From positions 46,054-110,053 of IMG/VR virus record IMGVR_UViG_3300037262_000003: a DNA stretch of 64,000 nt; one strand, written 5' to 3'. Below the pieces are notes generated by a model, which ran no database searches, had not been told where the DNA came from, and worked only from the letters and a program-made list of their open reading frames with translations. This document shows, one piece after another, positions 1-64,000 of the stretch (positions are counted from its first letter, which is position 1; each line of letters starts with the position of its first letter). Origin of the DNA: a virus. A program made the position numbers and the translations under genes.

Positions 1-2040
1 AGCGTGGAGCGACACCGATGGTGTTCCAGTGGATGCGAAAGCCAGCGCGGTAGCGACGTACGTCGCACCAGGGATGGCCGGTACATTCTCGGGGAAGGCA
101 TATCCGTTTACCGCAGTCGATACCAGCGACATAGAGTGCGTGCCATGGTATGCAAAGGAGGCAGACTGTGTGACCGTGGCATTGTTGCCCTGCCAAGGGG
201 TGATGCCCGTCTCGAAGTCGTAGTTCTGGTTGAGTACAACCTGCTGTCCCGGTGGCGTGGCTCCTGTGCTCTGACGCAGGGCGATGAAGTTGGTGTTCCC
301 GAATGACACAACCTGGTTGGTCTGGTAAGTCGTGGTGCTATTCCAGGGCTGAATCCCAGACGGCACTGGCACACCGTGCTCGATTACTAGCTGAGGGTCA
401 GGATACAACGCGGTAGCGGTAACACCTGCGGTTGACCTAGCAACAGACCTTAGCAGGGCGTTGGTTATAGTGCTGCCAGTGTTGTTGTTGACGCGGAACG
501 TGTTGCCGTAGCCATTAGGCCCGGTGACCGGTGTGGTTCCTGACTCTGCCCATGCCTGAGGAGTCGGGAAACCGACTCCCATTGCAGAAGCGTAGGCTGC
601 ACCGGATGCGTTAGTGAACTCCCACGTGCCCGAATTCGATGCCAGACCGGAGATGCTGATAGGAACGTTGTACTCGGCACCGTTCTTATCGCCGCCGTAG
701 ACGGCGGTCCAGTAAGTCGTCGCGCTCAGAGAACCCGAAGGCTGCTCGTTCTCATTAGCCAGAATGCAGACGTAAAGGTACGGCCCGTTGACACTCTGGG
801 ACCAGTTGGCTGTAGTCGTCGGGAGGACCTGCGTCGTGTTGGCTACCGTGCAGGTGTAGAACAGGTCGTTGTACATCACGACAGATCCTACGTTATAAGT
901 ACTTACAACACTCCATGACTGCGCTACAGGGAAGGTCACCAGATTGCCTGCGACATAAGACATGTTGGCAGACCAGGGAGCGGTCCTAGGATCATCGGGT
1001 TCGCTCTGGTCATCATCGAGCATGAAGTTGCGAGTCGTCTGAATGTCAGCCTGGTAGCCCGTCAGCAGTGTGATGTGCTCTGCGATGCCCGCAAGTGTGC
1101 CGCGCTCCTGCATGACACGGCCCCAGAACAGGGCAGCCTTACGTGTGGTGTAAGCCGGAAGCTCTGGGTTATACGGCAGGCCGATCTCAGCGCAAAGATT
1201 CTCAAGATCCCCGAGGCTCATGGTCATGGGGTTGTTGAGGGAGTTGAACTTCTGATCGTACTGCGACTTAACAAGGTCAAGCCCCATGCCCACTACTGCC
1301 AGGAACTGAGGCAGGGCTTGGTTGTCAGGCTGTTCAGCCCTGTTGACCCACTGCCATTCGGGCGCACTTGAGTAGGAGATAGTCACACTGCCGTTAGCGG
1401 GAAGCGTGAAGAACGACTGCATACCAAGCGGAATGTTGTTAACCAGGACATTGCAGGCGAAAGATAGCCATACGTCAACGTCGTAGCTGTAAGGGTTTGA
1501 GACATTTCCGCCAGACGATGGCATAGTGGGCGCGGGTACGGGAATGTCTGTGACAACCGTGTCTATGGTCTGGCTCTGGAAGAACGCAGGCAGATCCTGC
1601 ATGAGCTTGATGTCATAACCGTAGTAGTAAGGCATGAGACCGGCGGTGAAGCCACCGCGAAGCCATACCCCGGCGGACAGTACGTAGATCCCGTAGTACT
1701 GGACCGTTCCAGGGCTGGGAGAGGTGTCAACGTACGAGTAAGGGTACGACGGAGGCGCACCTGTGACATCTAGGACAATGGTTCCGTCATTCTCGTCAAC
1801 CGGGAATCCCCAGGTGTTGGAGATCAGACGGAACTCAGTCACAGTTGCGTTAGTGCCCGGCCCGAGAGGACCCCAGGTCACAAGAATGTTGCCGTAGTCC
1901 TGAACGGTAGCAGCCATACCCGGAAAGATATAGGCCGTGTTGACTACCGGGATGGTGATCTGTGAGCCAGGGTAGTTCCCGGTGGGCGGAGTCGGCCCGT
2001 AAGTAGACAGACCGTAGTCGTCATAGCCATAAGTCGCCAC
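1..2040 (-). CDS. Tail protein I-like baseplate protein with carbohydrate-binding modules (partial)
   Basis: The frame is open from a GTG at 2040, preceded by AAGGGGG, to base 1, so at least 680 residues are present and the C-terminus is outside the window. Residues about 235-320 carry a helical segment (LAVVGMGLDLV, ENLCAEIGL, KAALFWGRVMQERGT) typical of phage tail protein I. Residues 355-430 contain short aromatic repeats resembling CBM5/12 chitin-binding domains. Residues 595-680 (NYDFETGITPW, THSMSLV) look like a CBM4/9 jelly roll. It follows baseplate J in the usual order. Probable role: baseplate periphery and glycan contact with the cell wall. The binding specificity is inference. Confidence 0.75.
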   Translation of the reverse strand, partial: MATYGYDDYGLSTYGPTPPTGNYPGSQITIPVVNTAYIFPGMAATVQDYGNILVTWGPLGPGTNATVTEFRLISNTWGFPVDENDGTIVLDVTGAPPSYPYSYVDTSPSPGTVQYYGIYVLSAGVWLRGGFTAGLMPYYYGYDIKLMQDLPAFFQSQTIDTVVTDIPVPAPTMPSSGGNVSNPYSYDVDVWLSFACNVLVNNIPLGMQSFFTLPANGSVTISYSSAPEWQWVNRAEQPDNQALPQFLAVVGMGLDLVKSQYDQKFNSLNNPMTMSLGDLENLCAEIGLPYNPELPAYTTRKAALFWGRVMQERGTLAGIAEHITLLTGYQADIQTTRNFMLDDDQSEPDDPRTAPWSANMSYVAGNLVTFPVAQSWSVVSTYNVGSVVMYNDLFYTCTVANTTQVLPTTTANWSQSVNGPYLYVCILANENEQPSGSLSATTYWTAVYGGDKNGAEYNVPISISGLASNSGTWEFTNASGAAYASAMGVGFPTPQAWAESGTTPVTGPNGYGNTFRVNNNTGSTITNALLRSVARSTAGVTATALYPDPQLVIEHGVPVPSGIQPWNSTTTYQTNQVVSFGNTNFIALRQSTGATPPGQQVVLNQNYDFETGITPWQGNNATVTQSASFAYHGTHSMSLVSTAVNGYAFPENVPAIPGATYVATALAFASTGTPSVSLHA

Positions 2041-2050
2041 GGATTCCCCC

Positions 2051-2725
2051 TTACGACTTTAGGAAGTACGCTGATAGATTCATACTCTGGACTGCCAGAG
2101 GGTTGACGTTAGTGAAGTTGCCCGACGATACCCCTATGACCGTGCCCGGACCTACCCAGCCTACGTACGTGGCTTCATTGTGCCCGTCAAGGTTAAGGAA
2201 CCTCTCACCATAGGCGTTCGATCCAGAGCCAGGGAACTGACTGTAGCTAAAGATATCACGGCGCAGCACAGCGCCATTGGACATTAGCTGCATCATGACC
2301 CAGCCCGAGCCAGCGTAGGCCCAGCGCTGGAATGCGTGGAGAATCCACACACCACCGTCCACGATAGTAATGGTCCCACTGCCGTTAAGGTAGTTTCCCC
2401 AGCCTGTCGTGGTAGTTCCGAAGGGGTTAGCCACGGCGTGGAAGGTGCTCACGTCTGTGCTGTGCGCCACATTCCAGTTGGTGTTCCTTGAGATCTCAAC
2501 AAAAGGATGTCCAGTCTGAGCCTGAGCTGCCGCAAGACGAGCAGACATAGAACTGAATGTCTTGGTCGCACCGTTGACTGCGAAGGACTCGATCTGAGGG
2601 TTAGGACCGATGTAGGTCTCAAGGGCGGCGATCTCAGCAGCCAGAGCGTTAGGGTCGGCAGCCCACACAGTCTCGCCATCGATCCTCTGCGTCCAGTTGA
2701 CTACTGACGTAGGATATGAAGCCAT
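2051..2725 (-). CDS. Tail fibre/receptor-binding protein, C1q-like head
   Basis: 224 residues. The N-terminal stretch RIDGETVWAADPNALAAE is a common opening of short actinophage fibre proteins. The C-terminal half (TDVSTFHAVAN to SMNLSAYFLKS) alternates hydrophobic strands and ends in the aromatic SAYFLKS pattern seen in C1q/TNF-like trimeric fibre heads. Its ATG overlaps the stop of the baseplate J gene (TAATG), so translation is coupled. Probable adsorption protein; fold assignment is by eye. Confidence 0.6.
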   Translation of the reverse strand: MASYPTSVVNWTQRIDGETVWAADPNALAAEIAALETYIGPNPQIESFAVNGATKTFSSMSARLAAAQAQTGHPFVEISRNTNWNVAHSTDVSTFHAVANPFGTTTTGWGNYLNGSGTITIVDGGVWILHAFQRWAYAGSGWVMMQLMSNGAVLRRDIFSYSQFPGSGSNAYGERFLNLDGHNEATYVGWVGPGTVIGVSSGNFTNVNPLAVQSMNLSAYFLKS

Positions 2726-4230
2726 TAGATACCGCCGCTCACACTCAAAGTAAAGTTGCCGGGCACTGGGATCTCGAATGCACGGAGCTGAATCGGGTTG
2801 GTGTTCGTCTGGGGTGCGTCTTCACGCGAGATGATAGTCACCACTGCGTATGCCACGCCCGCCACTCCTAGTATTGTCCCGTAGATTCCGCCGACAGTGA
2901 GAAGCTGCCCGAACGTGGTGTTGGGGTTGCTCAGCATGGTGTTCAGGGATGACTCCACGGATGCCAGCACGCCCGAGTTGCTGTAGCTAGGAAGAACCTG
3001 AATGCTGGCGGTGACATCTACTGCCACAAGAGTAGGGGCGGCGGCACTGACAGTCACGCCAGCCAGGGTCTTGCCCACGAAGGCAGCCAGTACGGAAGCC
3101 TGCTGTGTCGAGCTTGCAGGCTGGTTGTTGTTGCCCATGAGGTACAACGTCACGCTAGTGCTGTGCAGAGCTACCGCTGCCACCGTCGTGATGCCAGGGA
3201 CGTTCTCAGCGATGGACTCGAAGTCGTCAAGAGAGACTGCTCTCTGTATCGTAGTGAACGCAGCAGGTGCATTGGCGCGGATCTGATCGTTGGTCTCGGG
3301 GTCAGTTCCGCCTGTCATGGCGGTCGATACGTAGGCGTTGGAGATGAGCTGCGTGGCAACGCCCGTGATTGGGGTCAGGAAGGTACCAACGCTGCCCGCT
3401 GAGACGTTCCCAGCACTTCCCTGACCAACTCTGTAGGTAGCGGTGATAGTCCCCCCAGAGACCGGTATAGCCCCGTTAACGTTGTCCCCGAACTGGACCC
3501 ATGTCAGGCCGGTCGAGTCAAGGTACGTAGTGTAAACCAGATCACCAGGACCGAAGTCCCCTAGGAACTGCACGTAGCTCCACTGTACCGCTGTGCCACC
3601 TACGGCGGTGACCTGAACAGAGACAGTGCCGTCGATGATGCCAGTCTGAGGCAGGCTGAATGCCTGCGCGGCAGTGCCAGCAGACGTGCCTACAGTGTAG
3701 TTCGATATTGTCTCACCCTGCGTTACTGTGAGCGTGAGTGTTCCGCCGTTGGCTGGTACCAGGTAAGAAGCCTGGCCCGGATCGATCTCGTAGACCACAG
3801 TCGTGTCGGTGATGGCGTTGAAGCCAGTCATGAGCTGGGTCAGCGGAGGCACAGTAGTAGCAGGTGAGCCCGCGAAGGTCTGTAGGGTCACGCTTCCGAT
3901 AGCAGGAGTGCCATTGGATACCGTGTATCCCAATAGCGCTGCGATGTTTAGCAGACTCTGGCGCTGTGTGGCAGTCGGAAGGTATGCCTCCTGGCTGATC
4001 CTATCGCCATAGTAGGACAGGATATCACCCTCGTAGGCGAATGCCTCGATGATGGCCAGGCCGATGTCACCCTCAGAGGTTCCAATGTCCCAGCCCGGCA
4101 TTGCTGTCGCGACGTAGGTCTGCAATGATGACATGAATCCCAGGAAGTCCTTGGACGTATAGTCCACGGACGCAGGGATGGTAAGCCCTGTGATGACCGG
4201 GGGAGTCGCGAAAGGATTAGTTGTTACCAT
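2725..4230 (-). CDS. Baseplate J-like protein
   Basis: 501 residues from the ATG at 4230, which has GGGGGA nine bases upstream; an in-frame TTG at 4248 lacks such a site. The N-terminus (DYTSKDFLGFMSSLQTY, WDIGTSEGDIG, EGDILSYYGDRISQEAYLPT) is the classic baseplate J / gp47 signature. The C-terminal half contains SLDDFESIAENVPGI, also characteristic. It forms the baseplate wedge with the gp25-like product of the gene just upstream, with which it overlaps by 14 bases. Confidence 0.93.
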   Translation of the reverse strand: MVTTNPFATPPVITGLTIPASVDYTSKDFLGFMSSLQTYVATAMPGWDIGTSEGDIGLAIIEAFAYEGDILSYYGDRISQEAYLPTATQRQSLLNIAALLGYTVSNGTPAIGSVTLQTFAGSPATTVPPLTQLMTGFNAITDTTVVYEIDPGQASYLVPANGGTLTLTVTQGETISNYTVGTSAGTAAQAFSLPQTGIIDGTVSVQVTAVGGTAVQWSYVQFLGDFGPGDLVYTTYLDSTGLTWVQFGDNVNGAIPVSGGTITATYRVGQGSAGNVSAGSVGTFLTPITGVATQLISNAYVSTAMTGGTDPETNDQIRANAPAAFTTIQRAVSLDDFESIAENVPGITTVAAVALHSTSVTLYLMGNNNQPASSTQQASVLAAFVGKTLAGVTVSAAAPTLVAVDVTASIQVLPSYSNSGVLASVESSLNTMLSNPNTTFGQLLTVGGIYGTILGVAGVAYAVVTIISREDAPQTNTNPIQLRAFEIPVPGNFTLSVSGGI

Positions 4231-4633
4231 TGGTGATTGTTCCCCCAACGCTCATGGTGGCCTGCTGGTAGATCGGAGTCGTCGCAGTGCCCACTACGTT
4301 GACGTTGCTTGAAGAGTACTGAACGTTGACAGCGGCCAGCCCGGACTGTGCGTCAGTTGACTGTGCAGGAGTGACATTCTCGATGTCAATGTTGGGTTCC
4401 CACTGAGAGAAGGCATCGATAACGTCATTCTGTACAACATTTAGCAGGATAGGGTCGTTGTTTCCAAACACTAGGCCCGCGAGGTTCAGTCCGTAGCTAG
4501 CTAGCATGACCCTCTCACCGATGACGGTGGAGATCAGACTCTGGACATGCTGATCAGTGACGGCAGCAGTATCGCTGACCGTCGCAATGATACCGTTCGG
4601 GCCGAGCTGGAACGGAAGCAAAATCTCTGTCAT
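4217..4633 (-). CDS. gp25-like baseplate wedge protein
   Basis: 138 residues. GPNGIIATVSDTAAVTDQHV followed by STVIGERVMLASYGLNL matches the gp25/W family, in which the conserved GERVM..YG segment links baseplate to sheath. Position between the gp5-like and J-like genes is the canonical order for contractile tails. It starts the conserved wedge pair. Confidence 0.92.
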   Translation of the reverse strand: MTEILLPFQLGPNGIIATVSDTAAVTDQHVQSLISTVIGERVMLASYGLNLAGLVFGNNDPILLNVVQNDVIDAFSQWEPNIDIENVTPAQSTDAQSGLAAVNVQYSSSNVNVVGTATTPIYQQATMSVGGTITNGNN

Positions 4634-4648
4634 ATCATAAGAATACCG

Positions 4649-6274
4649 TTACGCTCCCTTGCGGGTGAATACGCTTCCGTAGTTGGAGGCAGTCTGGGTA
4701 GTTCCCGAGGGATTACCCCCCCAGGAGCTATCCAAGGCGATAGTATTCGACACTGTGGTGTTAAACGCGACATTCGTTGCCTGGCTGGACAGGAACCACG
4801 CGTCAGTGCTAGCCCCGCCCTGAAGATTTCCAGTAAACGCCACTCCACCCTTGATGAAAATGTTGACCACGCCAGACGTACCAGTCGATATGACGACCAT
4901 CCTCAACCGGATCTCTCCGGTGTACGTTGTGCTCGGGGCCATTGCTGTTGCGCCGATAATGTCACCACCGGAAGTAGACACAGCAGTACCGTTGAGGCTG
5001 GGCTTGTACCCGTATGTCTCGACTGTCGTCCAGGTAGTAAAGCTGAATGGAGTCTCTATCTCGTAGATGGTCCCGACCTGGGCGTCATTAGCAGGGATGG
5101 ACCACTGCCTGGTCATCGGATTGTATCCGGTGAGGTTGGCGTTGTTGTCTACGGTATTATCGGCCTGGGTGATGAGAGTGTATCCAGAAAGAGCCGAATG
5201 AGGTGAGGTGACTCCGCCCGATAGCGCGATGGGCGCATTGGCTGTGATCTCGGATGAGTTCCAGACTAGTATTTCCAGGGCTCCCGCCGCAGAGATCGAC
5301 ATGAGGTAGCCCTCACATAGATGACCGGCTGCCAGACCCGTCTCACTGCTCAACAGGGCTATTCCGACACCCTTGCTATCTGCTGTGCTGACCGGGCCAG
5401 TCAACCACGACACAATCTGCTCGGTAGAACCCGATCCCTGAGCCCATGTCTGAAATTTTGCCGGTGTTAGCTCGACAGTAGTACCTGTTGCCTGGACGTG
5501 AGCAGCCGATGATCCGTTAAGGGTGTCTCCGAATACAGTCAAAGCCGAGTAAGCATTGCTTGACCCGGTACCATACGTGGCCACTCCCGAAATGTATTGA
5601 TTGCCATCCGCCTCAGGCACGTTGATTATCTCATAGTCGTTCCCGGGCACGGGGGACACGGAGGCGTCGAGGTTTCCGGATGCCGGTGTTCCAGTATAGG
5701 CGAGGATCTGCCCGCTGGTTCCGTCCGCGATAAACGTAGCTCCGGTGATTGTGCCGCCTGTGATGTCGGGCTCAACCACACCCAGAGGGTTAGTTCCTGC
5801 GCCGCTCTGCGCTGAGGTCACCCAGGAGAATGTGGATGTGCCCGAGTTGAACGTCCAAATCTGGGCAGGACCGTAGAATGTGGTGCCGTCCACTGCAAAG
5901 GTCTCGTACCAGACATCCCCGATCTTAGGGTCAGCGGGAGCGCTCGGAGTGTAGTAAACCGCAGTGATCCCTGCATTGATTATGGGGTCAAGATCAAGCG
6001 GGCCGATCCATGCGGGCTGAGAAGGATCACCGCCAATGAACGAGCAGGCCACTGTGGTCGTGTTATTGGGAATCGAATAGTACGTTCCCAGCGGCACAGC
6101 CCAGGCAGACACAGAGTTGCCCAGAACCTGAGGCACATTCAACTGGAGACGGCCCACGCCAAGAGGGTCATCGTTATTGATGACAGTTCCGGCGTAGATA
6201 CCTGGCCATAGTGGTACTGTGCCCTCGCCTGCGCTGGGTAGATAAGTACTTCCGTTGTTGACTGGGGTTGTCAT
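4649..6274 (-). CDS. gp5/VgrG-like baseplate hub spike with OB-fold and fibre-like extension
   Basis: 541 residues. The segment GIYAGTVINNDDPLGVGRLQ LNVPQVLG (residues about 27-53) is the N-terminal OB-fold signature of gp5, VgrG and baseplate protein V. No lysozyme domain follows; from about residue 150 the protein becomes Gly/Ser/Thr-rich and beta-like, resembling a fibre or receptor domain, which is unusual for a spike. Start ATG overlaps the hub gene stop (ATGA). The central OB role is well supported, the extension role is not. Confidence 0.8.
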   Translation of the reverse strand: MTTPVNNGSTYLPSAGEGTVPLWPGIYAGTVINNDDPLGVGRLQLNVPQVLGNSVSAWAVPLGTYYSIPNNTTTVACSFIGGDPSQPAWIGPLDLDPIINAGITAVYYTPSAPADPKIGDVWYETFAVDGTTFYGPAQIWTFNSGTSTFSWVTSAQSGAGTNPLGVVEPDITGGTITGATFIADGTSGQILAYTGTPASGNLDASVSPVPGNDYEIINVPEADGNQYISGVATYGTGSSNAYSALTVFGDTLNGSSAAHVQATGTTVELTPAKFQTWAQGSGSTEQIVSWLTGPVSTADSKGVGIALLSSETGLAAGHLCEGYLMSISAAGALEILVWNSSEITANAPIALSGGVTSPHSALSGYTLITQADNTVDNNANLTGYNPMTRQWSIPANDAQVGTIYEIETPFSFTTWTTVETYGYKPSLNGTAVSTSGGDIIGATAMAPSTTYTGEIRLRMVVISTGTSGVVNIFIKGGVAFTGNLQGGASTDAWFLSSQATNVAFNTTVSNTIALDSSWGGNPSGTTQTASNYGSVFTRKGA

Positions 6275-7452
6275 CAGGCTCCGTTGGCTATGCCGTCAAC
6301 AATCACAGTCTGCTGCGATGCCTGCCATACGCCCTTATTGCTGACGCAGGAGACTATCTCCGGTGAGACTGTGACTATATTCTTGTAGGCCGGGACTGGC
6401 CCGCCACTGTTTCTTAGGATGTCTACTTGTGTAGTGTACTTGTCGAGTGTGGCCAAGGGTGAACCTGACATCAAGAGAAGATGTCTTGTCCTGGATATCA
6501 CCCAGTACCCAATATTACCAGCGGGCAGGGCGTTACCATCTAGGTAAACAATCTTGCCGGGATAGAGGCCCTGGTCACCGAAGAACTCAGCGGAAGCCCC
6601 GATCCAGAACTGACTAAGGCCAGCCCATGCGTTGATGACCTGCTGACCTTCGCCTATGCTGGTGACTGATCTCGTAGTGTTGACAATAGTAGGTCCGCTT
6701 CCTCCTGTGGAGTTGGAGATGAGGTTGCCAGTAGCTCCGTCAATTCCGTAGACGACACGATTTGCCACAGTTGCTCCGGGTAGGTTATTTCCCTGGAGGA
6801 CGGTGAAGTCTCGCATGGTGTCCTGCTGAAGCTGGGACTTGTCCTGCTGGAACGTAGACACATTCTGGTTGAATCCTCCCATGAAGTAGATCGCGGGGTC
6901 CACGAAGTACAGCGTGCCATTGCTGCACCAGAATCTGTACCCCGTCTTCTGGGCGAGATAGTTCATGAACTGGAAGTCAGACATGTTGGCCTGGGTCAAC
7001 TGATTCTGTATCTGAGCGCCCGACGTTACGACACAGCGAAATCCGTACTTCTTGGCCATGGACTTAGCCACGAACGTGCCAGTGACATTACCCCACTGAT
7101 AGCTCTGCTGGGTGTTCATGGGATAGCTAGTCCCGATGCAGTAGTAAGTGATCTGAAGATTGTGCGAGCCCGACTCTGCGTTCGACTTCATCTCGTAGTG
7201 GTTCAAGTACCCGTACCAGGTCATGAGCGCACCCGAAGACTGGCCCCAAGTCATAGTGATCAGGGCGTCAGAGGGCCATGTCACGATAGAAGACATGTCC
7301 TCACCACGGTTGTATTCGATACGCATGGCTGCGATGTCGTGCATACCCCAGCACATGTCAAGTGAGACGTTAAGTATCACATCTGATACAGGCACGCCGT
7401 TTACGGTCACTGCGTAAACGACGGGTGCTACTGGTATTAGCGTGGACGCCAT
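6274..7452 (-). CDS. gp27/gpD-like baseplate hub protein
   Basis: 392 residues. The architecture (VNGVPVSDVILNVSLDM, DIAAMRIEYNRG, LNHYEMKSN, FMNYLAQKTGYRFWCSNGTL) resembles phage late control protein D / gp27 hub proteins, where the QKTGYRFW motif is frequent. It lies between the LysM-like protein and the gp5-like spike, as in other contractile tails. Confidence 0.85.
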   Translation of the reverse strand: MASTLIPVAPVVYAVTVNGVPVSDVILNVSLDMCWGMHDIAAMRIEYNRGEDMSSIVTWPSDALITMTWGQSSGALMTWYGYLNHYEMKSNAESGSHNLQITYYCIGTSYPMNTQQSYQWGNVTGTFVAKSMAKKYGFRCVVTSGAQIQNQLTQANMSDFQFMNYLAQKTGYRFWCSNGTLYFVDPAIYFMGGFNQNVSTFQQDKSQLQQDTMRDFTVLQGNNLPGATVANRVVYGIDGATGNLISNSTGGSGPTIVNTTRSVTSIGEGQQVINAWAGLSQFWIGASAEFFGDQGLYPGKIVYLDGNALPAGNIGYWVISRTRHLLLMSGSPLATLDKYTTQVDILRNSGGPVPAYKNIVTVSPEIVSCVSNKGVWQASQQTVIVDGIANGA

Positions 7453-7501
7453 TACGATACCGTTCCGATGTACTTGAAGACATTACCCATTAGTCCCATG
7501 T

Positions 7502-7783
7502 CTATGAGACCGGGATTCTGATCTGGACTCCGACTGGCAAGACTGACCAGTCAATGATAACGTCCGGATTGATGTCAGCGATCTGCCACCACAGGGAAGA
7601 GTCGCCTAGATACGTGTTCGCCAAATTATCCAGCCTGTCAAAGCCCGTGACTGTATGAAGCATGAATGAGAACTGTGTGGACTCAGGCTCGGGCAGGGTG
7701 ATGGTCGTCCTGTTGATGCCGTCAGAGCCTGTGATCATGACCAGAGGATCGTTGGCGTACCTGCTGTTTGTTGTGATTGCCAT
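7502..7783 (-). CDS. LysM-domain tail protein
   Basis: 93 residues. RLDNLANTYLGDSSLWWQIADINPDV and IRIP near the C-terminus are the LysM-type pattern of small hub-adaptor proteins (P2 gpX, CIS Afp7-like). It lies between tape measure and hub; ATG overlaps the tape-measure stop. Probably connects tube and hub. Confidence 0.85.
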   Translation of the reverse strand: MAITTNSRYANDPLVMITGSDGINRTTITLPEPESTQFSFMLHTVTGFDRLDNLANTYLGDSSLWWQIADINPDVIIDWSVLPVGVQIRIPVS

Positions 7784-9918
7784 TAGCCTGTCACTCCCGC
7801 TGCGATGTTCCTGATGACTGCGCTCTTGGTCAGCCCGGTCTCTACTGCCTGAACCAAAGCAGCGGCGGTTGACTGCACATCAGGAGAGTTGTTGGTGCCC
7901 GACGTTAGGCCGCTTCCGTTGGTGGTCATTGTGATGGAACCGCTCTGGAAGATGATAGACAGTCCGGAACCACCAGAACCACCTATGCCTCCCGAGAATG
8001 AAGGCTGTAGCATCTTGGCAGTCTGTGCAGCGTTGATGATCTGCTGTCCGCCGGACATGGCCACGACTTCAGGGCCACGCTCACCGACAACTGCAAGACC
8101 GGGCTTGGTACTGCTAGACCCGTCCGAGTACCAGTTGTACTGACGCTCATGCGCCCAAGCAGTCTCGGGATCTCCATAGCGCTGCTTGATGTACTTAAGA
8201 CCTGCCTGGATCTGGGTCGCAGGATCACTGCTCTTGGAATAACCTACAGTGCCCCATGTCGTGTTGAGGAACTGGGCAATACCATACGCGGTAGAGGTCG
8301 GATTCTGGGCAGTGTTGTTCCATCCCGACTCCTGGTTCCACAGCGATACCAGGTCGTCCCATTCAGTGCCAGAGTTCCATCCCTTGTAAGAAGAGTTCAC
8401 CGAGATGATGTTCTTGGCCATGGCCTGGTTCTGCGATGCCGAGCTTGACGACGCACCAGTGTTGCCCGCTCCGCTACCACCGCTAGATGTGGAGTATCCA
8501 GTGAGGTCAGCAGCGAGGCCCGTGATGTCCTTGCCTAGGCTGCTGACATTGCCAGCGATAGCGTCAATGACTGTGTTGGAAATACCACCAGCACCTGCCC
8601 CGATTACGCCCGAAGAGTTAAGAGATCCCACAGCGCCAGCGAATCCCGAGGTACCTGCCATGGACTGCAATCCCTTGGCCAGGGCAGCGGTGAACTTGTT
8701 GATCATCCCGGTAGCATCCTGTAGACCCTGCGTGAACGCCTGGTTTCCGCCAGCCTCAGCACCTGTCTGACCTGCCTGGGCCTGAGTCATGGACTGTAGT
8801 AGAGACTGGCTCATGCCATGCTGACTCAGCCAGGACTGGGCCGCCTTCTGCTGAGAAGCCGATCCGTTCATGTACTGGCCGACTTCGTTCTGCATCTGGT
8901 TCATCGTCGTCTTACTGCCGACGACGGCCGTGTTCTCCTGTGCCCACTGCTGTGACCATGTGTTGTACTGAGACTGGCTCATGCCAGTGGCGTCCATGAT
9001 CTGCATCTGGAACAGAGGGTTGTCTAGGTTAGCTGAAAGGTTCTGGCTATTGAATGTGCCAGTAGCGGAGTTGTATCCCTGGAATCCGAATCTCTGCCCG
9101 ATAGCGCCTTCGACGGCGTTGATGTTGTTGGTCTTGCCAGTGCCGAGCTGGAGAGGGGTGGTGTTAACACCCATCATCATAAGGTTGTATGACGTGCTGG
9201 CGTTGTAAAACTGCCCGGCTACACCTGCTGAGCTAGCCATTCCAAGGCCGGGGTTAGCCATGGCAGTAGTTGCGGCAAGACCGAATGCCCCATTGCCTCT
9301 GCCGTATGTTCCTCCAGCAGGTGCGGTGTAATTCGCCTGTCCCGAGATCTGCGACAGGAGCTGTCCTCCGAGACGGGCGTCACTTGCCGATGTGGCCATG
9401 TTGTTCTGTGTGAGGTTTGCGCCGTTTCCACCGCCGAATGCCGTGGTGATGGCGGACTTCGACGAGACGTTCCAGAATGCAGCCTGGGTGTAGCCGTATG
9501 TGTTGATCGTGGCCTGGTTGTTTAGCTGCGCAGCACCGGCAGCGAACTGCCCGTTGACGGCAGAACTTGCAACGTTGACAAGGGCCTGAGCACCCGATCC
9601 GCTACCACCTGTGATACTGAAAGGGTTAACGCCTGACGTACCGCCTGATCCGTTGTATCCGCCCGATCCTAGATTGCTGGCAGCACCATTAGACCCGCCA
9701 CCCGCTCCTGCGTATGATCCACCGGAGAATGCCACTCCCTGAGCCGCAAGACTAGACGACATGGCAGGACTAGTAGTCATGCCGTTGCCGTTAGAGATAC
9801 CCTGGATGGCAGTAGTCAGTCCGTCCATTGTGCTGTCAAGACGGTCAATGGACTGCTGAAGGTCTGCCGACCCTGAGAGTACGCCCCCCATGGGGTCTGA
9901 CTGCGATGGTGTGGTCAT
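7783..9918 (-). CDS. Tape measure protein with lytic transglycosylase (SLT) domain
   Basis: 711 residues from ATG at 9918 (AGAGG six bases upstream). Most of the protein is Gly/Ser/Ala/Gln-rich. Residues about 505-590 hold a transglycosylase domain: WNQESGWNNTAQNPTSTAYG and IAQFLNTTW, with the catalytic Glu in NQESGW, then GLKYIKQRYGDPETAW. The C-terminus has the tape-measure motif AVVGERGPEVV. The SLT domain probably opens peptidoglycan during injection. It is short for a tape measure. Confidence 0.85.
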   Translation of the reverse strand: MTTPSQSDPMGGVLSGSADLQQSIDRLDSTMDGLTTAIQGISNGNGMTTSPAMSSSLAAQGVAFSGGSYAGAGGGSNGAASNLGSGGYNGSGGTSGVNPFSITGGSGSGAQALVNVASSAVNGQFAAGAAQLNNQATINTYGYTQAAFWNVSSKSAITTAFGGGNGANLTQNNMATSASDARLGGQLLSQISGQANYTAPAGGTYGRGNGAFGLAATTAMANPGLGMASSAGVAGQFYNASTSYNLMMMGVNTTPLQLGTGKTNNINAVEGAIGQRFGFQGYNSATGTFNSQNLSANLDNPLFQMQIMDATGMSQSQYNTWSQQWAQENTAVVGSKTTMNQMQNEVGQYMNGSASQQKAAQSWLSQHGMSQSLLQSMTQAQAGQTGAEAGGNQAFTQGLQDATGMINKFTAALAKGLQSMAGTSGFAGAVGSLNSSGVIGAGAGGISNTVIDAIAGNVSSLGKDITGLAADLTGYSTSSGGSGAGNTGASSSSASQNQAMAKNIISVNSSYKGWNSGTEWDDLVSLWNQESGWNNTAQNPTSTAYGIAQFLNTTWGTVGYSKSSDPATQIQAGLKYIKQRYGDPETAWAHERQYNWYSDGSSSTKPGLAVVGERGPEVVAMSGGQQIINAAQTAKMLQPSFSGGIGGSGGSGLSIIFQSGSITMTTNGSGLTSGTNNSPDVQSTAAALVQAVETGLTKSAVIRNIAAGVTG

Positions 9919-9973
9919 CGGGCCTCTTTCTCGTAATATGATTAGTATATCTTCTACAAGCTTGGAGTCCCCT

Positions 9974-10885
9974 GTGCCCATCTTCGCAAGCCAGTTTGGC
10001 TATGCCAACGCCTATGACCCGATTGGACTTGATACGGGCACGCCATCAGTCGGTGCCACTCTAGGCAAGTCAGCCAAGGCTTCACCTACTGAGCCCGAAA
10101 AGGTAGGTGCCAGTGTAGGAGCATCAGCCGCAGCGTCAGCAGCAGCGGAAGCGGCAGCGTCCAACGCTGCCAACCAGCAGCTATCCAGCTCTAACGGCAA
10201 CGCAGGATCGACATCACTGGCTAACCAGGGCACACTGAACAAGCTGACCCGTATGGAGTCAATGACTGCCGGGGCCACTAACGCTCCCCTCTCTGACCCG
10301 CAGACGAACACTTACAGGTCAGATAGCGACATGCTTGACACACCGAGTGGCCCGACACCAAAGGAAGCCACTGTTAGCGCCCCGGCAAAGTCGTCTCACA
10401 CTCTTGCTGCATCGTCAGGTGGCGGGGGATTCTTCCACAGCATTGCCAACGGATTCGACACTGCCCGTCATTCTGTGTCAGCGGGAACTGACTGGCTCAT
10501 GAACACCAACGGGACTAACCCCAGTAGCCCGAACAACATGGGATCTGCCAAGACATACGCACCTCGCGGCACTACTGACTCAGGTGTGACAGAACCTTCC
10601 AATGTGTGGAACCCATCTCAGTACACCAACACTCCAAGCCCGAGCGGCAATGGAAGTGTGATGGCTGGCGTGTCCAGCCCTAGTGCTATCGCTGCTGAGT
10701 CAAGCCCGCGTGCCATCGGCATGAACGGTGCCTACAATGAGCAGCAGTTCGGCCGTCTACAGCAGGCACGTAACGCAGCGCAGTCCCAGGTCGATGACAA
10801 TGACGCTCCTGGCTGGATGCAGGACATCGAGAATTTCGCCAACAGCCCGCAGGGCAAGCTTGTAGGAGCAGACGACGACGGCTAA
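9974..10885 (+). CDS. Ala/Ser-rich low-complexity protein, opposite strand in tail operon
   Basis: 303 residues from GTG at 9974 with TTGGAG eight bases upstream. Residues 25-75 are Ala/Ser-rich (ASAAASAAAEAAASNAANQQ); the rest is Gly/Ser/Thr/Pro-rich and probably disordered, with a short ordered C-terminus (GWMQDIENFANSPQGK). I do not recognise the family. It is the only plus-strand gene in the tail module and ends one base before the convergent gene at 10886. The DNA codon pattern is like its neighbours, so it is probably a resident gene. Confidence 0.7.
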   Translation: MPIFASQFGYANAYDPIGLDTGTPSVGATLGKSAKASPTEPEKVGASVGASAAASAAAEAAASNAANQQLSSSNGNAGSTSLANQGTLNKLTRMESMTAGATNAPLSDPQTNTYRSDSDMLDTPSGPTPKEATVSAPAKSSHTLAASSGGGGFFHSIANGFDTARHSVSAGTDWLMNTNGTNPSSPNNMGSAKTYAPRGTTDSGVTEPSNVWNPSQYTNTPSPSGNGSVMAGVSSPSAIAAESSPRAIGMNGAYNEQQFGRLQQARNAAQSQVDDNDAPGWMQDIENFANSPQGKLVGADDDG

Positions 10886-11677
10886 TCACTTCTTCTTGGT
10901 GGTCTTCTTCGGTGGCACATAGTTCTTTAGGTTCCCGTAAGGGTTAAGAACTCCCTGTGCCATCGCCCCATTGGAGAGATAACTGCTTGACGTGCTTGGC
11001 AGCATCTGGAATGAGATGTCAATCGTCGCACGATAGGGCACCATGTTCTGGGTGAATGCCGTGTACGTAACGTCCCACTCGTTGATGAAGCCGTAGTATC
11101 CCAGCCTGTTCTCCTGTGCCATGCGAGTAGCGTTGGCACCCACATTCTGCCCGAAGTACACCCAAGAGAAAATGTTCATCATGACCCCGCCCTTGTTAAC
11201 GGTCGGGGTCTTTATCTTTGTCGTGCCGGAAGCCAGATTCGACAGCATACCGGTGAACTGCATGATCTGCACAACGTCAGACTGCACGCCAATCAATGAA
11301 GGGTCGTTGGACGTGCCGTTTGGCTTATTGTAGTTGACTTCATACGTGCGGTCGAAGTACAGTGTCCATGACACTGACTGGGACAGCGGAATAGCCAGAA
11401 CGGAACTAGCCCCAGGAGCGTTGTAAAGCATGGCTGCCTGGGCCTGGTTCGATTCAATGGAGAACGCAGCATAGACCTGCTGAGGATTGTACATAAAATT
11501 GAACGTAGCCCGGCCACCGTAGGAGCCTCCGGTGTAACCCAGGTTACCTCCGTTGACATCCCAGATCATGTAGCCCTTCTGGAGGTTAGGCGTCAGGCCC
11601 ATGGCCCGGTCCTTGGTAGCCGATAGCTGCTTAGCAAATGGCGGCTGTGTGATTAGGGCCTGTGTTGCTGTAGCCAT
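10886..11677 (-). CDS. CIS tube-like / baseplate adaptor protein
   Basis: 263 residues. ATFNFMYNPQQVYAAFSIES followed by SQSVSWTLYFDRTYEV resembles the contractile injection system tube-protein N-terminal family, where an FxYNPxx motif is conserved. The C-terminus is Lys-rich (PPKKTTKKK). It lies just upstream of the tape measure. Likely an inner tail or hub component; family call is moderate. Confidence 0.6.
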   Translation of the reverse strand: MATATQALITQPPFAKQLSATKDRAMGLTPNLQKGYMIWDVNGGNLGYTGGSYGGRATFNFMYNPQQVYAAFSIESNQAQAAMLYNAPGASSVLAIPLSQSVSWTLYFDRTYEVNYNKPNGTSNDPSLIGVQSDVVQIMQFTGMLSNLASGTTKIKTPTVNKGGVMMNIFSWVYFGQNVGANATRMAQENRLGYYGFINEWDVTYTAFTQNMVPYRATIDISFQMLPSTSSSYLSNGAMAQGVLNPYGNLKNYVPPKKTTKKK

Positions 11678-11865
11678 TGCTCGCGGGCCTTTCGTTCGAT
11701 TTCAATCATCTCTGAAGCCCAGTTTACATAGTGACGGCGTATCCTTACGGACATCCCCATTAGCTCGTTGAAGCCCCAGCCCGTGAAGTACTGGGACAAC
11801 TCCCCCACGTCCTGAATGGTCTGCTTGTAGTTCAGACCCTTAAACGAAGCCGAGGAGGAGGTCAC
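11653..11865 (-). CDS. Tail assembly chaperone, second frame
   Basis: 70 residues from GTG at 11865, overlapping the 3' end of the upstream chaperone gene by 26 bases in the +1 frame. No strong ribosome site precedes the GTG. The overlapping short ORF between tube and tape measure is the standard location of the chaperone frameshift product, so it is probably made at least partly as a fusion. The sequence is helical with a conserved-looking FTGWGFNELMGM. Confidence 0.7.
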   Translation of the reverse strand: MTSSSASFKGLNYKQTIQDVGELSQYFTGWGFNELMGMSVRIRRHYVNWASEMIEIERKAREQWLQQHRP

Positions 11866-12676
11866 GAAACAGATCCACCATGCTGAGTGCCAGCTTCACT
11901 TCCTTCTGGCACTCCTCATGCACGAAGCTGATCACGTTGTAACGCGGGCCAGGCTGACGATCGCTAATTGCTTCGACAAGATTGTGACGGTCTGGGATGT
12001 TCATCTCTGCGATGGCACCAGGGAATGCCTGAACGTGAATGCTCGATCCGTCAGTACGCGTGATGGTCTTGACGCAGCGGCGTAGCATCTCGGAGTTACG
12101 CTCTGTGGCAGTCCAGTTCTTGTTGTCGCAAGCCTTCTGATCCACGCCCGTTGGGAATCGGACTAGGGCCTTGGCACCACGACGGAGTTCGATCTCGAAA
12201 CCAGGCTCTCCGTATTCATTGGATTCCAAGGCGACACGTTCAACGCTGTCAGCGAGGGAGAAATTCAAATCACTCTGGACACCGCAGTGCGGGCAGGTCC
12301 ATCCTTCGAGTTCAAAGTCAGGCCCGTACGTAGCCACACGGATCTGGATGAGAAGCTCGTCACGGTCACCTAGCAAGAGGTTGGCAACACTGTCAGGAGT
12401 CGCGGGTATTCCCTGAATGTGCGTCACCCCACGGTTAAGCAGGGTGTCCATGAAGTGGAACGTTGAGTTAGATGCCATCGTCCTAGACAGGGCTTCCTCG
12501 TCAACGCCCGTGAGTTCCTTGACCTGAGCCGTCAGACCACTCGGAAGGTTGATCAGGTCACCGGGAGCGTTGGGGACAAGCGGAATGTCCTGGCTCCCGG
12601 TGAGCTGCGCGATAAGGTCGTTGACTCTGCTGGGGTTAGCTAGAGCTTCTTCTCGACTAATGAAGGTGTTTTCCAT
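11840..12676 (-). CDS. Tail assembly chaperone / T4 baseplate-like protein with zinc motif
   Basis: 278 residues, TTGGAG eight bases before ATG. Residues about 145-160 contain CPHCG and the helical region resembles phage T4 bacteriophage base-plate protein family members that act as chaperones in actinophages. Gene position between tube and tape measure fits a tail assembly chaperone. It ends DLLLGFV then TAA, where the downstream frame overlaps. Confidence 0.7.
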   Translation of the reverse strand: MENTFISREEALANPSRVNDLIAQLTGSQDIPLVPNAPGDLINLPSGLTAQVKELTGVDEEALSRTMASNSTFHFMDTLLNRGVTHIQGIPATPDSVANLLLGDRDELLIQIRVATYGPDFELEGWTCPHCGVQSDLNFSLADSVERVALESNEYGEPGFEIELRRGAKALVRFPTGVDQKACDNKNWTATERNSEMLRRCVKTITRTDGSSIHVQAFPGAIAEMNIPDRHNLVEAISDRQPGPRYNVISFVHEECQKEVKLALSMVDLFRDLLLGFV

Positions 12677-12701
12677 TTAATGCTCCAATTTCCTCTGTTA
12701 G

Positions 12702-13346
12702 TTAGAAGGATACTCCGGTGGTGACGTTGGTTCCTACTATGAGATCCCAACCCTCATGGGCCAGAGTCATCTGTGATACGAGAATCTGGTTTGCGCCAGC
12801 GTCAAGATCAGAGTAGGATACGGATGACGGCCATGCGTTGTAGACACGGAACCATGCGTTGATAGGAGCGGCATAGCCCGTTACAGGATGACCGAGGATC
12901 TGAACGTCAACAGTCGCACGGAACTCGCTGCCAGGCCCGTTCGGAAACTGGGCAGTATCATCAGTCGTAGCAGCAGCGGTGCCCTGCATGACCTGGAATA
13001 GCTGCTTGAGCCACGCCAGCTCGTACTGAGTGCCCACGGCAAGTCCACGGCTCAGAACGATCGGGCTGAAGTCAGCCTGCCCAGGAAGCTTCTGAGTTAC
13101 CGTGTTCATTGATCCGTCACGGTAAGCGATAACGCTCACAGTAACCGACAGCCCAGACACAGACATGAATCCGACACTGATAGCACCGCCCGCAGGAGGT
13201 GTGATGCTAACGACAAACTTGAAGTTACGTATCGGGTCTGTCTGAATGCGAGCCACACTGCTAGTCTGTGTGACCTGAATGTTACCGATGGCCGTAGCCC
13301 CTTTCACGAGTGCGATGCCTATGGCAGTTGGCACACACGACTTCAC
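12702..13346 (-). CDS. Tail tube protein (gp19-like)
   Basis: Up to 214 residues. DPIRNFKFVVSI near the N-terminus and FSPIVLSRGLAVG with the ELAWLKQLF helix are typical of gp19-like tail tube proteins, as is the C-terminal LAHEGWDL. It follows the sheath in the usual order. The start is ambiguous: GTG at 13346 and GTG at 13307 both lie inside the inserted HNH gene, and AAAGGGG sits eight bases before an in-frame ATC. The endonuclease insertion may have displaced the original start region. Confidence 0.88.
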   Translation of the reverse strand: MKSCVPTAIGIALVKGATAIGNIQVTQTSSVARIQTDPIRNFKFVVSITPPAGGAISVGFMSVSGLSVTVSVIAYRDGSMNTVTQKLPGQADFSPIVLSRGLAVGTQYELAWLKQLFQVMQGTAAATTDDTAQFPNGPGSEFRATVDVQILGHPVTGYAAPINAWFRVYNAWPSSVSYSDLDAGANQILVSQMTLAHEGWDLIVGTNVTTGVSF

Positions 13347-13713
13347 ATTTGGCTATCTCGCGCAGGAGACGTGGCATAGCGTATGTCTTCATAGCAGCTA
13401 CGTTTCCGGACTTCTCAAACCCTGGAAGGTGATCAAAGTCAAGAGCTTCCGGGTACCTATCGTACCCACAATCGGCACAGCCACTCTCTATCTTTATTCT
13501 ATCTATAAATGCTTGACGGTCGGCGTAAGCTTCGGGAGAGATTCGGCAGTACGTGGGATCATCTTCCCGCTTACTCTTGCGCCAGTCTTTCTTCCATTCC
13601 AGCGTTTCATACGACTCGTGACGCCCGTTGTGGCCGAAGACGCGACCGCAGTAGTTACCACGCTTCATGCGATGGTTACAGCGGTCGCTGTCTTCTAGCT
13701 TTTCGAACGCCAC
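13282..13713 (-). CDS. HNH homing endonuclease
   Basis: 143 residues from GTG at 13713, with AAGGA overlapping the sheath stop. A zinc-binding GCADCGYDRYPEALDFDHL segment and CEVVCANCHRHRT give the HNH core. It sits between sheath and tube, overlapping the tube reading frame by 65 bases. Free-standing mobile endonucleases are common in phage late genes. Confidence 0.88.
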   Translation of the reverse strand: MAFEKLEDSDRCNHRMKRGNYCGRVFGHNGRHESYETLEWKKDWRKSKREDDPTYCRISPEAYADRQAFIDRIKIESGCADCGYDRYPEALDFDHLPGFEKSGNVAAMKTYAMPRLLREIAKCEVVCANCHRHRTRERGYGHR

Positions 13714-13722
13714 GACAGTTCC

Positions 13723-15735
13723 TTACGAGCTAACTGTGGCTGACGAACCTGAGGCCATCTGGGTCAAAGAGATCACCACGAACTCGGCAGGTGCTGCAAG
13801 CGCAACGGCCACGGTCGCGTTAACCATTCCTGCTGCAATTGTATTCGGTGTGTTCACTGTGCTATCGCAGATGACCTGGAAGGAAGTGCTCGGGGTATTG
13901 CCCGCGAGCAGACCGTCCTGCATCTCCGACGTTAGATAGCCCGTGATGGCTGTTGACATGTTCGACCAGAGCACGGAGTCGTTGTTCTGGAATACAGCGA
14001 ACGCTGTGATCGCCTGTAGGTCATGCTGGAGCTTCATCAACGTACGATTGATGTTGATGTACTTGGCAGGGTAGCCAGCGGCAGTTGTCAGACCGCCGAA
14101 GATGCAGAACCCAGTGTTCGGCACGATCTTGATCGGGTTGATCTGAGACGTCTCAAGGTTGCCTAGGTCAGTCGGTGTGAAGTAGGCTTCGAGTGCTACC
14201 GCTGTGACGCTCGTCTGAGTTCCAGCAGGAGTCTGAGCGACATTGTTCTGGTTGTCGTTGACTGCCCACTGGCCAAGTACAGCGCCTCCCGGCGGAACCC
14301 ACTTAGTTGCAGAGGAAGTACCAGCGGCAGGGTCGATGATTGACATCCAAGGACCGTAGATCTGACCGTTCTGAGAGGCCGTCACTGACGATCCTGACTG
14401 GCCCGATGTCATAGTCGTGTATGACGCTGCGACTACGGCACTGGTTGTCAGTCCGCCATTGAACATTCCGTCGATCACAAGAGCGACATTACCCACGCTG
14501 TTAGCCCAGGTGAGTACGTTGTTGAGAAGTGTGTAGTTGATAGTGGGAGATCCGCCCTGCAAGCCAGAAGAATCCGGCAGGTTAAGGTTGAGGATCTGGT
14601 GACCCACAATTCCGGCGAATGATCCCTGCTGCCATGAGACAGACACCGTGGCAGTGCCCGAAAGAGCGCCGTACAGGTCAATGGCAGTGGTTCCGTCTGT
14701 GCCAGGGGTGCTTGAGATAACGGCAGGCTGACTCGGGCCGGTAGCTGTTCCCAGGCTGATCGGGGTAGCGATGGCGTAAGGGTCAGACACTCCTGATACG
14801 TACGATCCTGCGCTCGGGTAATTCGATAGGCGAATGTAAGCCGAACCTGACGTTGTGCTGTTGATCATGCCAGGAGCATAACGGGAGCTTGCAGGGTTAA
14901 GGGAGATGCTTGGCCAGATCTCTACGACGTTGGCTGCATTCGGGCCACCCTGGTAGATCTGTAGAGTGAAGAGGCTAGTAGCAGAGCCGTTAGTCGGGGT
15001 GATGCTGATGAACAGGTTAGATCCCCATACGCCAGGGAACAACGAGGTAACCGTCATAGACTGTACGCCCGTGGTGTTTGTCGTCGGAGGAACTGCGCCA
15101 GTAGAGGTAGGAGGTGCGGTGATCGTCAGCGCTGTGCCAATGGCAGTCGGGCTGCCTACAGTCTGCTGACGAGTGTACGTACCGGAGCCGCCTACCTGAG
15201 TCGAGTAGCAGTACCAGCCCGTTGCGTTAAGATCCGTTGGCGGTGAGGGGATGGTGATCGTTGATGTAGAGCCCGTCGTCAGGATAGATCCTGACGGAGA
15301 CGGAGTGGTCTCACCATTGCCCGTGACGTAAGTCACTTCGAAGCGATACGTACCGGCTGCGACAGTACCGCCAGAGGTAGCAGTAGTTGGAACTGGCGCA
15401 GATGGAGCCGAAAGCTCAGGGCCAGTAGTGTCAGCAACAGTCAAAGCAGCCTGCGTGGCATCGCTGTTAGGAACACGCAGGACGTAGCAGCCCGTGCCAC
15501 CGTTAGCGAAATACTGGTACACGGCGTATGGAAGATAGCTCGCAGAGCCCGAGCTGAACCCTCCGTACAGACGCTGGAATGCCTGCCAGTTGGTGATAAA
15601 CGTCGGAACAGTAGGACCCACGTTGTAGTTTGCGGCGAAGGCTGCAACGGCCTCGCCCGGAATGTTACCGGCACTGACCGTAACAGGTGCTGGTACCTGG
15701 TTTACGTACACACCTGGGTAAGTGTAGGCGGTCAT
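13723..15735 (-). CDS. Tail sheath protein
   Basis: 670 residues. The N-terminus TAYTYPGVYVNQVPAP is the sheath signature, followed by GYVYQ-like FANGGTGCYVLRV (residues about 75-90). The C-terminal part (GYPAKYININRTLMKLQHDL, TSFQVICDSTVNTPN) matches the conserved sheath domain. A variable central insertion of Thr/Ser/Gly-rich sequence (about 110-250) probably forms a surface domain. AAGGAG precedes the ATG. It defines the tail as contractile. Confidence 0.96.
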   Translation of the reverse strand: MTAYTYPGVYVNQVPAPVTVSAGNIPGEAVAAFAANYNVGPTVPTFITNWQAFQRLYGGFSSGSASYLPYAVYQYFANGGTGCYVLRVPNSDATQAALTVADTTGPELSAPSAPVPTTATSGGTVAAGTYRFEVTYVTGNGETTPSPSGSILTTGSTSTITIPSPPTDLNATGWYCYSTQVGGSGTYTRQQTVGSPTAIGTALTITAPPTSTGAVPPTTNTTGVQSMTVTSLFPGVWGSNLFISITPTNGSATSLFTLQIYQGGPNAANVVEIWPSISLNPASSRYAPGMINSTTSGSAYIRLSNYPSAGSYVSGVSDPYAIATPISLGTATGPSQPAVISSTPGTDGTTAIDLYGALSGTATVSVSWQQGSFAGIVGHQILNLNLPDSSGLQGGSPTINYTLLNNVLTWANSVGNVALVIDGMFNGGLTTSAVVAASYTTMTSGQSGSSVTASQNGQIYGPWMSIIDPAAGTSSATKWVPPGGAVLGQWAVNDNQNNVAQTPAGTQTSVTAVALEAYFTPTDLGNLETSQINPIKIVPNTGFCIFGGLTTAAGYPAKYININRTLMKLQHDLQAITAFAVFQNNDSVLWSNMSTAITGYLTSEMQDGLLAGNTPSTSFQVICDSTVNTPNTIAAGMVNATVAVALAAPAEFVVISLTQMASGSSATVSS

Positions 15736-15744
15736 CTAGTCTCC

Positions 15745-16494
15745 TTAACCGACGTTGACCTGGCTGACAAGTCCCGCGCTCAAGACCCCTGTATTGAGCG
15801 CGATCCCAGCCGGGCTATCAAGATCGATATCGCCCAGATCGGAGTATACGGAGAGGTCAAGGTTTATCATGCTTACAGGAATAAGCGTACCACCCCAAGC
15901 CACAGAACTCCGAATGTCCTCTAGTAGCTCTGTGTAAAGACGCACACGGTAGACCACCTTGAACAGACGCTTGCCGTCTTCATCGAGGCCATAGCCTTCT
16001 TCTGGTCCACCCAGGAGACGCATTGTTCTTAGTGTCCCGTTCTGTGGTACCCACATGGCACCCATCTTCGCAGGAAGACGCCAGAGTGTGGCAAGCTCAG
16101 CAATGAGAGGCTGGATGTGCTCGTTCCAGAAACGCCCGTACAGCGTGACCTGGTAGTCAAGGTTGTACGGAGTTGGCGGGAACGGTGTGTAATACGGCGA
16201 ATCCCGAGGGTCTAGCGCATGAGGATCAAACGCCGTGCCGAAAGCGAAAGGCGTCAGTCCTTCTGGCGTGTAAGGGATCTGCACCATCGCGCCCGACTGC
16301 ATTCTCTCCTGGTCAGGATAGATACCAGCGTGCTCGATGATGATGACAGGGTATGTGAGGTTAGCCAGCTCGTCCTGAGGCAGACGGAATCGCACGCCAA
16401 CAGGACGACCTCCGACAGGAGCGTTCGTGTCTGTTACCGTGAGTCCCTGTAGACGCCACTTCATAACGGCGTCCTCATCGCGCAGCCATGGCAT
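15745..16494 (-). CDS. Tail terminator / neck protein
   Basis: 249 residues, unrecognised in detail. NTPYNLDYQVTLYGRFWNEH-like segments (PTPYNLDYQVTLYGRFW) and the position between sheath and another neck gene fit a tail-completion or terminator protein. ATG overlaps the stop of the upstream gene. Confidence 0.55.
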   Translation of the reverse strand: MPWLRDEDAVMKWRLQGLTVTDTNAPVGGRPVGVRFRLPQDELANLTYPVIIIEHAGIYPDQERMQSGAMVQIPYTPEGLTPFAFGTAFDPHALDPRDSPYYTPFPPTPYNLDYQVTLYGRFWNEHIQPLIAELATLWRLPAKMGAMWVPQNGTLRTMRLLGGPEEGYGLDEDGKRLFKVVYRVRLYTELLEDIRSSVAWGGTLIPVSMINLDLSVYSDLGDIDLDSPAGIALNTGVLSAGLVSQVNVG

Positions 16495-17039
16495 TACTGT
16501 GTACCCCCACCAATTGTGCTAGGCGGCCCGTTGGTAGTGTAAGGCCCGCCCGGAGCCCAGTCAGCGAACTGCGAGTCCCAGACCAGCTCGTCGGGCTTGA
16601 CCTGTGTCGTGGAGATGGCAACGATGATGTCACGACGCTGCATCTGACCTCTGACGGAGATCTGGCGTACTCGGAATACCTTCCTGTCGTACACCACGCG
16701 ATCCTTCATGTAGTTGCCTGTCATGATGTCAGCGTAATCCATACCGGCCTGTAGCATCTTGCTGAACGAGACGATGAGGGCGGCGTCGTCGTTGTAGTAG
16801 AATCCGTTCTCAGACTCTTCGTTGGCACCTTCCACGTGCTCGATATGCATACACTGTAGACGCTGTGACGGCAGGTACATAAGCCCGTTGCCCGTAGGCT
16901 CGTCGTAAACGTCATCCATCTGAGAGTTGGCCTCATCGAAACGGAAGTAGTCCGCCCAGTCACCATCAACGGCCTGCCATCCGTCCATGGCACCGAGGAT
17001 CTTGTCAGTCTCATAAATAGTCCGGATTAAATCTTCCAC
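16494..17039 (-). CDS. Neck / head-completion protein
   Basis: 181 residues from GTG at 17039. Acidic N-terminal half (WADYFRFDEANSQMDD) and hydrophobic C-terminal strands. No family recognised; position next to the sheath and adaptor genes suggests a neck role. Confidence 0.55.
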   Translation of the reverse strand: MEDLIRTIYETDKILGAMDGWQAVDGDWADYFRFDEANSQMDDVYDEPTGNGLMYLPSQRLQCMHIEHVEGANEESENGFYYNDDAALIVSFSKMLQAGMDYADIMTGNYMKDRVVYDRKVFRVRQISVRGQMQRRDIIVAISTTQVKPDELVWDSQFADWAPGGPYTTNGPPSTIGGGTQ

Positions 17040-17057
17040 GCTTGAAGTCCATGCGGC

Positions 17058-17291
17058 TCACCGGCTAACCACCTCCTTCAGCACCCACTCCGCGAACAAG
17101 CGTAGCTGTTCGGGCGATGCATCTCGTTTCATGCTGTTAGCCAGGTGGCTAATGACTTGGACATTACCTGGGACATACCCTAGGGCAGGGACGATGCGGT
17201 CAAGGCTTGGAGCATTGTGCCCTGGACCTCTTCCAGTACCAGGATACAGGGAAATCCCCAAGACAGGGCAAACATCTGGGATGTAGAACAC
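17058..17291 (-). CDS. Short HNH-type endonuclease-like protein
   Basis: 77 residues from GTG at 17291; GGGAG lies five bases upstream at the end of the GNAT gene. DVCPVLGISLYPG, PSLDRIVPALGYVPGNVQVI and SHLANSMKRDAS form the C-terminal half of a widespread phage HNH-like endonuclease family, which is normally about twice as long. It is either a minimal version or a remnant left in the neck operon. Confidence 0.7.
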   Translation of the reverse strand: MFYIPDVCPVLGISLYPGTGRGPGHNAPSLDRIVPALGYVPGNVQVISHLANSMKRDASPEQLRLFAEWVLKEVVSR

Positions 17292-17293
17292 TA

Positions 17294-17638
17294 CTACTCC
17301 CAGTCCTCGTGATAGACGCGTGCCGGAATTATCCCACCCATCTTCTGGGCGAAACGCTCTCCGTCATCTGTGCGCTCTGGTGCGTGCATGAGCTGCCCGC
17401 CAGTTGCGGCCTGGGCGCGCTGGTACAGAGCTGTTCCTATTCCCCTGCCACGATCTGCCTTGTCGTAGACCTTTACCTCACCGATCTGCGGACGAGACTG
17501 GCCTGAGTCGTAGTTAGACAGATAGCTCAGGTGCGCCACGGGCTCGTCATTCCGCATGGCGAATACGTGGCCCGAGTTGGTGTCCGGGTCGTGGTGCTCC
17601 TCGAACTGCACACTGTTGAGGTGGTCTGTCGCTGACAT
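17294..17638 (-). CDS. GNAT-family acetyltransferase-like protein
   Basis: 114 residues. GEVKVYDKADRGRGIGTALY holds the acetyl-CoA pyrophosphate-binding RGxGIG motif of GNAT enzymes, with a following helix (QRAQAATGG). It is short, with only the core. Overlaps the ParB-like gene stop (TAATG). Substrate unknown; small GNAT proteins also occur as virion components in actinophages. Confidence 0.72.
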   Translation of the reverse strand: MSATDHLNSVQFEEHHDPDTNSGHVFAMRNDEPVAHLSYLSNYDSGQSRPQIGEVKVYDKADRGRGIGTALYQRAQAATGGQLMHAPERTDDGERFAQKMGGIIPARVYHEDWE

Positions 17639-18039
17639 TACTTCATCCTCGTCTTGTAACCCTTGTCGCCACGCTCTCCAAGGGAATCTCTTGCCTTCTG
17701 TTCATCAGGATTGCGGGCTGTTGACCACGAGTCGTGGACTGCATTAGGCTGTGCCGTAGGATTGTCACCCACGTCTACGGCAGGCAAGGGCATTCCTAGC
17801 CTTGCGGCTACTGCCGCCCGATGATGCCCGCCACCCTGGATCTGGTAGTTACCAGCACGGTCGTTGAACTTGACACCCACAGGAGTCTGAAAACCATTCT
17901 CCTTGACGTGCGACTCCAACTTGGACATGTACTCGGGCTCGCGGTTGTATAGCGTGTCAGCCACAGCGTGAAGGGACTTGCCCTTCACACCGGGGTCTGA
18001 GCCTACGACATGCTTGAACTGTTCAGGCGAGAACTCCAT
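17638..18039 (-). CDS. ParB/sulfiredoxin-fold protein
   Basis: 133 residues. ENGFQTPVGVKF, NYQIQGGGHHRAAVAARLG and LPAVDV form the ParB N-terminal nuclease/CTPase-like core (GxHRxxAA). No HTH follows. Encoded with the GNAT protein between neck genes, starts overlap stops on both sides. Role unknown. Confidence 0.75.
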   Translation of the reverse strand: MEFSPEQFKHVVGSDPGVKGKSLHAVADTLYNREPEYMSKLESHVKENGFQTPVGVKFNDRAGNYQIQGGGHHRAAVAARLGMPLPAVDVGDNPTAQPNAVHDSWSTARNPDEQKARDSLGERGDKGYKTRMK

Positions 18040-19001
18040 TAGACACCCCAGTTCGCAAACCAGGGAGAAGGCAGACCAGAGTTGTCGTCGTAGCGGTGAT
18101 CCACCGGAGGAATCTGACGTACCGGCCAGCGGTGGTCATCGTACTCGCGATCCTTGAACAGAGGAACGAGTCTTCCGGTTGTCCTAGACACACGACGCAA
18201 TGGCAGGGTCTCAGAACGGTAGAGCCCGACGTTGAGCTGTCCGCAGTAGTCCATGTACCGGGCCGTAAGGCCCTGGATCTGCTCCATGATCTGACGGTAT
18301 CTTGTGGTCCTGTCAATGACAGTGCCCTCAGCCGTCTGAACATTGGAATCACTGGCTGCATCATTAGCCAGAGCCCAGAATGCATTGATCGTCGTGAGCA
18401 TCTCGACTAGAGGTTCTTCGATAGCCGGTAGGTTCTGTAGCGTCTTGGTCTCTTCACGATACGAGTAGAACCCACGGGCGTCTAGGTAACGTTCGTTGAT
18501 CTCCTGCCCGTAGACATGCTGACGAGTCGAGTCCATTGCGATGATCGCAAGCTCGTAGTCAGAGAACAGAGACCAGGCCGACCCCACGATGATCAACGTT
18601 GAGTTCAGCGGAACAGGAGCGCCCAGGAAGATCTGCCCGTTAATGGTGTCGATAGCGTAAGCCGAGGCTGTGTCATCCTGCCAGTAGGCCGTGCCGCCAG
18701 AAACGGGAGCGTAATCTATGTTGTCCTGTAGGGCAGTGTAGAACCCCAGTTCATACGCGACCTGGTTGCCTGCGCCGTATGTGACGGTGCTCGACCACGG
18801 AGTAGCTGACGTGAAGTCCGCCAGTACCGTCTCTATGGCCCCTGAGACGACCGTGACGGCTAGAACAGAGGACCGGTTGACTTCCTGCTTGGGTAGGTCA
18901 TACCAGAGCGTCTGTCCGTCTCCTAGGGCCGTTGTACGGAACGGCGTAGGCGGGTCACCGATCTGGAATCGGACCCTGTGAATAAGATCCTTTAGATGCA
19001 T
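18039..19001 (-). CDS. Head-tail adaptor protein with carbohydrate-binding-like insertion
   Basis: 320 residues, AAGGG upstream of the ATG. Flanking parts (LIHRVRFQIGDPPTPFRTT; DYELAIIAMDSTRQHVYGQE) resemble phage head-tail connector proteins. Residues about 68-110 (WSSTVTYGAGNQVAYELGFY) have the short aromatic pattern of CBM5/12 chitin-binding modules, unusual in a neck protein. The family call is moderate. Confidence 0.6.
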   Translation of the reverse strand: MHLKDLIHRVRFQIGDPPTPFRTTALGDGQTLWYDLPKQEVNRSSVLAVTVVSGAIETVLADFTSATPWSSTVTYGAGNQVAYELGFYTALQDNIDYAPVSGGTAYWQDDTASAYAIDTINGQIFLGAPVPLNSTLIIVGSAWSLFSDYELAIIAMDSTRQHVYGQEINERYLDARGFYSYREETKTLQNLPAIEEPLVEMLTTINAFWALANDAASDSNVQTAEGTVIDRTTRYRQIMEQIQGLTARYMDYCGQLNVGLYRSETLPLRRVSRTTGRLVPLFKDREYDDHRWPVRQIPPVDHRYDDNSGLPSPWFANWGV

Positions 19002-19017
19002 CGGTTATCCCTTCGGT

Positions 19018-20109
19018 CTACTCACTAGGATACATGTAGTTCCAGCGATCAAATGCTAGCTGACGCATGTTGCCCTGGTAAGGAGCGCCTGCCACACACG
19101 CACTCGTGAGCGTTGACACCAGACTCGCCTCAGCATTGCAGGCAACCGTGATTGACGCCGTTACTCGCCCCGCATTAGGGTTAAGCGCTATGCCTACGGC
19201 GATGAGCGCAGGAATGACGTGCATCGTCGCGCCGACGTGTTGTCCGTGGCTACGCCCGGTGAAGAACGTAGGAGTCTGAGTGCTAAGAGCGCTTCTAAGA
19301 TGACCGCGCTTCCGATTAGCCGTAAACGTCGGGGACTGCGCGCTAGTAGCAGACCTTACGCGTCCTCGGATATGTACCGCCAGGAACGTAGGAATCTGGG
19401 TACTCGTAGCAGAGCGATAGTGCCCGCGAGTCCTTCCCGCAGAGAATGTCGGGCTCTGGTTGGAGGTAGCAGAGCGCTTTCGTCCGTGGATTCTGGTGGC
19501 AATGAAGTTCGGCGTTACACTCATTACCGCGCTGCGAACAATGTTCCCACCGGCTACGAGAGCCGTAGCCAGGAACGTAGGACTCACCGAAAGAGTGGCG
19601 TGTCTTCCGTGACCGTGAATCCTGGTGGACACGAATGAGGGAGTAATGCTCGACAGGGCAGACCTCACACGCCCGCGTGTACGTCCAGCATTGAACGTTG
19701 GCGTGAGCGTCAATGTTGCCTGACGTGGATGACCATGTAGCTTCGTGGTAACAAACGTAGGGTTTGGCGTCAATGTTGCGTGACGCCCATGTCCGTGAAT
19801 ACGTGTGGCCAGGAACGTCGGAGTGATAGCCGCGAGAGCTGACCTGACACGGCCTCTCGTGCGCCCGGCATTGAAAGTAGGAGTCGGAGTGAGAGATGCA
19901 CTGCGTGGGTGACCATGATGCTTTGTAGCGACAAACGTAGGACTCTGGGTGCTCAGCGCTGAACGGACACGACCTCTGATTCTGGTCACGTTGAAAGTCG
20001 GGGTTACCGACAGGGATGCTGAAGGCGTATGAGAACCGCTAGCCCCAACGTTACCGGGATTGGCCGAACCGGGCGACATGCTGCCCGGTGTCGCACCAAA
20101 GGATGTCAT
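19018..20109 (-). CDS. Arg/His-rich 20-residue tandem-repeat protein
   Basis: 363 residues. About 12 tandem copies of a 20-residue unit fill residues 30-280; the pattern is S-A-x-S-x-x-x-P-T-F-x-A-x-R-x-x-G-x-x-R, alternating RGRVR and HGHGR ends. One copy carries a three-residue insertion. The repeats are strongly basic. The C-terminal about 50 residues differ and end in RQLAFDRWNYMYPSE. No family recognised. Its place between neck adaptor and spike suggests a virion or tail-surface role; nucleic-acid or teichoic-acid binding would be guesses. Confidence 0.85.
   Translation of the reverse strand: MTSFGATPGSMSPGSANPGNVGASGSHTPSASLSVTPTFNVTRIRGRVRSALSTQSPTFVATKHHGHPRSASLTPTPTFNAGRTRGRVRSALAAITPTFLATRIHGHGRHATLTPNPTFVTTKLHGHPRQATLTLTPTFNAGRTRGRVRSALSSITPSFVSTRIHGHGRHATLSVSPTFLATALVAGGNIVRSAVMSVTPNFIATRIHGRKRSATSNQSPTFSAGRTRGHYRSATSTQIPTFLAVHIRGRVRSATSAQSPTFTANRKRGHLRSALSTQTPTFFTGRSHGQHVGATMHVIPALIAVGIALNPNAGRVTASITVACNAEASLVSTLTSACVAGAPYQGNMRQLAFDRWNYMYPSE
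19250..20020 (-). repeat. 60-bp-unit coding repeats of the basic protein
   Basis: About 12 copies of a 20-codon unit; DNA copies have diverged at synonymous sites, so the array is old or maintained by selection on protein. Confidence 0.85.
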
Positions 20110-20114
20110 ATCGG

Positions 20115-20240
20115 TTACGCTATCTTAGACACTTCTAGGACTGCGCCTTCTTCAATCTTTATCTCATCACCAGAAGTGGTGCTCTGGACGGTCAACTGAA
20201 GTGTACCGGGTGCCGCCCAGTCGATCCTGACGCCGCCCAT
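20115..20240 (-). CDS. Small conserved-looking protein, 41 residues
   Basis: ATG at 20240 overlaps the spike stop codon (TAATG). The product (MGGVRIDWAAPGTLQLTVQS and an acidic C-terminus) is a plausible small beta protein. Composition of this stretch is again that of the rest of the phage, unlike the GC-rich end of the spike gene. Confidence 0.6.
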   Translation of the reverse strand: MGGVRIDWAAPGTLQLTVQSTTSGDEIKIEEGAVLEVSKIA

Positions 20241-23200
20241 TAGTTGACCCGCTTCCAGCAGCCGCCATTGATCGTTACCGACACGCCCGCAGCCGAGGGG
20301 GTCATGCCCACCATCATCTGCTCCGCGCCCGTGGTGACCACGGTGGTGAGCTGCTGGCCCATCGTGGTCAGGAAGTAGTTCATGTACAGCGACGCCGTGA
20401 CGCTCGCCTCGGTCGTGCTCAGGAACTGGACGATCGCCGAGTAGCGCATCGCCGCGCCCGTCACCGCCGCGCCCGCGTTCGGGTTCGCCGCCCCGGAGCT
20501 GACGAGGCTCGTCCCGGCGAGGCCGCCGTAGAAGACCTGCCAGGTGAGCGTCTGCGTGTCGACCGTGGTGGTCACGGTCCCCCACAGGTCCAGCTCCCAC
20601 GTCTGCCCGGCCGCGATGCTGCCGCCCGCGATCGTCGGCCCCGGGAACACGTCCACCGCCACCGTGCCGCCCGTGTAGGGGCCGCCGGGCAGCGAGGGGA
20701 TGTAGACGCTCCCGGGGTGAACGTGGCCCGCGTCGGCCGCCTTGCCGGTGGCACCTGCCGCCTGCGTGCCGAGGGGCTGGATGTCCGCCGCGGTCCCGTC
20801 CAGCTCCACCGCGCCCTGCGCGCTGGTCGTCGCCGCCGGCAGGTCGCCCGAGGCGATGGTGCCCCAGCCCGGCGCGGCGGAGGCGCTGCCCGTGCCCGTC
20901 TGGGTCAGGAACTTCTTCGTGGCGGCCGTGTTCCCGGCCAGCCGCGCCGCCGTGCCCGCCCCCGACTCGTACTCCAGGTCCCCGGTCGTCGTCATCGGCG
21001 ACAGGGCGTTGTACGCGGCGGCGGCCGTGATCGCGCCGGTCCCCCCGTTGGCGATGGCGAGCGCGTTGTTCTTCGCGAAGTCGGACGGCCCCGCGCTCTG
21101 CACGTACCAGGTGGTGCCGATGTAGACGACGGCGAAGGTGTACCCGGCCGGGATGGCGATGTTCCCGCTCGTCCCGAAGTTGCTCAGGGTCGCGCCGCTG
21201 CCGGGGGCCAGCGTGACGGAAACCGAGGCGGCGTTGGTGACCGTGTTGATCGAGCTGCCCGGCGGCGACGCGGGCAGCGTCAGCGTCTGCCCCGTGGTCG
21301 ACCCGGTGAAGACCGTCTCCTCGCCGGGCAGCAGCGTCGCCGTGGCGGTCCGCGCGGTCGCGTTGTTCAGGTCGCTCACCAGGGTCGCCTCAGCGCTGGT
21401 GATCGCGACGCCCTGGACCTTCCCAACGGTCGTCGCGCCCTGCGTGCCGGTCACGTCCCCGGCGAGGCTGCCGGTGAAGCTGCCCGCCGACCCGGTGATG
21501 TTCTCCGCGTTGGGCCCGTACCACAGCGACGTGTTCGTGTCCCAGAAGAACTGCCGGGACGAAAGCGCGGGGATCACGTCTGCTGTTCCGTCTGCGACGT
21601 TGCTTGTTCCTGCCGCTGCGAAGGTGAGTGCGTTCGCCGACTGGTTGACGACCGTCACCATCTGCCCGCTTGTCCCTGCTGTTGCGAGGATCAGCCCCGT
21701 GTACGCAGCCGCTGCTGTCACGGGCACGAACGACACCGAGGTCGGGATCGTCTGCCCGTTGGCTGTGAGCGCGGTAGGTCCGGCGTAGTTCCCGATCGCG
21801 AGCCCGTACGGCGTCTGTACCTGGGTGGGGAAGATGTTGGTCACGCTGGCGAGGACGGAGTCGCCGAGCACCTGCCCGTAGTACCCGAAGTTGCTGGTCT
21901 TGTTGCTGGCGGTGAACGGGTAGGCCCCGGCGGCGAAGGACAGGAGCCCGCCGCAGGCGAAGCTGTAGTTCCCGGTCGCCCCGAAGTAGATCGTGTACGG
22001 GGCCAGGAAGGTAGCGTCGTCCAGCTCGACGCCGATATTGAAGGTGCTGTCACTGATGAAGCTGTAGCCGGGGTCGGGCCCGGCGAGGGCGGTGTTGTTG
22101 CCGGTGATCCTCAACACGGCGTACTGAGTCGTAGAGGTGCTGAAATTACCGAAGATGCCGAGCTGGACGGCGTTCTGGGCCAGAGCGCCGTTCTGGAAGA
22201 CGACGCCGTCACCCCCGTGGCCGTTGGCGTTGGAGACCGTGAAGGAATCCATGACGAGGCCGGAGCCGCCCTGCCAGATCTCAAACCCGGCCTGGCAGTC
22301 GATCAAATACCAGGCGGAGTTGCACCAGCCCTGGGTGATCATGTACTGGATGAGGTAGTACATGTCCACGGTCGCGGTGGTGACCTGGCTGGTGAATTGG
22401 AAGCTCGCCGTGCCTTCGGTGGCGTTAGCCCACGAGCTCTGCCAGTACACGTCGAACGTGTTCGCGCCGATCGTCACATTGGACGCGTAGAGCGTGCCCG
22501 GCGGGGTCACGCCGGTCGAGTTGGCCATCCAGACCATGACCTCAAGGCCGTTGGTGGCGTTGTTCGTCGGGTCCGGTGCCGTGTTGATCCAATGGTCATG
22601 GACGCAGTCCCAGATGTCGGAGCCGCCCGCGCCGAGCGTGACCGTATTCGATACGACGACCTGGCCCGGTGTGATGCTAGAGCAGACCAGCGGGAACGGA
22701 TTGAGCGGGCTCAGCGACCCGTACTGGTTGCCGACGTAAACAGACGGGTAGGCGGCCGGGGAACCTGGGTGGGTGTTGGCGAGGGAGGAGGCGGCGACCG
22801 AGAACGTGGTGGGCAAGCCGATCGTGTAATCGACGGTGAATGCCGCTGACGAGTCGTAACGGTTGCTCTGGATGACATAAGGCCCGTCATTGACCTGCTG
22901 TAGTGCGGTCAGCGTGCCGCTGCCGCTGCCGTACTGGCCGGAGCCGGTCCCGTTCTGGTTGATGAAGATATTGAGATTCATCCGGTCGTAAGATCCGGTC
23001 GCATTACCCGAGGTGTTCGCCGTGTTGTCGAAGACGACATGCTGCGTGCAGTTCTGGGCGAAGATCTCGCCCTCCATCTGCTCGCACCACGAATACTGGT
23101 TGTCGAACCAGATGCCCTTGCTCGTGGTGCCTGCGAAGAAGTTCTGGACGCCGACATCGAATTTTAGCTTGAAGATGTCGCCGACATGGACGCCGCTGGA

Positions 23201-23300
23201 ATTCCCGGTCGCATGCGTCCCGTCGACCGTCAGGCCGAGGAAGCCGCCGCCGTTGACCGTCTTGCTCGACCACAGCGTCGAATCGTAAATACGGAATACA
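20240..23300. other. GC-rich recombinant segment in the spike gene
   Basis: Codons here end mostly in C or G and the base composition is clearly richer in GC than flanking genes; a patch near 21560-21770 is lower. The change coincides with the beta-helix body. Confidence 0.75.
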
Positions 23301-23866
23301 TCACCCGTGCCGTACCACTCGATGTTAGAAGACCACTTGCCGTCTCCTAGGAAGTACACTGCGGTTCCCGCTACATTCTGCGTGACCGTCGTGGACACCT
23401 TGTATGTACCGGCAGGTATGTAGACGACACCACCTCCCTTGGCCACTACGGCGGCACTCGCGGCCTGGAATGCTGACGTGGAGTCGCTTACTCCTGTCTT
23501 GTCAGCTCCTAGCTGAGTGACGTTGACGATCACCGCCTGCAAGGTCTGAATAGAAGCCCTTGTGAGTACCTGCTTGACGGTGAAAGGCGTTGTATGAGCT
23601 ACCGGGGTAGTTCCGTCTGCTCCTCGCGTCACTGTCGCCGTGTAAGGCCCGGTGCCAGTGACATTCGTAAAGAGCACCTTCTCAGTCTCAACAGACGCGA
23701 GAGAATCAGCGGCATAGCACTGGGTCGCGGGGGTCGAGGAACTAGAGATCGTCGGCAGAGTAGACGCTGATAGCGTCCACGTCTCTACCGTTCCGGCAGC
23801 GGGCGCGGTAGTGCCACCGCTGGATACCGTCGCCGTCGCGTCGTTCGCGAAAACCTCTATTGCCAT
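20240..23866 (-). CDS. Tail spike/fibre with pectate-lyase-type beta-helix, mosaic gene
   Basis: 1208 residues. Residues about 108-160 (QLGADKTGVSDSTSAFQAAS, GGVVYIPAGTYKVS) are the classic start of a phage pectate-lyase-like beta-helix, expected to hydrolyse or bind a cell-surface glycan. The C-terminal third contains fibre repeats (LAIANGGTGA, GAVELDGTAADIQPLG, KAADAGHVHPG) and a final domain ending GGCWKRVN. GC content jumps upwards from about residue 190 to the end, with a lower-GC patch near 21560-21770, so the gene is assembled from at least two sources. Confidence 0.85.
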   Translation of the reverse strand: MAIEVFANDATATVSSGGTTAPAAGTVETWTLSASTLPTISSSSTPATQCYAADSLASVETEKVLFTNVTGTGPYTATVTRGADGTTPVAHTTPFTVKQVLTRASIQTLQAVIVNVTQLGADKTGVSDSTSAFQAASAAVVAKGGGVVYIPAGTYKVSTTVTQNVAGTAVYFLGDGKWSSNIEWYGTGDVFRIYDSTLWSSKTVNGGGFLGLTVDGTHATGNSSGVHVGDIFKLKFDVGVQNFFAGTTSKGIWFDNQYSWCEQMEGEIFAQNCTQHVVFDNTANTSGNATGSYDRMNLNIFINQNGTGSGQYGSGSGTLTALQQVNDGPYVIQSNRYDSSAAFTVDYTIGLPTTFSVAASSLANTHPGSPAAYPSVYVGNQYGSLSPLNPFPLVCSSITPGQVVVSNTVTLGAGGSDIWDCVHDHWINTAPDPTNNATNGLEVMVWMANSTGVTPPGTLYASNVTIGANTFDVYWQSSWANATEGTASFQFTSQVTTATVDMYYLIQYMITQGWCNSAWYLIDCQAGFEIWQGGSGLVMDSFTVSNANGHGGDGVVFQNGALAQNAVQLGIFGNFSTSTTQYAVLRITGNNTALAGPDPGYSFISDSTFNIGVELDDATFLAPYTIYFGATGNYSFACGGLLSFAAGAYPFTASNKTSNFGYYGQVLGDSVLASVTNIFPTQVQTPYGLAIGNYAGPTALTANGQTIPTSVSFVPVTAAAAYTGLILATAGTSGQMVTVVNQSANALTFAAAGTSNVADGTADVIPALSSRQFFWDTNTSLWYGPNAENITGSAGSFTGSLAGDVTGTQGATTVGKVQGVAITSAEATLVSDLNNATARTATATLLPGEETVFTGSTTGQTLTLPASPPGSSINTVTNAASVSVTLAPGSGATLSNFGTSGNIAIPAGYTFAVVYIGTTWYVQSAGPSDFAKNNALAIANGGTGAITAAAAYNALSPMTTTGDLEYESGAGTAARLAGNTAATKKFLTQTGTGSASAAPGWGTIASGDLPAATTSAQGAVELDGTAADIQPLGTQAAGATGKAADAGHVHPGSVYIPSLPGGPYTGGTVAVDVFPGPTIAGGSIAAGQTWELDLWGTVTTTVDTQTLTWQVFYGGLAGTSLVSSGAANPNAGAAVTGAAMRYSAIVQFLSTTEASVTASLYMNYFLTTMGQQLTTVVTTGAEQMMVGMTPSAAGVSVTINGGCWKRVN

Positions 23867-23875
23867 ATTGACCTA

Positions 23876-24247
23876 CTAAGAAGCTGTTGGAAGAGTGATT
23901 GTGATAGGAGTTATTGACAGCGTGTCAGTCGTCGCCATTGTTGCCGATGAAGACAGTGTGATCGAGAACTCAAAGGTTCCAGATGTTGACGCAGACCAGA
24001 AGCTAACGTCAGTCACGACCTCGTTGTTGGTACCTGCCCAAGACGGCCATGCCGGTGTGGTAGTGGCGCTGATAGAACCAGCGGAAGCGCCAGTTGCCCA
24101 TGCAACAGCCTCACGCGTGGTTGTGCTAGAAACGTTGGAGGTACCAGCAGTGCCCGGATCTCCGGTGTGGAGCTGCGCAAACAACGCTGAGGTTGTCCAG
24201 TTGTTCAACGCTGTGTCGGCGTTGAGTACAGAAAGTCCGTCAGCCAT
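23876..24247 (-). CDS. Minor tail fibre-type protein
   Basis: 123 residues. LFAQLHTGDPGTAGTSNV, TREAVAWATG and DVSFWSASTSGTFEF fit a common actinophage family of small virion proteins near fibre genes. TAGGAG precedes the ATG. Confidence 0.7.
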   Translation of the reverse strand: MADGLSVLNADTALNNWTTSALFAQLHTGDPGTAGTSNVSSTTTREAVAWATGASAGSISATTTPAWPSWAGTNNEVVTDVSFWSASTSGTFEFSITLSSSATMATTDTLSITPITITLPTAS

Positions 24248-24255
24248 GATGTCTC

Positions 24256-24798
24256 CTAGGAGATGGTGTTGAAGGTGACCTGGAGGTTGAACTGGCTTGT
24301 GCCCGGATTACCCGTAGCCGTTCGCCTGATCCAGACAGGAAGAACCTGTCCTGGTCCTATATTACCAGCCTCTAGTCCGCCCGATACTGTGGCAGAAGGG
24401 CTGGAGTAACTGGAGATACCAGCGGGTGCGACATACGGGGAAGAGATTTGGAGAGCCTGCTGTGAGCCCGAGTTGTAATTCGATACGCCGGTAGGGTCAA
24501 GTGCGTAGGCCCAGGTAATACATGAGCTAGTCACAGATGATGTGGGAATCCACACTGTCGGGGCGATCATCGTGTCAGTGTCGTCACTGTTGTAGACGAA
24601 GACGCACTGATAGTCGATCTGCTGGGCTGCGTTCTGCGGGCCAGTAAGATCAGGGAATAGATTGTTCAGGACAGTGGAAAGGTTGACCTGCGTAGTCGAG
24701 CAGTACATTCCATTGGAGTTGTACACAGAGCCCGGAGTTGAATATCCACTGTCAGCGTTCGGTGCTGACAGAAGATACTGAACCTCGTCAATGTTCAT
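24256..24798 (-). CDS. Virion-associated hypothetical protein
   Basis: 180 residues, Ser/Thr/Asn-rich beta-like sequence (CITWAYALDPTGVSNYNSGS). Resembles no family I can name. Located in the fibre cluster with start-stop overlap to the next gene. Confidence 0.55.
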   Translation of the reverse strand: MNIDEVQYLLSAPNADSGYSTPGSVYNSNGMYCSTTQVNLSTVLNNLFPDLTGPQNAAQQIDYQCVFVYNSDDTDTMIAPTVWIPTSSVTSSCITWAYALDPTGVSNYNSGSQQALQISSPYVAPAGISSYSSPSATVSGGLEAGNIGPGQVLPVWIRRTATGNPGTSQFNLQVTFNTIS

Positions 24799-25382
24799 TA
24801 GCTCACTCCGATTTCAAAGGTCCCAGGAGCGACCTGAATGCTCTGAGTGCTGAGAACCTGCTGAGCCACGGGAACCTGCCATACGTACAGCAGAAGCCCG
24901 TTCAGCACGGTGCTGGCGATGGGAGTGTAGGAGCTTGAGTCAGCGAATGGCACGCCGATCATGGCAGCCCACCCGATAGGAGCGGCCTGGTTAGCCGTGT
25001 AAGGCCCGAAGGTCACGGTGTTAGTGTTCGTGAATGACGTGGGCTCGGATGCATTAGCAGCACCGAATGTGATGGGCTGACGTAGATAACCCGTCGTGGT
25101 GTCCTCAATGGCGGCGATGTCAGAGATGTTGACTACCAGGCCACCACCAGGACCGGCCACGGTGGGGTCACTAGTCAGAAGACATAGGTAACGTTCATAG
25201 GGGCCAGTAACCCAGGTCGAGGTGTGCGGATCGTATACGTTCAGGACTGATCCCGAGGTGTTGATCCACTCCTGTCCCACAATCCAAGTTCCAGGTGCGG
25301 ACGCACCGATAAAAGGAGTGGCGATGCCGCTGATCTTGTTAGCGACGTACTCCGCCCCGTACTGGGTTAGCTGGCCAGCCAT
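24798..25382 (-). CDS. Tail fibre-cluster protein
   Basis: 194 residues. The opening MAGQLTQYGAEYVANKISGI and later YLCLLTSDPT with IAAIEDTTTGYLRQPITFG match a family of fibre-adjacent proteins that share a small beta domain with tail-fibre N-termini. Role in virion inferred from context. Confidence 0.6.
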   Translation of the reverse strand: MAGQLTQYGAEYVANKISGIATPFIGASAPGTWIVGQEWINTSGSVLNVYDPHTSTWVTGPYERYLCLLTSDPTVAGPGGGLVVNISDIAAIEDTTTGYLRQPITFGAANASEPTSFTNTNTVTFGPYTANQAAPIGWAAMIGVPFADSSSYTPIASTVLNGLLLYVWQVPVAQQVLSTQSIQVAPGTFEIGVS

Positions 25383-25387
25383 ATGTC

Positions 25388-25627
25388 CTACTCAGAGAAG
25401 TTGTAGGTGGATACTGTGCATGGAAGAATGCTGACGTTATCGTGGAACGTCCATGAGACGCCGTCGTGCGCATCCCACCACGGGGTCCACGGCTGGTACG
25501 GAACAGCGGGCTGCTCGACCTTGACACGATCCAGGGTGAACTGGTACGCTGCAACCATGCCCTCAAGCTCGGCTACCCTAACCTTGAGGTCGTTGATCTC
25601 GGCTTCTAGCTCTGCCTTTGTCTTCAT
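25388..25627 (-). CDS. Small coiled-coil protein
   Basis: 79 residues; residues 1-35 (KAELEAEINDLKVRVAELEG) form a heptad coiled coil, followed by a Trp/Pro-rich tail. AAGGAGG precedes ATG. Possibly a fibre chaperone or trimerisation protein; that is inference. Confidence 0.65.
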   Translation of the reverse strand: MKTKAELEAEINDLKVRVAELEGMVAAYQFTLDRVKVEQPAVPYQPWTPWWDAHDGVSWTFHDNVSILPCTVSTYNFSE

Positions 25628-25684
25628 TAGTCCTCCTTAACGGGACCACGATGGTTAAGCGTCAACATAGTACAGTAACCGACA

Positions 25685-26173
25685 TCATTCATAGATATAT
25701 CCGAGGTTCGCCAGGTGGTCAGCATGATCTGCATCGACCGTGTACCAGCGTCCCTCCTCGAATGTGAAGTTACGGAGACCGCCCAGGATCGGCGGCCTGA
25801 TGTACCCGCCGAACTCATTAAGTTCACCTGCGAAGACGACCTCACGCCCGAACGTCTGGTCCTCGATGGGGTAGTTCACACGGATACGACGCTTCGGAAG
25901 CTCAAGTTCGACTTCCTCAACGACTACCTCAGTGGTCGCTTCACCATCGACCTCGACAACCCGCTCGACAGGACGCTTGACAACCGGCCTAAGCTGAGTA
26001 GAGTAGTCCACATCAGTGTTGAGCTTAACTTCGCGATCAGACACAAGTGCGTCCTGAACCTGACGCTTGGACTCCTCGTGCTCGCGGGCAGCCTCTGTTG
26101 CTAGCTGCTGGCCACGGACACCGGTAAGGTCACCTGGACGCTTGCGCTGAGTACGGTTAGTTGCTGGAGGCAT
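25685..26173 (-). CDS. Hypothetical virion-region protein
   Basis: 162 residues from ATG at 26173 with AGGGG seven bases upstream. Charged N-terminus, then VERVVEVDGE and a C-terminal segment with FTFEEGRWYTVDADHADHLA NLGY, a pattern seen in small phage head-tail or capsid-associated proteins. It is the first gene of the tail-fibre operon after the plus-strand island. Confidence 0.6.
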   Translation of the reverse strand: MPPATNRTQRKRPGDLTGVRGQQLATEAAREHEESKRQVQDALVSDREVKLNTDVDYSTQLRPVVKRPVERVVEVDGEATTEVVVEEVELELPKRRIRVNYPIEDQTFGREVVFAGELNEFGGYIRPPILGGLRNFTFEEGRWYTVDADHADHLANLGYIYE

Positions 26174-26235
26174 TTCGTTCCCCTTGTCGTGTACGATTCT
26201 TGACTCCAGCATACCAGTTTCGCAAAGGAGGAAAC

Positions 26236-26598
26236 ATTAACAGTCTCTATCATGCCAAGAGCAGCGCCCGAAAGTGGGGCGGCCACTGGACGGACTACAT
26301 TGACATCCATGAGTTCATCGACAGTTCCAAGCACATCATCGGAGACGCCCGGCACAGGAGCATCTACCATCACACCGAGGGTGTCTGGTTGACACAGCGC
26401 ATCTTCGGGCGTACTCTGGTGCGTGGCAGGATCGAGATCCCGGTCAGGGAGATCGCTGAGCTTCACATCATCGAGGATCTGGGGTGGCTTCCGAGCCCGA
26501 AGGATTACATCGACAACATGGAGCTTCGCCCGTGGATGGGCGGGGACAAGACCAAGCGCATCATCGCGCTAAGTGACTTCACAGGAGGAAACAAGTGA
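26236..26598 (+). CDS. DUF6915-like protein started at AUU
   Basis: 120 residues. A perfect AAAGGAGG lies five bases before ATT, and the resulting N-terminus (x-NSLYHAKSSARKWGG) begins exactly where relatives that I recall start with Met. No in-frame ATG or GTG exists until residue 95; an in-frame TTG 36 bases upstream has no ribosome site. Conserved-looking HRSIYHHTEGVWLTQRIFG. Function unknown. First gene of the plus-strand island. Confidence 0.7.
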   Translation: MNSLYHAKSSARKWGGHWTDYIDIHEFIDSSKHIIGDARHRSIYHHTEGVWLTQRIFGRTLVRGRIEIPVREIAELHIIEDLGWLPSPKDYIDNMELRPWMGGDKTKRIIALSDFTGGNK

Positions 26599-27128
26599 CT
26601 GATACGACTCGCACCTTTGCAGGCATCCCGATGTCAGGCGACTTCAACGACGGGTACAGCCGTCCCGAGCAGTACAAGCTGGAGGACTTCCTGCCGATCT
26701 TCAACGCGGTAGTCCAGAACACGCACGTCACCCGTTTCGGCTGGCACCAGTACACCCCGTACTTCAACGACGGTGAGGAGTGCGTCTTCGGTGCTTCGAG
26801 TGTCTGGATCGAGACTGACGCTGATAACGTCAGCAAGGACGAGGAGAACGACGACTACTACAGCCATGACGAGTGGTACAGCATGGACTACGGAGATGGA
26901 TACCTGGCCAAGCATGACTGGAACGGGCCAGGTCACACCGAGGTCTACGCAAACAACGAGCCCTGGGTTGCGTTCCTGCGCGAGCAGGCTTATGCTCTGT
27001 CCGGTGCGGTAGATGGCGGTCACTTCGACAACGTGCTGCTGGATAACTTCGGCAACCATGTAGAGATCACTGTCTACCCTCGTGAAGACAGCCCGAGGAT
27101 CGAGCTTGAGACGTACTCGCATGACTAA
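26595..27128 (+). CDS. Acidic hypothetical protein
   Basis: 177 residues from GTG overlapping the previous stop (GTGA). Strongly acidic, with ETDADNVSKDEENDDYYSHD in the middle, and Tyr/Trp-rich. No family recognised. The charge would suit a DNA-mimic, but nothing else supports that. Confidence 0.65.
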   Translation: MTDTTRTFAGIPMSGDFNDGYSRPEQYKLEDFLPIFNAVVQNTHVTRFGWHQYTPYFNDGEECVFGASSVWIETDADNVSKDEENDDYYSHDEWYSMDYGDGYLAKHDWNGPGHTEVYANNEPWVAFLREQAYALSGAVDGGHFDNVLLDNFGNHVEITVYPREDSPRIELETYSHD

Positions 27129-27153
27129 GCCCATCGTGGCAGGAGGGCACGTA

Positions 27154-27465
27154 ATGCCAGAGCCCTCCTGCCCGCATGGTTACACTAGATCAGATCTCGA
27201 AGCACTGTTCGGTGAAGCCCTACCGAAGTTCAACAAGTGGATGACCGGTCAGACTATGATGATCTGCGAGGCCACCCAGTATCACTACGACCGCAAACAC
27301 GGAGAGTTCTGCGGCCATGCGGAAGGTGACGAGGAGACCTGGCAGTGCGACTACGTGGGCACGGGATACTACGAACCTTCGGAGTGTGCTGACAACCCTC
27401 ACGGTGTGGTGGCTTACGTCTCTGATGTGGTCAGATTCGTCCGGGGCCTGCCCATTCTGGACTAG
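27154..27465 (+). CDS. Small actinophage-type conserved protein
   Basis: 103 residues from ATG at 27154, AGGAGG seven bases upstream; in-frame ATG at 27121 lacks a site. PSCPHGYTRSDLEALFGEA, FNKWMTGQTMMICE, NPHGVVAYVSDVVRFVRGLP is a pattern I associate with conserved phage proteins of actinobacteria. The 3' end overlaps a convergent small gene by four bases. Confidence 0.7.
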   Translation: MPEPSCPHGYTRSDLEALFGEALPKFNKWMTGQTMMICEATQYHYDRKHGEFCGHAEGDEETWQCDYVGTGYYEPSECADNPHGVVAYVSDVVRFVRGLPILD

Positions 27466-27605
27466 CTCGGGTACATGTAATTCCATCTATCGATGGAAAG
27501 TTGTCGGATCTGTCCCTGCAAAGGCTGTAGGGCAACACACTCGATCGTCATATCAGAGACGAGCGCGGATTGTGCGTTGGCCTCTATGATGAGGATCGTA
27601 GTCAT
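27462..27605 (-). CDS. Orphan paralogue of the repeat protein C-terminus, 47 residues
   Basis: ATG at 27605 with GGAG seven bases upstream. The product ends QGQIRQLSIDRWNYMYPS, matching the end of the repeat protein at 19018-20109 (QGNMRQLAFDRWNYMYPSE), with further similarity upstream (NAQSALVSDMTIECVA against NAEASLVSTLTSACVA). It contains no repeats. It is alone on the minus strand inside a plus-strand island. Either a duplicated tail domain or a remnant. Confidence 0.75.
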   Translation of the reverse strand: MTTILIIEANAQSALVSDMTIECVALQPLQGQIRQLSIDRWNYMYPS

Positions 27606-27625
27606 GGTCATGCTCCAAGTTTAGC

Positions 27626-27668
27626 TTGACAGGACACCCCAAGCTGTGTAGGCTTGGGGTGTCTTTTT
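27626..27668 (+). promoter_or_regulatory. Terminator-promoter composite before the surface protein
   Basis: TTGACA at 27626-27631 and TAGGCT at 27649-27654 (spacer 17) overlap a 12-pair terminator hairpin (27633-27663) followed by five Ts. The hairpin ends upstream transcripts while the new transcript starts after most of it. Confidence 0.75.
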
Positions 27669-27689
27669 ATCCAACAAACAGGAGGATAT

Positions 27690-28664
27690 ATGAAGAAGCT
27701 ACTAGCCGCTGTTGGTGTTATCGCCATGTCAGCGGCTCTCGGGCTTAGCGCTGCACCGGCTTTTGCGGACACGTCCAGTAGCATTCCCAGCGCAGGGTGG
27801 ATCAGCACGGAGACTGTGCCCGACTACATTCTTGCCAACGATGGACTGAATGTCACATACACGCCCGGAACGGTGGAGTACTCTGCCACCTGGAATCCCA
27901 GGTTCTCTGCCCAGTGGCAGGATGCGTATCTCGTAACGGGATACTCTCACGGTGCCAACTCGACTGCCCAGGCAGGCTCATACGGCAAGTATGTGTACAA
28001 GATGCCCCTTCGAGTTGACGCAGAATCCCAGTTCACAGGCAGTATGACATACAGCACCAGTTCTGACTTCGACGGCCGGCCGGGCTGGGACATCTGGCTG
28101 TCACCAAGCGGAAGTCAGAATGTTGACACGACTGCCGCGACACTGGAAGCCAACCCCCGTACTGTTGAGGTTCTTCTCCAGCCCGGCACCCTCTCTTATG
28201 AGTCCAACCCAGGTTACGACAGGATCTTTTACGGAGTCGGGTCTCTGTCTGACGTGAATATCGGTGAGTACGTCATCAAGGCCCTTGACTACCTCGGGCT
28301 GGACCCGTCAGAGTATTACTGGGCGGCGATCGACGGCGGCGCTGAGATGACACGGGGATCGTTCACTATGGACAGCTACTCGCTATCAGTCGTAACTGAT
28401 CAGACGGTGGGTTCCAAGACTGTCAAGATCCCCGACTGGGGTGCGACGAAGCCCGCGAGTCACAAGGCTGTCAAGACTTACAAGGCTGTGGTGAAGGCTG
28501 TCAAGAAGGTCACCATCAAGGCAACTCCCGTGGCTGCCACAGTCACTGCCGCACAGCCTTCCTCAGGCATCTCAGGGACAGTCCTAGGACTGTTCGGATT
28601 GGGTGCTCTGCTGGCTGCTGCGACTGGCTTCCTGCTCTGGAGGCGTTCGCGTCGTCGGGGTTGA
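27690..28664 (+). CDS. Secreted, C-terminally membrane-anchored surface protein
   Basis: 324 residues from ATG at 27690 with AGGAGG. Signal peptide: KK, hydrophobic stretch to residue 25, likely cleavage after APAFA. The central 230 residues look like an extracellular beta domain. A Lys-rich stalk (KAVKTYKAVVKAVKKVTIKA) precedes a C-terminal hydrophobic helix (GLFGLGALLAAATGFLLW) and RRSRRRG. No LPXTG sortase signal. This is the design of a Gram-positive surface protein; superinfection exclusion or surface modification is inference. Confidence 0.85.
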   Translation: MKKLLAAVGVIAMSAALGLSAAPAFADTSSSIPSAGWISTETVPDYILANDGLNVTYTPGTVEYSATWNPRFSAQWQDAYLVTGYSHGANSTAQAGSYGKYVYKMPLRVDAESQFTGSMTYSTSSDFDGRPGWDIWLSPSGSQNVDTTAATLEANPRTVEVLLQPGTLSYESNPGYDRIFYGVGSLSDVNIGEYVIKALDYLGLDPSEYYWAAIDGGAEMTRGSFTMDSYSLSVVTDQTVGSKTVKIPDWGATKPASHKAVKTYKAVVKAVKKVTIKATPVAATVTAAQPSSGISGTVLGLFGLGALLAAATGFLLWRRSRRRG

Positions 28665-28689
28665 CGTTCGTTGTCATGCCCTGTAGACT
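28661..28689 (+). promoter_or_regulatory. Promoter TTGACG-N17-TAGACT
   Basis: -35 at 28661-28666 overlaps the TGA stop of the surface protein; -10 at 28684-28689. Drives the small-protein cluster. Confidence 0.75.
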
Positions 28690-28717
28690 TCTCTTACCAA
28701 CGAAAAAGGGAGGCAAG

Positions 28718-28873
28718 ATGGCCGACAAGACAGACGAAAAGATCATTTGCGGGCACACCTGGAAGCAGAAGTACGAGGATGTGTGGCACGTGAACCACAC
28801 GTGCAAGATCAAGATCGTGCCCGGCGTGCCCCACACTGGCTTTCACATCTGTTCATGTGGAAGGGTTGACTAA
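28718..28873 (+). CDS. Small Cys/His protein, 51 residues
   Basis: GGGAGG precedes the ATG. Cys and His positions (ICGHTWKQ, HVNHTCK, GFHICSCGRVD) suggest one zinc site. First of eight tiny genes with overlapping starts and stops, transcribed from the promoter at 28661. Confidence 0.7.
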   Translation: MADKTDEKIICGHTWKQKYEDVWHVNHTCKIKIVPGVPHTGFHICSCGRVD

Positions 28874-29046
28874 TGGCAGCTCACCAGCACGACTACAGGT
28901 ACAGCGGTCCTCACGGGGAGACGACCACAGAGAAGGGCAGAACATGGAACGTCATGTACGCCCGATTCGTGTGCAAGAACCGGGAGACGTTCTGCCCTAA
29001 GCCCGTGATGGACAAGCTCATCCGAAAGACGGAGGTCAAGAAGTGA
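28873..29046 (+). CDS. Small protein, 57 residues
   Basis: TAATG overlap with the previous gene. Contains HQHDYRYSGPHG and FVCKNRETFCPKP; two Cys and three His. Function unknown. Confidence 0.65.
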   Translation: MAAHQHDYRYSGPHGETTTEKGRTWNVMYARFVCKNRETFCPKPVMDKLIRKTEVKK

Positions 29047-29234
29047 AGACCGAGCACAACTGCAAGAAGGCTGGCACATGCTCAAGGGTTGACAAGCCCG
29101 GCAGTCCGTGCAAGAGTCAAGACAAGGTTCCCAGCATGGGAGCCATCCACAAGCCCGATCACGATAACGGGTGCCACGCAGGCTGCTGGCCTGACGCTGG
29201 TGGTCCACCAACTAGTCACCGTAAGAGGCGCTAA
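29043..29234 (+). CDS. Small Cys-rich protein, 63 residues
   Basis: GTG start overlapping TGA, with GGAGG seven bases upstream. CKKAGTCSR, GSPCKSQ and DNGCHAGCWPDAGG give five Cys. Likely zinc-binding; no family recognised. Confidence 0.65.
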   Translation: MKTEHNCKKAGTCSRVDKPGSPCKSQDKVPSMGAIHKPDHDNGCHAGCWPDAGGPPTSHRKRR

Positions 29235-29362
29235 TGAGCTGCCCTGGCGAAGCGCCGGACACACTGGTATGCAATGAGCAAGACACGCACGATCCGCATT
29301 TCTGGCAGGAGCCACATTCGGGCATAACCATGTGGTGTCCGGGTCATACTGAGATCCCATAG
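29234..29362 (+). CDS. Small Cys/His protein, 42 residues
   Basis: TAATG overlap. MSCPGEAPDTLVCNEQDTHD and HSGITMWCPGHTEIP; three Cys and four His in 42 residues. Shares the theme of its neighbours. Confidence 0.6.
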   Translation: MSCPGEAPDTLVCNEQDTHDPHFWQEPHSGITMWCPGHTEIP

Positions 29363-29370
29363 GAGGAACT

Positions 29371-29577
29371 ATGTCAGCACCAAAGCCGCGTTGGGCCAAG
29401 CCCGACGCTCCCAAGTCTGCCAAAAAGTGCCCGCCCCATGACATGAAGGAGGTTCACAAGTCCGTGGGCTTCAAGGGCTGGGGCAAGAACAAGAAGAAGA
29501 TCACAACCAAGTACTTTGAGTGCAAGCGCCCAGGGTGCGACCACGAGGACACCGACGTGACGGAGGTAACAATCTGA
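29371..29577 (+). CDS. Small Lys-rich zinc-ribbon-like protein, 68 residues
   Basis: AGGAGG precedes the ATG. KKCPPHDMKEVHK, then KYFECKRPGCDHEDTDV; four Cys/His candidates arranged like a zinc ribbon. Basic N-terminal half. Confidence 0.7.
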   Translation: MSAPKPRWAKPDAPKSAKKCPPHDMKEVHKSVGFKGWGKNKKKITTKYFECKRPGCDHEDTDVTEVTI

Positions 29578-29777
29578 TGGGACTAGACGACATGGCGAAG
29601 AAGGCCCTCGCAAGCGCCGTACACAACATCAGGAAGGGCGCTAGCAGGCACTACTGCCCGGCCACCAAGGGAAATCACAAGATGGGTCATTCCGATATGG
29701 GCGGGGGCTGGAAGGTTCTCCACTGCACCGAGTGCGGATGGTTCGACCCCAAGAAGCACCAGCACTTCTTGGGGTAG
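29577..29777 (+). CDS. Small Cys/His protein, 66 residues
   Basis: TGATG overlap, GGAGG upstream. HYCPATKGNHKMGHSDMGGG and LHCTECGWFDPKKHQHF. A plausible zinc-ribbon (CPx... CTEC). Confidence 0.65.
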   Translation: MGLDDMAKKALASAVHNIRKGASRHYCPATKGNHKMGHSDMGGGWKVLHCTECGWFDPKKHQHFLG

Positions 29778-29785
29778 GAGACACT

Positions 29786-29944
29786 GTGCCTAGGATCAAC
29801 ACGTGGCACTGCGGCAAGAAGGACGACCACCCTGGGCACCACTACCGCAGGCCGGGAAAGCTTCACGGGCGACCCGCTGTGATCAGGCTGTGGTGCCCAG
29901 GTGGCCCTTTCAAGCCGCAGGGCAAGAATCCCCCGGAGGAGTGA
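29786..29944 (+). CDS. Small His-rich protein, 52 residues
   Basis: GTG start with TAGGAG. TWHCGKKDDHPGHHYRRPGK and LWCPGGPF: two Cys and four His. Basic. Confidence 0.65.
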   Translation: MPRINTWHCGKKDDHPGHHYRRPGKLHGRPAVIRLWCPGGPFKPQGKNPPEE

Positions 29945-29945
29945 C

Positions 29946-30074
29946 ATGGCTGATCTATCGAAGTGTACTTCCAAGAAGTGCGTTCACACCAAAAAGGGCG
30001 GGCACTGCGATAACGCCTGGTGTGGTAACTGGTGGGGGGCTTGCTTTGTACACAACGGGATGATCAAGTCTTGA
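29946..30074 (+). CDS. Small Cys-rich protein, 42 residues
   Basis: GGAGGAG precedes ATG. CTSKKCVHTKKGGHCDNAWC and ACFVHNG: five Cys, two to three His. Its TGA stop forms part of the -35 box of the promoter at 30071. Confidence 0.65.
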   Translation: MADLSKCTSKKCVHTKKGGHCDNAWCGNWWGACFVHNGMIKS

Positions 30075-30099
30075 CACTGGCCACAGCATCTGATAGGAT
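30071..30099 (+). promoter_or_regulatory. Promoter TTGACA-N17-TAGGAT
   Basis: -35 at 30071-30076 contains the TGA stop at 30072; -10 at 30094-30099; ATG six bases later. Confidence 0.78.
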
Positions 30100-30105
30100 A
30101 TAGCC

Positions 30106-30264
30106 ATGATCAAGATTGTCGAAATGTCCGAAGAGGACGCAGCCACCATTAACAAGTTTGCTGGTGGTGGCACCGAAATTGTACAGTACCTGGGAGCGGG
30201 CCAGGCAGCGGCGCATGTAGAACCCATTGAGGAGGGTGATGGCGAAGCCAGGCCCGAAGCCTGA
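30106..30264 (+). CDS. Small leaderless gene, 52 residues
   Basis: The ATG lies exactly six bases after the -10 box TAGGAT (30094-30099), so the transcript should begin at or next to the start codon. Product MIKIVEMSEEDAATINKFAG and an acidic C-terminus; no family recognised. Overlaps the start of the endonuclease gene. Confidence 0.65.
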   Translation: MIKIVEMSEEDAATINKFAGGGTEIVQYLGAGQAAAHVEPIEEGDGEARPEA

Positions 30265-30784
30265 TCCTTCTAAGCCCAACAGCAGGTACAACCCGGCCTC
30301 CCGGCACACACCGGGAGGCTCATCTATCTGTGGGTCCGGGCATGAATGGGTCGAAGGTTCGTATAAGCTACGCGGGGATGGCAAGAAGATTTGCCTGATC
30401 TGCATCGAAGAACGCAAGGGAGACACGTGTAAGGCTGGCCACAGTCGGGAAGAGTTCCAGAACAAGTACGGAGCATGTCGGGCGTGCCAGGCTGAGAAGA
30501 TGGTCGCACGGAGGCTCATGGAGAAGTATGGTTTGACACCTGAGGCACTTGAGGATATGATCAAGGCACAGGACGGACGGTGTGCAGTATGTAGGGAAGA
30601 GTTCGACGCAGAGAAGCACAATGGAATCTGCGTAGATCACGACCACTCGTGCTGCCCCGGAGAAAAGACTTGCGGAAAGTGCGTAAGAGGGATACTATGT
30701 GATTGCTGCAACAAGCTTCTAGGAAACGCTCGTGATAGCGTGGAGATCTTGGAAGCAGCAGTCAAGTATCTGTTGGAGAACTGA
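30239..30784 (+). CDS. Recombination endonuclease VII-like protein
   Basis: 181 residues, GAGGAGGG before ATG. The C-terminal 90 residues (YGLTPEALEDMIKAQDGRCA, CVDHDHSCC, VRGILCDCCNKLLGNARDSV) are the endonuclease VII core: Cys pairs for zinc and the DHDH catalytic site. N-terminal half adds Cys pairs (CLICIEERKGDTC, CRACQ). Could resolve branched DNA or act as a homing endonuclease. Confidence 0.9.
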   Translation: MAKPGPKPDPSKPNSRYNPASRHTPGGSSICGSGHEWVEGSYKLRGDGKKICLICIEERKGDTCKAGHSREEFQNKYGACRACQAEKMVARRLMEKYGLTPEALEDMIKAQDGRCAVCREEFDAEKHNGICVDHDHSCCPGEKTCGKCVRGILCDCCNKLLGNARDSVEILEAAVKYLLEN

Positions 30785-30808
30785 AAAAGCCCCCTCGTAA
30801 GAGGGGGC
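30784..30808 (-). terminator. Terminator of the capsid transcription unit
   Basis: GCCCCCTC/GAGGGGGC eight-pair stem with TTTTT on the minus strand, 39 bases after the capsid stop. Confidence 0.85.
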
Positions 30809-30846
30809 CTTGACAGATGAAGGGATAACCGATACGATCTAATTGG

Positions 30847-31893
30847 TTAGTTCGTTCGGGCGATGACCACAGCCTGGTCTGTTATGAGGCCGAGACCCCA
30901 GATACTATACCAGGCTAGTCCGTGCTCACGGCCGTAGTCAAGGATTCCCGCATCGCGAAGCTCTACAGGGAGTGAGATGGCGTGACCGAACGCGTTGTCA
31001 CCGATGAAGATAGCGTCGTAGTACAGCGCTGTGTTTCCACCAGTAACGCCCGAGTAAGCATTGCTTACAAGGTCGTTCCAGACCTGAGTCGTCTCGATGA
31101 ACACGATATCGTTGATACGCCCGATCTCACCGAGCATGAAATTCCCCGGGGCCGCGTACTTGGTGACTTCGATCCATTCCGGGTCATCACGTAGCTGACG
31201 GCTCTGGTGAGGGTGAACGAATCCTACGTACGAATCCCCTAGCCTCGGGACGTTCTTTGTCGCTAGAGTCTCAGCGACGTCCTTCGTAACCGCAGCGGTC
31301 ATGGCGTAGTTACCCACGGCCAGACCAGTGTAGGTTGATGCAGAGGTACCAGTTGCGCCCGTTGCGGGCACACCGTGGTCGTACGGGCTGAGCGGAGTAC
31401 GAACAGCGCTAGCAAGAGCTGGCTTGTTGTAACCGAACAGCATGGAAGTCGCCTGACGCAGTGTGTCACGAGCTGAACCGTCAAGGTACAGCGCCATGTT
31501 ACGTCCGAGAAGACGAGCAGCGGATGCCATAACGTCATCGAAGGAAGCGTTCAGAAGAAGCTCGGTAACGGCAACGGCAAAGCCCTGCTCAGCTACTGAG
31601 ATGTCGAACTGCGAAGCGGTAAGAGCGACCGGCTCCATACGTACGCCTTCAACAAGCTGTGCCGCAGCAGGCAGGTTGTTGTATCGCATGAAATGGATGG
31701 TCAGACCTGGCTGAACACCAAGCTCTGTCTTCTTTACAGCGAATTGTTCAAAACGAAGCGTGGGCATCGCCATAAACAAAATTTCCTTGCTCCACAGTTC
31801 CTGGACGGCTGGTGTGAGCTGGGAGTTGGCACCGCTATACGCAGACGGGCTACCCGCTAGGAAGCCCGAACCGGTGATTGCTGATCCTGCCAT
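30847..31893 (-). CDS. Major capsid protein, N4-gp56 type
   Basis: 348 residues. LTPAVQELWSKEILFMAMP, HQSRQLRDDPEWIEVTKYA and NFMLGEIGRINDIVFIETTQ are hallmark segments of the N4-gp56 major capsid family. Downstream is a rho-independent terminator, upstream a long intergenic hairpin and the scaffold gene. The HK97-fold assignment follows from the family. Confidence 0.92.
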   Translation of the reverse strand: MAGSAITGSGFLAGSPSAYSGANSQLTPAVQELWSKEILFMAMPTLRFEQFAVKKTELGVQPGLTIHFMRYNNLPAAAQLVEGVRMEPVALTASQFDISVAEQGFAVAVTELLLNASFDDVMASAARLLGRNMALYLDGSARDTLRQATSMLFGYNKPALASAVRTPLSPYDHGVPATGATGTSASTYTGLAVGNYAMTAAVTKDVAETLATKNVPRLGDSYVGFVHPHQSRQLRDDPEWIEVTKYAAPGNFMLGEIGRINDIVFIETTQVWNDLVSNAYSGVTGGNTALYYDAIFIGDNAFGHAISLPVELRDAGILDYGREHGLAWYSIWGLGLITDQAVVIARTN

Positions 31894-31920
31894 CTACGTT
31901 CCTTCTATGTAGGGAGAGGC

Positions 31921-31986
31921 AGCGCCTACAAAGTCTGCCAACACTTCTGAGTTTACAGCAAGTGTTTGTGTTGTTTTGTAGGCGCT
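31921..31986 (-). promoter_or_regulatory. 66-nt hairpin between scaffold and capsid genes
   Basis: Outer AGCGCCTACAAA/TTTGTAGGCGCT (12 pairs) and inner AACACTT/AAGTGTT (7 pairs). No U-tract. Probably an RNA-processing or stabilising element ahead of the capsid gene. Confidence 0.75.
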
Positions 31987-32001
31987 ACCCGTTAGTTACT
32001 A

Positions 32002-32757
32002 TTAGTCGAACAGTCCACGGCCTGAGCCAGTAGGCATGTTTACCTTCTTACGCAGGGCTGCGAACTCCTGCATTGACATCCCACGGATGTCTTCTGCTGA
32101 GAGCTGACGGTCGCCCGGCTGGTCCATAATGGTCACTCCGTTGGTTCCCGATGAGGGAGCCACGCCTGGCATCTGACGCTGCTGGCCCATTCGCGCATTA
32201 CGCGCCGACTCAGCGATAGCAGCACTCTTCTCCTTAAGGATCTGAATGCTGGCCTCTACCTCTTCGGCAGTGTTGCCGTTGATGAAGTCGATAAGCTCAG
32301 GAACGATGTTGGAGTTTTCCTCCGCTGCCCGGCGCTGGATGTAAGCCTCTAGGCGTGCTGCCTCGTTGGCCTTCTCAAGCATCGCCACACGAAGCTCGTT
32401 CTCTGCCTGGATCTGCTCAATGCGTGCATTGAAGTCAGCGTCACGCTTGGCGATAAGATCCTTGGCAGACATCTCTGCCTCTTCCTTGGCACGCTGAGCG
32501 TCCTCCACGGCCTTTAGACGAGACTGCTCGTCCTTCTCTGCCTTCTTACGGAACGCAGACAGCTCCTTGACTTCTGCCTCCATAGCGGCTGCCCGCTCGT
32601 CGGCCTTGCTGATGGTCGGGTAAAGCTTGTCCTTCTCCTGCTGACGGGCCTTCTCGATCATGGCCTGAACGTCTGCCTCGGTGAAGTACTTAGTCTCGCC
32701 CGCTGGCTTAGCAGGAGCGACTGCCGGGTCAGTAACCGGCTCTGCTGGCATAGTCAT
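32002..32757 (-). CDS. Capsid scaffold protein
   Basis: 251 residues from ATG at 32757 (AAAAGGG upstream). Highly charged helical protein; residues about 25-140 form a long coiled coil (EAEVKELSAFRKKAEKDEQS). The C-terminus is short and disordered. Position between portal and capsid, and composition, are typical of scaffolds. No protease motif seen. Confidence 0.85.
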   Translation of the reverse strand: MTMPAEPVTDPAVAPAKPAGETKYFTEADVQAMIEKARQQEKDKLYPTISKADERAAAMEAEVKELSAFRKKAEKDEQSRLKAVEDAQRAKEEAEMSAKDLIAKRDADFNARIEQIQAENELRVAMLEKANEAARLEAYIQRRAAEENSNIVPELIDFINGNTAEEVEASIQILKEKSAAIAESARNARMGQQRQMPGVAPSSGTNGVTIMDQPGDRQLSAEDIRGMSMQEFAALRKKVNMPTGSGRGLFD

Positions 32758-32795
32758 GTTATCCCTTTTCCGAATGAGTTCCACTAATAGAGATT

Positions 32796-34592
32796 CTATC
32801 CTATGGAATCCAACCCTGGTGATTCAGGATTGGAAGCCACCTGACGACGCTGCGGAAGCTTAGTACCGAATGCCTGCGTTACAAGATCAGCCATGAGGTT
32901 AGCCTGTGATCCGTCTACGGCCTGGGCGATGTCACCCATGCCCGGCATCGGAGTCAGCGGGGACTGACCCGTTGGACCGACTGTCGGACCCTTGTCTGTG
33001 GTCTTCTTGGTAGTCGTTCCCGTAGAAGACTTAGACGTGCTCTCAGTATGCTCGCCCGAGTCAACAGGCTGGGCACCGCCGTCTGGCACTACGCCAGTCA
33101 GCATGATGATCGCAGCATCGATCTGAGCGTTGAGGATACGCTGGGCACCAGCCATCTTGGTGTCATCGATCTGCTCCATGAAGAGTTCCTGTAGCTTCTC
33201 ATCAGGGAACTGCTCACCAAGCTTGCGCAGAGCGCCAGCCTTAGACTCAAGGCCGAGCTGTAGCTCAGTCATGATCTCGTTGAGAACGACGAGCTGGTCC
33301 TGTGGCAGCGGCGGCGGGAACATGACTTCGATGTTGTAGATAGCTGGATCGAGAATGTCGATGTACGGAGGCTGACCCTCACGCATGATGCCGTCAGTGC
33401 TCGGATTGTAGACAGCCTGGTCGGGCTCGAAGAACAGCAGAGTCTTCAATGACATCTGGGAGATCTTACGGAAGCCATTGCCGTACTGAGTCTTCTTAAG
33501 ACTGTACTTCAGCATTGTAGGAAAGTACTGGATTGCGAGAGCTACGCCCGAGGTATTAGAGATCTGCTGCTCAGCTCCCATGGCATTCTGGGGCACACCC
33601 ATTAGCTCATGCATCCAGAGCTTGAGCATCTGCATGAACTCTATGGCAGGAGCAAGACCATCCGCACCACCAGTAAGGTTCTCTACACGAGCGTCCTTCT
33701 GCGGCAGAGCCCAGACCTTGTTGGCACCCATCTCAAGGTTGGCTGCCTTAGCTCCGGTGATGATGGTGATAGGTGCGACGTGGTAGTTGATGATGTCAAG
33801 GATGTCTGTGGCTAGTTCGTTGAACGTACGGTTTAGCGGAATGATGTCCTGTACGTCTGAAAGACCCCACGGGGATGCAGCCACGGGCTTGTTAGCGATA
33901 TGCACAATAGGAATGAAGCCAAGCGGGTTCGGACGGCGATCGATGAGTTCGTCATTAACGTATTCCTCAATGTACTGGTCAGTTAGTATTTCTACGTAGG
34001 TGTTAACCATACGTGTGCCCTCCGGGGCAGTACTCCAAAAGCGGTACTTGAGCTTGAACCGGATCATGCGATCCTTGTCATGCGGGTGCCACTCGGGATA
34101 GCAGAATGAGGGGTTGATCGGTAGGATACGGACGCGGCCCGGCTCTATCTCACCTGTCGCCACGTTCTCGTACTCGGGCTCGTATGCGATCTTGACGAAG
34201 ACGTCACCATAGACAGATCCTAGGTTTCCCATGCCCCATAGGAGATCGTCCTTGCGGTTGTCCTGATTCCAGATTCTCTCAAGCAATGCAGGAGTGATGT
34301 GGGTAAACTCAGGATCGACCTGGAACATCACGCTCTTGCCGAAGGTGAAGTTAGTCAGATAGTCAGAGAACGCTGCTACGTAATTCGCTGTGATCTGAGG
34401 CTCACCAGGAGCACGACGGTAGGCCCAGTGGTGACCTAGATAGAACGCTGCCGCGTTAGAGTAACGAGTCAGTCTCGGGCCGTGAACTTCAAATTCTTCA
34501 TCGCTCAGCTCGATAAGGCCGAGTGGGGACACACTGATGGTAAGGTCAGTGCCCGCTGCCCTCATGGACGGGCTAATGAAATCCAGTGCCAC
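32796..34592 (-). CDS. Portal protein
   Basis: 598 residues from GTG at 34592 with AGGAGATACT upstream. Core segments: YGDVFVKIAYEPE, IVHIANKPVAASPWGLSDVQ, IPLNRTFNELATDILDIINY, NAMGAEQQISNTSGVALAIQ. These are portal features (stem helices and tunnel loop). The C-terminal 90 residues are Ser/Thr/Gly-rich and disordered. Confidence 0.88.
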   Translation of the reverse strand: MALDFISPSMRAAGTDLTISVSPLGLIELSDEEFEVHGPRLTRYSNAAAFYLGHHWAYRRAPGEPQITANYVAAFSDYLTNFTFGKSVMFQVDPEFTHITPALLERIWNQDNRKDDLLWGMGNLGSVYGDVFVKIAYEPEYENVATGEIEPGRVRILPINPSFCYPEWHPHDKDRMIRFKLKYRFWSTAPEGTRMVNTYVEILTDQYIEEYVNDELIDRRPNPLGFIPIVHIANKPVAASPWGLSDVQDIIPLNRTFNELATDILDIINYHVAPITIITGAKAANLEMGANKVWALPQKDARVENLTGGADGLAPAIEFMQMLKLWMHELMGVPQNAMGAEQQISNTSGVALAIQYFPTMLKYSLKKTQYGNGFRKISQMSLKTLLFFEPDQAVYNPSTDGIMREGQPPYIDILDPAIYNIEVMFPPPLPQDQLVVLNEIMTELQLGLESKAGALRKLGEQFPDEKLQELFMEQIDDTKMAGAQRILNAQIDAAIIMLTGVVPDGGAQPVDSGEHTESTSKSSTGTTTKKTTDKGPTVGPTGQSPLTPMPGMGDIAQAVDGSQANLMADLVTQAFGTKLPQRRQVASNPESPGLDSIG

Positions 34593-34636
34593 AGTATCTC
34601 CTAATGATGTCTCAGTTAAGTATAACCGTACCACCC

Positions 34637-34665
34637 TTGACTTCTCGACTAGGGTAGGGTAGAGT
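34637..34665 (+). promoter_or_regulatory. Promoter TTGACT-N17-TAGAGT for DUF2637 gene
   Basis: -35 at 34637-34642, -10 at 34660-34665; predicted start about 34672, leaving a short leader with AAGGAGG before the TTG start. Confidence 0.72.
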
Positions 34666-34693
34666 CATGACCACAACGAACAAGGAGGAACAT

Positions 34694-35527
34694 TTGGAAG
34701 ACATAACAGCAGACGAGGACTTCCTTGCCAAGTACGTGACGTGGGCTCTCTGGGCTCTTGCGATCATCGTCATCCTCGCAACGGTCACGGGCCAGATCGA
34801 GTCCTACGACGGGCTGTACATCTGGTTCGCGACACACCACATCACAGGGATCTGGGCGGACTTCGCACCCCTCGCTGTAGACGGCCTCACGGTAGTAGGA
34901 GAGTTGGCTATCTTCGCTGCCATAGCCCGAGCATGGGAGTGGAAGAGTCGAATCATTCCGTGGCTGTCCGCTGGCCTGGGATTCTTCGCCTCTGTAGCTG
35001 CCAACGTCGGTGACAAGGTTCAGTTCCACAGCATTCCCACCGACCTGACGGGCGCAGTCTTCCCTATCGTCGGAGCATTCGGAATCGTCATAGGACTAGG
35101 TGTCCTCAAGAGGATAGCCAAGGACCATGACGAGAAGAAGGCTAAGGACAAGCTCAAGCTAGGTCTTACGCCCGAGCAGATCTCAGCTCAGCTACTCAAG
35201 GATAATCAGGAGTTGCAGCGCAAGCTCAACCAGGCCGCACCGGTAGTGGTGGACATCTCGCCTACGCCCGAAGACGGTCCTGGGTACTGGAACGCTAACC
35301 CGCAGATCTCACCTGAGGATCTAAAGGGACGTGTTCACGTCGGTGAGCCGGTGGAGATCAAGGGACTGGACGTGCTCATCCCCCCAAAGGACCCCACTGT
35401 GGTTGCACCTGCTGCCGCGCCCGTAGTCGTGTCTCGGGAAGAAGCCCGTAGGCGTCAGACTGCCGCCGATCGTGGCCTGCTGACGAACACGGGCCAATGG
35501 CAGGCTATTCCGGACGAACTCGCGTAG
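34694..35527 (+). CDS. DUF2637-type membrane protein
   Basis: 277 residues from TTG at 34694, six bases after AAGGAGG. Four predicted transmembrane helices: WALWALAIIVILATVTG, FAPLAVDGLTVVGELAIFAA, IPWLSAGLGFFASVAANV and AVFPIVGAFGIVIGLGVL. This is the DUF2637 layout found in actinobacterial plasmids and phages, sometimes called Spd-like. The C-terminal 130 residues are charged and cytosolic. It lies on the plus strand between portal and metallopeptidase genes with its own promoter. Function unknown. Confidence 0.82.
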   Translation: MEDITADEDFLAKYVTWALWALAIIVILATVTGQIESYDGLYIWFATHHITGIWADFAPLAVDGLTVVGELAIFAAIARAWEWKSRIIPWLSAGLGFFASVAANVGDKVQFHSIPTDLTGAVFPIVGAFGIVIGLGVLKRIAKDHDEKKAKDKLKLGLTPEQISAQLLKDNQELQRKLNQAAPVVVDISPTPEDGPGYWNANPQISPEDLKGRVHVGEPVEIKGLDVLIPPKDPTVVAPAAAPVVVSREEARRRQTAADRGLLTNTGQWQAIPDELA

Positions 35528-35993
35528 CATTGTAAGACTGATCAGAGAATCGACGGTTCTGACCGCTAGAGACCAGGCGATCGTATGCAGATACGGAGCC
35601 GGGCACTCGGCGGTCAGCTTCGTTTTCGGCGTAGGCTTCGACCTTGCCACGCTTCTGACGATCAAACATGGCATCCTCGAACTGCACCGGATTGACACGA
35701 TGCTGGGATGCATGATGGGCTTCGTGGACTAGCAGTCTACGGCCCTGCAAGGCACGCTGAGGGTCTGGATGCCCGACCATGGTACTAGGTGATCCTTGAA
35801 GGTTGATTGACCTGTCAGTGGATCTGTACGCCCCGGCAGTGGGCTGATCCTGGTTGAAGCGCCAGTTCTGAATGTGCTGAACGGTCTCAATAGGCACACG
35901 ATGCGTCAGGAGGGCAGCAGCCAGAGTCTTGTGCTCGAATGGCTGACTGACACCGTTGATGGCGTCGGAGTAGTCGTTTACCGTATGTGGCAT
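35505..35993 (-). CDS. Zincin-like metallopeptidase (HEAHH)
   Basis: 162 residues. LLVHEAHHASQH is an HExxH zinc-binding motif, with a following Glu candidate in EAYAENEADR. Located in the head operon between structural genes. May be a maturation protease; no substrate evidence. Convergent with and overlapping DUF2637 by 23 bases. Confidence 0.7.
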   Translation of the reverse strand: MPHTVNDYSDAINGVSQPFEHKTLAAALLTHRVPIETVQHIQNWRFNQDQPTAGAYRSTDRSINLQGSPSTMVGHPDPQRALQGRRLLVHEAHHASQHRVNPVQFEDAMFDRQKRGKVEAYAENEADRRVPGSVSAYDRLVSSGQNRRFSDQSYNATRVRPE

Positions 35994-35996
35994 GAC

Positions 35997-36248
35997 TTAC
36001 TCCTGAGTGCCGTAAATGAAATTCTTGTATTCCTCAATGGATTCAAAGTCGCCCTGACCAGCGTCCCTCTGACGCTGACGCTGTACTGCTGTGGTCTTGA
36101 TCTTGCGATCTACATCTGCCCGACGATATGCAGGTGTCGCACCCATGATGTGACGGTTGGCCTCAGTCACGGCTGCCTTGTCTAGGGACACGCCAGAGTC
36201 CCCCTCCGCGAACGGAGAGGGACGCCTGTCGTTGTAGAACTTGGCCAC
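35997..36248 (-). CDS. Small head-region protein, 83 residues
   Basis: GTG at 36248 with AAGGA overlapping the upstream stop. Arg/Gln-rich (KTTAVQRQRQRDAGQGDFES). No family recognised. Confidence 0.6.
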   Translation of the reverse strand: MAKFYNDRRPSPFAEGDSGVSLDKAAVTEANRHIMGATPAYRRADVDRKIKTTAVQRQRQRDAGQGDFESIEEYKNFIYGTQE

Positions 36249-36258
36249 AGCCTGTTCC

Positions 36259-36669
36259 TTAGTCGAGCACCTGTGCTGCATTGCGACGACGGTAGCCCGA
36301 ACCGTCACGGTTGACCTGGATGTAGGTCTGCTCTGCCTCAGGTGAAGATCCGCCTAGAAAGCCCTGTAGGTACGTCGGGCTCTCAGTCCAAGAAGCTGAA
36401 CCTGGGTGAACACGCTCACGCATGGTCTCCTCGGCTGGCTTCTCATAGACGTTCATGTTATGCCCGCGAGGATCAGTTGAGTAACCCTGCTGCATACCAA
36501 AGACGAACTGACCAGGGATGTCAGTGTCAGTCGCAAGCCCCTCTTCGAAACGCATAGGGCCACGGCCACCCGGCATGTCCGGAGCGATCTTGACCTCATA
36601 GACAGAAGAGATCTGCTGGGGGGCCTGGATTGCCGGTGCCAGCGGGCTAGAGTTTACTGCCTCAGCCAT
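36259..36669 (-). CDS. Head-region protein, 136 residues
   Basis: ATG at 36669 with AAAGGAAAC. Contains RFEEGLATDTDIPGQFVFGM and ends QVNRDGSGYRRRNAAQVLD. No family recognised; virion role inferred from position. Confidence 0.6.
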   Translation of the reverse strand: MAEAVNSSPLAPAIQAPQQISSVYEVKIAPDMPGGRGPMRFEEGLATDTDIPGQFVFGMQQGYSTDPRGHNMNVYEKPAEETMRERVHPGSASWTESPTYLQGFLGGSSPEAEQTYIQVNRDGSGYRRRNAAQVLD

Positions 36670-36694
36670 TGTGTTTCCTTTCGACACTTACAGT

Positions 36695-37159
36695 TTAGCC
36701 GTTGCCAGCAATTGTGTATGAGGTAGCCCCGCCCGATGATGCAGTCCAGACGGACACAGTAGTTCCGTCATCTGCCGTAGTCCCGAGAAGAGACGATCCT
36801 AGAGGATAGATTAGACCAGGCTGAGCCGGGCTCGTTGGTGTAGTAGATGTCAGTACCTCAGAGTTCGATCCACCACCAGTAGGAATCTTAGGCACGCCAG
36901 CAGGAATGACCCTGCTGCTCGGATACCAGAGCTGGCCGCCATTGGCAATTGTTGCACTCTCGCCAGGGCCGATGGCCAGGCCGTCAGTTCCGGTCGCTGC
37001 TGCACCGTTAGCTGTGGCGTAGATCTCTCCAGATGTGCTGGTGTTCGTTACCACAACATATCCGAACCGGTCTGCGAAGGTTGTGGCCTCCGCAGTACCC
37101 GGAGTGGCGAATGTGCTGGAGTAGACGTAAACACCAGACGGTACGGTTCCGCCTGCCAT
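36695..37159 (-). CDS. Virion protein, Gly/Thr-rich beta type
   Basis: 154 residues (GYVVVTNTSTSGEIYATANG, GPGESATIANGGQLWYPSSR). Small beta-sandwich-like composition typical of decoration proteins. Family unrecognised. Confidence 0.55.
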   Translation of the reverse strand: MAGGTVPSGVYVYSSTFATPGTAEATTFADRFGYVVVTNTSTSGEIYATANGAAATGTDGLAIGPGESATIANGGQLWYPSSRVIPAGVPKIPTGGGSNSEVLTSTTPTSPAQPGLIYPLGSSLLGTTADDGTTVSVWTASSGGATSYTIAGNG

Positions 37160-37169
37160 TTGTTACTCC

Positions 37170-37697
37170 TTAGTTGGTCGGCGTGTAAACGACGGCGGTA
37201 GCGTTGCCACCGACAGTCTTGATCCAGCCGCCCGGAGGTACGCTTACCAGGATCGGGTTGGCAGATGCTGTACCAGTGAACACGGTGGTGTAAACCGGAG
37301 TGCCAGTCGTGAATGGCGCAACGGCAACCGATGTGACGGCAGCACCAGTCACGGCAGCGGACGTGTTAACGCCGTAAGGCTGCTGAACACCGGTCGTGGT
37401 CGGGAGTGGCAGGGTAGCCGTCGTAGATAGGTTAGTCGTCGGGCTCACAGAGTATGAACCGTTGACCAGGATCTGAGAGGTGTAAGAACCTGAGTTCTCG
37501 CTGTCGATGTTGCCCGCGCCCGGAGGGTTAGGGAAGCCAGCAGATGTCTGACCTACGTTGGTGGCAGCAGGGACAACACCAGATACGGCGTAACCCTCAC
37601 CTGGGATGCCTGTGGTTGCCTGAGCAGAGCCAGTGCCCTGAACTGTCCAGCCCGGAGACAGGTTCTCGTCCGGAGTCTGCTGTGCAAACTGAGCCAT
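37170..37697 (-). CDS. Virion protein, Ser/Thr/Gly-rich
   Basis: 175 residues, Thr/Ser/Ala-rich, C-terminal PILVSVPPGGWIKTVGGNAT resembles the preceding gene's beta domain. Probably a decoration or coat-associated protein. Confidence 0.55.
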   Translation of the reverse strand: MAQFAQQTPDENLSPGWTVQGTGSAQATTGIPGEGYAVSGVVPAATNVGQTSAGFPNPPGAGNIDSENSGSYTSQILVNGSYSVSPTTNLSTTATLPLPTTTGVQQPYGVNTSAAVTGAAVTSVAVAPFTTGTPVYTTVFTGTASANPILVSVPPGGWIKTVGGNATAVVYTPTN

Positions 37698-37735
37698 GGA
37701 TATTCCTTAAAGTCGGTTAGTTAAAGGATAGCTTA

Positions 37736-39964
37736 TTAGGGTGTGGCGTTGAGCTGAGCGGTTCCGTTGCCCGACGCTGAAGCCTGATGTGTAGTCGCAG
37801 GACCCTGCCAGTTAGCGGTAGTTCCCGTACCGGTCGTGTTCTGCTGTGCAGGCTGAGCCCCACCGGCAGAACGGGCAGAGCCCTTAAGCGGACGCTGTGT
37901 ACCACCAGCACCACCAATGGTTCCGCCAGTCTGACGGTTGGCACCGACGTTTCCACTTCCATGAGAAAGCTTCTCGCCGCTACCACCGGTCTGACCAGTG
38001 ACGTGCTTGATGCCCTTCTGTAGATCGTGGTGGCCCGTCGAGTCGTGATACCAGGCGTTGAACTTAGCGCCGCCACCCGATGACTGATGGTCTTCTGGCT
38101 CGGGCTGTCCGCCTTCACCTGAGCCACCAGACGGACGAGAGTACCCACGTCCGCCAGCATGATCCACATTACCCTGAGATCCGCCCACGTGACCATAGTT
38201 CACGTTGTTGGTGTTGTGGTTGATCACCACAGAACCGTAGTTATGCCCTCCAATGCCTACAGAGTGGTCACTAGTGTTCATACCACCACGCCCGCCGCCT
38301 ACCTCAGGACTGCGAGGAGCGGCACCGCTACGACCACCCCCAGTTGGGGCAGGAGGTGTAGCAACGGCACCACGATCAGGTACATCCGGTGCAGCAGGAG
38401 CAGGAGCGGGAGCTGACGGACGGTTACCCAGTGTCGGAGCTGCTGGAGTAGCCGTAGGAGCCGGGCTTCCACCACCGAGCTTGGCAGGCGCAGAAGGTGC
38501 GGGCGCTGGTGCAGTGACCTTGTTCATCTGTGAAGACATTGGAGTGCGCTGTGGCTCAGGCGCTAGACGCATAGGCGGTGCAGCCGCTGGTGCTGGAGCA
38601 GAACCCACATTTGACTTAGGAGCAGGGGCAGCAGACGGAGGTGGCGTTGGCGGCAGTGTAGCTGGGGATGTCTTGGCCGCTGGTGCAGGCTGTGGTGACA
38701 GAGATGGTGTCTCTGTGACTACCTCCGGGGCAGACTTTGCTGTCTTTGCACCCGTGCGCTTTGCCTTGGCAGCGTCACGCCCGGCCCAGTAGGTGTCGTT
38801 GCTGCCACCGCCAGCGATATGCGATTCGTATCCTGCGCGCATCTTAGAGGCAGGAGCCTTGGGGTTATCGATGGCGCGGGTGACCTCGCCAACCTTAGGC
38901 TTGGCAATTCCCACACTACCGTGGTTCATGGGAGCAGCAGCCTGGGCCTCTGGGCTAGCAGGGAAACGCCCGCCAGCAGGGGTAGGAGCTACAGGAGAGG
39001 GATTAGCAGCCGCCGATGGGGTCGGATGATCAACTGCTGTCTTAGCTGTCTGGTGACCGGCTGAGTCAGCCATGCGAACCGGAGGCTGTGCTGACGGCTT
39101 GTCAGAAATCTTGCTAGACGGGCCGCCCTCGGGCGTGACCATGGCGGCGAAGCCCTCAGCGTGACGACGGCTGGAGTACAGACCGGTCTCCTTCTGCGGG
39201 AACTGACGCCCCATGACAGGGGTGGCTGTAGGAGCCGCTGAGGCAGCGCTACGCGGGCTAGAAGCTCTTGCAGCAGCCTTAGCCTCGGCAGCCTTGCCAC
39301 CTCCCTTAGAGCCTCTTGCAGCGGCTGCACGGGCCTGGTCTCGTTCTGCCCGAGATCCGCCAGCGGTTCGACCGGCGACAGCGGAAGCCCCGTTGTCCTG
39401 CGTACGCGGGGCAGCCATGTTGTTGCGAGCAGCAGTGCCAGCGTCTACGGCCTGTGGCTTCAAGGTGCCAGAGGTAGATGTGCTCGGAGCAGGACTCTTA
39501 GACTGCGCAGATGCCACAGATTCGGGTGTCTGCTTGTCTGACGTACGAGACAGACCGGCCTTAGACATTGCCTCGGCCATGGATGACTGCGGTGCAGAGC
39601 CAGGAGTGGACGTTGAGTGGGCTGCGCCCGATGGCTTAGATCCCCTTGCAGCCGCCTGCTGTTCTTCGGGAGACATCTTAGACCAAGCCTTGTCGGAGTC
39701 GGCGGCCTTCATCGCTGCCGGGTCAAGCTTCTTAACGCCACCGGCTAGCGCCTTGTGGGTGGACGCCACAGTCTCCTCATCTTCGGCTGCTGTGTCAATG
39801 TTGATAGCGTTCTTAGCAGGCTTACGTGACACACGTCCTACCTGCTGCGCCACCTTAGCCTTCTGGGCTTCGAAGCCAGCCTCAGGAGATGGCGCTCCTG
39901 CGTCTTCTGACTTGCGACGGGCACGGTAAGCCTCAAGGCTTTCGCCCGGATACGGTGCAGACAT
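37736..39964 (-). CDS. Large Ala/Pro/Gly-rich disordered protein
   Basis: 742 residues. Short ordered N-terminus (MSAPYPGESLEAYRARRKSE), then about 550 residues rich in Ala, Pro, Lys, and a C-terminal part rich in Gly/His/Asn (GGHNYGSVVINHNTNNVNYG). It resembles internal or linker proteins of large phages. Function unknown. Confidence 0.7.
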   Translation of the reverse strand: MSAPYPGESLEAYRARRKSEDAGAPSPEAGFEAQKAKVAQQVGRVSRKPAKNAINIDTAAEDEETVASTHKALAGGVKKLDPAAMKAADSDKAWSKMSPEEQQAAARGSKPSGAAHSTSTPGSAPQSSMAEAMSKAGLSRTSDKQTPESVASAQSKSPAPSTSTSGTLKPQAVDAGTAARNNMAAPRTQDNGASAVAGRTAGGSRAERDQARAAAARGSKGGGKAAEAKAAARASSPRSAASAAPTATPVMGRQFPQKETGLYSSRRHAEGFAAMVTPEGGPSSKISDKPSAQPPVRMADSAGHQTAKTAVDHPTPSAAANPSPVAPTPAGGRFPASPEAQAAAPMNHGSVGIAKPKVGEVTRAIDNPKAPASKMRAGYESHIAGGGSNDTYWAGRDAAKAKRTGAKTAKSAPEVVTETPSLSPQPAPAAKTSPATLPPTPPPSAAPAPKSNVGSAPAPAAAPPMRLAPEPQRTPMSSQMNKVTAPAPAPSAPAKLGGGSPAPTATPAAPTLGNRPSAPAPAPAAPDVPDRGAVATPPAPTGGGRSGAAPRSPEVGGGRGGMNTSDHSVGIGGHNYGSVVINHNTNNVNYGHVGGSQGNVDHAGGRGYSRPSGGSGEGGQPEPEDHQSSGGGAKFNAWYHDSTGHHDLQKGIKHVTGQTGGSGEKLSHGSGNVGANRQTGGTIGGAGGTQRPLKGSARSAGGAQPAQQNTTGTGTTANWQGPATTHQASASGNGTAQLNATP

Positions 39965-40621
39965 TTAGACTCCTGAGTATGGACCTAGAGTGTTATACAG
40001 ATCATCTTCCGGGGTCCACACATTACCATCTGGGAAGACCGGATCGTACTTATACTCTTCAATGGTACCGGGCACAATGAGTGAGTTGATGTCAACTGTC
40101 TCGTTGGCGTCGGTCGATGGGACCTGAATGTGGAATGTTCTTCCGCCCATCCAGTGTTCTGTGACGAAGTAGAAGAAGGCATTGCCCGAATCTGTGGTGA
40201 TTGTCGAGCTTGATGCAGTCTGATCGGTGGCGAAGAGGAAGATATTGAGCTGCCCGAGACGTGTGTACAGACGCTCTGATCCCCAGTTGTTGTACGCGAA
40301 CGCAATGGGATTGTTCATGGTTCCCGTGTAACGGCGCGGCAGACGGAAGGTGTTGCCGTTGTCTACGACTGTGATGTTGTCAGACATCATGACTGTGACG
40401 TACCCGGCCAGAGGGGAACTGTTCGTGTCGAAGTAATTCCCGGTGACATTCACGAATGCAAGATTGGTAGGAAAGCCAGGACCAGTAGTCAGAGTGTCGC
40501 CCGCGAGGATGGTGATCTTGTCCTGCGCCGTCCAGCCCGGAATCCACCAGGGAGCGCGCAGAGGATCATCGGCGTTGTACGTCCCGTTGTAGGCCATGGC
40601 GTAGCTGTTTGGCGTAGTCAA
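39965..40621 (-). CDS. Head-region protein, 218 residues
   Basis: Start TTG at 40621 after GGGAG. Beta-rich protein (FRLPRRYTGTMNNPIAFAYN, NAFFYFVTEHWMGGRTFHIQ). No family recognised; lies between terminase/endonuclease and the disordered protein gene. Confidence 0.55.
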   Translation of the reverse strand: MTTPNSYAMAYNGTYNADDPLRAPWWIPGWTAQDKITILAGDTLTTGPGFPTNLAFVNVTGNYFDTNSSPLAGYVTVMMSDNITVVDNGNTFRLPRRYTGTMNNPIAFAYNNWGSERLYTRLGQLNIFLFATDQTASSSTITTDSGNAFFYFVTEHWMGGRTFHIQVPSTDANETVDINSLIVPGTIEEYKYDPVFPDGNVWTPEDDLYNTLGPYSGV

Positions 40622-40668
40622 GATGACTCCCTTCTCCCCATAATAGTACCTTGACTTCGGGCTGAGCC

Positions 40669-41256
40669 TCAGTACCGACGACGCCTAAGGTAAGTTATTG
40701 CAGAGAATAGCCGTTCAGGGGAGTCCTGAAAATGCCCGAGACCATGGTTACACCCTCGGCACAGGACCCCCCTTACTTCCCCTGTGACATGTGAGTGATC
40801 AATATGCGTATCCTTGCTGTCTAGCTCTAGCATCATTCCGCATATTTCACATCTGCCACCGCAACGCTTCCATAGGCGATCGAAGTCGTCAAAACCGTCG
40901 AGCCCGTAGTTATTGATTAGCCGCTTCATTCGCGCGTAGTGTCTGTCACAGTAACCAGAGCCCCGTGTTAGCTCATCGCAGTCTGAGCGAAGGCATGTAC
41001 CCGCTATGCCACGAAACACCACATGCTTTACAGAGCCGGTAGGAACAACTCCATTACTCTTCCACGACTTGTTATGTGGGTCGCATAGCTGGTTAGCTCG
41101 TTGTTTCCTTTTGCAATCAGACACAATGCAAATCTTCTCATGCCTAACCGGAAGATACGCAGGGTCTCCGTGTGCCTTCCATCGCTTCCAGTGCTTGTGG
41201 CAGTATCCTTGCCCGTAATGTTTCGTCTTGCAGTCGTCTACAGTACATATTCTCAT
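40669..41256 (-). CDS. Endonuclease VII-like protein with zinc-knuckle repeats
   Basis: 195 residues from ATG at 41256, a few bases after the terminase stop. Three N-terminal zinc-knuckle repeats (CTVDDCKTKHYGQGYCHKHW, CIVSDCKRKQ, CLRSDCDELTRGSGYCDRHY) precede the core (RCEICGMMLELDSKDTHIDH, VRGVLCRGCNHGLGHFQDSP). The repeats probably bind DNA. Likely a free-standing mobile endonuclease next to terL. Confidence 0.88.
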   Translation of the reverse strand: MRICTVDDCKTKHYGQGYCHKHWKRWKAHGDPAYLPVRHEKICIVSDCKRKQRANQLCDPHNKSWKSNGVVPTGSVKHVVFRGIAGTCLRSDCDELTRGSGYCDRHYARMKRLINNYGLDGFDDFDRLWKRCGGRCEICGMMLELDSKDTHIDHSHVTGEVRGVLCRGCNHGLGHFQDSPERLFSAITYLRRRRY

Positions 41257-41260
41257 ACTC

Positions 41261-42910
41261 TTAGTGTAGCCGACGACGACGGTAGAAAGGATTAACACTC
41301 ACCTCCACGACGGAGGTCTCCTCTTCCCTGTCACGACTCAACATGCAGCCGATAGCCAGGGAGTCGGCGTAGTCATCATGAGCATCCCTGATGGACGGAG
41401 CCTCAGCCAGGACGTAAGGACCCTTGAAGACTATCTCAAGGTCTTCCATCTCCTGGCGGAAACGCTTCCAGATCTTAAGACGACGTACCTTGGCCCCAGC
41501 GGGCCACATGACCTGACGGCGGTCGATAAGAGAACGTAGGTACTTCCAGCGCTCGGACTGCTCGCTCTGTGACGATCCCAGATCGACAATATCGATGTGC
41601 GGCATAAGAACCCTGAGCCTCTGGGCCACGACATCCCCCAGACCGCCCGAGTCGATGCCTACCTTCCAGATGCTGTAGTTCGAACAGAACTCAACAATGC
41701 GGAAGTACTGTTCTTCCCAGTCCATGCCTTCCAAATCGAGCCAGTTCAGGACACGGTGATGGTACATGCCCAATTCGTCTGGGTGATCCCAGTCAACGAA
41801 GATGGCTGTGACGACGGTCCTGTCCTGCTTTCGGGCGCAGTCGATGCCTATGACGATGGGAGTCCTGTTCCACGCCTGGACAAGCTGCTGCATGGTGATG
41901 TCCCCGCAGGCGTCAAGCTTCTCATTGGTCGTGAACATACCCTTATCGAGCAGCCAGATCAGTCTGTAGGAGAGCTTGAACTCATCAGAGTCTTCTCCCA
42001 TGGCGAGCATGTCGCCCGCTACGGACTTCTTGTAGTTGTCATTCTCTCGCGCTGCTATGCGCCAGTCAACCTCAAAGTGATTCTGACGATGACGGCCCCT
42101 CTTGACGGCCTCTCGCTTGTTGACATTGATCTGCTTGTAGAAGACGTTCTTGGTGTACGTCGGCGTGCCCGTGTAGACTTTGGTGGCGTTATACGCTGCA
42201 CCCATAGGACGTACTGACTTGTCGATGACCTTATCGTCTGCGCCCTGGCATTCGTCAATCAGGATGATGTGGTACGAACGTCCTTCAATGGTTGCCCGAG
42301 GATGGCAAGTCGTCTTACGCACAAGACTATGGCCCTTGCCGTCCTGCAACGGGCGAGGGTTGTTCAGGAATCGAACGTAGACCGTACGGCCCTTCCCTGC
42401 AAGCTCTGCGTTGATCTCAGGGTCATCCATGACCGCCAGGGCGTTGTCTGAGGACAGCCTAGAAACTATACGCCCGAAGAGGTTGTCAGCCTGCTCGTCC
42501 ACAGGGGCGAAGGCACCGACCCAGACACCACCAGCGAACTTGCCCAACAGGTCAGGGAACGCCTTGGAGAGCACGGGGAACATGATCATAGCCGTCGCTA
42601 TAGTGTTGGCCACGGTCTCAGACTTGCCTGTCTGTCGTGCGAACAGGGCCGTTATGGTGGCACCGTCGTTGATGATCAGGCTCTCGAATATGCGACGGGC
42701 GAATGGCTTCTGGTACTCGTACAGAGGGTTGCCAGAAATGATGTCGCAGACCAGCATGAGCTTATCGATTAGCTTGTTGACCGTGGCCTGTGACATATCA
42801 TCAAGGATGACCTCTGTGGCCTCGCGGGCCTCGCGCTCTGCGTCTGTGTCATCCGACTGATCGTCTTCTAGCTCAATGCCTAGATCCAGATCGATATCTT
42901 CTTCTACCAT
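41261..42910 (-). CDS. terL: Terminase large subunit
   Basis: 549 residues from ATG at 42910, with TTGGAGA six bases upstream. The acidic N-terminus is followed by the ATPase: TALFARQTGKSE (Walker A type) and HIILIDECQGA (Walker B). Nuclease motifs: VIGIDCARKQDRTVVTAIFV, GIDSGGLGDVVAQRL and DDYADSLAIGCML with conserved Asp residues. No small terminase gene was recognised in the window. Confidence 0.93.
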   Translation of the reverse strand: MVEEDIDLDLGIELEDDQSDDTDAEREAREATEVILDDMSQATVNKLIDKLMLVCDIISGNPLYEYQKPFARRIFESLIINDGATITALFARQTGKSETVANTIATAMIMFPVLSKAFPDLLGKFAGGVWVGAFAPVDEQADNLFGRIVSRLSSDNALAVMDDPEINAELAGKGRTVYVRFLNNPRPLQDGKGHSLVRKTTCHPRATIEGRSYHIILIDECQGADDKVIDKSVRPMGAAYNATKVYTGTPTYTKNVFYKQINVNKREAVKRGRHRQNHFEVDWRIAARENDNYKKSVAGDMLAMGEDSDEFKLSYRLIWLLDKGMFTTNEKLDACGDITMQQLVQAWNRTPIVIGIDCARKQDRTVVTAIFVDWDHPDELGMYHHRVLNWLDLEGMDWEEQYFRIVEFCSNYSIWKVGIDSGGLGDVVAQRLRVLMPHIDIVDLGSSQSEQSERWKYLRSLIDRRQVMWPAGAKVRRLKIWKRFRQEMEDLEIVFKGPYVLAEAPSIRDAHDDYADSLAIGCMLSRDREEETSVVEVSVNPFYRRRRLH

Positions 42911-42918
42911 GAGTTCTC

Positions 42919-42962
42919 CAAATAAATAGCCCGGCTCCCTCCATACTAGAGGGAAACCGGGC
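42919..42962 (-). terminator. Terminator upstream of terL
   Basis: GCCCGG and CCCTC/GAGGG stem of 12-13 pairs with loop CATACTA (TAGTATG on the minus strand) followed by TATTTATTT. Confidence 0.75.
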
Positions 42963-42974
42963 CAATAAGTGGAT

Positions 42975-43226
42975 CTATGCCAGACGACCCTCGATATAGG
43001 CCAGTACAGCCTTCTCAACGGTCTCCAGTGCTAGCTGAACTGCTGCCTGAATCTCGGGCGTAGCGTCCTTGATAGCAACCAGTGCATCAGACTTGGCCTG
43101 AGCCTCTACGTTCTTGACGTCAGACAGAGCATCCAGTACGCCACTGTGGAAGATGTGGGACACGTGGTCCTTGACTTCGACAGCATCATCCTTGAGCTTG
43201 CTCTCGATCTGTGAGAACGTCATCAT
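42975..43226 (-). CDS. Small helical protein, 83 residues
   Basis: ATG at 43226 with AAAGGGG. Amphipathic Ala/Val/Lys/Asp-rich helices. Located immediately upstream of terL and separated from it by a terminator hairpin; a small-terminase role cannot be shown. Confidence 0.55.
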   Translation of the reverse strand: MMTFSQIESKLKDDAVEVKDHVSHIFHSGVLDALSDVKNVEAQAKSDALVAIKDATPEIQAAVQLALETVEKAVLAYIEGRLA

Positions 43227-43248
43227 AGGCTTACCCCTTTCGTCCTTC

Positions 43249-43554
43249 TCAGTTTACTCCATGACCTCGCTTGGCGCATTCGCAGTGCCAGTCTTGGCCC
43301 GCCGACCCCTTAGGAATCGTCTCGGGGCAGAGTTCGTGATGGTAGCCTGTGGTGGTTCTGACGGTGCAGAAGGAACAGGCGTAGGATCGTCCCTTTCTTC
43401 TACGACGGGCCGGAACTTCCTCTCCATCAGCTCCGTGATCACTAGATTCGCTGTCGTCTCCGCTATCGCCAGCTCCGACAGGTGGTCCGGGTTCCGACTC
43501 GACTGATAGGCTTCCAGGTGACGTTGCATTCCTGGTATTGCTGACCCTAGCCAT
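43249..43554 (-). CDS. Zinc-finger tail, frame B of the same gene
   Basis: The last about 45 codons of this frame (YACSFCTVRTTTGYHHELCP, WHCECAKRGHG) form a convincing CxxC...H..C...CxC zinc finger with typical codon use. The first half is low complexity. Most likely the zinc finger is the real C-terminus of the frame A protein, reached by a -1 shift or a sequence indel. Confidence 0.6.
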   Translation of the reverse strand: MARVSNTRNATSPGSLSVESEPGPPVGAGDSGDDSESSDHGADGEEVPARRRRKGRSYACSFCTVRTTTGYHHELCPETIPKGSAGQDWHCECAKRGHGVN

Positions 43555-43619
43555 TCGAGCATCTGCCCCTCTGACATGCCCTTGATTCTCTTCTCAGCTC
43601 GGGCGATATCAAAGGTCAT
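43254..43619 (-). CDS. Helical protein, frame A of a probable frameshifted gene
   Basis: 121 residues if read alone. Residues 1-80 (FDIARAEKRIKGMSEGQMLE to NLVITELMERKFRPVVEERD) show normal phage codon use. After about position 43395 the codon bias fades and the product becomes Pro/Thr-rich, while the -1 frame gains coding character. Confidence 0.65.
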   Translation of the reverse strand: MTFDIARAEKRIKGMSEGQMLEWLGSAIPGMQRHLEAYQSSRNPDHLSELAIAETTANLVITELMERKFRPVVEERDDPTPVPSAPSEPPQATITNSAPRRFLRGRRAKTGTANAPSEVME

Positions 43620-43731
43620 CGTTATCCATATAGTCCATCAGACCTAGCATGTCCAGTAGCATGAACTCATCGGTAAGACCTGTAGATGAGCGACTTACGT
43701 ACTCACGCGCTAGTGATCTTTGATTCTTCAT
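43609..43731 (-). CDS. Small protein, 40 residues
   Basis: AAGGTG seven bases before ATG; stop overlaps the start of the following gene. Product RSLAREYVSRSSTGLTDEF and an acidic Met/Leu-rich end. No family recognised. Confidence 0.6.
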   Translation of the reverse strand: MKNQRSLAREYVSRSSTGLTDEFMLLDMLGLMDYMDNDDL

Positions 43732-43787
43732 GAGTCACCTTACCTCGCAGTCCAGACTGCCCTTCGAGTAGTCCGAGATGGACTCCC

Positions 43788-44147
43788 TCAACGAGTCCAG
43801 AGTTCTTGGGGGACGGATTCATCCCATGCGTCATGTTCTTCATTCGTGCGGTTCCTCCCATGGATAGTAGCGCTGAGTAGCGCTGTGTTCTCATCGTAGT
43901 GCTTCTTTCCCCAGAAGCCCAGGACCAGTGAACGCTTCCACCAGTACCTGACGATGAGAGTGTATCCCTTACGGAAGGGTTCGTCAAGTTCCCATGAGAT
44001 GCCGCCCAGGACAGGAGGCGTGTACCACTTGACGCGTACTGTGTGCCAGAATGCCCGGTGTACCCACGAGCCTGTTATCTTGTTCTCAGCCCAGTCCAGG
44101 GCGTTGTGCAGCCCGGCGATGATGTCTGTGGCGTCCTTGTATTCCAT
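43788..44147 (-). CDS. Hypothetical protein, 119 residues
   Basis: Trp-rich (HRAFWHTVRVKWYTPPVLGG, YTLIVRYWWKRSLVLGFWG). Typical coding composition. Function unknown. Confidence 0.65.
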   Translation of the reverse strand: MEYKDATDIIAGLHNALDWAENKITGSWVHRAFWHTVRVKWYTPPVLGGISWELDEPFRKGYTLIVRYWWKRSLVLGFWGKKHYDENTALLSATIHGRNRTNEEHDAWDESVPQELWTR

Positions 44148-44159
44148 GTGAAGCTCCGA

Positions 44160-44609
44160 TTATCCGACTCTGGTGCCGCTGCCTGGCCCGCCTATTCCGT
44201 TACGGGCCATCCACTTGCCTGTACTGGTACGCTCGCGCTGTAGGTCTGCCCACTGATCGGGAGAAATACCAGAATAGTCATAGGATATACCATCACGGAA
44301 CAGTATCCTGAGCGTCCCGCTCTGCTCGTCGTATGTGGCGTTGTGGGTTCTCGGGCGCGTAGGGTCCATCGTCACTGTTGGCTCGATCGCATCGTCTTCT
44401 ATGAAGTCCGAGGGGGCGGTTGCCAGCCACGCTAGGTCAGCGTCGTAGACATCGCCTATAACGGCCGAGAAATCGTCCTGGGGGGGCTGCTGGTAGGCGG
44501 GTGCCGTAGAGTACTCAGCCACGCCTCCAGGGGCCACAGGAGCCGTCCTGGCCCCTCTACGGGTGACCCACGAAAGAGGGTTAACCCGGCTAGTCCATCT
44601 CGTTGCCAT
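44160..44609 (-). CDS. KTSC-domain protein
   Basis: 149 residues. C-terminal SGTLRILFRDGISYDYSGIS and SPDQWADLQRERTSTGKWMA resemble KTSC domains found fused to or near nucleic-acid proteins in phages. N-terminal half is disordered. Confidence 0.65.
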   Translation of the reverse strand: MATRWTSRVNPLSWVTRRGARTAPVAPGGVAEYSTAPAYQQPPQDDFSAVIGDVYDADLAWLATAPSDFIEDDAIEPTVTMDPTRPRTHNATYDEQSGTLRILFRDGISYDYSGISPDQWADLQRERTSTGKWMARNGIGGPGSGTRVG

Positions 44610-44874
44610 CGGAGCCTATCCTGTCCCACTGGACTGTCCACGCAGGGTTGATCCGGAAACCCGTCTCGTCCTCGACCTTGAAGTGAGGGCACCAGGACTT
44701 CGGGGGACTCTCATGACGACCGTTCAGGTACACGCAGGTATAAACCGTGGCCAAACGTTCATGGCCACGGTTCGGCCTCATATCAGGAGACTCTCTCCAG
44801 AAGTTATTCCGGAAGTCGGGCTCCTGCTTCTTCGGCACTACCGGAGTAGGGATATAGAAGTCGTCGGCTGACAT
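44590..44874 (-). CDS. Hypothetical protein, 94 residues
   Basis: Contains FRNNFWRESPDMRPNRGHE and WCPHFKVEDETGF. Overlaps both neighbours by a few bases. No family recognised. Confidence 0.55.
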   Translation of the reverse strand: MSADDFYIPTPVVPKKQEPDFRNNFWRESPDMRPNRGHERLATVYTCVYLNGRHESPPKSWCPHFKVEDETGFRINPAWTVQWDRIGSDGNEMD

Positions 44875-45344
44875 TAGCTACCACTATAAGCCTTTATACA
44901 GTCACGGGGGGCGTCTACCTGCGCAACATGAGACTTGATGACTGACTCCTCGTGCAGGTCATATGCGTTGGTGTTTCCCTTGAGTAGAATGTCAAGGAAG
45001 AAATCCCAGTTGCCGCTATCATCGGCGGCACGAGTGTTCTGGTACTCGCAGCCAGCGATTGCAGCCTTCTGGAAAGACGTAGCCTGACGTTGTGCCGCCG
45101 TTGCCTGACTCTGGACCTGTTCTGTCAGGCTGTACTGATTTGCATAGAGGTATCCAGACACGCCAGCGCCGAGGGCTAGAGCGACTACCACGCCGGTAAG
45201 CCAACGGACAGCAACCTTCCACGGCTTCATCGCGGCGTTAGTGGCAGCCTTAACCAGATCATCGATCTTAGTTAGCTGAACCTCCGCTGCCCGTGCTAGC
45301 TTGCTCTCCTCGACTTCCGCCGCTGTCTGTACCTTGTTCGCCAT
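44874..45344 (-). CDS. Single-pass membrane protein, holin or spanin candidate
   Basis: 156 residues from ATG at 45344. Cytosolic helix, one membrane helix (VRWLTGVVVALALGAGVSGY) and an outside domain with two Cys. Together with the next gene it forms a pair of membrane proteins with an 77-base overlap, a common feature of lysis modules; nothing else proves it. Confidence 0.6.
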   Translation of the reverse strand: MANKVQTAAEVEESKLARAAEVQLTKIDDLVKAATNAAMKPWKVAVRWLTGVVVALALGAGVSGYLYANQYSLTEQVQSQATAAQRQATSFQKAAIAGCEYQNTRAADDSGNWDFFLDILLKGNTNAYDLHEESVIKSHVAQVDAPRDCIKAYSGS

Positions 45345-45795
45345 CACCACTCACTTCCAATTGCTTCATTGTGTGCAACAAAATTGCGGCAGCGACTTGT
45401 TCCCCTGGAAAGATCTTGAACGGCGCTGCCGTGCCGTGTTCCCAGTCTCTGATGACTTCTAGATACCCCGAAAGCTCATCCGCCTCTGTAGGAGTTATGT
45501 TCCCATCTAGCAGTGTATCGAGTAGTTCATCCACTCTTGCCCGAGAGGGCTCTGGGTGGTGAAGCACCCTTGCCATGTCTCCTGCGATCTCTCGCCAGAA
45601 GACTTCCATCTTGGTCTCAACGATAGTCACTCGCTCCTTAAGGGGATCGATGACTTCCTCCATGAGCTTATGGAGGGTAGACGTGACTATATTTTCTATA
45701 GCCTTCTTACTTCTCTTGGCCCACAACTGGTAAAAAGTGAACCCGGCGATGACTATAGAGCACACAGCCTCTACGAAGTAGACATCTACATGCAC
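45268..45795 (-). CDS. N-terminally anchored membrane protein
   Basis: 175 residues. Membrane helix at residues 4-25 (VYFVEAVCSIVIAGFTFYQL), then a charged cytosolic helix. Holin-like topology is possible. A terminator lies between it and the upstream gene, so it likely has its own promoter. Confidence 0.6.
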   Translation of the reverse strand: MHVDVYFVEAVCSIVIAGFTFYQLWAKRSKKAIENIVTSTLHKLMEEVIDPLKERVTIVETKMEVFWREIAGDMARVLHHPEPSRARVDELLDTLLDGNITPTEADELSGYLEVIRDWEHGTAAPFKIFPGEQVAAAILLHTMKQLEVSGDGEQGTDSGGSRGEQASTGSGGSAN

Positions 45796-45817
45796 GTCGA
45801 AACCGCCAAATAAGTAG

Positions 45818-45863
45818 AAAAAGGGACGATACCTCTACGATACGAGTATACCGTCCCTTTTCC
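45818..45863 (-). terminator. Terminator of the metallophosphoesterase gene
   Basis: GGGACGGTAT stem with TTTTT on the minus strand, directly after the stop at 45870. Confidence 0.8.
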
Positions 45864-45869
45864 TTCAAC

Positions 45870-47201
45870 TTACTCACCAGTATGCACAGTGAGTCCTTCC
45901 CATCCGATGCCCTGTCCGGGGGTAACCCATAGGCTAATCATACCAGCCGGGACATCTGATCCGTCAGCACGACGGAACCAGTTAGATCCTCCGTCCAGAG
46001 GCGGGGCCTGAATCCAGGTCCGGTTAGAGCCCATCTGCTCAACCCGCAGGTGATGGAAGTGGCCCGTGAACATCATGTCAGCGAGGCCAGCCTGCTGCTT
46101 GCCGAATGACTGCTTGCCCCACCATGCCTCGAAGCTGTTCGGTGCCTTGGCGAGGTGCCCGTGAGTGAATCCCAGAACGAAGGGCTTGTCCTGCCCACCG
46201 ACGTTCAGCGTGATGACAAGTTCCTCATCCTCAGGGAAGATGAATCCCACGTGCTTGTACTTGGGATTGTCAGCCATGGCGTCAGCAACGGCAGAAGCTC
46301 CCTCGATAGCCCACGAGTCAGTCACGGGCTGCTGGACGATGCGATAGGTCTCATCGTGGTTGCCCGGAAGGACAGGGACGATGACACGAGCCGCATACGG
46401 GGACAGCTCAGCCACGATGTGGGTCAGCAGGCGACGGTACACGCGAACCTGCTCTGTGATGCTGATATCGAGACGTGCCACGAGCTTGCCACCCTGAGAC
46501 ACAAGCCCCTCGATGCAGTCACCGAGCACAGGGATGACGATCAGGTCAGCTCCACCGGCAGCTTCGATCTTCTCACGGATCTCCTGCACAATACGCCCGA
46601 ACCTGTCTACCAGAGCGGCGGTGCCGCCTCCGTCGATCTTCCCTGCCTGTAGGTCAGCGATAGGAACCACGAAGATCCCATTAGCGTGATGCTCTCCACT
46701 GTCCCATCGTGCCAGGCCGTCTCGTCCCTCGTAGTCCTTGAGGATTTCCGAGATCTGATCCACCGAAAGGTCACCTGACTGAGCGCCACGACGACCCAGC
46801 TCCAGCTTGTGGGCTGAAAGCCATTCACCGCCAGCGTTCTGCCAGCGTGATTCCTTGCGGCACGTGACTTCCCACTTCTCGGGGTCGGCTCCGACACTTT
46901 CCAGAAGTTCCTTGTCCTCAAGGGTCACGCCCTCGGTAACAGGAACAGGAAGTGTGCGGGCCTCGCCACGGTCTCTTGAGAGATCAAGACCTGGGAACCA
47001 CTGCACTGTCTGACCAATAGGGCCGGGCTCGCTGATACGCTCCATGGGCTCAGGGGCAACGATGTTACGCTGACGCCAACGACGAATGACACTTTCGTCA
47101 ATATCAAACGTCCGTGCCACCTCCCGGTTGGGCATGGACCTGTTCATCACTGCTGCGGCAAGGAAGCTGTTGTCCCTCATCCGTTCTTCTAGCGTTGCCA
47201 T
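45870..47201 (-). CDS. Calcineurin-like metallophosphoesterase with N-terminal HTH
   Basis: 443 residues. Residues 20-48 (SMPNREVARTFDIDESVIRR) are a helix-turn-helix. The catalytic core has D183 (VVPIADLQAGK), GDCIEG (227-232), GNHDE (280-284), THGH (346-349) and GHFHH (380-384), which are the metal ligands of the calcineurin-like family. Such enzymes in actinophages may act on DNA ends or nucleotides. Followed by a terminator. Confidence 0.88.
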   Translation of the reverse strand: MATLEERMRDNSFLAAAVMNRSMPNREVARTFDIDESVIRRWRQRNIVAPEPMERISEPGPIGQTVQWFPGLDLSRDRGEARTLPVPVTEGVTLEDKELLESVGADPEKWEVTCRKESRWQNAGGEWLSAHKLELGRRGAQSGDLSVDQISEILKDYEGRDGLARWDSGEHHANGIFVVPIADLQAGKIDGGGTAALVDRFGRIVQEIREKIEAAGGADLIVIPVLGDCIEGLVSQGGKLVARLDISITEQVRVYRRLLTHIVAELSPYAARVIVPVLPGNHDETYRIVQQPVTDSWAIEGASAVADAMADNPKYKHVGFIFPEDEELVITLNVGGQDKPFVLGFTHGHLAKAPNSFEAWWGKQSFGKQQAGLADMMFTGHFHHLRVEQMGSNRTWIQAPPLDGGSNWFRRADGSDVPAGMISLWVTPGQGIGWEGLTVHTGE

Positions 47202-47209
47202 GTAACTCC

Positions 47210-48016
47210 TTACTCTATTTTGAGATCCCTGCGGATCTCGCGATTCAGGTACGCTGCTATGGCGGGATTATCCCTGACGTACCTTATAGACTCTTCGGTG
47301 CCCTGCACCGTACGAGAGTCGGGCATCACATACCAGGCTCCTCGCTTAGTGACAATATCATGTTCTGTCCCTATGCGCAAGAGTTCTTCTGCCCAGTCAA
47401 TGCCCGATCCGGGTCTTATGACGTACTCGCAGGACTCTCCCGTCTTGAGGGAAGCCTCGATGACCTTGGAACCGTCCTGATGGGACTTGACGACCTTGAG
47501 GTTCAGTCTCTGACGTGCCTTCTCAGACAGGCCCGTTCCACGTATCGGGGAACGTTCCTTGTCACGGGGCTTGGAGATGAATATCACTGTCCCACCAGAC
47601 ATCTCTGCCTGATCAGCCAGGGCTGTCAGCTCGTCCTTGAACTCCCTGTGCGGGGAGGGCTGATACCAGGGATCGAAGTCAGGAGACTCCTCGAACTCCC
47701 TGCTGCGAATCAGCCCGCCAGCGTGATCAACAACGACCAGACCGGCTCGGATCTGTAGTGCGGCGGTAGTGATCGAGAATACCTCCTCAGCGGTCCTGGG
47801 AGCCACCACAGAGGCCCTAATAGCCCTATGCGGTACCTCTGACCCTACCGACACCCAGAGGCTCTCCAGGGGCGGCTCAAGGTCGTTTACGGTGTGCTGG
47901 GCCAGAGTGGTCTTACCCGTTCCGGTGCCACCCCAGATCTCAGCGATGAAGCCACGAAACCAACCACCGCCAAGCAGGCCATCTACGCCAATTGACCCGG
48001 TGCTTATGTACTCCAC
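47210..48016 (-). CDS. RecA-like recombinase
   Basis: 268 residues from GTG at 48016, six bases after AAGGAGG. Walker A GGTGTGKTT and Walker B LVVVDHAGG; C-terminal DWAEELLRIGTEHDIVTKRG, AWYVMPDSRTVQGTEESIRY and NPAIAAYLNREIR match the RecA C-terminal half. It is shorter than cellular RecA (about 340) because the N-terminal polymerisation helix is missing. Recombination or repair. Confidence 0.85.
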   Translation of the reverse strand: MEYISTGSIGVDGLLGGGWFRGFIAEIWGGTGTGKTTLAQHTVNDLEPPLESLWVSVGSEVPHRAIRASVVAPRTAEEVFSITTAALQIRAGLVVVDHAGGLIRSREFEESPDFDPWYQPSPHREFKDELTALADQAEMSGGTVIFISKPRDKERSPIRGTGLSEKARQRLNLKVVKSHQDGSKVIEASLKTGESCEYVIRPGSGIDWAEELLRIGTEHDIVTKRGAWYVMPDSRTVQGTEESIRYVRDNPAIAAYLNREIRRDLKIE

Positions 48017-48215
48017 TGTCAACCTCCTTAGACTTTCGTTCCTCAGCTATCTTCATGCCCACGTCGCCTCTGCGAACGAACAGTTCATCACCACGCCCGA
48101 ATGACTCTATGTGATCGGGCAGGTATGAGTCCCTCCAGTAGACAGTTCCGTACTTGTCGGTGATTGTGTAGTCAAGGGCATAGTCACCTTCCGATGCCCT
48201 TATCTCTACAGCCAT
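47940..48215 (-). CDS. Hypothetical protein, 91 residues
   Basis: First 65 residues (VEIRASEGDYALDYTITDKY, SFGRGDELFVRRGDVGMKIA) look like a small beta domain. The last 25 (RRWPAWRWLVSWLHR) come from overlap with the 5' end of the RecA-like gene. Confidence 0.6.
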   Translation of the reverse strand: MAVEIRASEGDYALDYTITDKYGTVYWRDSYLPDHIESFGRGDELFVRRGDVGMKIAEERKSKEVDSGVHKHRVNWRRWPAWRWLVSWLHR

Positions 48216-48217
48216 CG

Positions 48218-48442
48218 TTACGGGGTGCCCACACCTAGGTTCGGGTGCTCACGGGTCGGGTAGAAGACTCGCATACGCTTAGAGCCCTCGCGAACGTTCA
48301 CCTTGAGCTGCGGTGAGAGGGCCTCGGGTACATCAAACACGTACTTGTGCCAGGTGACCCAGACACCCTCAGGGGTGACCTTCGAGATGTTGCCCCGAAG
48401 CTGTGGGCTCTGGTGCAGGTAAACAGACTCGCCTGACTTCAT
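48218..48442 (-). CDS. Small protein, 74 residues
   Basis: AGGAGG precedes ATG. SH3-like short strands (GESVYLHQSPQLRGNISKVT, GVWVTWHKY). First gene after the promoter-terminator composite at 48451-48519. Confidence 0.65.
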   Translation of the reverse strand: MKSGESVYLHQSPQLRGNISKVTPEGVWVTWHKYVFDVPEALSPQLKVNVREGSKRMRVFYPTREHPNLGVGTP

Positions 48443-48450
48443 GTTTCCTC

Positions 48451-48519
48451 CTAAAATAGAAAACTCCTGCCCCGACTGGGACAGGAGAATACTATCAGGG
48501 CGTTTGCCCTGGTGTCAAG
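48451..48519 (-). promoter_or_regulatory. Terminator-promoter composite after the decoration-like gene
   Basis: Ten-pair hairpin (48465-48488) with TTTTCTATTTT terminates the gene at 48528. TTGACA (48514-48519) and TAGTAT (48490-48495), spacer 18, form a promoter starting inside the hairpin for the gene at 48442. Confidence 0.75.
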
Positions 48520-48527
48520 CTCAGAAC

Positions 48528-48953
48528 TTAGAAGGTACCGGTCGCAATGATCACGAACGCGTTCGGGCTGAGCTTGAACTGCATGACGCTAGATGCGCGA
48601 ACGGTGTCGGCAGTGGCAGCAGTCAGAAGAAGCGACACCTGACCGATCTTGTTGTTCGCTGCCTGAGACACACCCGGAACTGGTGCCCAATACTGGTCGT
48701 TCACCGTGGTAGCAGCGATCGATGTAACGACCGGAAGCCAGTGAGCAGCGGTGTCACCTGTAGTCGGCGTGAAGCCAACAGACGTCGGGTTGTACTGACG
48801 GTTGATTCCACCGGCCGGGTCAAGGATACCGGCTACCACTGAGGTACCAGCGACGATGGAAGCGTTGAGAGTATATACAGGTGATGCGTCGGTGCCCGTG
48901 TTCTGAACAACGGGCTGGACCGCGAAAGTCAGACCTGAAAATCCTACAGCCAT
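48528..48953 (-). CDS. Capsid decoration-like protein
   Basis: 141 residues. Beta-rich (DASPVYTLNASIVAGTSVVA, SLLLTAATADTVRASSVMQF) resembling the virion proteins at 36695 and 37170. Own transcription unit closed by a strong terminator. Expression as a late decoration protein is inference. Confidence 0.55.
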   Translation of the reverse strand: MAVGFSGLTFAVQPVVQNTGTDASPVYTLNASIVAGTSVVAGILDPAGGINRQYNPTSVGFTPTTGDTAAHWLPVVTSIAATTVNDQYWAPVPGVSQAANNKIGQVSLLLTAATADTVRASSVMQFKLSPNAFVIIATGTF

Positions 48954-49056
48954 GGTTGGCCTTTCTGGATAAGTACAGAGATGCGATGATTTCCGTACTC
49001 AGTATAGCTTACGATGCAACACAGATACTGTTGCAGTCATACCTCTATTTTACACC

Positions 49057-49245
49057 CTACGCCCGATGCCTACCCTTGTATCGCTTCCTAACTTGGTCTG
49101 CTACTTCCTCGCGATCGGTGATCGCGTCCATCTCGTGTGTGCTGTCGAAGTACGGTCTGACCTGGACGCGAAAGTCATCGTCCGAGGCTTCGTGCAGCTT
49201 AGCAAGCCACGCTTCCATCTCTGCTAGATCTTCGTCGTCGGGCAT
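49057..49245 (-). CDS. Small acidic protein, 62 residues
   Basis: MPDDEDLAEMEAWLAKLHEA, acidic then basic C-terminus (RKRYKGRHRA). GGAG-type site upstream. Function unknown. Confidence 0.6.
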   Translation of the reverse strand: MPDDEDLAEMEAWLAKLHEASDDDFRVQVRPYFDSTHEMDAITDREEVADQVRKRYKGRHRA

Positions 49246-49254
49246 GTCGATCTC

Positions 49255-49467
49255 CTAGTCCGTTAGAGGGGCCTTAATCATCGTAGCCGCCCGGATCTCG
49301 ACGCAGATCTCACCAGGCATGAACGACAGCATCATGGCGTCTAGCGAGATCAGCGGAGTAGAACCCTGCCACCAGAACTCGTACAAGTCCTGTGACGGGC
49401 GGTAGTACCAGCCCATTAGATCAAGATGGAACGCATCTGGCGTTCCTACTGCTGTTGCAGTGCTCAT
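49255..49467 (-). CDS. Small hypothetical protein, 70 residues
   Basis: CTAGGAGG upstream of ATG. DLMGWYYRPSQDLYEFWWQG and MMLSFMPGEICVEIRAATMI. Last gene before the tRNA array. Confidence 0.6.
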   Translation of the reverse strand: MSTATAVGTPDAFHLDLMGWYYRPSQDLYEFWWQGSTPLISLDAMMLSFMPGEICVEIRAATMIKAPLTD

Positions 49468-49490
49468 CGTTGCCTCCTAGAGATGAGTAT

Positions 49491-49538
49491 GGCCCGGCAG
49501 AGGATACCTCACTACACGTGAGCAGAGCATACCGGGCC
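49491..49538 (-). other. 48-nt structured RNA element at the end of the tRNA array
   Basis: A seven-pair outer stem (GGCCCGG with CCGGGCC) encloses an inner CTCAC/GTGAG hairpin with loop GTGTA. It directly follows the last tRNA and precedes the gene at 49467. No U-tract, so not a simple terminator. It may protect or process the 3' end. Confidence 0.55.
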
Positions 49539-49541
49539 AGG

Positions 49542-49612
49542 CTTCGGAACAGGGACTCGAACCCCAATGAGCAGACTCAGATTCTGCCATCCTGCCATTA
49601 GATGATTCCGAA
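49542..49612 (-). tRNA. tRNA-Gln (CUG)
   Basis: Perfect acceptor stem, anticodon stem GCAGA/TCTGC with loop ATCTGAG, T-loop TTCGAGT. Discriminator G; CCA not encoded. Confidence 0.9.
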
Positions 49613-49613
49613 G

Positions 49614-49684
49614 TGCCCCCATGAGGATTTGAACCCCAATACGACGGGTAAAAACCGCCTGTCCTACCGTTGAACGATACGGGC
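49614..49684 (-). tRNA. tRNA-Lys (UUU)
   Basis: Anticodon loop TTTTTAC, T-loop TTCAAAT, one G-G mismatch in the acceptor. CCA not encoded. Confidence 0.88.
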
Positions 49685-49689
49685 ATATG

Positions 49690-49761
49690 TTTCGGGACAA
49701 AAGACTCGGACTTCAATCCTCGGCTTCAAAAGCCGGTGTCCTGCCATTAGACGATCCCGAA
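49690..49761 (-). tRNA. tRNA-Gln (UUG), atypical T-arm
   Basis: Perfect seven-pair acceptor and D-arm as in tRNA-Gln(CUG). Anticodon loop TTTTGAA. The T-loop reads TCCGAGT (C at 55) and its stem pairs imperfectly with a bulge. Confidence 0.75.
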
Positions 49762-49786
49762 ATATAAGTCTAATATATCAGACCGG

Positions 49787-49858
49787 TACCCCCCCAGGGA
49801 ATCGAACCCTGATTCACTGGGTAAGAGCCAGCTACTCTAGCCGTTGAGTTAGAGAGGT
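49787..49858 (-). tRNA. tRNA-Lys (CUU)
   Basis: Acceptor with two G-U pairs, D-stem ACTC/GAGT, anticodon loop CTCTTAC, T-arm CAGGG/CCCTG with TTCGATT. Confidence 0.92.
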
Positions 49859-49885
49859 ATATAGTGCCGGAATTTTGGGTTCCCT

Positions 49886-49907
49886 GGCGCTAGAGGTAAC
49901 TAGCGCC
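49886..49907. repeat. Eight-pair perfect hairpin between tRNAs
   Basis: GGCGCTAG and CTAGCGCC around a six-base loop, in the 69-base gap between tRNA-Lys(CUU) and tRNA-Arg(CCU). Possibly a processing site or a decayed tRNA arm. Confidence 0.5.
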
Positions 49908-49927
49908 CCGACACATGGGGGATCTCG

Positions 49928-49999
49928 CACTCTCGACCGGACTCGAACCGGTGTCTTCCGCTTAGGGGGCGGTAGATCTATCCACTGACCTACGAGAGT
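49928..49999 (-). tRNA. tRNA-Arg (CCU)
   Basis: Perfect acceptor, T-arm ACCGG/CCGGT with TTCGAGT, anticodon loop CCCCTAA. Its first base lies seven bases after the -10 box of the promoter at 50006. Confidence 0.9.
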
Positions 50000-50005
50000 G
50001 ATTCC

Positions 50006-50034
50006 ATGTTACTACGAAAATCTAGACCTGTCAA
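50006..50034 (-). promoter_or_regulatory. Promoter TTGACA-N17-TAACAT for tRNA-Arg(CCU)
   Basis: -35 at 50029-50034, -10 at 50006-50011, spacer 17. Expected start coincides with tRNA position 1 at 49999. The -35 contains the TGA stop of the NlpC/P60 gene. Confidence 0.75.
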
Positions 50035-50795
50035 CCCAACGTCCCGAATGTGATGGTGTCTCCACCCCAATCGAAGTTCTGGATCTGCACGTCCTGTCCC
50101 TGTGTTGGAGCCACGATCATGTCCTGGCCTCCCAGGAAGATACCTACGTGGTACACGTACGAAGCAGGATCGCTGTCATCGTGGAAGAACACCAAGTCGC
50201 CCGGACGGGCTTCGCTCTGGGGAATCATCTTGAAGAAGTTGAACTGATCGTCAGCTATTCTCGGCACTGTTGACCCTGCCTGCGCGTAAGCCCACTGTAC
50301 TAGGCCCGAACAGTCAAAGTCAACCCCTGGATCTTCGCCTCCGTAGACGTAGGGTACTCCTATCTGGCTCTCCGCGTACTGGACCACCTTCTGCCCGAGT
50401 GACCCTGAGGTCACTGTGTGAGTGGGCGTTGAACTGGGCGTCGGAGTAGGAGAGGGAGTGGATCGAAGTGTGAAAGTAGGGACAGGGGGCGCTATGACGG
50501 CAGCAGAGGTAGTGTCCGTAGTGACCTTGGCCACTGTTGCTACCTTCTTCTTGACTGCGATCTCAGTCACGATACGCCGAGGGTACATCTGCCACTGCGA
50601 AGGAATGTGGACAGGGGGTACTGCCTTGATCGGGGCAGTATTATGGATCGGCTCTGGATTAAGCTGCATGAGATCTGCCGTAGTGGCAGAATGGGGCATA
50701 GACGATCCTGACAGAAGAACGGCTGTCATTGCCGTTGCGGGCAATGCGACAGCCGTGAACTTCTTGATGATGTTAGGCTTACGGTGCTTTCCCAT
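50031..50795 (-). CDS. Secreted NlpC/P60 endopeptidase (lysis or entry peptidase)
   Basis: 254 residues. Basic N-terminus and hydrophobic helix (FTAVALPATAMTAVLLSGSS) form a signal peptide. A Pro/Thr linker (residues 101-127) leads to the NlpC/P60 domain with Cys162 (DFDCSGLVQWAYAQ) and His216 (YHVGIFLGG), which cleaves peptidoglycan stem peptides. A signal peptide suggests export by the host, as in some secreted endolysins. Lies inside the tRNA array. Confidence 0.88.
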   Translation of the reverse strand: MGKHRKPNIIKKFTAVALPATAMTAVLLSGSSMPHSATTADLMQLNPEPIHNTAPIKAVPPVHIPSQWQMYPRRIVTEIAVKKKVATVAKVTTDTTSAAVIAPPVPTFTLRSTPSPTPTPSSTPTHTVTSGSLGQKVVQYAESQIGVPYVYGGEDPGVDFDCSGLVQWAYAQAGSTVPRIADDQFNFFKMIPQSEARPGDLVFFHDDSDPASYVYHVGIFLGGQDMIVAPTQGQDVQIQNFDWGGDTITFGTLG

Positions 50796-50842
50796 ACTTC
50801 AAGGTAACATAACGGAGACGTTACCACAACCCTCCAGGTCAT

Positions 50843-50910
50843 TGGGGCAGCAGCCCGGACATGAACCGGGACCTATCTCTTCACAAGTCGTGCTCTATCC
50901 CGACAGCCCC
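50843..50910 (-). pseudogene. Degenerate tRNA, His-like
   Basis: Intact T-arm (CCCGG TTCATGT CCGGG) and partial acceptor (GGGGCTG with CTGCCCC, extra CTG before it), plus TTGTGAA resembling a His anticodon loop. The D/anticodon region is about eight bases short and the anticodon stem does not pair. Confidence 0.45.
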
Positions 50911-50949
50911 GACCGGTACCGGGCTGACTGTTTACACCACTGCTGCAAG

Positions 50950-51021
50950 AGCCAAGTCAGAGAATCGGACTCTGGACCTCATCCGTACCAAGGATGTGTT
51001 CTACCACTGAACTAACAAGGC
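50950..51021 (-). tRNA. tRNA-Thr (GGU), C55 T-loop
   Basis: Anticodon stem CATCC/GGATG with loop TTGGTAC, D-stem GTTC/GAAC, T-stem CAGAG/CTCTG with loop TCCGATT. Two T-T mismatches in the acceptor. Confidence 0.82.
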
Positions 51022-51114
51022 ATTGCCCGGACCTGCTCCATCCTCAGCCTACTTCTGCGTGGCAGGCTAATCTATTTGGATGGTCGGTATCCAGGGTTGG
51101 GGTATACACCAACG

Positions 51115-51185
51115 AGCCCCACCGAGGGATCGAACCCCGATTTACTCCGTACGAAGGAGTCGTTCTGCCATTTAACTAGCAGGGC
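51115..51185 (-). tRNA. tRNA-Thr (CGU)
   Basis: Anticodon stem ACTCC/GGAGT, loop TTCGTAC; T-loop TTCGATC. Full acceptor with two wobble pairs. Confidence 0.9.
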
Positions 51186-51307
51186 ATTTTAGTAGTCGCG
51201 CCCGTTTCTCCTCGGGCTCTCCTGTGACATCCGTTCATCCTGGCCTAGGAGTCGGTACAACCCACAGTCGGCATCTTGTCCTGCGCGCCAGACTTCTGCC
51301 GCGACCG

Positions 51308-51376
51308 TAGAGCGCCAGAGAGTCGAACTCTGTCATTGGGCTTAGAAGGCCCGAGCGGGCATCCGTCCCGCGCTCC
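51308..51376 (-). tRNA. tRNA-Arg (UCU)
   Basis: Acceptor GGAGCGC/GCGCTCT, loop CTTCTAA, T-arm CAGAG/CTCTG with TTCGACT. The D-arm is unusual: a five-pair GCGGG/CCCGC stem abuts the acceptor, leaving no standard U8. Confidence 0.82.
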
Positions 51377-51392
51377 ATATTTAGTTTACTTG

Positions 51393-51464
51393 AGCCTCTT
51401 GCAGGAATCGAACCCGCGTCACTTTCTTACAAGGGAAGCATACTCGCCATTGTACTAAAGAGGC
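51393..51464 (-). tRNA. tRNA-Thr (UGU)
   Basis: Perfect acceptor GCCTCTT/AAGAGGC, loop CTTGTAA, T-loop TTCGATT. Confidence 0.9.
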
Positions 51465-51559
51465 ATAAAAGCCCGTCTCTTCCTCTGGTCCCTACTCCGC
51501 AAATTCTGCTGTGTTCCCCACAGTCATATCGGATCTAAGGAGGGCATCCAGTCCTTGCG

Positions 51560-51630
51560 TACCCAATGAAGGTAATGCTCCCTCGTCCTCGCCTTGTAAG
51601 GGCGTTGCTCTCCTTTTGAGCTAATCGGGC
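51560..51630 (-). tRNA. tRNA-Val (UAC) with T-loop AGCATTA
   Basis: Acceptor GCCCGAT/ATTGGGT, D-stem GCTC/GAGC, anticodon loop CTTACAA, T-stem GAGGG/CCTTC. All four arms pair, length 71, but the T-loop AGCATTA lacks the TTC motif. Confidence 0.75.
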
Positions 51631-51681
51631 ATACGTGCCTTAACGTCGGCACCAGACGGGCGTAAGTGGAGTCGCCACCCG

Positions 51682-51756
51682 TACACCGTCAAGGAATTGA
51701 ACCTTGCTTAAACTAAGTTATCAGCTTAGCTCTCACAACCAGTGAGACTACAGTGC
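51682..51756 (-). tRNA. tRNA-Ile (GAU)
   Basis: Anticodon stem CTAAG/CTTAG, loop CTGATAA, T-arm CAAGG/CCTTG with TTCAATT. Positions 8-9 read AG instead of the usual TA. Confidence 0.88.
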
Positions 51757-51757
51757 G

Positions 51758-51830
51758 TGGAGAAGGTCGGACTCGAACCGACAGCCGTCTGCTTGCAAAG
51801 CAGTTGCTCTACCATTGGAGCTACATCCCC
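51758..51830 (-). tRNA. tRNA-Ala (UGC)
   Basis: D-stem GCTC/GAGC, loop TTTGCAA, T-arm GTCGG/CCGAC with TTCGAGT. Starts one base after tRNA-Ile(GAU). Confidence 0.9.
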
Positions 51831-51894
51831 ATAATGAGCGGTCCACTTACTCCACCATAGCAGTGTAAAGATTGGGCGTCATAACCACTCAAGC

Positions 51895-51916
51895 GTGCTG
51901 GTGTGCTGGTGTGCTG
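51895..51916. repeat. 8-bp tandem repeat GTGCTGGT
   Basis: Nearly three copies in the non-coding gap between tRNA-Ala and tRNA-Glu. The rest of this gap holds a T-arm-like palindrome (GGGTTCGAACCC, near 51964) that may be a tRNA fragment. Confidence 0.5.
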
Positions 51917-51987
51917 CCAGTTACAGCACAGCAAGTTATTGCCCGCAGGCTCACTCACTGGCGGGGTTCGAACCCTCACCACCAACG

Positions 51988-52058
51988 TAGCCCACGCCGG
52001 TTACGATCCGGCCTCAAGAGATTGAAAGTCTCCCGTTCTGCCACTAAACTAGTGGGCC
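51988..52058 (-). tRNA. tRNA-Glu (UUC) with A54-U58 T-loop
   Basis: Acceptor GGCCCAC/GTGGGCT, loop CTTTCAA, T-stem GCCGG/CCGGC with loop ATCGTAA, so the conserved U54 and A58 are exchanged. Confidence 0.85.
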
Positions 52059-52117
52059 AAGATACTTCGTTAGGTTCTTTAGTCTAGCATGTGGTGAAAG
52101 ACGAGTCAAACTACTTG

Positions 52118-52190
52118 CGCTCGCGACGGGATTCGAACCCGCCCTAGCACCTTGACAGGGTGCCGTGCTTACCGCTGACACTACGCGTGC
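52118..52190 (-). tRNA. tRNA-Asp (GUC)
   Basis: Loop CTGTCAA, stem GCACC/GGTGC, T-loop TTCGAAT; one A-A mismatch in the acceptor. Confidence 0.9.
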
Positions 52191-52230
52191 ATGATCCCAG
52201 TTTTTAACGTGGGTGAGGCCACGTGTGAGG

Positions 52231-52262
52231 ATATCCTCACATCCATGTGGATGTGAGGATAT
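52231..52262. terminator. 15-pair perfect hairpin, loop TG
   Basis: ATATCCTCACATCCA and its exact reverse complement are separated by two bases; the left arm also belongs to an 18-base palindrome (52224-52241). It directly follows the micro-protein gene at 52273. No U-tract, so termination, processing or a protein-binding site are all possible. Confidence 0.6.
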
Positions 52263-52272
52263 TATCACAAGC

Positions 52273-52347
52273 CTATCGACGGTAGTAGCCTACGCCGCCG
52301 CCAAGTAGCAGGACAATGAGAACGACTACGATGATAATCAGTAGCAT
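52273..52347 (-). CDS. 24-residue membrane micro-protein
   Basis: AAAGGAG with ideal spacing precedes ATG. The product is one hydrophobic helix (MLLIIIVVVLIVLLLGGGVG) ending YYRR, like DUF3309-type tiny membrane proteins. It lies between tRNA genes and a 15-pair hairpin. Confidence 0.7.
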   Translation of the reverse strand: MLLIIIVVVLIVLLLGGGVGYYRR

Positions 52348-52380
52348 GGTATCTCCTTTCGTCCTTATCACCGTACCACG

Positions 52381-52453
52381 TATCAGTAACGGGGATCGAA
52401 CCCGTAGCCTCCTGGTTGAGAGCCAGGTGATCTGCCAATTGATCTATACCGAC
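52381..52453 (-). tRNA. tRNA-Glu (CUC)
   Basis: Stem CCTGG/CCAGG, loop CTCTCAA, D-stem GATC/GATC, T-loop TTCGATC. Confidence 0.9.
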
Positions 52454-52454
52454 G

Positions 52455-52526
52455 TGGTTCCCAGAGGGATCGAACCTCTGCGCTCCGGGCTTCAACCGGG
52501 TGCTCTACCAACTGAGCTAGAGAACC
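52455..52526 (-). tRNA. tRNA-Phe (GAA)
   Basis: Acceptor GGTTCTC/GGGAACC, D-stem GCTC/GAGC, loop TTGAAGC, T-loop TTCGATC. Confidence 0.9.
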
Positions 52527-52567
52527 ATAAGAATGGGCTTTTAACGTCATCACCCGAGGACGAGTTG

Positions 52568-52638
52568 AGTCCCACGCGGGGTTCGAACCCACGCTAGCAC
52601 CTTGGCAAGGTACTGTGCTACCACTACACCAGTAGGAC
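52568..52638 (-). tRNA. tRNA-Gly (GCC)
   Basis: Acceptor GTCCTAC/GTGGGAC, loop TTGCCAA, T-loop TTCGAAC. Five bases downstream of the predicted start of the promoter at 52650. Confidence 0.92.
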
Positions 52639-52649
52639 ACCGTGCTCCC

Positions 52650-52678
52650 AGTTTAAGTCAGGAAGCCATGACTGTCAA
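52650..52678 (-). promoter_or_regulatory. Promoter TTGACA-N17-TAAACT for tRNA-Gly(GCC)
   Basis: -35 at 52673-52678, -10 at 52650-52655. Predicted start about 52643, five bases before the tRNA. Confidence 0.7.
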
Positions 52679-52749
52679 GACCGTGCTGTTCTTGCTTTTT
52701 ACGGATGACAGAACAGCAAACACTTTCGTCCCACCAAGTGTGTTGGGAG

Positions 52750-52820
52750 AGCCTCATGCCGGTACTGCCCCGGCTCTGAATGCTTGGAAGGCACTCGTGC
52801 AACTTTCACACCCATAAGGC
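52750..52820 (-). tRNA. tRNA-Gly (UCC) with T-loop GGCAGTA
   Basis: Acceptor GCCTTAT/ATGAGGC, stem AGTGC/GCATT, loop CTTCCAA, T-stem GCCGG/CCGGC. T-loop GGCAGTA lacks TTC, the D-loop has no GG pair, and positions 8-9 are GG. All stems pair. Confidence 0.7.
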
Positions 52821-52858
52821 ACCGTGGCGTTTTAAAGACTCGCCATGTCTGCTTTACG

Positions 52859-52932
52859 TAGCGGAAGCGAGATTCGAACTCGCGTCGTGCGGCTTATGAG
52901 GCCGGGCTGGGTCCTCTCCAGTCCATTCCGCT
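52859..52932 (-). tRNA. tRNA-Met/CAU
   Basis: Acceptor AGCGGAA/TTCCGCT, loop CTCATAA, T-arm GCGAG/CTCGC with TTCGAAT. The A1-U72 pair is unlike bacterial initiators. Could also be Ile with lysidine; not decidable by eye. D-arm atypical. Confidence 0.82.
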
Positions 52933-52940
52933 ATGAATAA

Positions 52941-52969
52941 ATCTATCACACTGTCGTAGTGTTTGTCAA
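52941..52969 (-). promoter_or_regulatory. Promoter TTGACA-N17-ATAGAT for tRNA-Met
   Basis: -35 at 52964-52969; -10 at 52941-52946. Predicted start about 52934, two bases before the tRNA. Confidence 0.65.
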
Positions 52970-52970
52970 G

Positions 52971-53042
52971 TCGGCTCGGTGGGGATCGAACCCACTTAAC
53001 TACCTTATAAGAGTAGCGCCTTAACCAGTAGACGACGAGCCA
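52971..53042 (-). tRNA. tRNA-Ile (UAU)
   Basis: Stem CTACT/GGTAG, loop CTTATAA, T-arm GTGGG/CCCAC with TTCGATC. Reads AUA directly. Confidence 0.88.
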
Positions 53043-53043
53043 G

Positions 53044-53124
53044 AGGAAGGATGACGAGTCGAACGCCATGGTTACCCACGTTTCGCTTTCAAGGCGATCT
53101 CAGGCCCGGCCTGATTAACCTTCC
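53044..53124 (-). tRNA. tRNA-Ser (UGA)
   Basis: 81 bases with a long variable arm (CGTGG/CCATG). Anticodon loop CTTGAAA, T-loop TTCGACT. Confidence 0.82.
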
Positions 53125-53125
53125 G

Positions 53126-53194
53126 AGCACAGTATGAGAATCGGACTCATCTTCGTAGGTTTGCAATCTACGCCCATCCCAGATGGAACCATGC
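53126..53194 (-). tRNA. tRNA-Cys (GCA), C55 T-loop
   Basis: Acceptor GCATGGT/ACTGTGC, anticodon loop TTGCAAA, T-stem ATGAG/CTCAT with TCCGATT. Shortened D-arm (CCATC/GATGG, three-base loop) and A31-C39 mismatch. Confidence 0.75.
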
Positions 53195-53199
53195 AAGCC

Positions 53200-53245
53200 G
53201 GTCCAAGCTTCCGCTGTAGAGGAATTTCCTCAGACTGCCTGGACC
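53200..53245. repeat. 46-nt structured spacer between tRNA-Cys and tRNA-Ser
   Basis: Outer GGTCCA/TGGACC and inner GAGGAA/TTCCTC stems. No tRNA fold found. Confidence 0.45.
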
Positions 53246-53249
53246 CGAG

Positions 53250-53332
53250 CGGAGAGCTGAGGGCACGATCCCCAACGCCGAGACGCCGCGCTCGTTAGCA
53301 GCGAGGCCCGTTCCCTGAACGGTTAACTCTCC
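53250..53332 (-). tRNA. tRNA-Ser (GCU) with A54-U58 T-loop
   Basis: Acceptor GGAGAGT/GCTCTCC, discriminator G, loop CTGCTAA, long variable arm, T-stem TGGGG/CCTCA with loop ATCGTGC. Confidence 0.82.
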
Positions 53333-53347
53333 ATGTACAGTGTAGCT

Positions 53348-53428
53348 TTACTTCTCAAGACACCAGTCTGCGTGGCACGTCGTAGGACGCCCGCAGTAAT
53401 GGCACACTAGGTTCCTCAATATCCTCAT
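53348..53428 (-). CDS. Leaderless micro-protein, 26 residues
   Basis: ATG lies exactly six bases after the -10 box TATTCT of the promoter at 53435. Product MRILRNLVCHYCGRPTTCHA with CHYC and two more Cys, zinc-binding candidate. Size makes it uncertain. Confidence 0.45.
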   Translation of the reverse strand: MRILRNLVCHYCGRPTTCHADWCLEK

Positions 53429-53434
53429 GAAACG

Positions 53435-53463
53435 AGAATAACACTGAGTTTCTAGAATGTCAA
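53435..53463 (-). promoter_or_regulatory. Promoter TTGACA-N17-TATTCT
   Basis: -35 at 53458-53463 includes the TGA stop of the gene at 53460-53630; -10 at 53435-53440. Confidence 0.7.
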
Positions 53464-53630
53464 CCCTCGACCCCAGGCCCGCGAGTCTCAGACCACTCCA
53501 GCCCGCAGTGGTAGCACTTCCAGAAGTCAGTGTGCCACGGGCGACCCTGACGATCACGACCGTTGGCTGTGCCTGTCTTGTGGGGATCTATGTGATTCCC
53601 GCCTCTGCACTTCGGCTTCGCTCTAGGCAT
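53460..53630 (-). CDS. Small zinc-ribbon-like protein, 56 residues
   Basis: AAGGAG eight bases before ATG. PKCRGGNHIDPHKTGTANG and FWKCYHCGLEWSE; three Cys and several His suggest zinc binding. Located between tRNA-Ser and tRNA-Leu. Confidence 0.7.
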   Translation of the reverse strand: MPRAKPKCRGGNHIDPHKTGTANGRDRQGRPWHTDFWKCYHCGLEWSETRGPGVEG

Positions 53631-53642
53631 TATGACTCCTTG

Positions 53643-53725
53643 TACGCCAGGTGGGGCTCGAACCCACACGTCCCTAGGACATCGCCTTTTGAGGACGACG
53701 CGTCTACCAATTTCACCACTAGCGC
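53643..53725 (-). tRNA. tRNA-Leu (CAA)
   Basis: 83 bases with long variable arm, stem TCGTC/GGCGA, loop CTCAAAA, T-arm GTGGG/CCCAC with TTCGAGC. Confidence 0.9.
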
Positions 53726-53793
53726 ATGGTCTGCCGTTGCCTATCGGAGCATATAGCCCGTAAGTGGGCCAATCTAGCAGGACGTACCTTGCG

Positions 53794-53865
53794 TCGGGAC
53801 TCTGGGAGTCGAACCCAGTTTCTCCTAGATCCGAACTAGGCAGATTACCGTCTTCCTCAATCCCG
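53794..53865 (-). tRNA. tRNA-Pro (CGG)
   Basis: Stem CCTAG/CTAGG, loop TTCGGAT, T-arm CTGGG/CCCAG with TTCGACT. D-arm nearly identical to tRNA-Pro(UGG). Confidence 0.9.
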
Positions 53866-53873
53866 TTAACTCA

Positions 53874-53945
53874 ACGACCTGCTGGGACTCGAACCCAGTC
53901 CTGCCGCCCTTTTTCACGAGGAACCACCCTCGCTACTCGGGGCCG
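53874..53945 (-). tRNA. tRNA-like element, identity uncertain
   Basis: Clear T-arm CTGGG TTCGAGT CCCAG. The acceptor CGGCCCC/CAGGTCG has five of seven pairs and no convincing anticodon stem; GTGAAAA could be a GAA loop. Probably decayed. Confidence 0.35.
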
Positions 53946-54004
53946 CTGTGCGCCCATACACTGCTGGTCTCATGAACGTGCTGGTTAGGCTGTCCATGTG
54001 AGCG

Positions 54005-54076
54005 TCAAGCGCCTTGGAGTCGAACCAAGTTTCTCCTGTTTCCAAAACAGGCAGATTACCGTCTTCCTCGCGCCTG
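54005..54076 (-). tRNA. tRNA-Pro (UGG)
   Basis: Stem CCTGT/ACAGG, loop TTTGGAA, T-arm CTTGG/CCAAG with TTCGACT. Confidence 0.92.
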
Positions 54077-54086
54077 ATGTCAAGCG

Positions 54087-54157
54087 TACACCCGAGAGGA
54101 TTCGAACCTCCAACTCGTGGTTCGTAGCCACGTGGTTATCCCTTAGCCTACAGGTGC
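54087..54157 (-). tRNA. tRNA-Arg (ACG)
   Basis: Stem CGTGG/CCACG, loop CTACGAA, T-loop TTCGAAT. Confidence 0.9.
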
Positions 54158-54191
54158 ATAACGGACGAGTTTAAAGAGTTCCCGACTCTTG

Positions 54192-54263
54192 CTCTCCCGC
54201 CTGGGTACGATCCAAGACGAGCAGATTAACGGTCTGCCATGCTGCCAATTACATCACAGGAGA
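54192..54263 (-). tRNA. tRNA-Asn (GUU) with A54-U58 T-loop
   Basis: Acceptor TCTCCTG/CGGGAGA, stem GCAGA/TCTGC, loop CCGTTAA, T-stem CTTGG/CCAGG with loop ATCGTAC. Confidence 0.85.
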
Positions 54264-54336
54264 ATGCTTGACCTGGACTCGAAGATCCAGTATACTTACC
54301 TTGTTTCGAAGGTTAACTACAAAACTAGGATATCAC

Positions 54337-54834
54337 ATGAACATCGATTGTCAATACTGCGGAACTACCTTTAGCGCAGACTGGGCTGGAAGAAAGTACT
54401 GCTCCAAGTCATGCTCTGCCAAGGTCAATAACACTCTATATCCGAAGAGGGTCTCTGTCAAGCAATACTGCCTGATGTGCGGCGAAGAATTCACTTCTAT
54501 TGGCCAAAGCAGGCAGAAGTGCCCAGCATGTATCTCAGCTACGAAGAGCGCTGAGTACATATGGAAGGTAACAATGGGTGAGTATAAGAATGGCTTCTCT
54601 CGTGCCGCTCAAGCGTACAACTCAGCACGTACTATATCTCGAAGGATCTACGAGAAGTCTGACCGCCCGAAGTCTTGCTTGATCTGTAGATATGCCAAGC
54701 ATTATGAAGTCTGCCATATCGAGGATCTTCAGCACGTTCCAGATGACAAGATTCTTGGTTTGGCATTGAGCCATCAGAATATCGTGGCACTATGCCCCAA
54801 CCATCATTGGGAATTTGACAAGGGACTTCTATAA
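54337..54834 (+). CDS. HNH endonuclease with zinc ribbons
   Basis: 165 residues from ATG at 54337 (AGGA eight bases upstream). Two N-terminal zinc ribbons (CQYCGTTFSADWAGRKYCSK; CLMCGEEF) and a C-terminal HNH (SCLICRYAKHYEVCHIEDL, IVALCPNHHWEFD). Plus-strand insertion in the minus-strand tRNA array; lower GC than the surroundings. It ends one base before tRNA-Trp, suggesting homing into the array. Confidence 0.88.
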   Translation: MNIDCQYCGTTFSADWAGRKYCSKSCSAKVNNTLYPKRVSVKQYCLMCGEEFTSIGQSRQKCPACISATKSAEYIWKVTMGEYKNGFSRAAQAYNSARTISRRIYEKSDRPKSCLICRYAKHYEVCHIEDLQHVPDDKILGLALSHQNIVALCPNHHWEFDKGLL

Positions 54835-54835
54835 G

Positions 54836-54912
54836 CACGCAAGTGACGAATCGAACGCCTGGTTGGCGGGTTTGGAATCCGCTCCCGGCCCAGCCGGGTT
54901 AACAACTCACGT
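54836..54912 (-). tRNA. tRNA-Trp (CCA)
   Basis: Acceptor ACGTGAG/CTTGCGT, loop TTCCAAA, T-loop TTCGATT. A31-C39 mismatch as in tRNA-Cys; D-arm has a five-pair CCCGG/CCGGG stem. 77 bases. Confidence 0.8.
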
Positions 54913-54916
54913 ATGA

Positions 54917-54953
54917 TCACCAGGGAAGGAGATCGACCGTTCTTCCCTGGTGA
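54917..54953 (-). terminator. 12-pair hairpin downstream of the ribonucleotide reductase gene
   Basis: TCACCAGGGAAG pairs perfectly with CTTCCCTGGTGA around a 13-base loop. No U-run follows on the minus strand; the tRNA-Trp begins five bases later, so it may be a processing or stabilising structure. Confidence 0.6.
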
Positions 54954-54970
54954 GACTATCTTAACACATT

Positions 54971-57757
54971 TTATCTGATCGGGCAAGCCCCTGACGCACA
55001 TTCCTCTGAGATACTATCACTCGTCCTAGTTGCTTCTGCCACTTGGTAGGCGGCCTCAGAGATCCTGGTGTAGGGTGCCTGATCTCTGGTGGCATCTACC
55101 ATGATAGTTGTTCCCTTGAGCTTTGGCAAGTACGCCCGAAGTATACCGTCCAAGGCTTCTGGTGTCACTGTTCCCTCAGGCACGTTAGCTGTGTAGGATA
55201 TAGCGTTATCCGCCCAGTGCTTCTGGTAGAACGCCTGTAGCTCAAGCATGTCTTCGATTGAGACCTGCTCGGCAGACTCAACCAGATCTACATCCAGCCC
55301 GAGGGCTCGCACCTGAGACACTAGCAGATTCTCAGTAGGAAAGCAAACCACAGCAGTCATGCCCGACTCATCGTAGACATCAGTCTCGACCTTGAATCCC
55401 TGCTGCTGGAATGCCTGGACCTGCTCGAACTCCCTGTCGTCCCTCAACGAGAAACGTACCCTCTGGATGAACCAGCGGGCGTAGATCGCCTGGATACCCT
55501 CGCTCACACCTGGAAGCTTCGACACCGAACCCGTGGGAGCCACCGTAGTGACCTTGACGGGAGCCGGAATGCGAAGCTCGACGGCGTAATCGTTAGCTTC
55601 CTGACGTACGGTGTGATAGAGATGTCGCAGTAGTCCCTGAGGGCTCACGATGCCGTTATCACGCTGCTTGGCGATCTCACTGTACTTCAACTCGTACGCC
55701 TTGGCGAAAAAGCCCTGGACACCCATGTGCCCGACACCGATACGACGGTTCCTGTCCTGAATGACCTTCTGCTTGGGATCTGTGATGTCCCCGAAGGTGC
55801 TACGTACCAGGAAGCGCGTAACCAGGCGATGAGCCTCAAGCAGGAGCTGAGGATCGAAGCCACAGGCTACTTCCTTGTTCACGAACCAGTCTAGGTTAAC
55901 GTGGCCTAGATTGCAAGCCTCCCAAGCCTCTAGCGGGATCTCGCCGCAGTTAGCCGACATGACGCCCGACATGTGCCCTGCAATGGGTTCCGGGTCAAGC
56001 ACGATGTATGCGTGGCTGTCATCCACAGTACCGTTGTACACATCTGCACGACCTGCGGGCTCTACCGACACGACCTTGTGATTCGGTGAGTGCCCGTCCA
56101 TTCCATTTTGCTGACGCAGAGGCATGTCATAACGCCTGTGACCAAGTTCGGTCATTAGCGCTAGATTATCCATACCATTGTTAGTGCCGTCACCGTCTAT
56201 GTGCGCTACGTTGATTCCATCAGGAAGCTCAGTGCCCAGGAAGTTCTCCCAGAGCATACGGTGTGTCCACTGGTGGTTGGCAGCATTCCTGTCGCTATCC
56301 CACCCGTGAATCCTCTCGTGCCCGCTGGAATCTCTGCTAGCAGAGAACGCCCGAATCGACTGACCCTCGCGAAGATGCTGCGCCTGTACCTTCTCCCCAC
56401 GGAATGAGAAGAAGTTATGGTCCGGAGTACAACGCACTTCTAGACCACTGTCGAACGTGACCTTCAGAATTTCTGTGTTCTTTCGGGTCAGTCGTGGCTG
56501 ACGCATCCACCTAACGACGGGCTTCTTAGTCTTTGGATGCCAGGAGTAGACCTGAACATCTTCTCCGACCTCTGCTAGATCCTTAAAAGTTCTTGGACCA
56601 TCGATGGTAGCGATAACAGTATCGCCAGTCAAGCATGGGTTCGTTGCGATGATCGTACCAGGCTCACCCTCGTTTGACAAGTCTGAGTTCCAGTAGCCCG
56701 GCTCACCGTTCTTGAGCACGGCCTCGCAGACCGCCTTGTGGACCTGACGTGCCCAGGCTACATTACCAGTCTGATCATCAAGAGCAGCAAGGAACTCGTT
56801 GTCAATCTCGACTGAGATGTTGGTGGTCCAAAACTTGGAGCCATCCGCCTTGGCGTTGATGAAGTCTATGATGTATGGGTCGTCCCAGTGGCACATGCTC
56901 ATGCGAGCTGAACGACGCTTGCCGCCAGCGATGGCCCCGACCGAGATGACATGATCCATCTCCATAATATCGACTGGGGAGAAATGACCCACTGACCATG
57001 CACGGTTCAGGACGCTCACAATATCGTGAAGCATCTTAGCCAACGGGGCAGGACCGGAAGCCACACCGCCTGATGACACAAGAGGGGAACCCTCGGGGCG
57101 AATCTTGGACAGATCCAAGAATATCGAGACCGGGCGATCCGCCTTACCGTAAATGCTCATGGCCTCATCGATAACATGTGACAGAGCTACAGCCCATCCC
57201 TCACGAGTGTCTTCCACGAGACAAACACCATCGGAGTAGTGACGGGCAGCGTGAGCGACTTCCTTGTCGAATACGTCAGAAGAAGCCAGATACTCGCGCA
57301 TCTTCTCGTAATCAGTATGAGTCTCATCCGCAGCGAGGATCAGGTTGATCGGGTGCTTGGGATATCCGTAGTGCTCGAAGAGTCTGGTGCTGTAATTAGC
57401 CCCGACACCGCCGCCTTCCACCAGTCGCATGAACGTGAATGCGAAGTGGTCGGAGAACTTCTGGCCCCAGCCACTCACGTGACAGTTGAACAGGAACTGA
57501 CGGCCCTCGACACCACTCGCCCATAGCTGACGACCCGCAGGGAGAATGGCCATATTGCCCATGTAGTAGTTGAGGCTGTCGTACTCCTTCCAGACCTCCT
57601 TGCTCCACGTGCTCTGGTGACCATACACGAGTGAGAGGTTTCCACGTGCAACACGGGCAACGGTCTCGGGCCAAGTCTCGTAATTACCGTCTGGCTTGAC
57701 ACGTGAGTACGTCCGCCTGTACACAGCCTCACCAGTGGGGCCAAATGGGGTTGCCAA
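54971..57757 (-). CDS. nrdJ: Adenosylcobalamin-dependent (class II) ribonucleotide reductase with intein
   Basis: 928 residues from TTG at 57757, AAGGAG six bases upstream. The host protein is about 699 residues after intein removal. FLFNCHVSGW carries the first redox Cys; NP/CGEIPLEAWEACNLGHVN is the active-site motif interrupted by the intein; VAPTGSVSKLPGVSEGI follows; the C-terminus ECASGACPIR holds the redox Cys pair. Class II is B12-dependent and needs no small subunit. It converts ribonucleotides to deoxyribonucleotides for phage DNA synthesis. Transcribed from the terminator-promoter composite upstream. Confidence 0.93.
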   Translation of the reverse strand: MATPFGPTGEAVYRRTYSRVKPDGNYETWPETVARVARGNLSLVYGHQSTWSKEVWKEYDSLNYYMGNMAILPAGRQLWASGVEGRQFLFNCHVSGWGQKFSDHFAFTFMRLVEGGGVGANYSTRLFEHYGYPKHPINLILAADETHTDYEKMREYLASSDVFDKEVAHAARHYSDGVCLVEDTREGWAVALSHVIDEAMSIYGKADRPVSIFLDLSKIRPEGSPLVSSGGVASGPAPLAKMLHDIVSVLNRAWSVGHFSPVDIMEMDHVISVGAIAGGKRRSARMSMCHWDDPYIIDFINAKADGSKFWTTNISVEIDNEFLAALDDQTGNVAWARQVHKAVCEAVLKNGEPGYWNSDLSNEGEPGTIIATNPCLTGDTVIATIDGPRTFKDLAEVGEDVQVYSWHPKTKKPVVRWMRQPRLTRKNTEILKVTFDSGLEVRCTPDHNFFSFRGEKVQAQHLREGQSIRAFSASRDSSGHERIHGWDSDRNAANHQWTHRMLWENFLGTELPDGINVAHIDGDGTNNGMDNLALMTELGHRRYDMPLRQQNGMDGHSPNHKVVSVEPAGRADVYNGTVDDSHAYIVLDPEPIAGHMSGVMSANCGEIPLEAWEACNLGHVNLDWFVNKEVACGFDPQLLLEAHRLVTRFLVRSTFGDITDPKQKVIQDRNRRIGVGHMGVQGFFAKAYELKYSEIAKQRDNGIVSPQGLLRHLYHTVRQEANDYAVELRIPAPVKVTTVAPTGSVSKLPGVSEGIQAIYARWFIQRVRFSLRDDREFEQVQAFQQQGFKVETDVYDESGMTAVVCFPTENLLVSQVRALGLDVDLVESAEQVSIEDMLELQAFYQKHWADNAISYTANVPEGTVTPEALDGILRAYLPKLKGTTIMVDATRDQAPYTRISEAAYQVAEATRTSDSISEECASGACPIR
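55949..56635 (-). mobile_element. Intein with HNH homing endonuclease in the reductase active site
   Basis: Residues 375-603 of the reductase. Begins CLTGDTVIATIDG (N-terminal splice block) with RCTPDHNFF (TxxH block), contains an HNH domain (GINVAHIDGDGTNNGMDNLA), and ends VYNGTVDDSHAYIV...GVMSAN before Cys. The penultimate residue is Ala instead of the usual His. Insertion is exactly before the catalytic Cys of NPCGE. Confidence 0.88.
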
Positions 57758-57786
57758 AGTAGACTCCTTGCATAGATTGGTTAAAA

Positions 57787-57834
57787 GAGAAGTAAAGGAC
57801 TCTCAGTGTATCGCTGAGAGTCCCGTGCTGTCAA
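57787..57834 (-). promoter_or_regulatory. Terminator-promoter composite between peptidase and reductase genes
   Basis: A ten-pair hairpin (57797-57823) with a T-rich tail on the minus strand terminates the peptidase gene. TTGACA at 57829-57834 and TACACT at 57805-57810 (spacer 18) form a promoter whose -10 lies in the hairpin loop; its transcript starts inside the downstream arm. Confidence 0.7.
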
Positions 57835-57837
57835 GAC

Positions 57838-58656
57838 TTAGAACAGGTGCTTAATCCAGTTCCAGAAGTTGAAGTGAGGCTTCGGAGCTGGAGGGGTTGG
57901 CGCTGGTGTTTCATACAGAGCATCGAACTCTGCAAGGAGTGATGTGATGTTGAGCCCGAGAGGATCTACGCCCGTCTTCTCGTTGATCCAGTCTTCGGTG
58001 ATAATGACCCAAGCCTCATCGCCATATGTGAGCCAGAACTCGGGTGTCATGGGCTGTAGCTTACCCCACGTCACGGCGTAGATGTAATCAGCGTCCCACT
58101 TCTGTAGATCGATAGCGTGACCACCGACAGAAGGGCTTCCTGGTACTACCGACCATGGCTGACCCTGACTGAACTGGGTCTCAGCGCTCTGGGGGACCTG
58201 GAAGCCCAAGTAAACAGAACCGAACAAGTCTAGGGCCTGCTTCATCTCTACCAGGTCAGTGTGATTGACCTGAGCGAAGGCACGGATCTTGTGTCCGCCT
58301 AGGCCCGACTGCTGGACGTACTTGAGAACGTTCTGCTCGACGGCACCGTTGTCGTTGGCACCAGTGGATGGGTTATAGCCCGAGACGGCCTCGTAGAGGG
58401 CCAGGACGGAGCTAACAGGCACGGTAAGGGTTACACCAGCGGAGTAGGTCGTCCACGCCTCCAGGGCGTGTCCTAGGGCCGCACAGGTGCAGTCTCCAAG
58501 GCGGTCGTTGTCGTACATCGGCCACGAGATGACCTTGGATGCCCAGTCCACAACAGCCGGGACTGCGGGCGTTACAGCTAGATGATCACGCAGGTGAACA
58601 CGAGGAGCTTCTGCCTCGGTTAGCGGGTCTAGCTTGCCATACTTGAAAGCCGTCAC
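57838..58656 (-). CDS. Papain-like (C1) cysteine peptidase
   Basis: 272 residues from GTG at 58656 with GGGAG upstream. RLGDCTCAALGHALEAW holds catalytic Cys56; VGGHAIDLQKWD holds His180; TWG at about 197. Matches C1 peptidases found in soil phage and actinobacterial genomes. The C-terminal 50 residues are Pro-rich with a final helix. No signal peptide. Substrate unknown. Start site lies in a long hairpin. Confidence 0.8.
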   Translation of the reverse strand: MTAFKYGKLDPLTEAEAPRVHLRDHLAVTPAVPAVVDWASKVISWPMYDNDRLGDCTCAALGHALEAWTTYSAGVTLTVPVSSVLALYEAVSGYNPSTGANDNGAVEQNVLKYVQQSGLGGHKIRAFAQVNHTDLVEMKQALDLFGSVYLGFQVPQSAETQFSQGQPWSVVPGSPSVGGHAIDLQKWDADYIYAVTWGKLQPMTPEFWLTYGDEAWVIITEDWINEKTGVDPLGLNITSLLAEFDALYETPAPTPPAPKPHFNFWNWIKHLF

Positions 58657-58700
58657 GATTTCTCCCTTGTCCAGTAATACAAGGGTAGATCGTGACGGCT
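58648..58700 (-). promoter_or_regulatory. Start-site-burying hairpin / operator of the peptidase gene
   Basis: AGCCGTCACGAT (58648-58659) and ATCGTGACGGCT (58689-58700) pair perfectly over 12 bases; inside, CCCTTGT and ACAAGGG pair over seven. The GTG start and part of the ribosome site lie in the stem on readthrough RNA. The right arm falls in the spacer of the local promoter. Confidence 0.8.
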
Positions 58701-58709
58701 TCCGGTTTG

Positions 58710-58904
58710 TCAAGCAGAGTTACTCTGCAAAAGGTTGTGCAGGATTTGCTGATCCTCCGCTGACTCAATGTTGCCATTGTCGTCAACGAACTCGCGAACC
58801 AGATGTTCCTGTCGGGGCGTAAGCATCGGCTTGCCGACGTTACCACGCCCCTCGTTCATGCGTGCGATGACCTCACCACGTGCGTCTACGTAATCAGACG
58901 TCAT
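58710..58904 (-). CDS. Small protein, 64 residues
   Basis: ATG at 58904 with GGAGAACA. MTSDYVDARGEVIARMNEGR, then LTPRQEHLVREFVDDNGNIE. Helical, no family recognised. Its TGA stop lies in TTGACA of the candidate peptidase promoter. Confidence 0.6.
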   Translation of the reverse strand: MTSDYVDARGEVIARMNEGRGNVGKPMLTPRQEHLVREFVDDNGNIESAEDQQILHNLLQSNSA

Positions 58905-59217
58905 TGTTCTCCAATCTGTGCTCGGGCGGAAGCAGATCATCAAGGATCTTGGCGTACCACAGCAGCGCTGCGGGGCCATCCTCGAACATATCGTTCTCTG
59001 CATCGTCGTCTAGTTCCTCTGCCTTTTCAAGGATGTCGTCACGGACTGTCTGGATGTAGCCCCGGCGATCGGCAATGACTGCTGCCTTGATTGCCTTAGT
59101 CAGGGCTTCCTCCTGAGAGATCCCCCGCCCGTATCCAAGTGCCTGCTGGATCTGGAATACCTCCAGTCCGACTGCGATCGGGTCCATCATCTCTCGTCCG
59201 GTAGCTTCCCGCCCCAT
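58894..59217 (-). CDS. Hypothetical acidic protein, 107 residues
   Basis: ATG at 59217 with GAGGAGGG. Helical and acidic (DDILEKAEELDDDAENDMFE). Function unknown. Confidence 0.6.
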   Translation of the reverse strand: MGREATGREMMDPIAVGLEVFQIQQALGYGRGISQEEALTKAIKAAVIADRRGYIQTVRDDILEKAEELDDDAENDMFEDGPAALLWYAKILDDLLPPEHRLENNDV

Positions 59218-59426
59218 ATACCCTCCTCTTCGCTCATGCCCAGGATCAGGCATTCTGTAATTACCGGACAGGTCGCACAAACGGCCTTGGCTAGTGCGAT
59301 CTGCTTATGCCTTGGGACACGGCCACCCTGAATTTTTACAGTTCCAAGACGTGACGTTCTACCACGCCTGGTGGTCGTGTCCCAATAGCCAGGATCATAG
59401 CCCCAGCAGGCCGCGTTGTCAAGCAC
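59187..59426 (-). CDS. WhiB-family iron-sulfur transcription factor
   Basis: 79 residues from GTG at 59426, overlapping the previous stop (TAGTG). Four Cys: NAACWGYDP, then VCATCPVITECL, followed by EEEGIWGGKLPDER, the GIWGG turn. This is the WhiB signature, restricted to actinobacteria and their phages, and binds a [4Fe-4S] cluster and sigma factor. May retune host or phage promoters. Confidence 0.93.
   Translation of the reverse strand: MLDNAACWGYDPGYWDTTTRRGRTSRLGTVKIQGGRVPRHKQIALAKAVCATCPVITECLILGMSEEEGIWGGKLPDER
59394..59422 (-). promoter_or_regulatory. Promoter TTGACA-N17-TATGAT inside the WhiB gene
   Basis: -35 at 59417-59422, -10 at 59394-59399, near-consensus. Transcription would begin within whiB codons and serve the downstream genes. 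Confidence 0.55.
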
Positions 59427-59878
59427 TACCAAGTCTCTTCTTCTGCTTCCCAGAGATCGTACTCGTTGTTAGAGGCCCACTGGGCCTTCAACTCTTCTAT
59501 GGTGGGGATCTTGGGTCCAGCGCCGGGAACACGCCTAGGCAGATCAGCGATAGCCCCGGTGCCGTGCTTGACAGGAATCCAGTCCGTGACTGTAATCACG
59601 CGCTGCTTGGATTCCACACGGGTGATGGTGACCTCATCCTCGTCTTCCCATGGTCTCTGGTCCTGGTATTCGGTAAGGCCCGAGCTGTAATTAGCCTCGT
59701 AGATCAGGCCGTCATCCGGGGCCTTGAATACGACCGTGTGATGCTGCTCCCAACGGCCCGAGTCACCAAGGATCTCGTCCAGAATCCTGACACCGAGTTC
59801 TTCGTCTGGGTCAAAGGGCACGCCCCAGGTCTCGTAGATGAGTTCCCGTGGAACCTTCCTGATGATGTTAGGACTCAT
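59426..59878 (-). CDS. Hypothetical protein, 150 residues
   Basis: ATG at 59878 overlapping the neighbour. VPFDPDEELGVRILDEILGD and TVVFKAPDDGLIYEANYSSG. Seen pattern of small actinophage early proteins; function unknown. Confidence 0.6.
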   Translation of the reverse strand: MSPNIIRKVPRELIYETWGVPFDPDEELGVRILDEILGDSGRWEQHHTVVFKAPDDGLIYEANYSSGLTEYQDQRPWEDEDEVTITRVESKQRVITVTDWIPVKHGTGAIADLPRRVPGAGPKIPTIEELKAQWASNNEYDLWEAEEETW

Positions 59879-60185
59879 TGTCACCAGCGACCCAGGTCAT
59901 GAAGGCACCGAAGGCGCTCTCAGCGCTCCACTGGTAGTCGTTGTACCAGACGTGACGACCATCGATCAGGACTTCAATCTCGTAATCAGTCTCCTGGGTG
60001 TACTCCGAGTAACCGCCCGAGACCTCAGACTCAAGAAGAGTCACCCGTCCGGTCAGCCCCGTCCGGGCGATGATACGGTCACGGAGTTCTCCTGAGATTT
60101 CCGATTCGATGGTGACCGTAGGGTAAGGCCACTCGTCAGGATCACCCGGACCCACGATCTCATCGATCTTAGTGATGTCGCTCAT
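59868..60185 (-). CDS. Hypothetical acidic protein, 105 residues
   Basis: ATG at 60185, GGAGGG upstream. GPGDPDEWPYPTVTIESEIS and WYNDYQWSAESAFGAFMTWV. Acidic; function unknown. Confidence 0.6.
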   Translation of the reverse strand: MSDITKIDEIVGPGDPDEWPYPTVTIESEISGELRDRIIARTGLTGRVTLLESEVSGGYSEYTQETDYEIEVLIDGRHVWYNDYQWSAESAFGAFMTWVAGDNES

Positions 60186-60355
60186 TCTGCTTCCCTCCTG
60201 ATTGCGTCGTATAGATCCGAGACGTGCTTGTACTCCTCCCACAGGAGGCGGAACGAGACAGACCCGTTGGACTGCTCGTCCATACTTACGGCTAGCTCCT
60301 CCTGGTGCTCCCGGATCAGATCCAGCACCGAGTCCAGCTTCACAGTTGCTTCCAT
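60182..60355 (-). CDS. Small helical protein, 57 residues
   Basis: ATG at 60355. LDSVLDLIREHQEELAVSMD and EEYKHVSDLYDAIRREAE. Overlaps the next gene by four bases. Confidence 0.6.
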   Translation of the reverse strand: MEATVKLDSVLDLIREHQEELAVSMDEQSNGSVSFRLLWEEYKHVSDLYDAIRREAE

Positions 60356-60365
60356 GACCAGAAGA

Positions 60366-60659
60366 CTACCTTGCCCAGGGATTGCTGTCAATAGGGTCCG
60401 TAGTCGCGTTGTTGCCCGAGGGCTGATAGACGAACTTGTCCGTGAAGGAGACCGTCCGAGGGTTACTGGCGTAGCCCACGAGAACGTCCTGCCAGACCAT
60501 CGGGTCAGAGATGTGGACACGTGACATGTCTTCCTCAAGGGGCTTGCGTATGTAGAAGTAGGCATTCATACAGCTCTGCCCGTCATACGTCATCGAGAAG
60601 TAATCAGCCTTGATGACTTCGTAAGCTGAGTTGGCCATGACGACCTTGTAGGTGAACAT
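60366..60659 (-). CDS. Hypothetical protein, 97 residues
   Basis: TTAGGAG before ATG. YKVVMANSAYEVIKADYFSM and DPMVWQDVLVGYASNPRTVS. First gene after the double promoter at 60687-60764. Confidence 0.65.
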   Translation of the reverse strand: MFTYKVVMANSAYEVIKADYFSMTYDGQSCMNAYFYIRKPLEEDMSRVHISDPMVWQDVLVGYASNPRTVSFTDKFVYQPSGNNATTDPIDSNPWAR

Positions 60660-60686
60660 TCGGCTCCTAAGTTACTTTGTATAGGA

Positions 60687-60715
60687 CTACTAGAGTTATA
60701 AAACCCTAAAGTCAA
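60687..60715 (-). promoter_or_regulatory. Promoter TTGACT-N17-TAGTAG
   Basis: -35 at 60710-60715, -10 at 60687-60692. Upstream of the leftward gene block 60659 to 58710. Confidence 0.65.
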
Positions 60716-60735
60716 AATCAAGATCAAGTACTTAG

Positions 60736-60764
60736 AGGGTACCAGGACGACCTGAAGATGTCAA
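60736..60764 (-). promoter_or_regulatory. Promoter TTGACA-N17-TACCCT
   Basis: -35 at 60759-60764, -10 at 60736-60741, in tandem with the promoter at 60687. Confidence 0.6.
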
Positions 60765-60791
60765 GGGGACGTTTTAGCAGGTCAGAGGGTA

Positions 60792-60820
60792 TTGACGCCC
60801 GTAATCAGGTAGTGTAGGCT
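60792..60820 (+). promoter_or_regulatory. Divergent promoter TTGACG-N17-TAGGCT
   Basis: -35 at 60792-60797, -10 at 60815-60820, six bases before the ATG at 60827. Confidence 0.75.
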
Positions 60821-60826
60821 TCAACC

Positions 60827-61018
60827 ATGGAAACGATCACAGGAAACATCACAGAAGTTCTACTCGATGTCATAGCAGGGACGCTGAAAGTCCTCATGGG
60901 CATCTCACTGGGCGAGTTCGGCCCGATCGAAGAGGAGGAAGCAGTCGGCGTGGCCACTGCCCTCGGGCGTGTCGTCGCTGACGCGCAGCAAAAGGCACAG
61001 GAAGGAGGGTACTCTTGA
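60827..61018 (+). CDS. Leaderless small protein, 63 residues
   Basis: ATG six bases after the -10. ITEVLLDVIAGTLKVLMGIS is amphipathic, then an acidic helix. No ribosome site is seen upstream. Starts a three-gene plus-strand unit. Confidence 0.7.
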   Translation: METITGNITEVLLDVIAGTLKVLMGISLGEFGPIEEEEAVGVATALGRVVADAQQKAQEGGYS

Positions 61019-61236
61019 TCGAAGCGCTCGTAGTGGTCTGGTGCTTCGCGAGCTTCGTCGTGCTGGCGGGGCTTCTAGCACTATATCCGCCCGTAAAACG
61101 GGCCACATGGACGTGCTGCGTCATCCTGATGCTGTCCTTCGGGAGTTATTTTGCCTCGGCATGGGCTCTTGGCAACGAGGTCACCCACGGAACCGTCGCA
61201 ATTGTCACTATAGAACCCCATGGAGCCCCGAAATGA
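61015..61236 (+). CDS. Two-helix membrane protein
   Basis: 73 residues from TTG overlapping the previous stop (TTGA), GGAGGG upstream. Helices LVVVWCFASFVVLAGLLALY and CCVILMLSFGSYFASAWALG. Function unknown. Confidence 0.7.
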   Translation: MIEALVVVWCFASFVVLAGLLALYPPVKRATWTCCVILMLSFGSYFASAWALGNEVTHGTVAIVTIEPHGAPK

Positions 61237-61493
61237 CCCCTACGAGCATTCCGACAAGGGCCGGGGGCTTCCATTTCATGCGTCGTGAGGCAGCAGAACA
61301 GTGGTTTCTGAGCCTAGGAGACGCCGCGGAGGCCGTTGAAGCCCTCTTGACAACCGTGGAGGCTTACGGTAGTCTGAAGTTGTTCAAGTGGAGGGACACA
61401 GACGACGCCTGGGGAAAGCACTACGACCTCTGCGTCGAGAGAACCACCCACGGGGAGTGGAATCTGATGCTAGAGGTCGTATGCTACTGGTAA
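61233..61493 (+). CDS. Hypothetical protein, 86 residues
   Basis: ATGA overlap and GGAG upstream. AEQWFLSLGDAAEAVEALLT, LKLFKWRDTDDAWGKHYDLC. No family recognised. Confidence 0.65.
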   Translation: MTPTSIPTRAGGFHFMRREAAEQWFLSLGDAAEAVEALLTTVEAYGSLKLFKWRDTDDAWGKHYDLCVERTTHGEWNLMLEVVCYW

Positions 61494-61532
61494 ACGCCGG
61501 GCAGACGTGGGAAATGCCGGGCAAAGACTGGC

Positions 61533-61697
61533 CTAGAAGACCAGCCCGGCCAGGAAGAAGCTTGAAAGCGCGCCCCAGGGCATCCAGGCAACGTCAGAGC
61601 CGGTAGCCCCGAGGATATGGCCCTGGATCAGGGTGTAGATCAGCATCAGAATGAAAGCGATGAGGATAAAGACGTTCGAGCGGGTGAATACGTTCAT
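61533..61697 (-). CDS. Small membrane protein, 54 residues
   Basis: CAGGA precedes ATG at 61697. Two hydrophobic helices (VFILIAFILMLIYTLIQGHI; WGALSSFFLAGLVF). Convergent with the plus-strand unit. Function unknown. Confidence 0.65.
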   Translation of the reverse strand: MNVFTRSNVFILIAFILMLIYTLIQGHILGATGSDVAWMPWGALSSFFLAGLVF

Positions 61698-61766
61698 GAG
61701 AGTCCTGCCTTGAAAGATTGAGGGGGTCTAAGAACAGTCTACCCCCGTTTCGGGCAAGGAGGAAAT

Positions 61767-62063
61767 ATGCTAACTACGGGCAGCGTGTACTACAGGGTAG
61801 ATTCCATCGGAAAGACAAGACCAGCAGCGGATTTCTACCTAAGGATAGACGATCGACTAATAGTGTCCGGTATCACGTACCTGGACACAAACGCATGGGT
61901 CATCTACGAGTCATTCGTACCGGAGATTACGGTGATGGGTGGTGGTCAGTCATTCCAAAAGCCTACGCAAGAAGACTACGATGCTAGCATCGTCAACCCG
62001 GATTATATAGAGGGTAGACGGGAAATGCTCACATGGGTAAGGGACAAATTGTCACTGTCCTGA
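61767..62063 (+). CDS. Hypothetical protein, 98 residues
   Basis: AAGGAGG before ATG. YRVDSIGKTRPAADFYLRID and DTNAWVIYESFVPEITVMGG. Function unknown. Confidence 0.65.
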   Translation: MLTTGSVYYRVDSIGKTRPAADFYLRIDDRLIVSGITYLDTNAWVIYESFVPEITVMGGGQSFQKPTQEDYDASIVNPDYIEGRREMLTWVRDKLSLS

Positions 62064-62076
62064 TTTGGGCCTAGAC

Positions 62077-62115
62077 ACAAAAAATCCCTGGACAGGAGGT
62101 TGACACTGTCCAGGG
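62077..62115 (-). terminator. Rho-independent terminator for leftward gene 62211
   Basis: CCCTGGACAG and CTGTCCAGGG (10 pairs) followed on the minus strand by ATTTTTTG. The loop holds TTGACA, a possible plus-strand -35. Two more hairpins (62129-62149 region and 62160-62193) fill the gap up to 62210. Confidence 0.75.
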
Positions 62116-62210
62116 TTCGTTTCACTATACGTGCAAAAAAATACAGGCACGCCCAATCTGAGAAGGCAACCCGTTAATGGTGGGGGCCTTCTCTTCATGG
62201 GTTAAGCTTA

Positions 62211-62384
62211 TCAGTGCCGTGTGCTGCTGTCCATGCAGACCTCCAAGAGCTGGTGACCCTTGATCGTGTTCACATTGATGCCCGTGAACTTCCTCTGTGT
62301 GGGCGTCCACAACGCGTTCCACATTGCCTGTTGGATAGCGGTGCGCGTGCCCTTGACGTTCTCTGTCTGCGTGGTGTGTTCCAT
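62211..62384 (-). CDS. Leaderless small protein, 57 residues
   Basis: The ATG lies exactly six bases after TAAGCT, with TTGACT 17 bases further. Product EHTTQTENVKGTRTAIQQAM and WNALWTPTQRKFTGINVNTI. No ribosome site. Function unknown. Confidence 0.7.
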   Translation of the reverse strand: MEHTTQTENVKGTRTAIQQAMWNALWTPTQRKFTGINVNTIKGHQLLEVCMDSSTRH

Positions 62385-62390
62385 GGCTAA

Positions 62391-62419
62391 AGCTTAGCAA
62401 GAACCAGGGGGGTAGTCAA
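62391..62419 (-). promoter_or_regulatory. Promoter TTGACT-N17-TAAGCT
   Basis: -35 at 62414-62419, -10 at 62391-62396. The -35 lies at the edge of an inverted repeat that includes a 12-G run. Confidence 0.75.
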
Positions 62420-62458
62420 GGGGATTATTCATGCCCTACGACTACCCCCCCCCCCCTG
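62403..62458. repeat. Inverted repeat with 12-base C/G homopolymer
   Basis: CCAGGGGGGTAGTC and GACTAC-C12-TGG flank 22 bases. On the minus strand this is a hairpin after the gene at 62463 and ahead of a promoter. The homopolymer length may vary. Confidence 0.6.
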
Positions 62459-62462
62459 GCGA

Positions 62463-63050
62463 TTAATTCCCGCAGTGCTGGCAGTCACAGACACGCTTGG
62501 GCTCTAGCGTGAACTGGCAGACCAGCATCTCGATCATGCCTCCCGTGTAAGCCTTAGCAGCCTTGACGACCTTATCGGCTGCGAACACACGCCCCGGGGG
62601 GGAGACGGACAGGTCAGCTATGAGTACCTGCATGAGCTTGGACTTAGCGTCTGCGAACCCTAGAGCCTGTCCCTTGTTGGACAGAAGCGGGAACTTGTAT
62701 CCGGCGTAGGAGGCGACCCAGATGCCGAACGCCTTGCCATCCTTGGGTTTGACCGTCTGTCGCATAAGACCAATGTAGCAGTCGAGCCCGGCGTTGTCAC
62801 GGACACGGAGCTTGTATGTGCTGGAGCCCGTCTTGCTCCAGTCGGAGCCGTAGACCGGGTTGATGCCCGTGAACGGGCTTTTGCGAGGCAGATCGGGCAT
62901 GTCCATGACGGGCATGTAATCAGTGGTGACCTTGGAGGCTAGGCTAGCCGCCATGTAGACGCGGGAGTTAGCGGCGTGCTTGGCCCCGTGCTTGAGTGTC
63001 TGGTTCTTGTGGCCGACCTGCGAGTTGCCGATCGTGGCGTGCTTACCCAT
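62463..63050 (-). CDS. Hypothetical basic protein, 195 residues
   Basis: ATG at 63050 with AAGGAG six bases upstream. NQTLKHGAKHAANSRVYMAA, NAGLDCYIGLMRQTVKPKDG, and C-terminal VCDCQHCGN, possibly metal-binding. No family recognised; a nucleic-acid role would be guesswork. Confidence 0.65.
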   Translation of the reverse strand: MGKHATIGNSQVGHKNQTLKHGAKHAANSRVYMAASLASKVTTDYMPVMDMPDLPRKSPFTGINPVYGSDWSKTGSSTYKLRVRDNAGLDCYIGLMRQTVKPKDGKAFGIWVASYAGYKFPLLSNKGQALGFADAKSKLMQVLIADLSVSPPGRVFAADKVVKAAKAYTGGMIEMLVCQFTLEPKRVCDCQHCGN

Positions 63051-63083
63051 GATGTGCTCCTTCAAGAGTGTCTGACGAGAAGA

Positions 63084-63112
63084 ACATTACCAGGCAGCCC
63101 GGAGTCCGTCAA
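63084..63112 (-). promoter_or_regulatory. Promoter TTGACG-N17-TAATGT
   Basis: -35 at 63107-63112, -10 at 63084-63089, upstream of the gene starting at 63050. Confidence 0.7.
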
Positions 63113-63188
63113 GTAGATGGCTTCCGAATTATCGGGCTCAGAGTGCTTACTCAGGCGAGGTGCTCCGGGCTGCCTTACGTTCCAAACT

Positions 63189-63467
63189 CTAGTCTATGAT
63201 CACGATCTTGTCAAGAAGCGCGGGCATCTGGTCTACGAGATCGGCCAGAAGTGCCTCGCCAGTGCGGGAGGACACCTTGACGTCGAACTCATCCGGCCCC
63301 TGAATCGTAACACGGGCACCTTTATCCGTCAAGGTGTCGATGATGTAGAGGTTCGGGCCACCGTCCCATTCGGGGTCCAGGAACAGCCCGTGTGCGATGA
63401 GCCACGTGCTAGAGCTGATGCCGTTCCGCATGAGTACCTCACGGACCTGACGCTTGCTCGCGTCCAT
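63189..63467 (-). CDS. Probably leaderless protein, 92 residues
   Basis: ATG at 63467 lies seven bases after TACGCT (63475-63480). Longer starts at 63518/63512 are possible. DASKRQVREVLMRNGISSST, then ALLADLVDQMPALLDKIVII. Function unknown. Confidence 0.6.
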   Translation of the reverse strand: MDASKRQVREVLMRNGISSSTWLIAHGLFLDPEWDGGPNLYIIDTLTDKGARVTIQGPDEFDVKVSSRTGEALLADLVDQMPALLDKIVIID

Positions 63468-63474
63468 CCACAGA

Positions 63475-63503
63475 AGCGTACCTCGCTCGTGCTGCGTTGT
63501 CAA
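63475..63503 (-). promoter_or_regulatory. Promoter TTGACA-N17-TACGCT
   Basis: -35 at 63498-63503, -10 at 63475-63480. Confidence 0.7.
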
Positions 63504-63567
63504 CCCCTCCATTGTCACGCTCTGTATACCATTACTACATCGCGTGGTGGCTTGGTGACTTGATTGA

Positions 63568-63597
63568 ATACTATCACCCGTGCCAGGGGGGTGTCAA
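63568..63597 (-). promoter_or_regulatory. Promoter TTGACA-N18-TAGTAT
   Basis: -35 at 63592-63597, -10 at 63568-63573. Shares TGATAGTATTC with the promoter at 48490. The surrounding 63504-63776 stretch has no convincing gene and is filled by promoters and short repeats. Confidence 0.65.
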
Positions 63598-63641
63598 CCC
63601 CCGTTGTGCTCACTCAGAGTGACATTTACTGGCCTGCCACT

Positions 63642-63670
63642 ATGTTATACGCCACTGCATTGTGTGTCAA
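63642..63670 (-). promoter_or_regulatory. Promoter TTGACA-N17-TAACAT
   Basis: -35 at 63665-63670, -10 at 63642-63647. The -35 is the left half of TGTCAAGTTGACA. Confidence 0.65.
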
Positions 63671-63735
63671 GTTGACATTATGCGTGTGAGATGGTTGACA
63701 TTTACAGTCATTCCACGTGTCCAGCGCTGCCAACA

Positions 63736-63770
63736 CCCAAAGCCCAAAGCCCAAAGCCCAAAGCCCAAAG
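63736..63770. repeat. Five tandem copies of CCCAAAG
   Basis: Exact 7-bp repeats, 35 bases, immediately downstream of the -10 of the leftward promoter at 63769. Confidence 0.85.
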
Positions 63771-63797
63771 CTTATCTCATGTGGTACCAGGTGTCAA
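63769..63797 (-). promoter_or_regulatory. Promoter TTGACA-N17-TAAGCT
   Basis: -35 at 63792-63797, -10 at 63769-63774. Its transcript starts within the CCCAAAG repeats. Confidence 0.6.
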
Positions 63798-63842
63798 GTC
63801 CGTTGTCGGCTGCGCTCCGTGAAGAACTGCTTCTGTTTCCAT
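63777..63842 (-). CDS. Possible leaderless micro-ORF, 21 residues
   Basis: ATG six bases after TAGACT. Product METEAVLHGAQPTTDLTPGT. Might be a leader peptide for downstream control, or chance. Confidence 0.35.
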   Translation of the reverse strand: METEAVLHGAQPTTDLTPGTT

Positions 63843-63848
63843 GCCCGA

Positions 63849-63878
63849 AGTCTAGCGGATAGCGGCCTGTAGTGTCAA
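63849..63878 (-). promoter_or_regulatory. Promoter TTGACA-N18-TAGACT
   Basis: -35 at 63873-63878, -10 at 63849-63854, within the 3' end of the gene at 63852-63974. Confidence 0.55.
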
Positions 63879-63974
63879 CAGGTCATCCAGGTACATGCCC
63901 GGATTGGCGAAGATGTGAGCCATCATGCCCGCGTCCGTGTCGTCCTGGGACTGGTCTGCGGTCTGCGTGTGCAT
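63852..63974 (-). CDS. Small protein, 40 residues
   Basis: GGAGG before ATG at 63974. QTADQSQDDTDAGMMAHIFA and PGMYLDDLLTLQAAIR. No family recognised. Confidence 0.6.
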   Translation of the reverse strand: MHTQTADQSQDDTDAGMMAHIFANPGMYLDDLLTLQAAIR

Positions 63975-64000
63975 GTACCCTCCAGGGTTCGTGCTTGGTT

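Follow-up and report, generated by a model that had tools for sequence, protein, structure and literature searches.

Two tRNA genes in a phage tRNA array carry A18 and G55 in place of the canonical elbow residues

Introduction

How could a tRNA whose T-loop lacks TTC build its elbow, and could such a molecule still serve in translation? The standard tRNA elbow is held by the contacts U54-A58, G18-pseudouridine55 and G19-C56. Outside mitochondria and a few special tRNAs, both the TTC T-loop and the contact of G18 with pseudouridine55 are, to our knowledge, regarded as near-universal. The question was raised by two tRNA genes located in a 64,000-nucleotide stretch of viral DNA (hereafter the window), which corresponds to positions 46054-110053 of a 110,053-base IMG/VR virus record.

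Results

The phage and its tRNA array

The window belongs to a contractile-tailed phage, with tail sheath, baseplate, portal and terminase as marker genes. The terminase shares 54-55% identity with its counterparts in the Streptomyces phages BRock, GiJojo, pSt2308, LuckySocke and Alone3. The nearest relative, and the only close one available for comparison, is an uncultured phage (IMGVR_UViG_3300028800_000112, hereafter G002) with a 74% identical terminase; using the RNR and NlpC/P60 neighbour proteins as queries returned no additional close relatives.

Both tRNA genes are part of an array of about 30 genes on the minus strand (49540-54263). The array contains 24 genes called by ARAGORN, the tRNA-Val and tRNA-Gly studied here, and Cys, Ser(UGA) and probable His genes that ARAGORN missed. 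Most of these tRNAs are canonical, and only two of the approximately 30 present the A18/G55 elbow described below. The array also includes an inverted repeat (GTGAGGATATCCTCAC-type) at 52222-52271. Elsewhere in the window, at 54971-57757 and 47210-48022 (minus strand), we observed an RNR gene with an HNH-like, intein-like insertion and a RecA-like frame that resembles RecA at its two ends only.

Both genes fold as cloverleafs

The tRNA-Val(UAC) gene lies at 51560-51630 and the tRNA-Gly(UCC) gene at 52750-52820, both on the minus strand, and the sequence confirmed the T-loops AGCATTA and GGCAGTA that a first-pass annotation had assigned to them. With the D-loop in square brackets, the anticodon loop in parentheses and the T-loop in angle brackets, tRNA-Val (51630-51560) reads GCCCGAT TA GCTC[AAAAGGA]GAGC A ACGCC(CTTACAA)GGCGA GGAC GAGGG<AGCATTA>CCTTC ATTGGGT A, and tRNA-Gly (52820-52750) reads GCCTTAT GG GTGT[GAAAGTT]GCAC G AGTGC(CTTCCAA)GCATT CAGA GCCGG<GGCAGTA>CCGGC ATGAGGC T.

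Each cloverleaf has arms of 7, 4, 5 and 5 pairs, with 7-nt anticodon and T-loops. The sole mismatch is the 27-43 position of tRNA-Val (A27/A43), and thus the earlier description of fully paired arms applies to tRNA-Gly and not to tRNA-Val. The anticodon loops, which the same annotation had considered good, are CTTACAA (anticodon UAC at 51596-51598) and CTTCCAA (anticodon UCC at 52786-52788), both with U33. The tRNA-Gly discriminator is U73, like that of bacterial tRNA-Gly. In its D-arm, G14 and U21 are unusual and accompany G8; this G8/G14/U21 set was found again in a few other tRNAs.

We have scored the two genes with a cloverleaf scanner that is blind to sequence, including that of the T-loop. 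tRNA-Val and tRNA-Gly scored 34.0 and 35.5, respectively, with nothing reaching 31 in 800 kb of random sequence of equal dinucleotide make-up, and nothing reaching 28 in about 100 kb of the phage's own genome outside the array. Hence, the two cloverleafs are not explained by chance. The minimum free energy fold was the cloverleaf in both cases (z of about -2.6 and -2.3). ARAGORN called neither gene. The Rfam tRNA model (RF00005) matched tRNA-Val with 46.7 bits, against a threshold of 29, and tRNA-Gly was absent from its matches even at E values up to 10.

The two tRNAs keep G19 and C56 and replace the other elbow residues

From the canonical elbow set (G18, G19, U54, U55, C56 and A58), G19 and C56 alone are retained in both tRNAs. 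The D-loop of tRNA-Val, AAAAGGA (51611-51617), reads A14 A15 A16 A18 G19 G20 A21 in the 7-nt register, with A18 at 51614 and G19 at 51613, and its T-loop (51573-51579) reads A54 G55 C56 A57 U58 U59 A60. In tRNA-Gly, the D-loop GAAAGTT (52801-52807) has A18 at 52804 and G19 at 52803, and the T-loop (52763-52769) reads G54 G55 C56 A57 G58 U59 A60. The 54-58 pair is A-U in the former and G.G in the latter.

The combinations A54/G55/U58 and G54/G55/G58 bear out the earlier claim that neither tRNA can carry T54, pseudouridine 55 or m1A58. The D-loop contact was also correctly predicted to be non-standard, being A18/G55 in both molecules; what the first reading overlooked is the coordinated change of G18 to A18. 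It had noted the lack of the D-loop GG in tRNA-Gly, and this is literally true, but G19 is retained there, and tRNA-Val also has A18, its GG being G19-G20.

Positions 18 and 55 change together across viral tRNAs

A single tRNA-shaped pattern, in which positions 18 and 55 alone were varied, was run against viral contigs. A18 with G55 matched at least 120 stretches, compared with 10 for A18 with U55 (about eight of them cloverleafs) and three for G18 with G55. Of the 123 A18/G55 sites, 121 formed cloverleafs with no more than three mismatches, and 20 anticodons were represented.

The association was also counted over the tRNAs of all fetched loci, leaving out those matched by the search pattern. 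Since the automatic D-loop register misreads a few tRNAs as GG (the window tRNA-Val, for example), the main statistics were restricted to 7-nt D-loops, for which the register was fixed as 14, 15, 16, 18, 19, 20 and 21. These tRNAs comprised 272 with G18/U55, 142 with A18/G55, eight with A18/U55 and four with G18/G55 (Fisher p 4e-97, a value inflated by related sequences, which are not independent). The 54-58 pair was U-A, A-U or G.G in 312 of 329 A18/G55 tRNAs, and positions 19 and 56 covaried as well (G-C 430, A-U 8, U-A 2). The A18/G55 class covers all 20 amino acids, with discriminator bases as in canonical tRNAs and with G3:U70 in 13 of its 15 Ala tRNAs. The window tRNA-Val and tRNA-Gly and their G002 orthologues fit this class, as they combine A18 and G55 with G19 and C56.

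Six named phages were checked, and the tRNAs recovered from them all fell outside the A18/G55 type, suggesting that the class is uncommon among cultured isolates. A search of named isolates for close copies of three A18/G55 tRNAs found none. We found no description of A18/G55, or of non-TTC T-loops in phages, in the open-licence literature, although an earlier report may exist.

The altered elbow is conserved in the nearest relative

Random loop mutation in related phages, a possibility that the first-pass annotation had considered, was not observed in G002, which keeps A18, G55 and C56 in both tRNAs. The T-loop of its tRNA-Val is unchanged and the D-loop is AAAAGAA; its tRNA-Gly has T-loop GGCGGAA and D-loop AGAAGCA, and the tRNA-Met that this gene adjoins has TGCAACT and AACAGTA. 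The window and G002 tRNA-Val are identical at 60 of 71 positions and show three pairing-preserving double changes. The two tRNA-Gly are identical at 46 of 71 positions, with five such changes and one pair broken, which brings the total to eight double compensatory changes in the stems. As read from these alignments, the changes point to selection on structure and not to decay. tRNA-Gly may be the weaker molecule of the two, considering its G8, G14 and U21 and the U53/U61 mismatch and poor predicted cloverleaf of the G002 orthologue.

Among 323 tRNAs of the phage group, all 10 with G55 have A18, and C56 is present in 323 of 323. Five of these ten are an independent tRNA-Phe(GAA) of other related phages, with T-loop TGCGATT; in environmental relatives (L122-L126) its D-loop is GAGGCAGTTAA, which has 11 nt and a register that we inferred. 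In BRock-like and more distant environmental phages, the Val(UAC) and Gly(UCC) tRNAs have the usual TTC in their T-loops.

tRNA-Gly adjoins tRNA-Met in the window phage, in G002 and in the BRock-like relatives, and this constant neighbour favours descent of tRNA-Gly in place. When the loops were masked, the body of tRNA-Val gave mixed similarities, the nearest sequences being canonical tRNA-Val and A18/G55 tRNA-Val, tRNA-Trp and tRNA-Ile of other phages. Judged by this mixed similarity, in-place change and exchange appear indistinguishable as the origin of the Val gene.

Other unusual tRNAs of the two phages

Two further tRNAs of the array, tRNA-Asn(GUU) (54192-54263) and tRNA-Arg(CCU) (49928-49999), both on the minus strand, have C33 at a position where U33 is near-universal (loops CCGTTAA and CCCCTAA, respectively); the G002 tRNAs with these anticodons have U33. 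A second and milder T-loop variant, ATCGTNN, is found in tRNA-Glu(UUC) (51988-52058), tRNA-Ser(GCU) (53250-53332) and the same tRNA-Asn, all on the minus strand, and is present in other phages too. Here, the 54-58 pair has become A-U and U55 is retained, as is G18 in tRNA-Glu and tRNA-Asn. In the tRNA-Lys(CUU) of G002 (L027, 1502-1572, minus strand), A8-U14 replaces U8-A14 together with G54.G58, and A8-U14-G21 is also found in other phages and in bacteria, in tRNAs for Lys and Thr.

A18/G55 tRNAs also occur in cellular genomes

In genome contigs, the A18 and G55 pattern matched at least 118 stretches, nearly all cloverleafs, from Verrucomicrobia, candidate-phylum bacteria, SAR11-type bacteria and Micrarchaeota. 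In one SAR11-type family, 19 of 32 genomes carry a single, invariant tRNA-Thr(GGU) with A18, G55, A54 and U58 (loci L268, L278, L291, L294, L297, L311, L315 and L323). The canonical-form Thr(GGU) pattern gave only three matches in the family, none of them tRNA-gene-like. In one SAR11-type genome, the A18/G55 tRNA is the sole Thr(GGU) among 30 tRNAs retrieved, one of which was unparsed, and the remaining parsed tRNAs are canonical. This supported that the A18/G55 elbow is compatible with normal translation, and by its sequence the SAR11-type tRNA-Thr(GGU) is apparently a housekeeping tRNA. In candidate-phylum bacteria (L263-L380), we have also observed an initiator-like tRNA-Met with A1.A72, and Pro and His tRNAs that combine the T-loop TGCAA with A18.

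In Chthoniobacter flavus, the canonical tRNAs are dispersed, and a separate, supernumerary array is mostly A18/G55. Only two of 115 genomes of its phylum matched the A18/G55 pattern, and thus these tRNAs are distributed sporadically, as mobile elements would be. Work on Anabaena has reportedly described long, horizontally spread bacterial tRNA arrays (L-arrays). Such arrays are supernumerary, hold many isotypes and stand beside a canonical set; the same is seen in C. flavus and others, where the arrays are mostly A18/G55, whereas the window holds a phage array in which canonical tRNAs prevail. Among 297 actinobacterial genomes, the pattern matched one, the seed genome itself, which makes the phage hosts an unlikely source of the class. 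Inheritance from the host was rejected on this near-absence from the sampled actinobacterial genomes.

Discussion

We consider it probable, at roughly 0.7, that the window tRNA-Val and tRNA-Gly are working translation tRNAs whose elbow is formed by alternative, covarying tertiary contacts. This reading draws on features taken from the sequences themselves, namely the cloverleafs and their persistence in G002, the linkage of A18 with G55, the swapped 54/58 pairs, the retention of G19-C56, the normal discriminators and the presence of this elbow in a cellular tRNA-Thr(GGU) that is apparently the sole one of its genome. Their role in the phage would presumably be the reading of GUA and GGA, which make up 16% of the Val and 20% of the Gly codons, respectively, in 18 long open frames; the two tRNAs would be expressed, charged by host synthetases and used by host ribosomes.

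In the standard elbow, D-loop residue 18 lies intercalated between residues 57 and 58 of the T-loop, and the flat face of the G19-C56 pair is a recognition site for the ribosome, RNase P and others (PMC4810234). The UGNRA T-loop is a type R1 lonepair triloop in which the G commonly pairs with an outside A, originating a composite GNRA tetraloop (PMC2258182), and the T-box T-loop consensus sequences are AGAGA and UGxRA (PMC7583486). In the elbow that we propose, G55 stands for U55 and A18 for G18 within the same molecules, and the intercalated A18 would complete G55-C56-R57 to a composite GNRA tetraloop, with A18 and G55 as a sheared pair. The 54-58 closing pair is exchanged for A-U in tRNA-Val and G.G in tRNA-Gly. 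G19-C56 is kept, and its face would serve RNase P, the ribosomal L1 stalk and other elbow readers, so that processing and translation would be possible without T54, pseudouridine 55 or m1A58. The model agrees with all the covariation observed; its A18.G55 geometry is borrowed from other RNAs, and loops with A54-U58 or G54.G58 are not strict UGNRA.

The nearest precedents are the A18/G55 tRNAs of other phages and bacteria and the UGNRA T-loops of rRNA and riboswitches. In the latter, as in the interdigitated T-loops of T-box stem I, the second-position G is able to pair with an outside, intercalated A. Those loops are, however, not tRNA elbows, whereas in the window tRNAs the D-loop supplies the A, next to a retained G19-C56. 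Compared with the canonical bacterial and phage elongator tRNA (RF00005), exemplified by the BRock-like phages and including the Val(UAC) and Gly(UCC) counterparts of related phages, the window pair has the same cloverleaf, anticodon loops, discriminators and G19-C56, but has A18-G55 for G18-U55 and A-U or G.G for U54-A58. The first-pass annotation had likened the two tRNAs mainly to some organelle tRNAs, and this comparison was not supported. Mammalian mitochondrial type II tRNAs resemble them in being without the canonical G18, G19 and T-psi-C motifs, but have no D-loop/T-loop interaction (PMC7609411). Here the contact appears rebuilt, with G19-C56 in place, and the covariation of 18/55 and 19/56 across the class ruled out an elbow loss of the organelle type.

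As an alternative, the two genes could be decaying copies whose elbow was lost when selection relaxed, the phage having host tRNAs at its disposal as well. Phage tRNAs are often redundant with those of the host, and tRNA-Gly does deviate at core positions 8, 14 and 21, its G002 orthologue being broken at 53-61. Yet the T-loop of tRNA-Val is the same in two phages whose terminases have diverged to 74% identity, the compensatory stem changes go along with intact anticodon loops and discriminators, and decay would not swap 18 and 55 together over hundreds of unrelated tRNAs. We regard decay as quite improbable, and a pseudogene origin was rejected on the compensatory changes and the conserved T-loop.

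It is also conceivable, though unlikely, that the altered elbow hides the phage copies from tRNA-cleaving or elbow-reading host enzymes. Phage tRNAs evade anticodon nucleases through sequence changes, the PARIS nuclease AriB recognises its target in part through a D-loop base (PMC12409363), and phage and host tRNAs would indeed differ, given the single match in 297 actinobacterial genomes. Such an escape fits poorly with the presence of the elbow in bacterial arrays and in what is apparently a housekeeping tRNA-Thr in SAR11-type bacteria, and with its restriction to two of about 30 phage tRNAs; no nuclease of such specificity was identified here. A non-translational role as aminoacyl donors, as in the staphylococcal tRNA-Gly set for peptidoglycan bridges, is very hard to sustain. 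It would accommodate a tRNA-Gly changed at 18 and 55, and Streptomyces enzymes do use aminoacyl-tRNA in the cell wall (PMC4052509). The staphylococcal non-proteinogenic tRNA-Gly, similar in having an altered D-loop 18-19, is defined by UU or CU at these positions (PMC4052509), whereas the window tRNA-Gly has AG; it also carries G49-C65 and C51-G63 where the staphylococcal set has the weak EF-Tu pairs A49-U65 and A51-U63. A cell-wall tRNA-Gly of the staphylococcal kind was rejected on these residues, and the elbow is moreover shared by tRNAs for Val, Met, Ile and every other amino acid.

Returning to translation tRNAs with alternative elbow contacts, their likeliest origin would be exchange with a mobile pool of A18/G55 tRNAs. 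The possible gains would be that the tRNAs do without T-loop modification, or that host enzymes reading the elbow fail to recognise them. A broader proposal, which we hold with about even confidence, is that a second tRNA elbow exists beside the universal G18-pseudouridine55: a pseudouridine-independent A18.G55 pair on a composite GNRA loop, used for all 20 amino acids, circulating as a mobile repertoire among phages and bacterial arrays, and having entered the housekeeping tRNAs of a few lineages (the SAR11-type tRNA-Thr and the initiator-like tRNA-Met of candidate-phylum bacteria).

Gene finders rely on the TTC T-loop and the G18 contact, and ARAGORN overlooks both genes described here. As a natural covarying replacement, the A18/G55 elbow would indicate that G19-C56 is essential and that the other elbow contacts are exchangeable as a set. 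Natural tRNAs unable to take pseudouridine 55 would make it possible to test directly the role of TruB-type modification and of recognition by RNase P and the L1 stalk, and the A18/G55 elbow would mark a mobile tRNA pool common to phages and bacteria.
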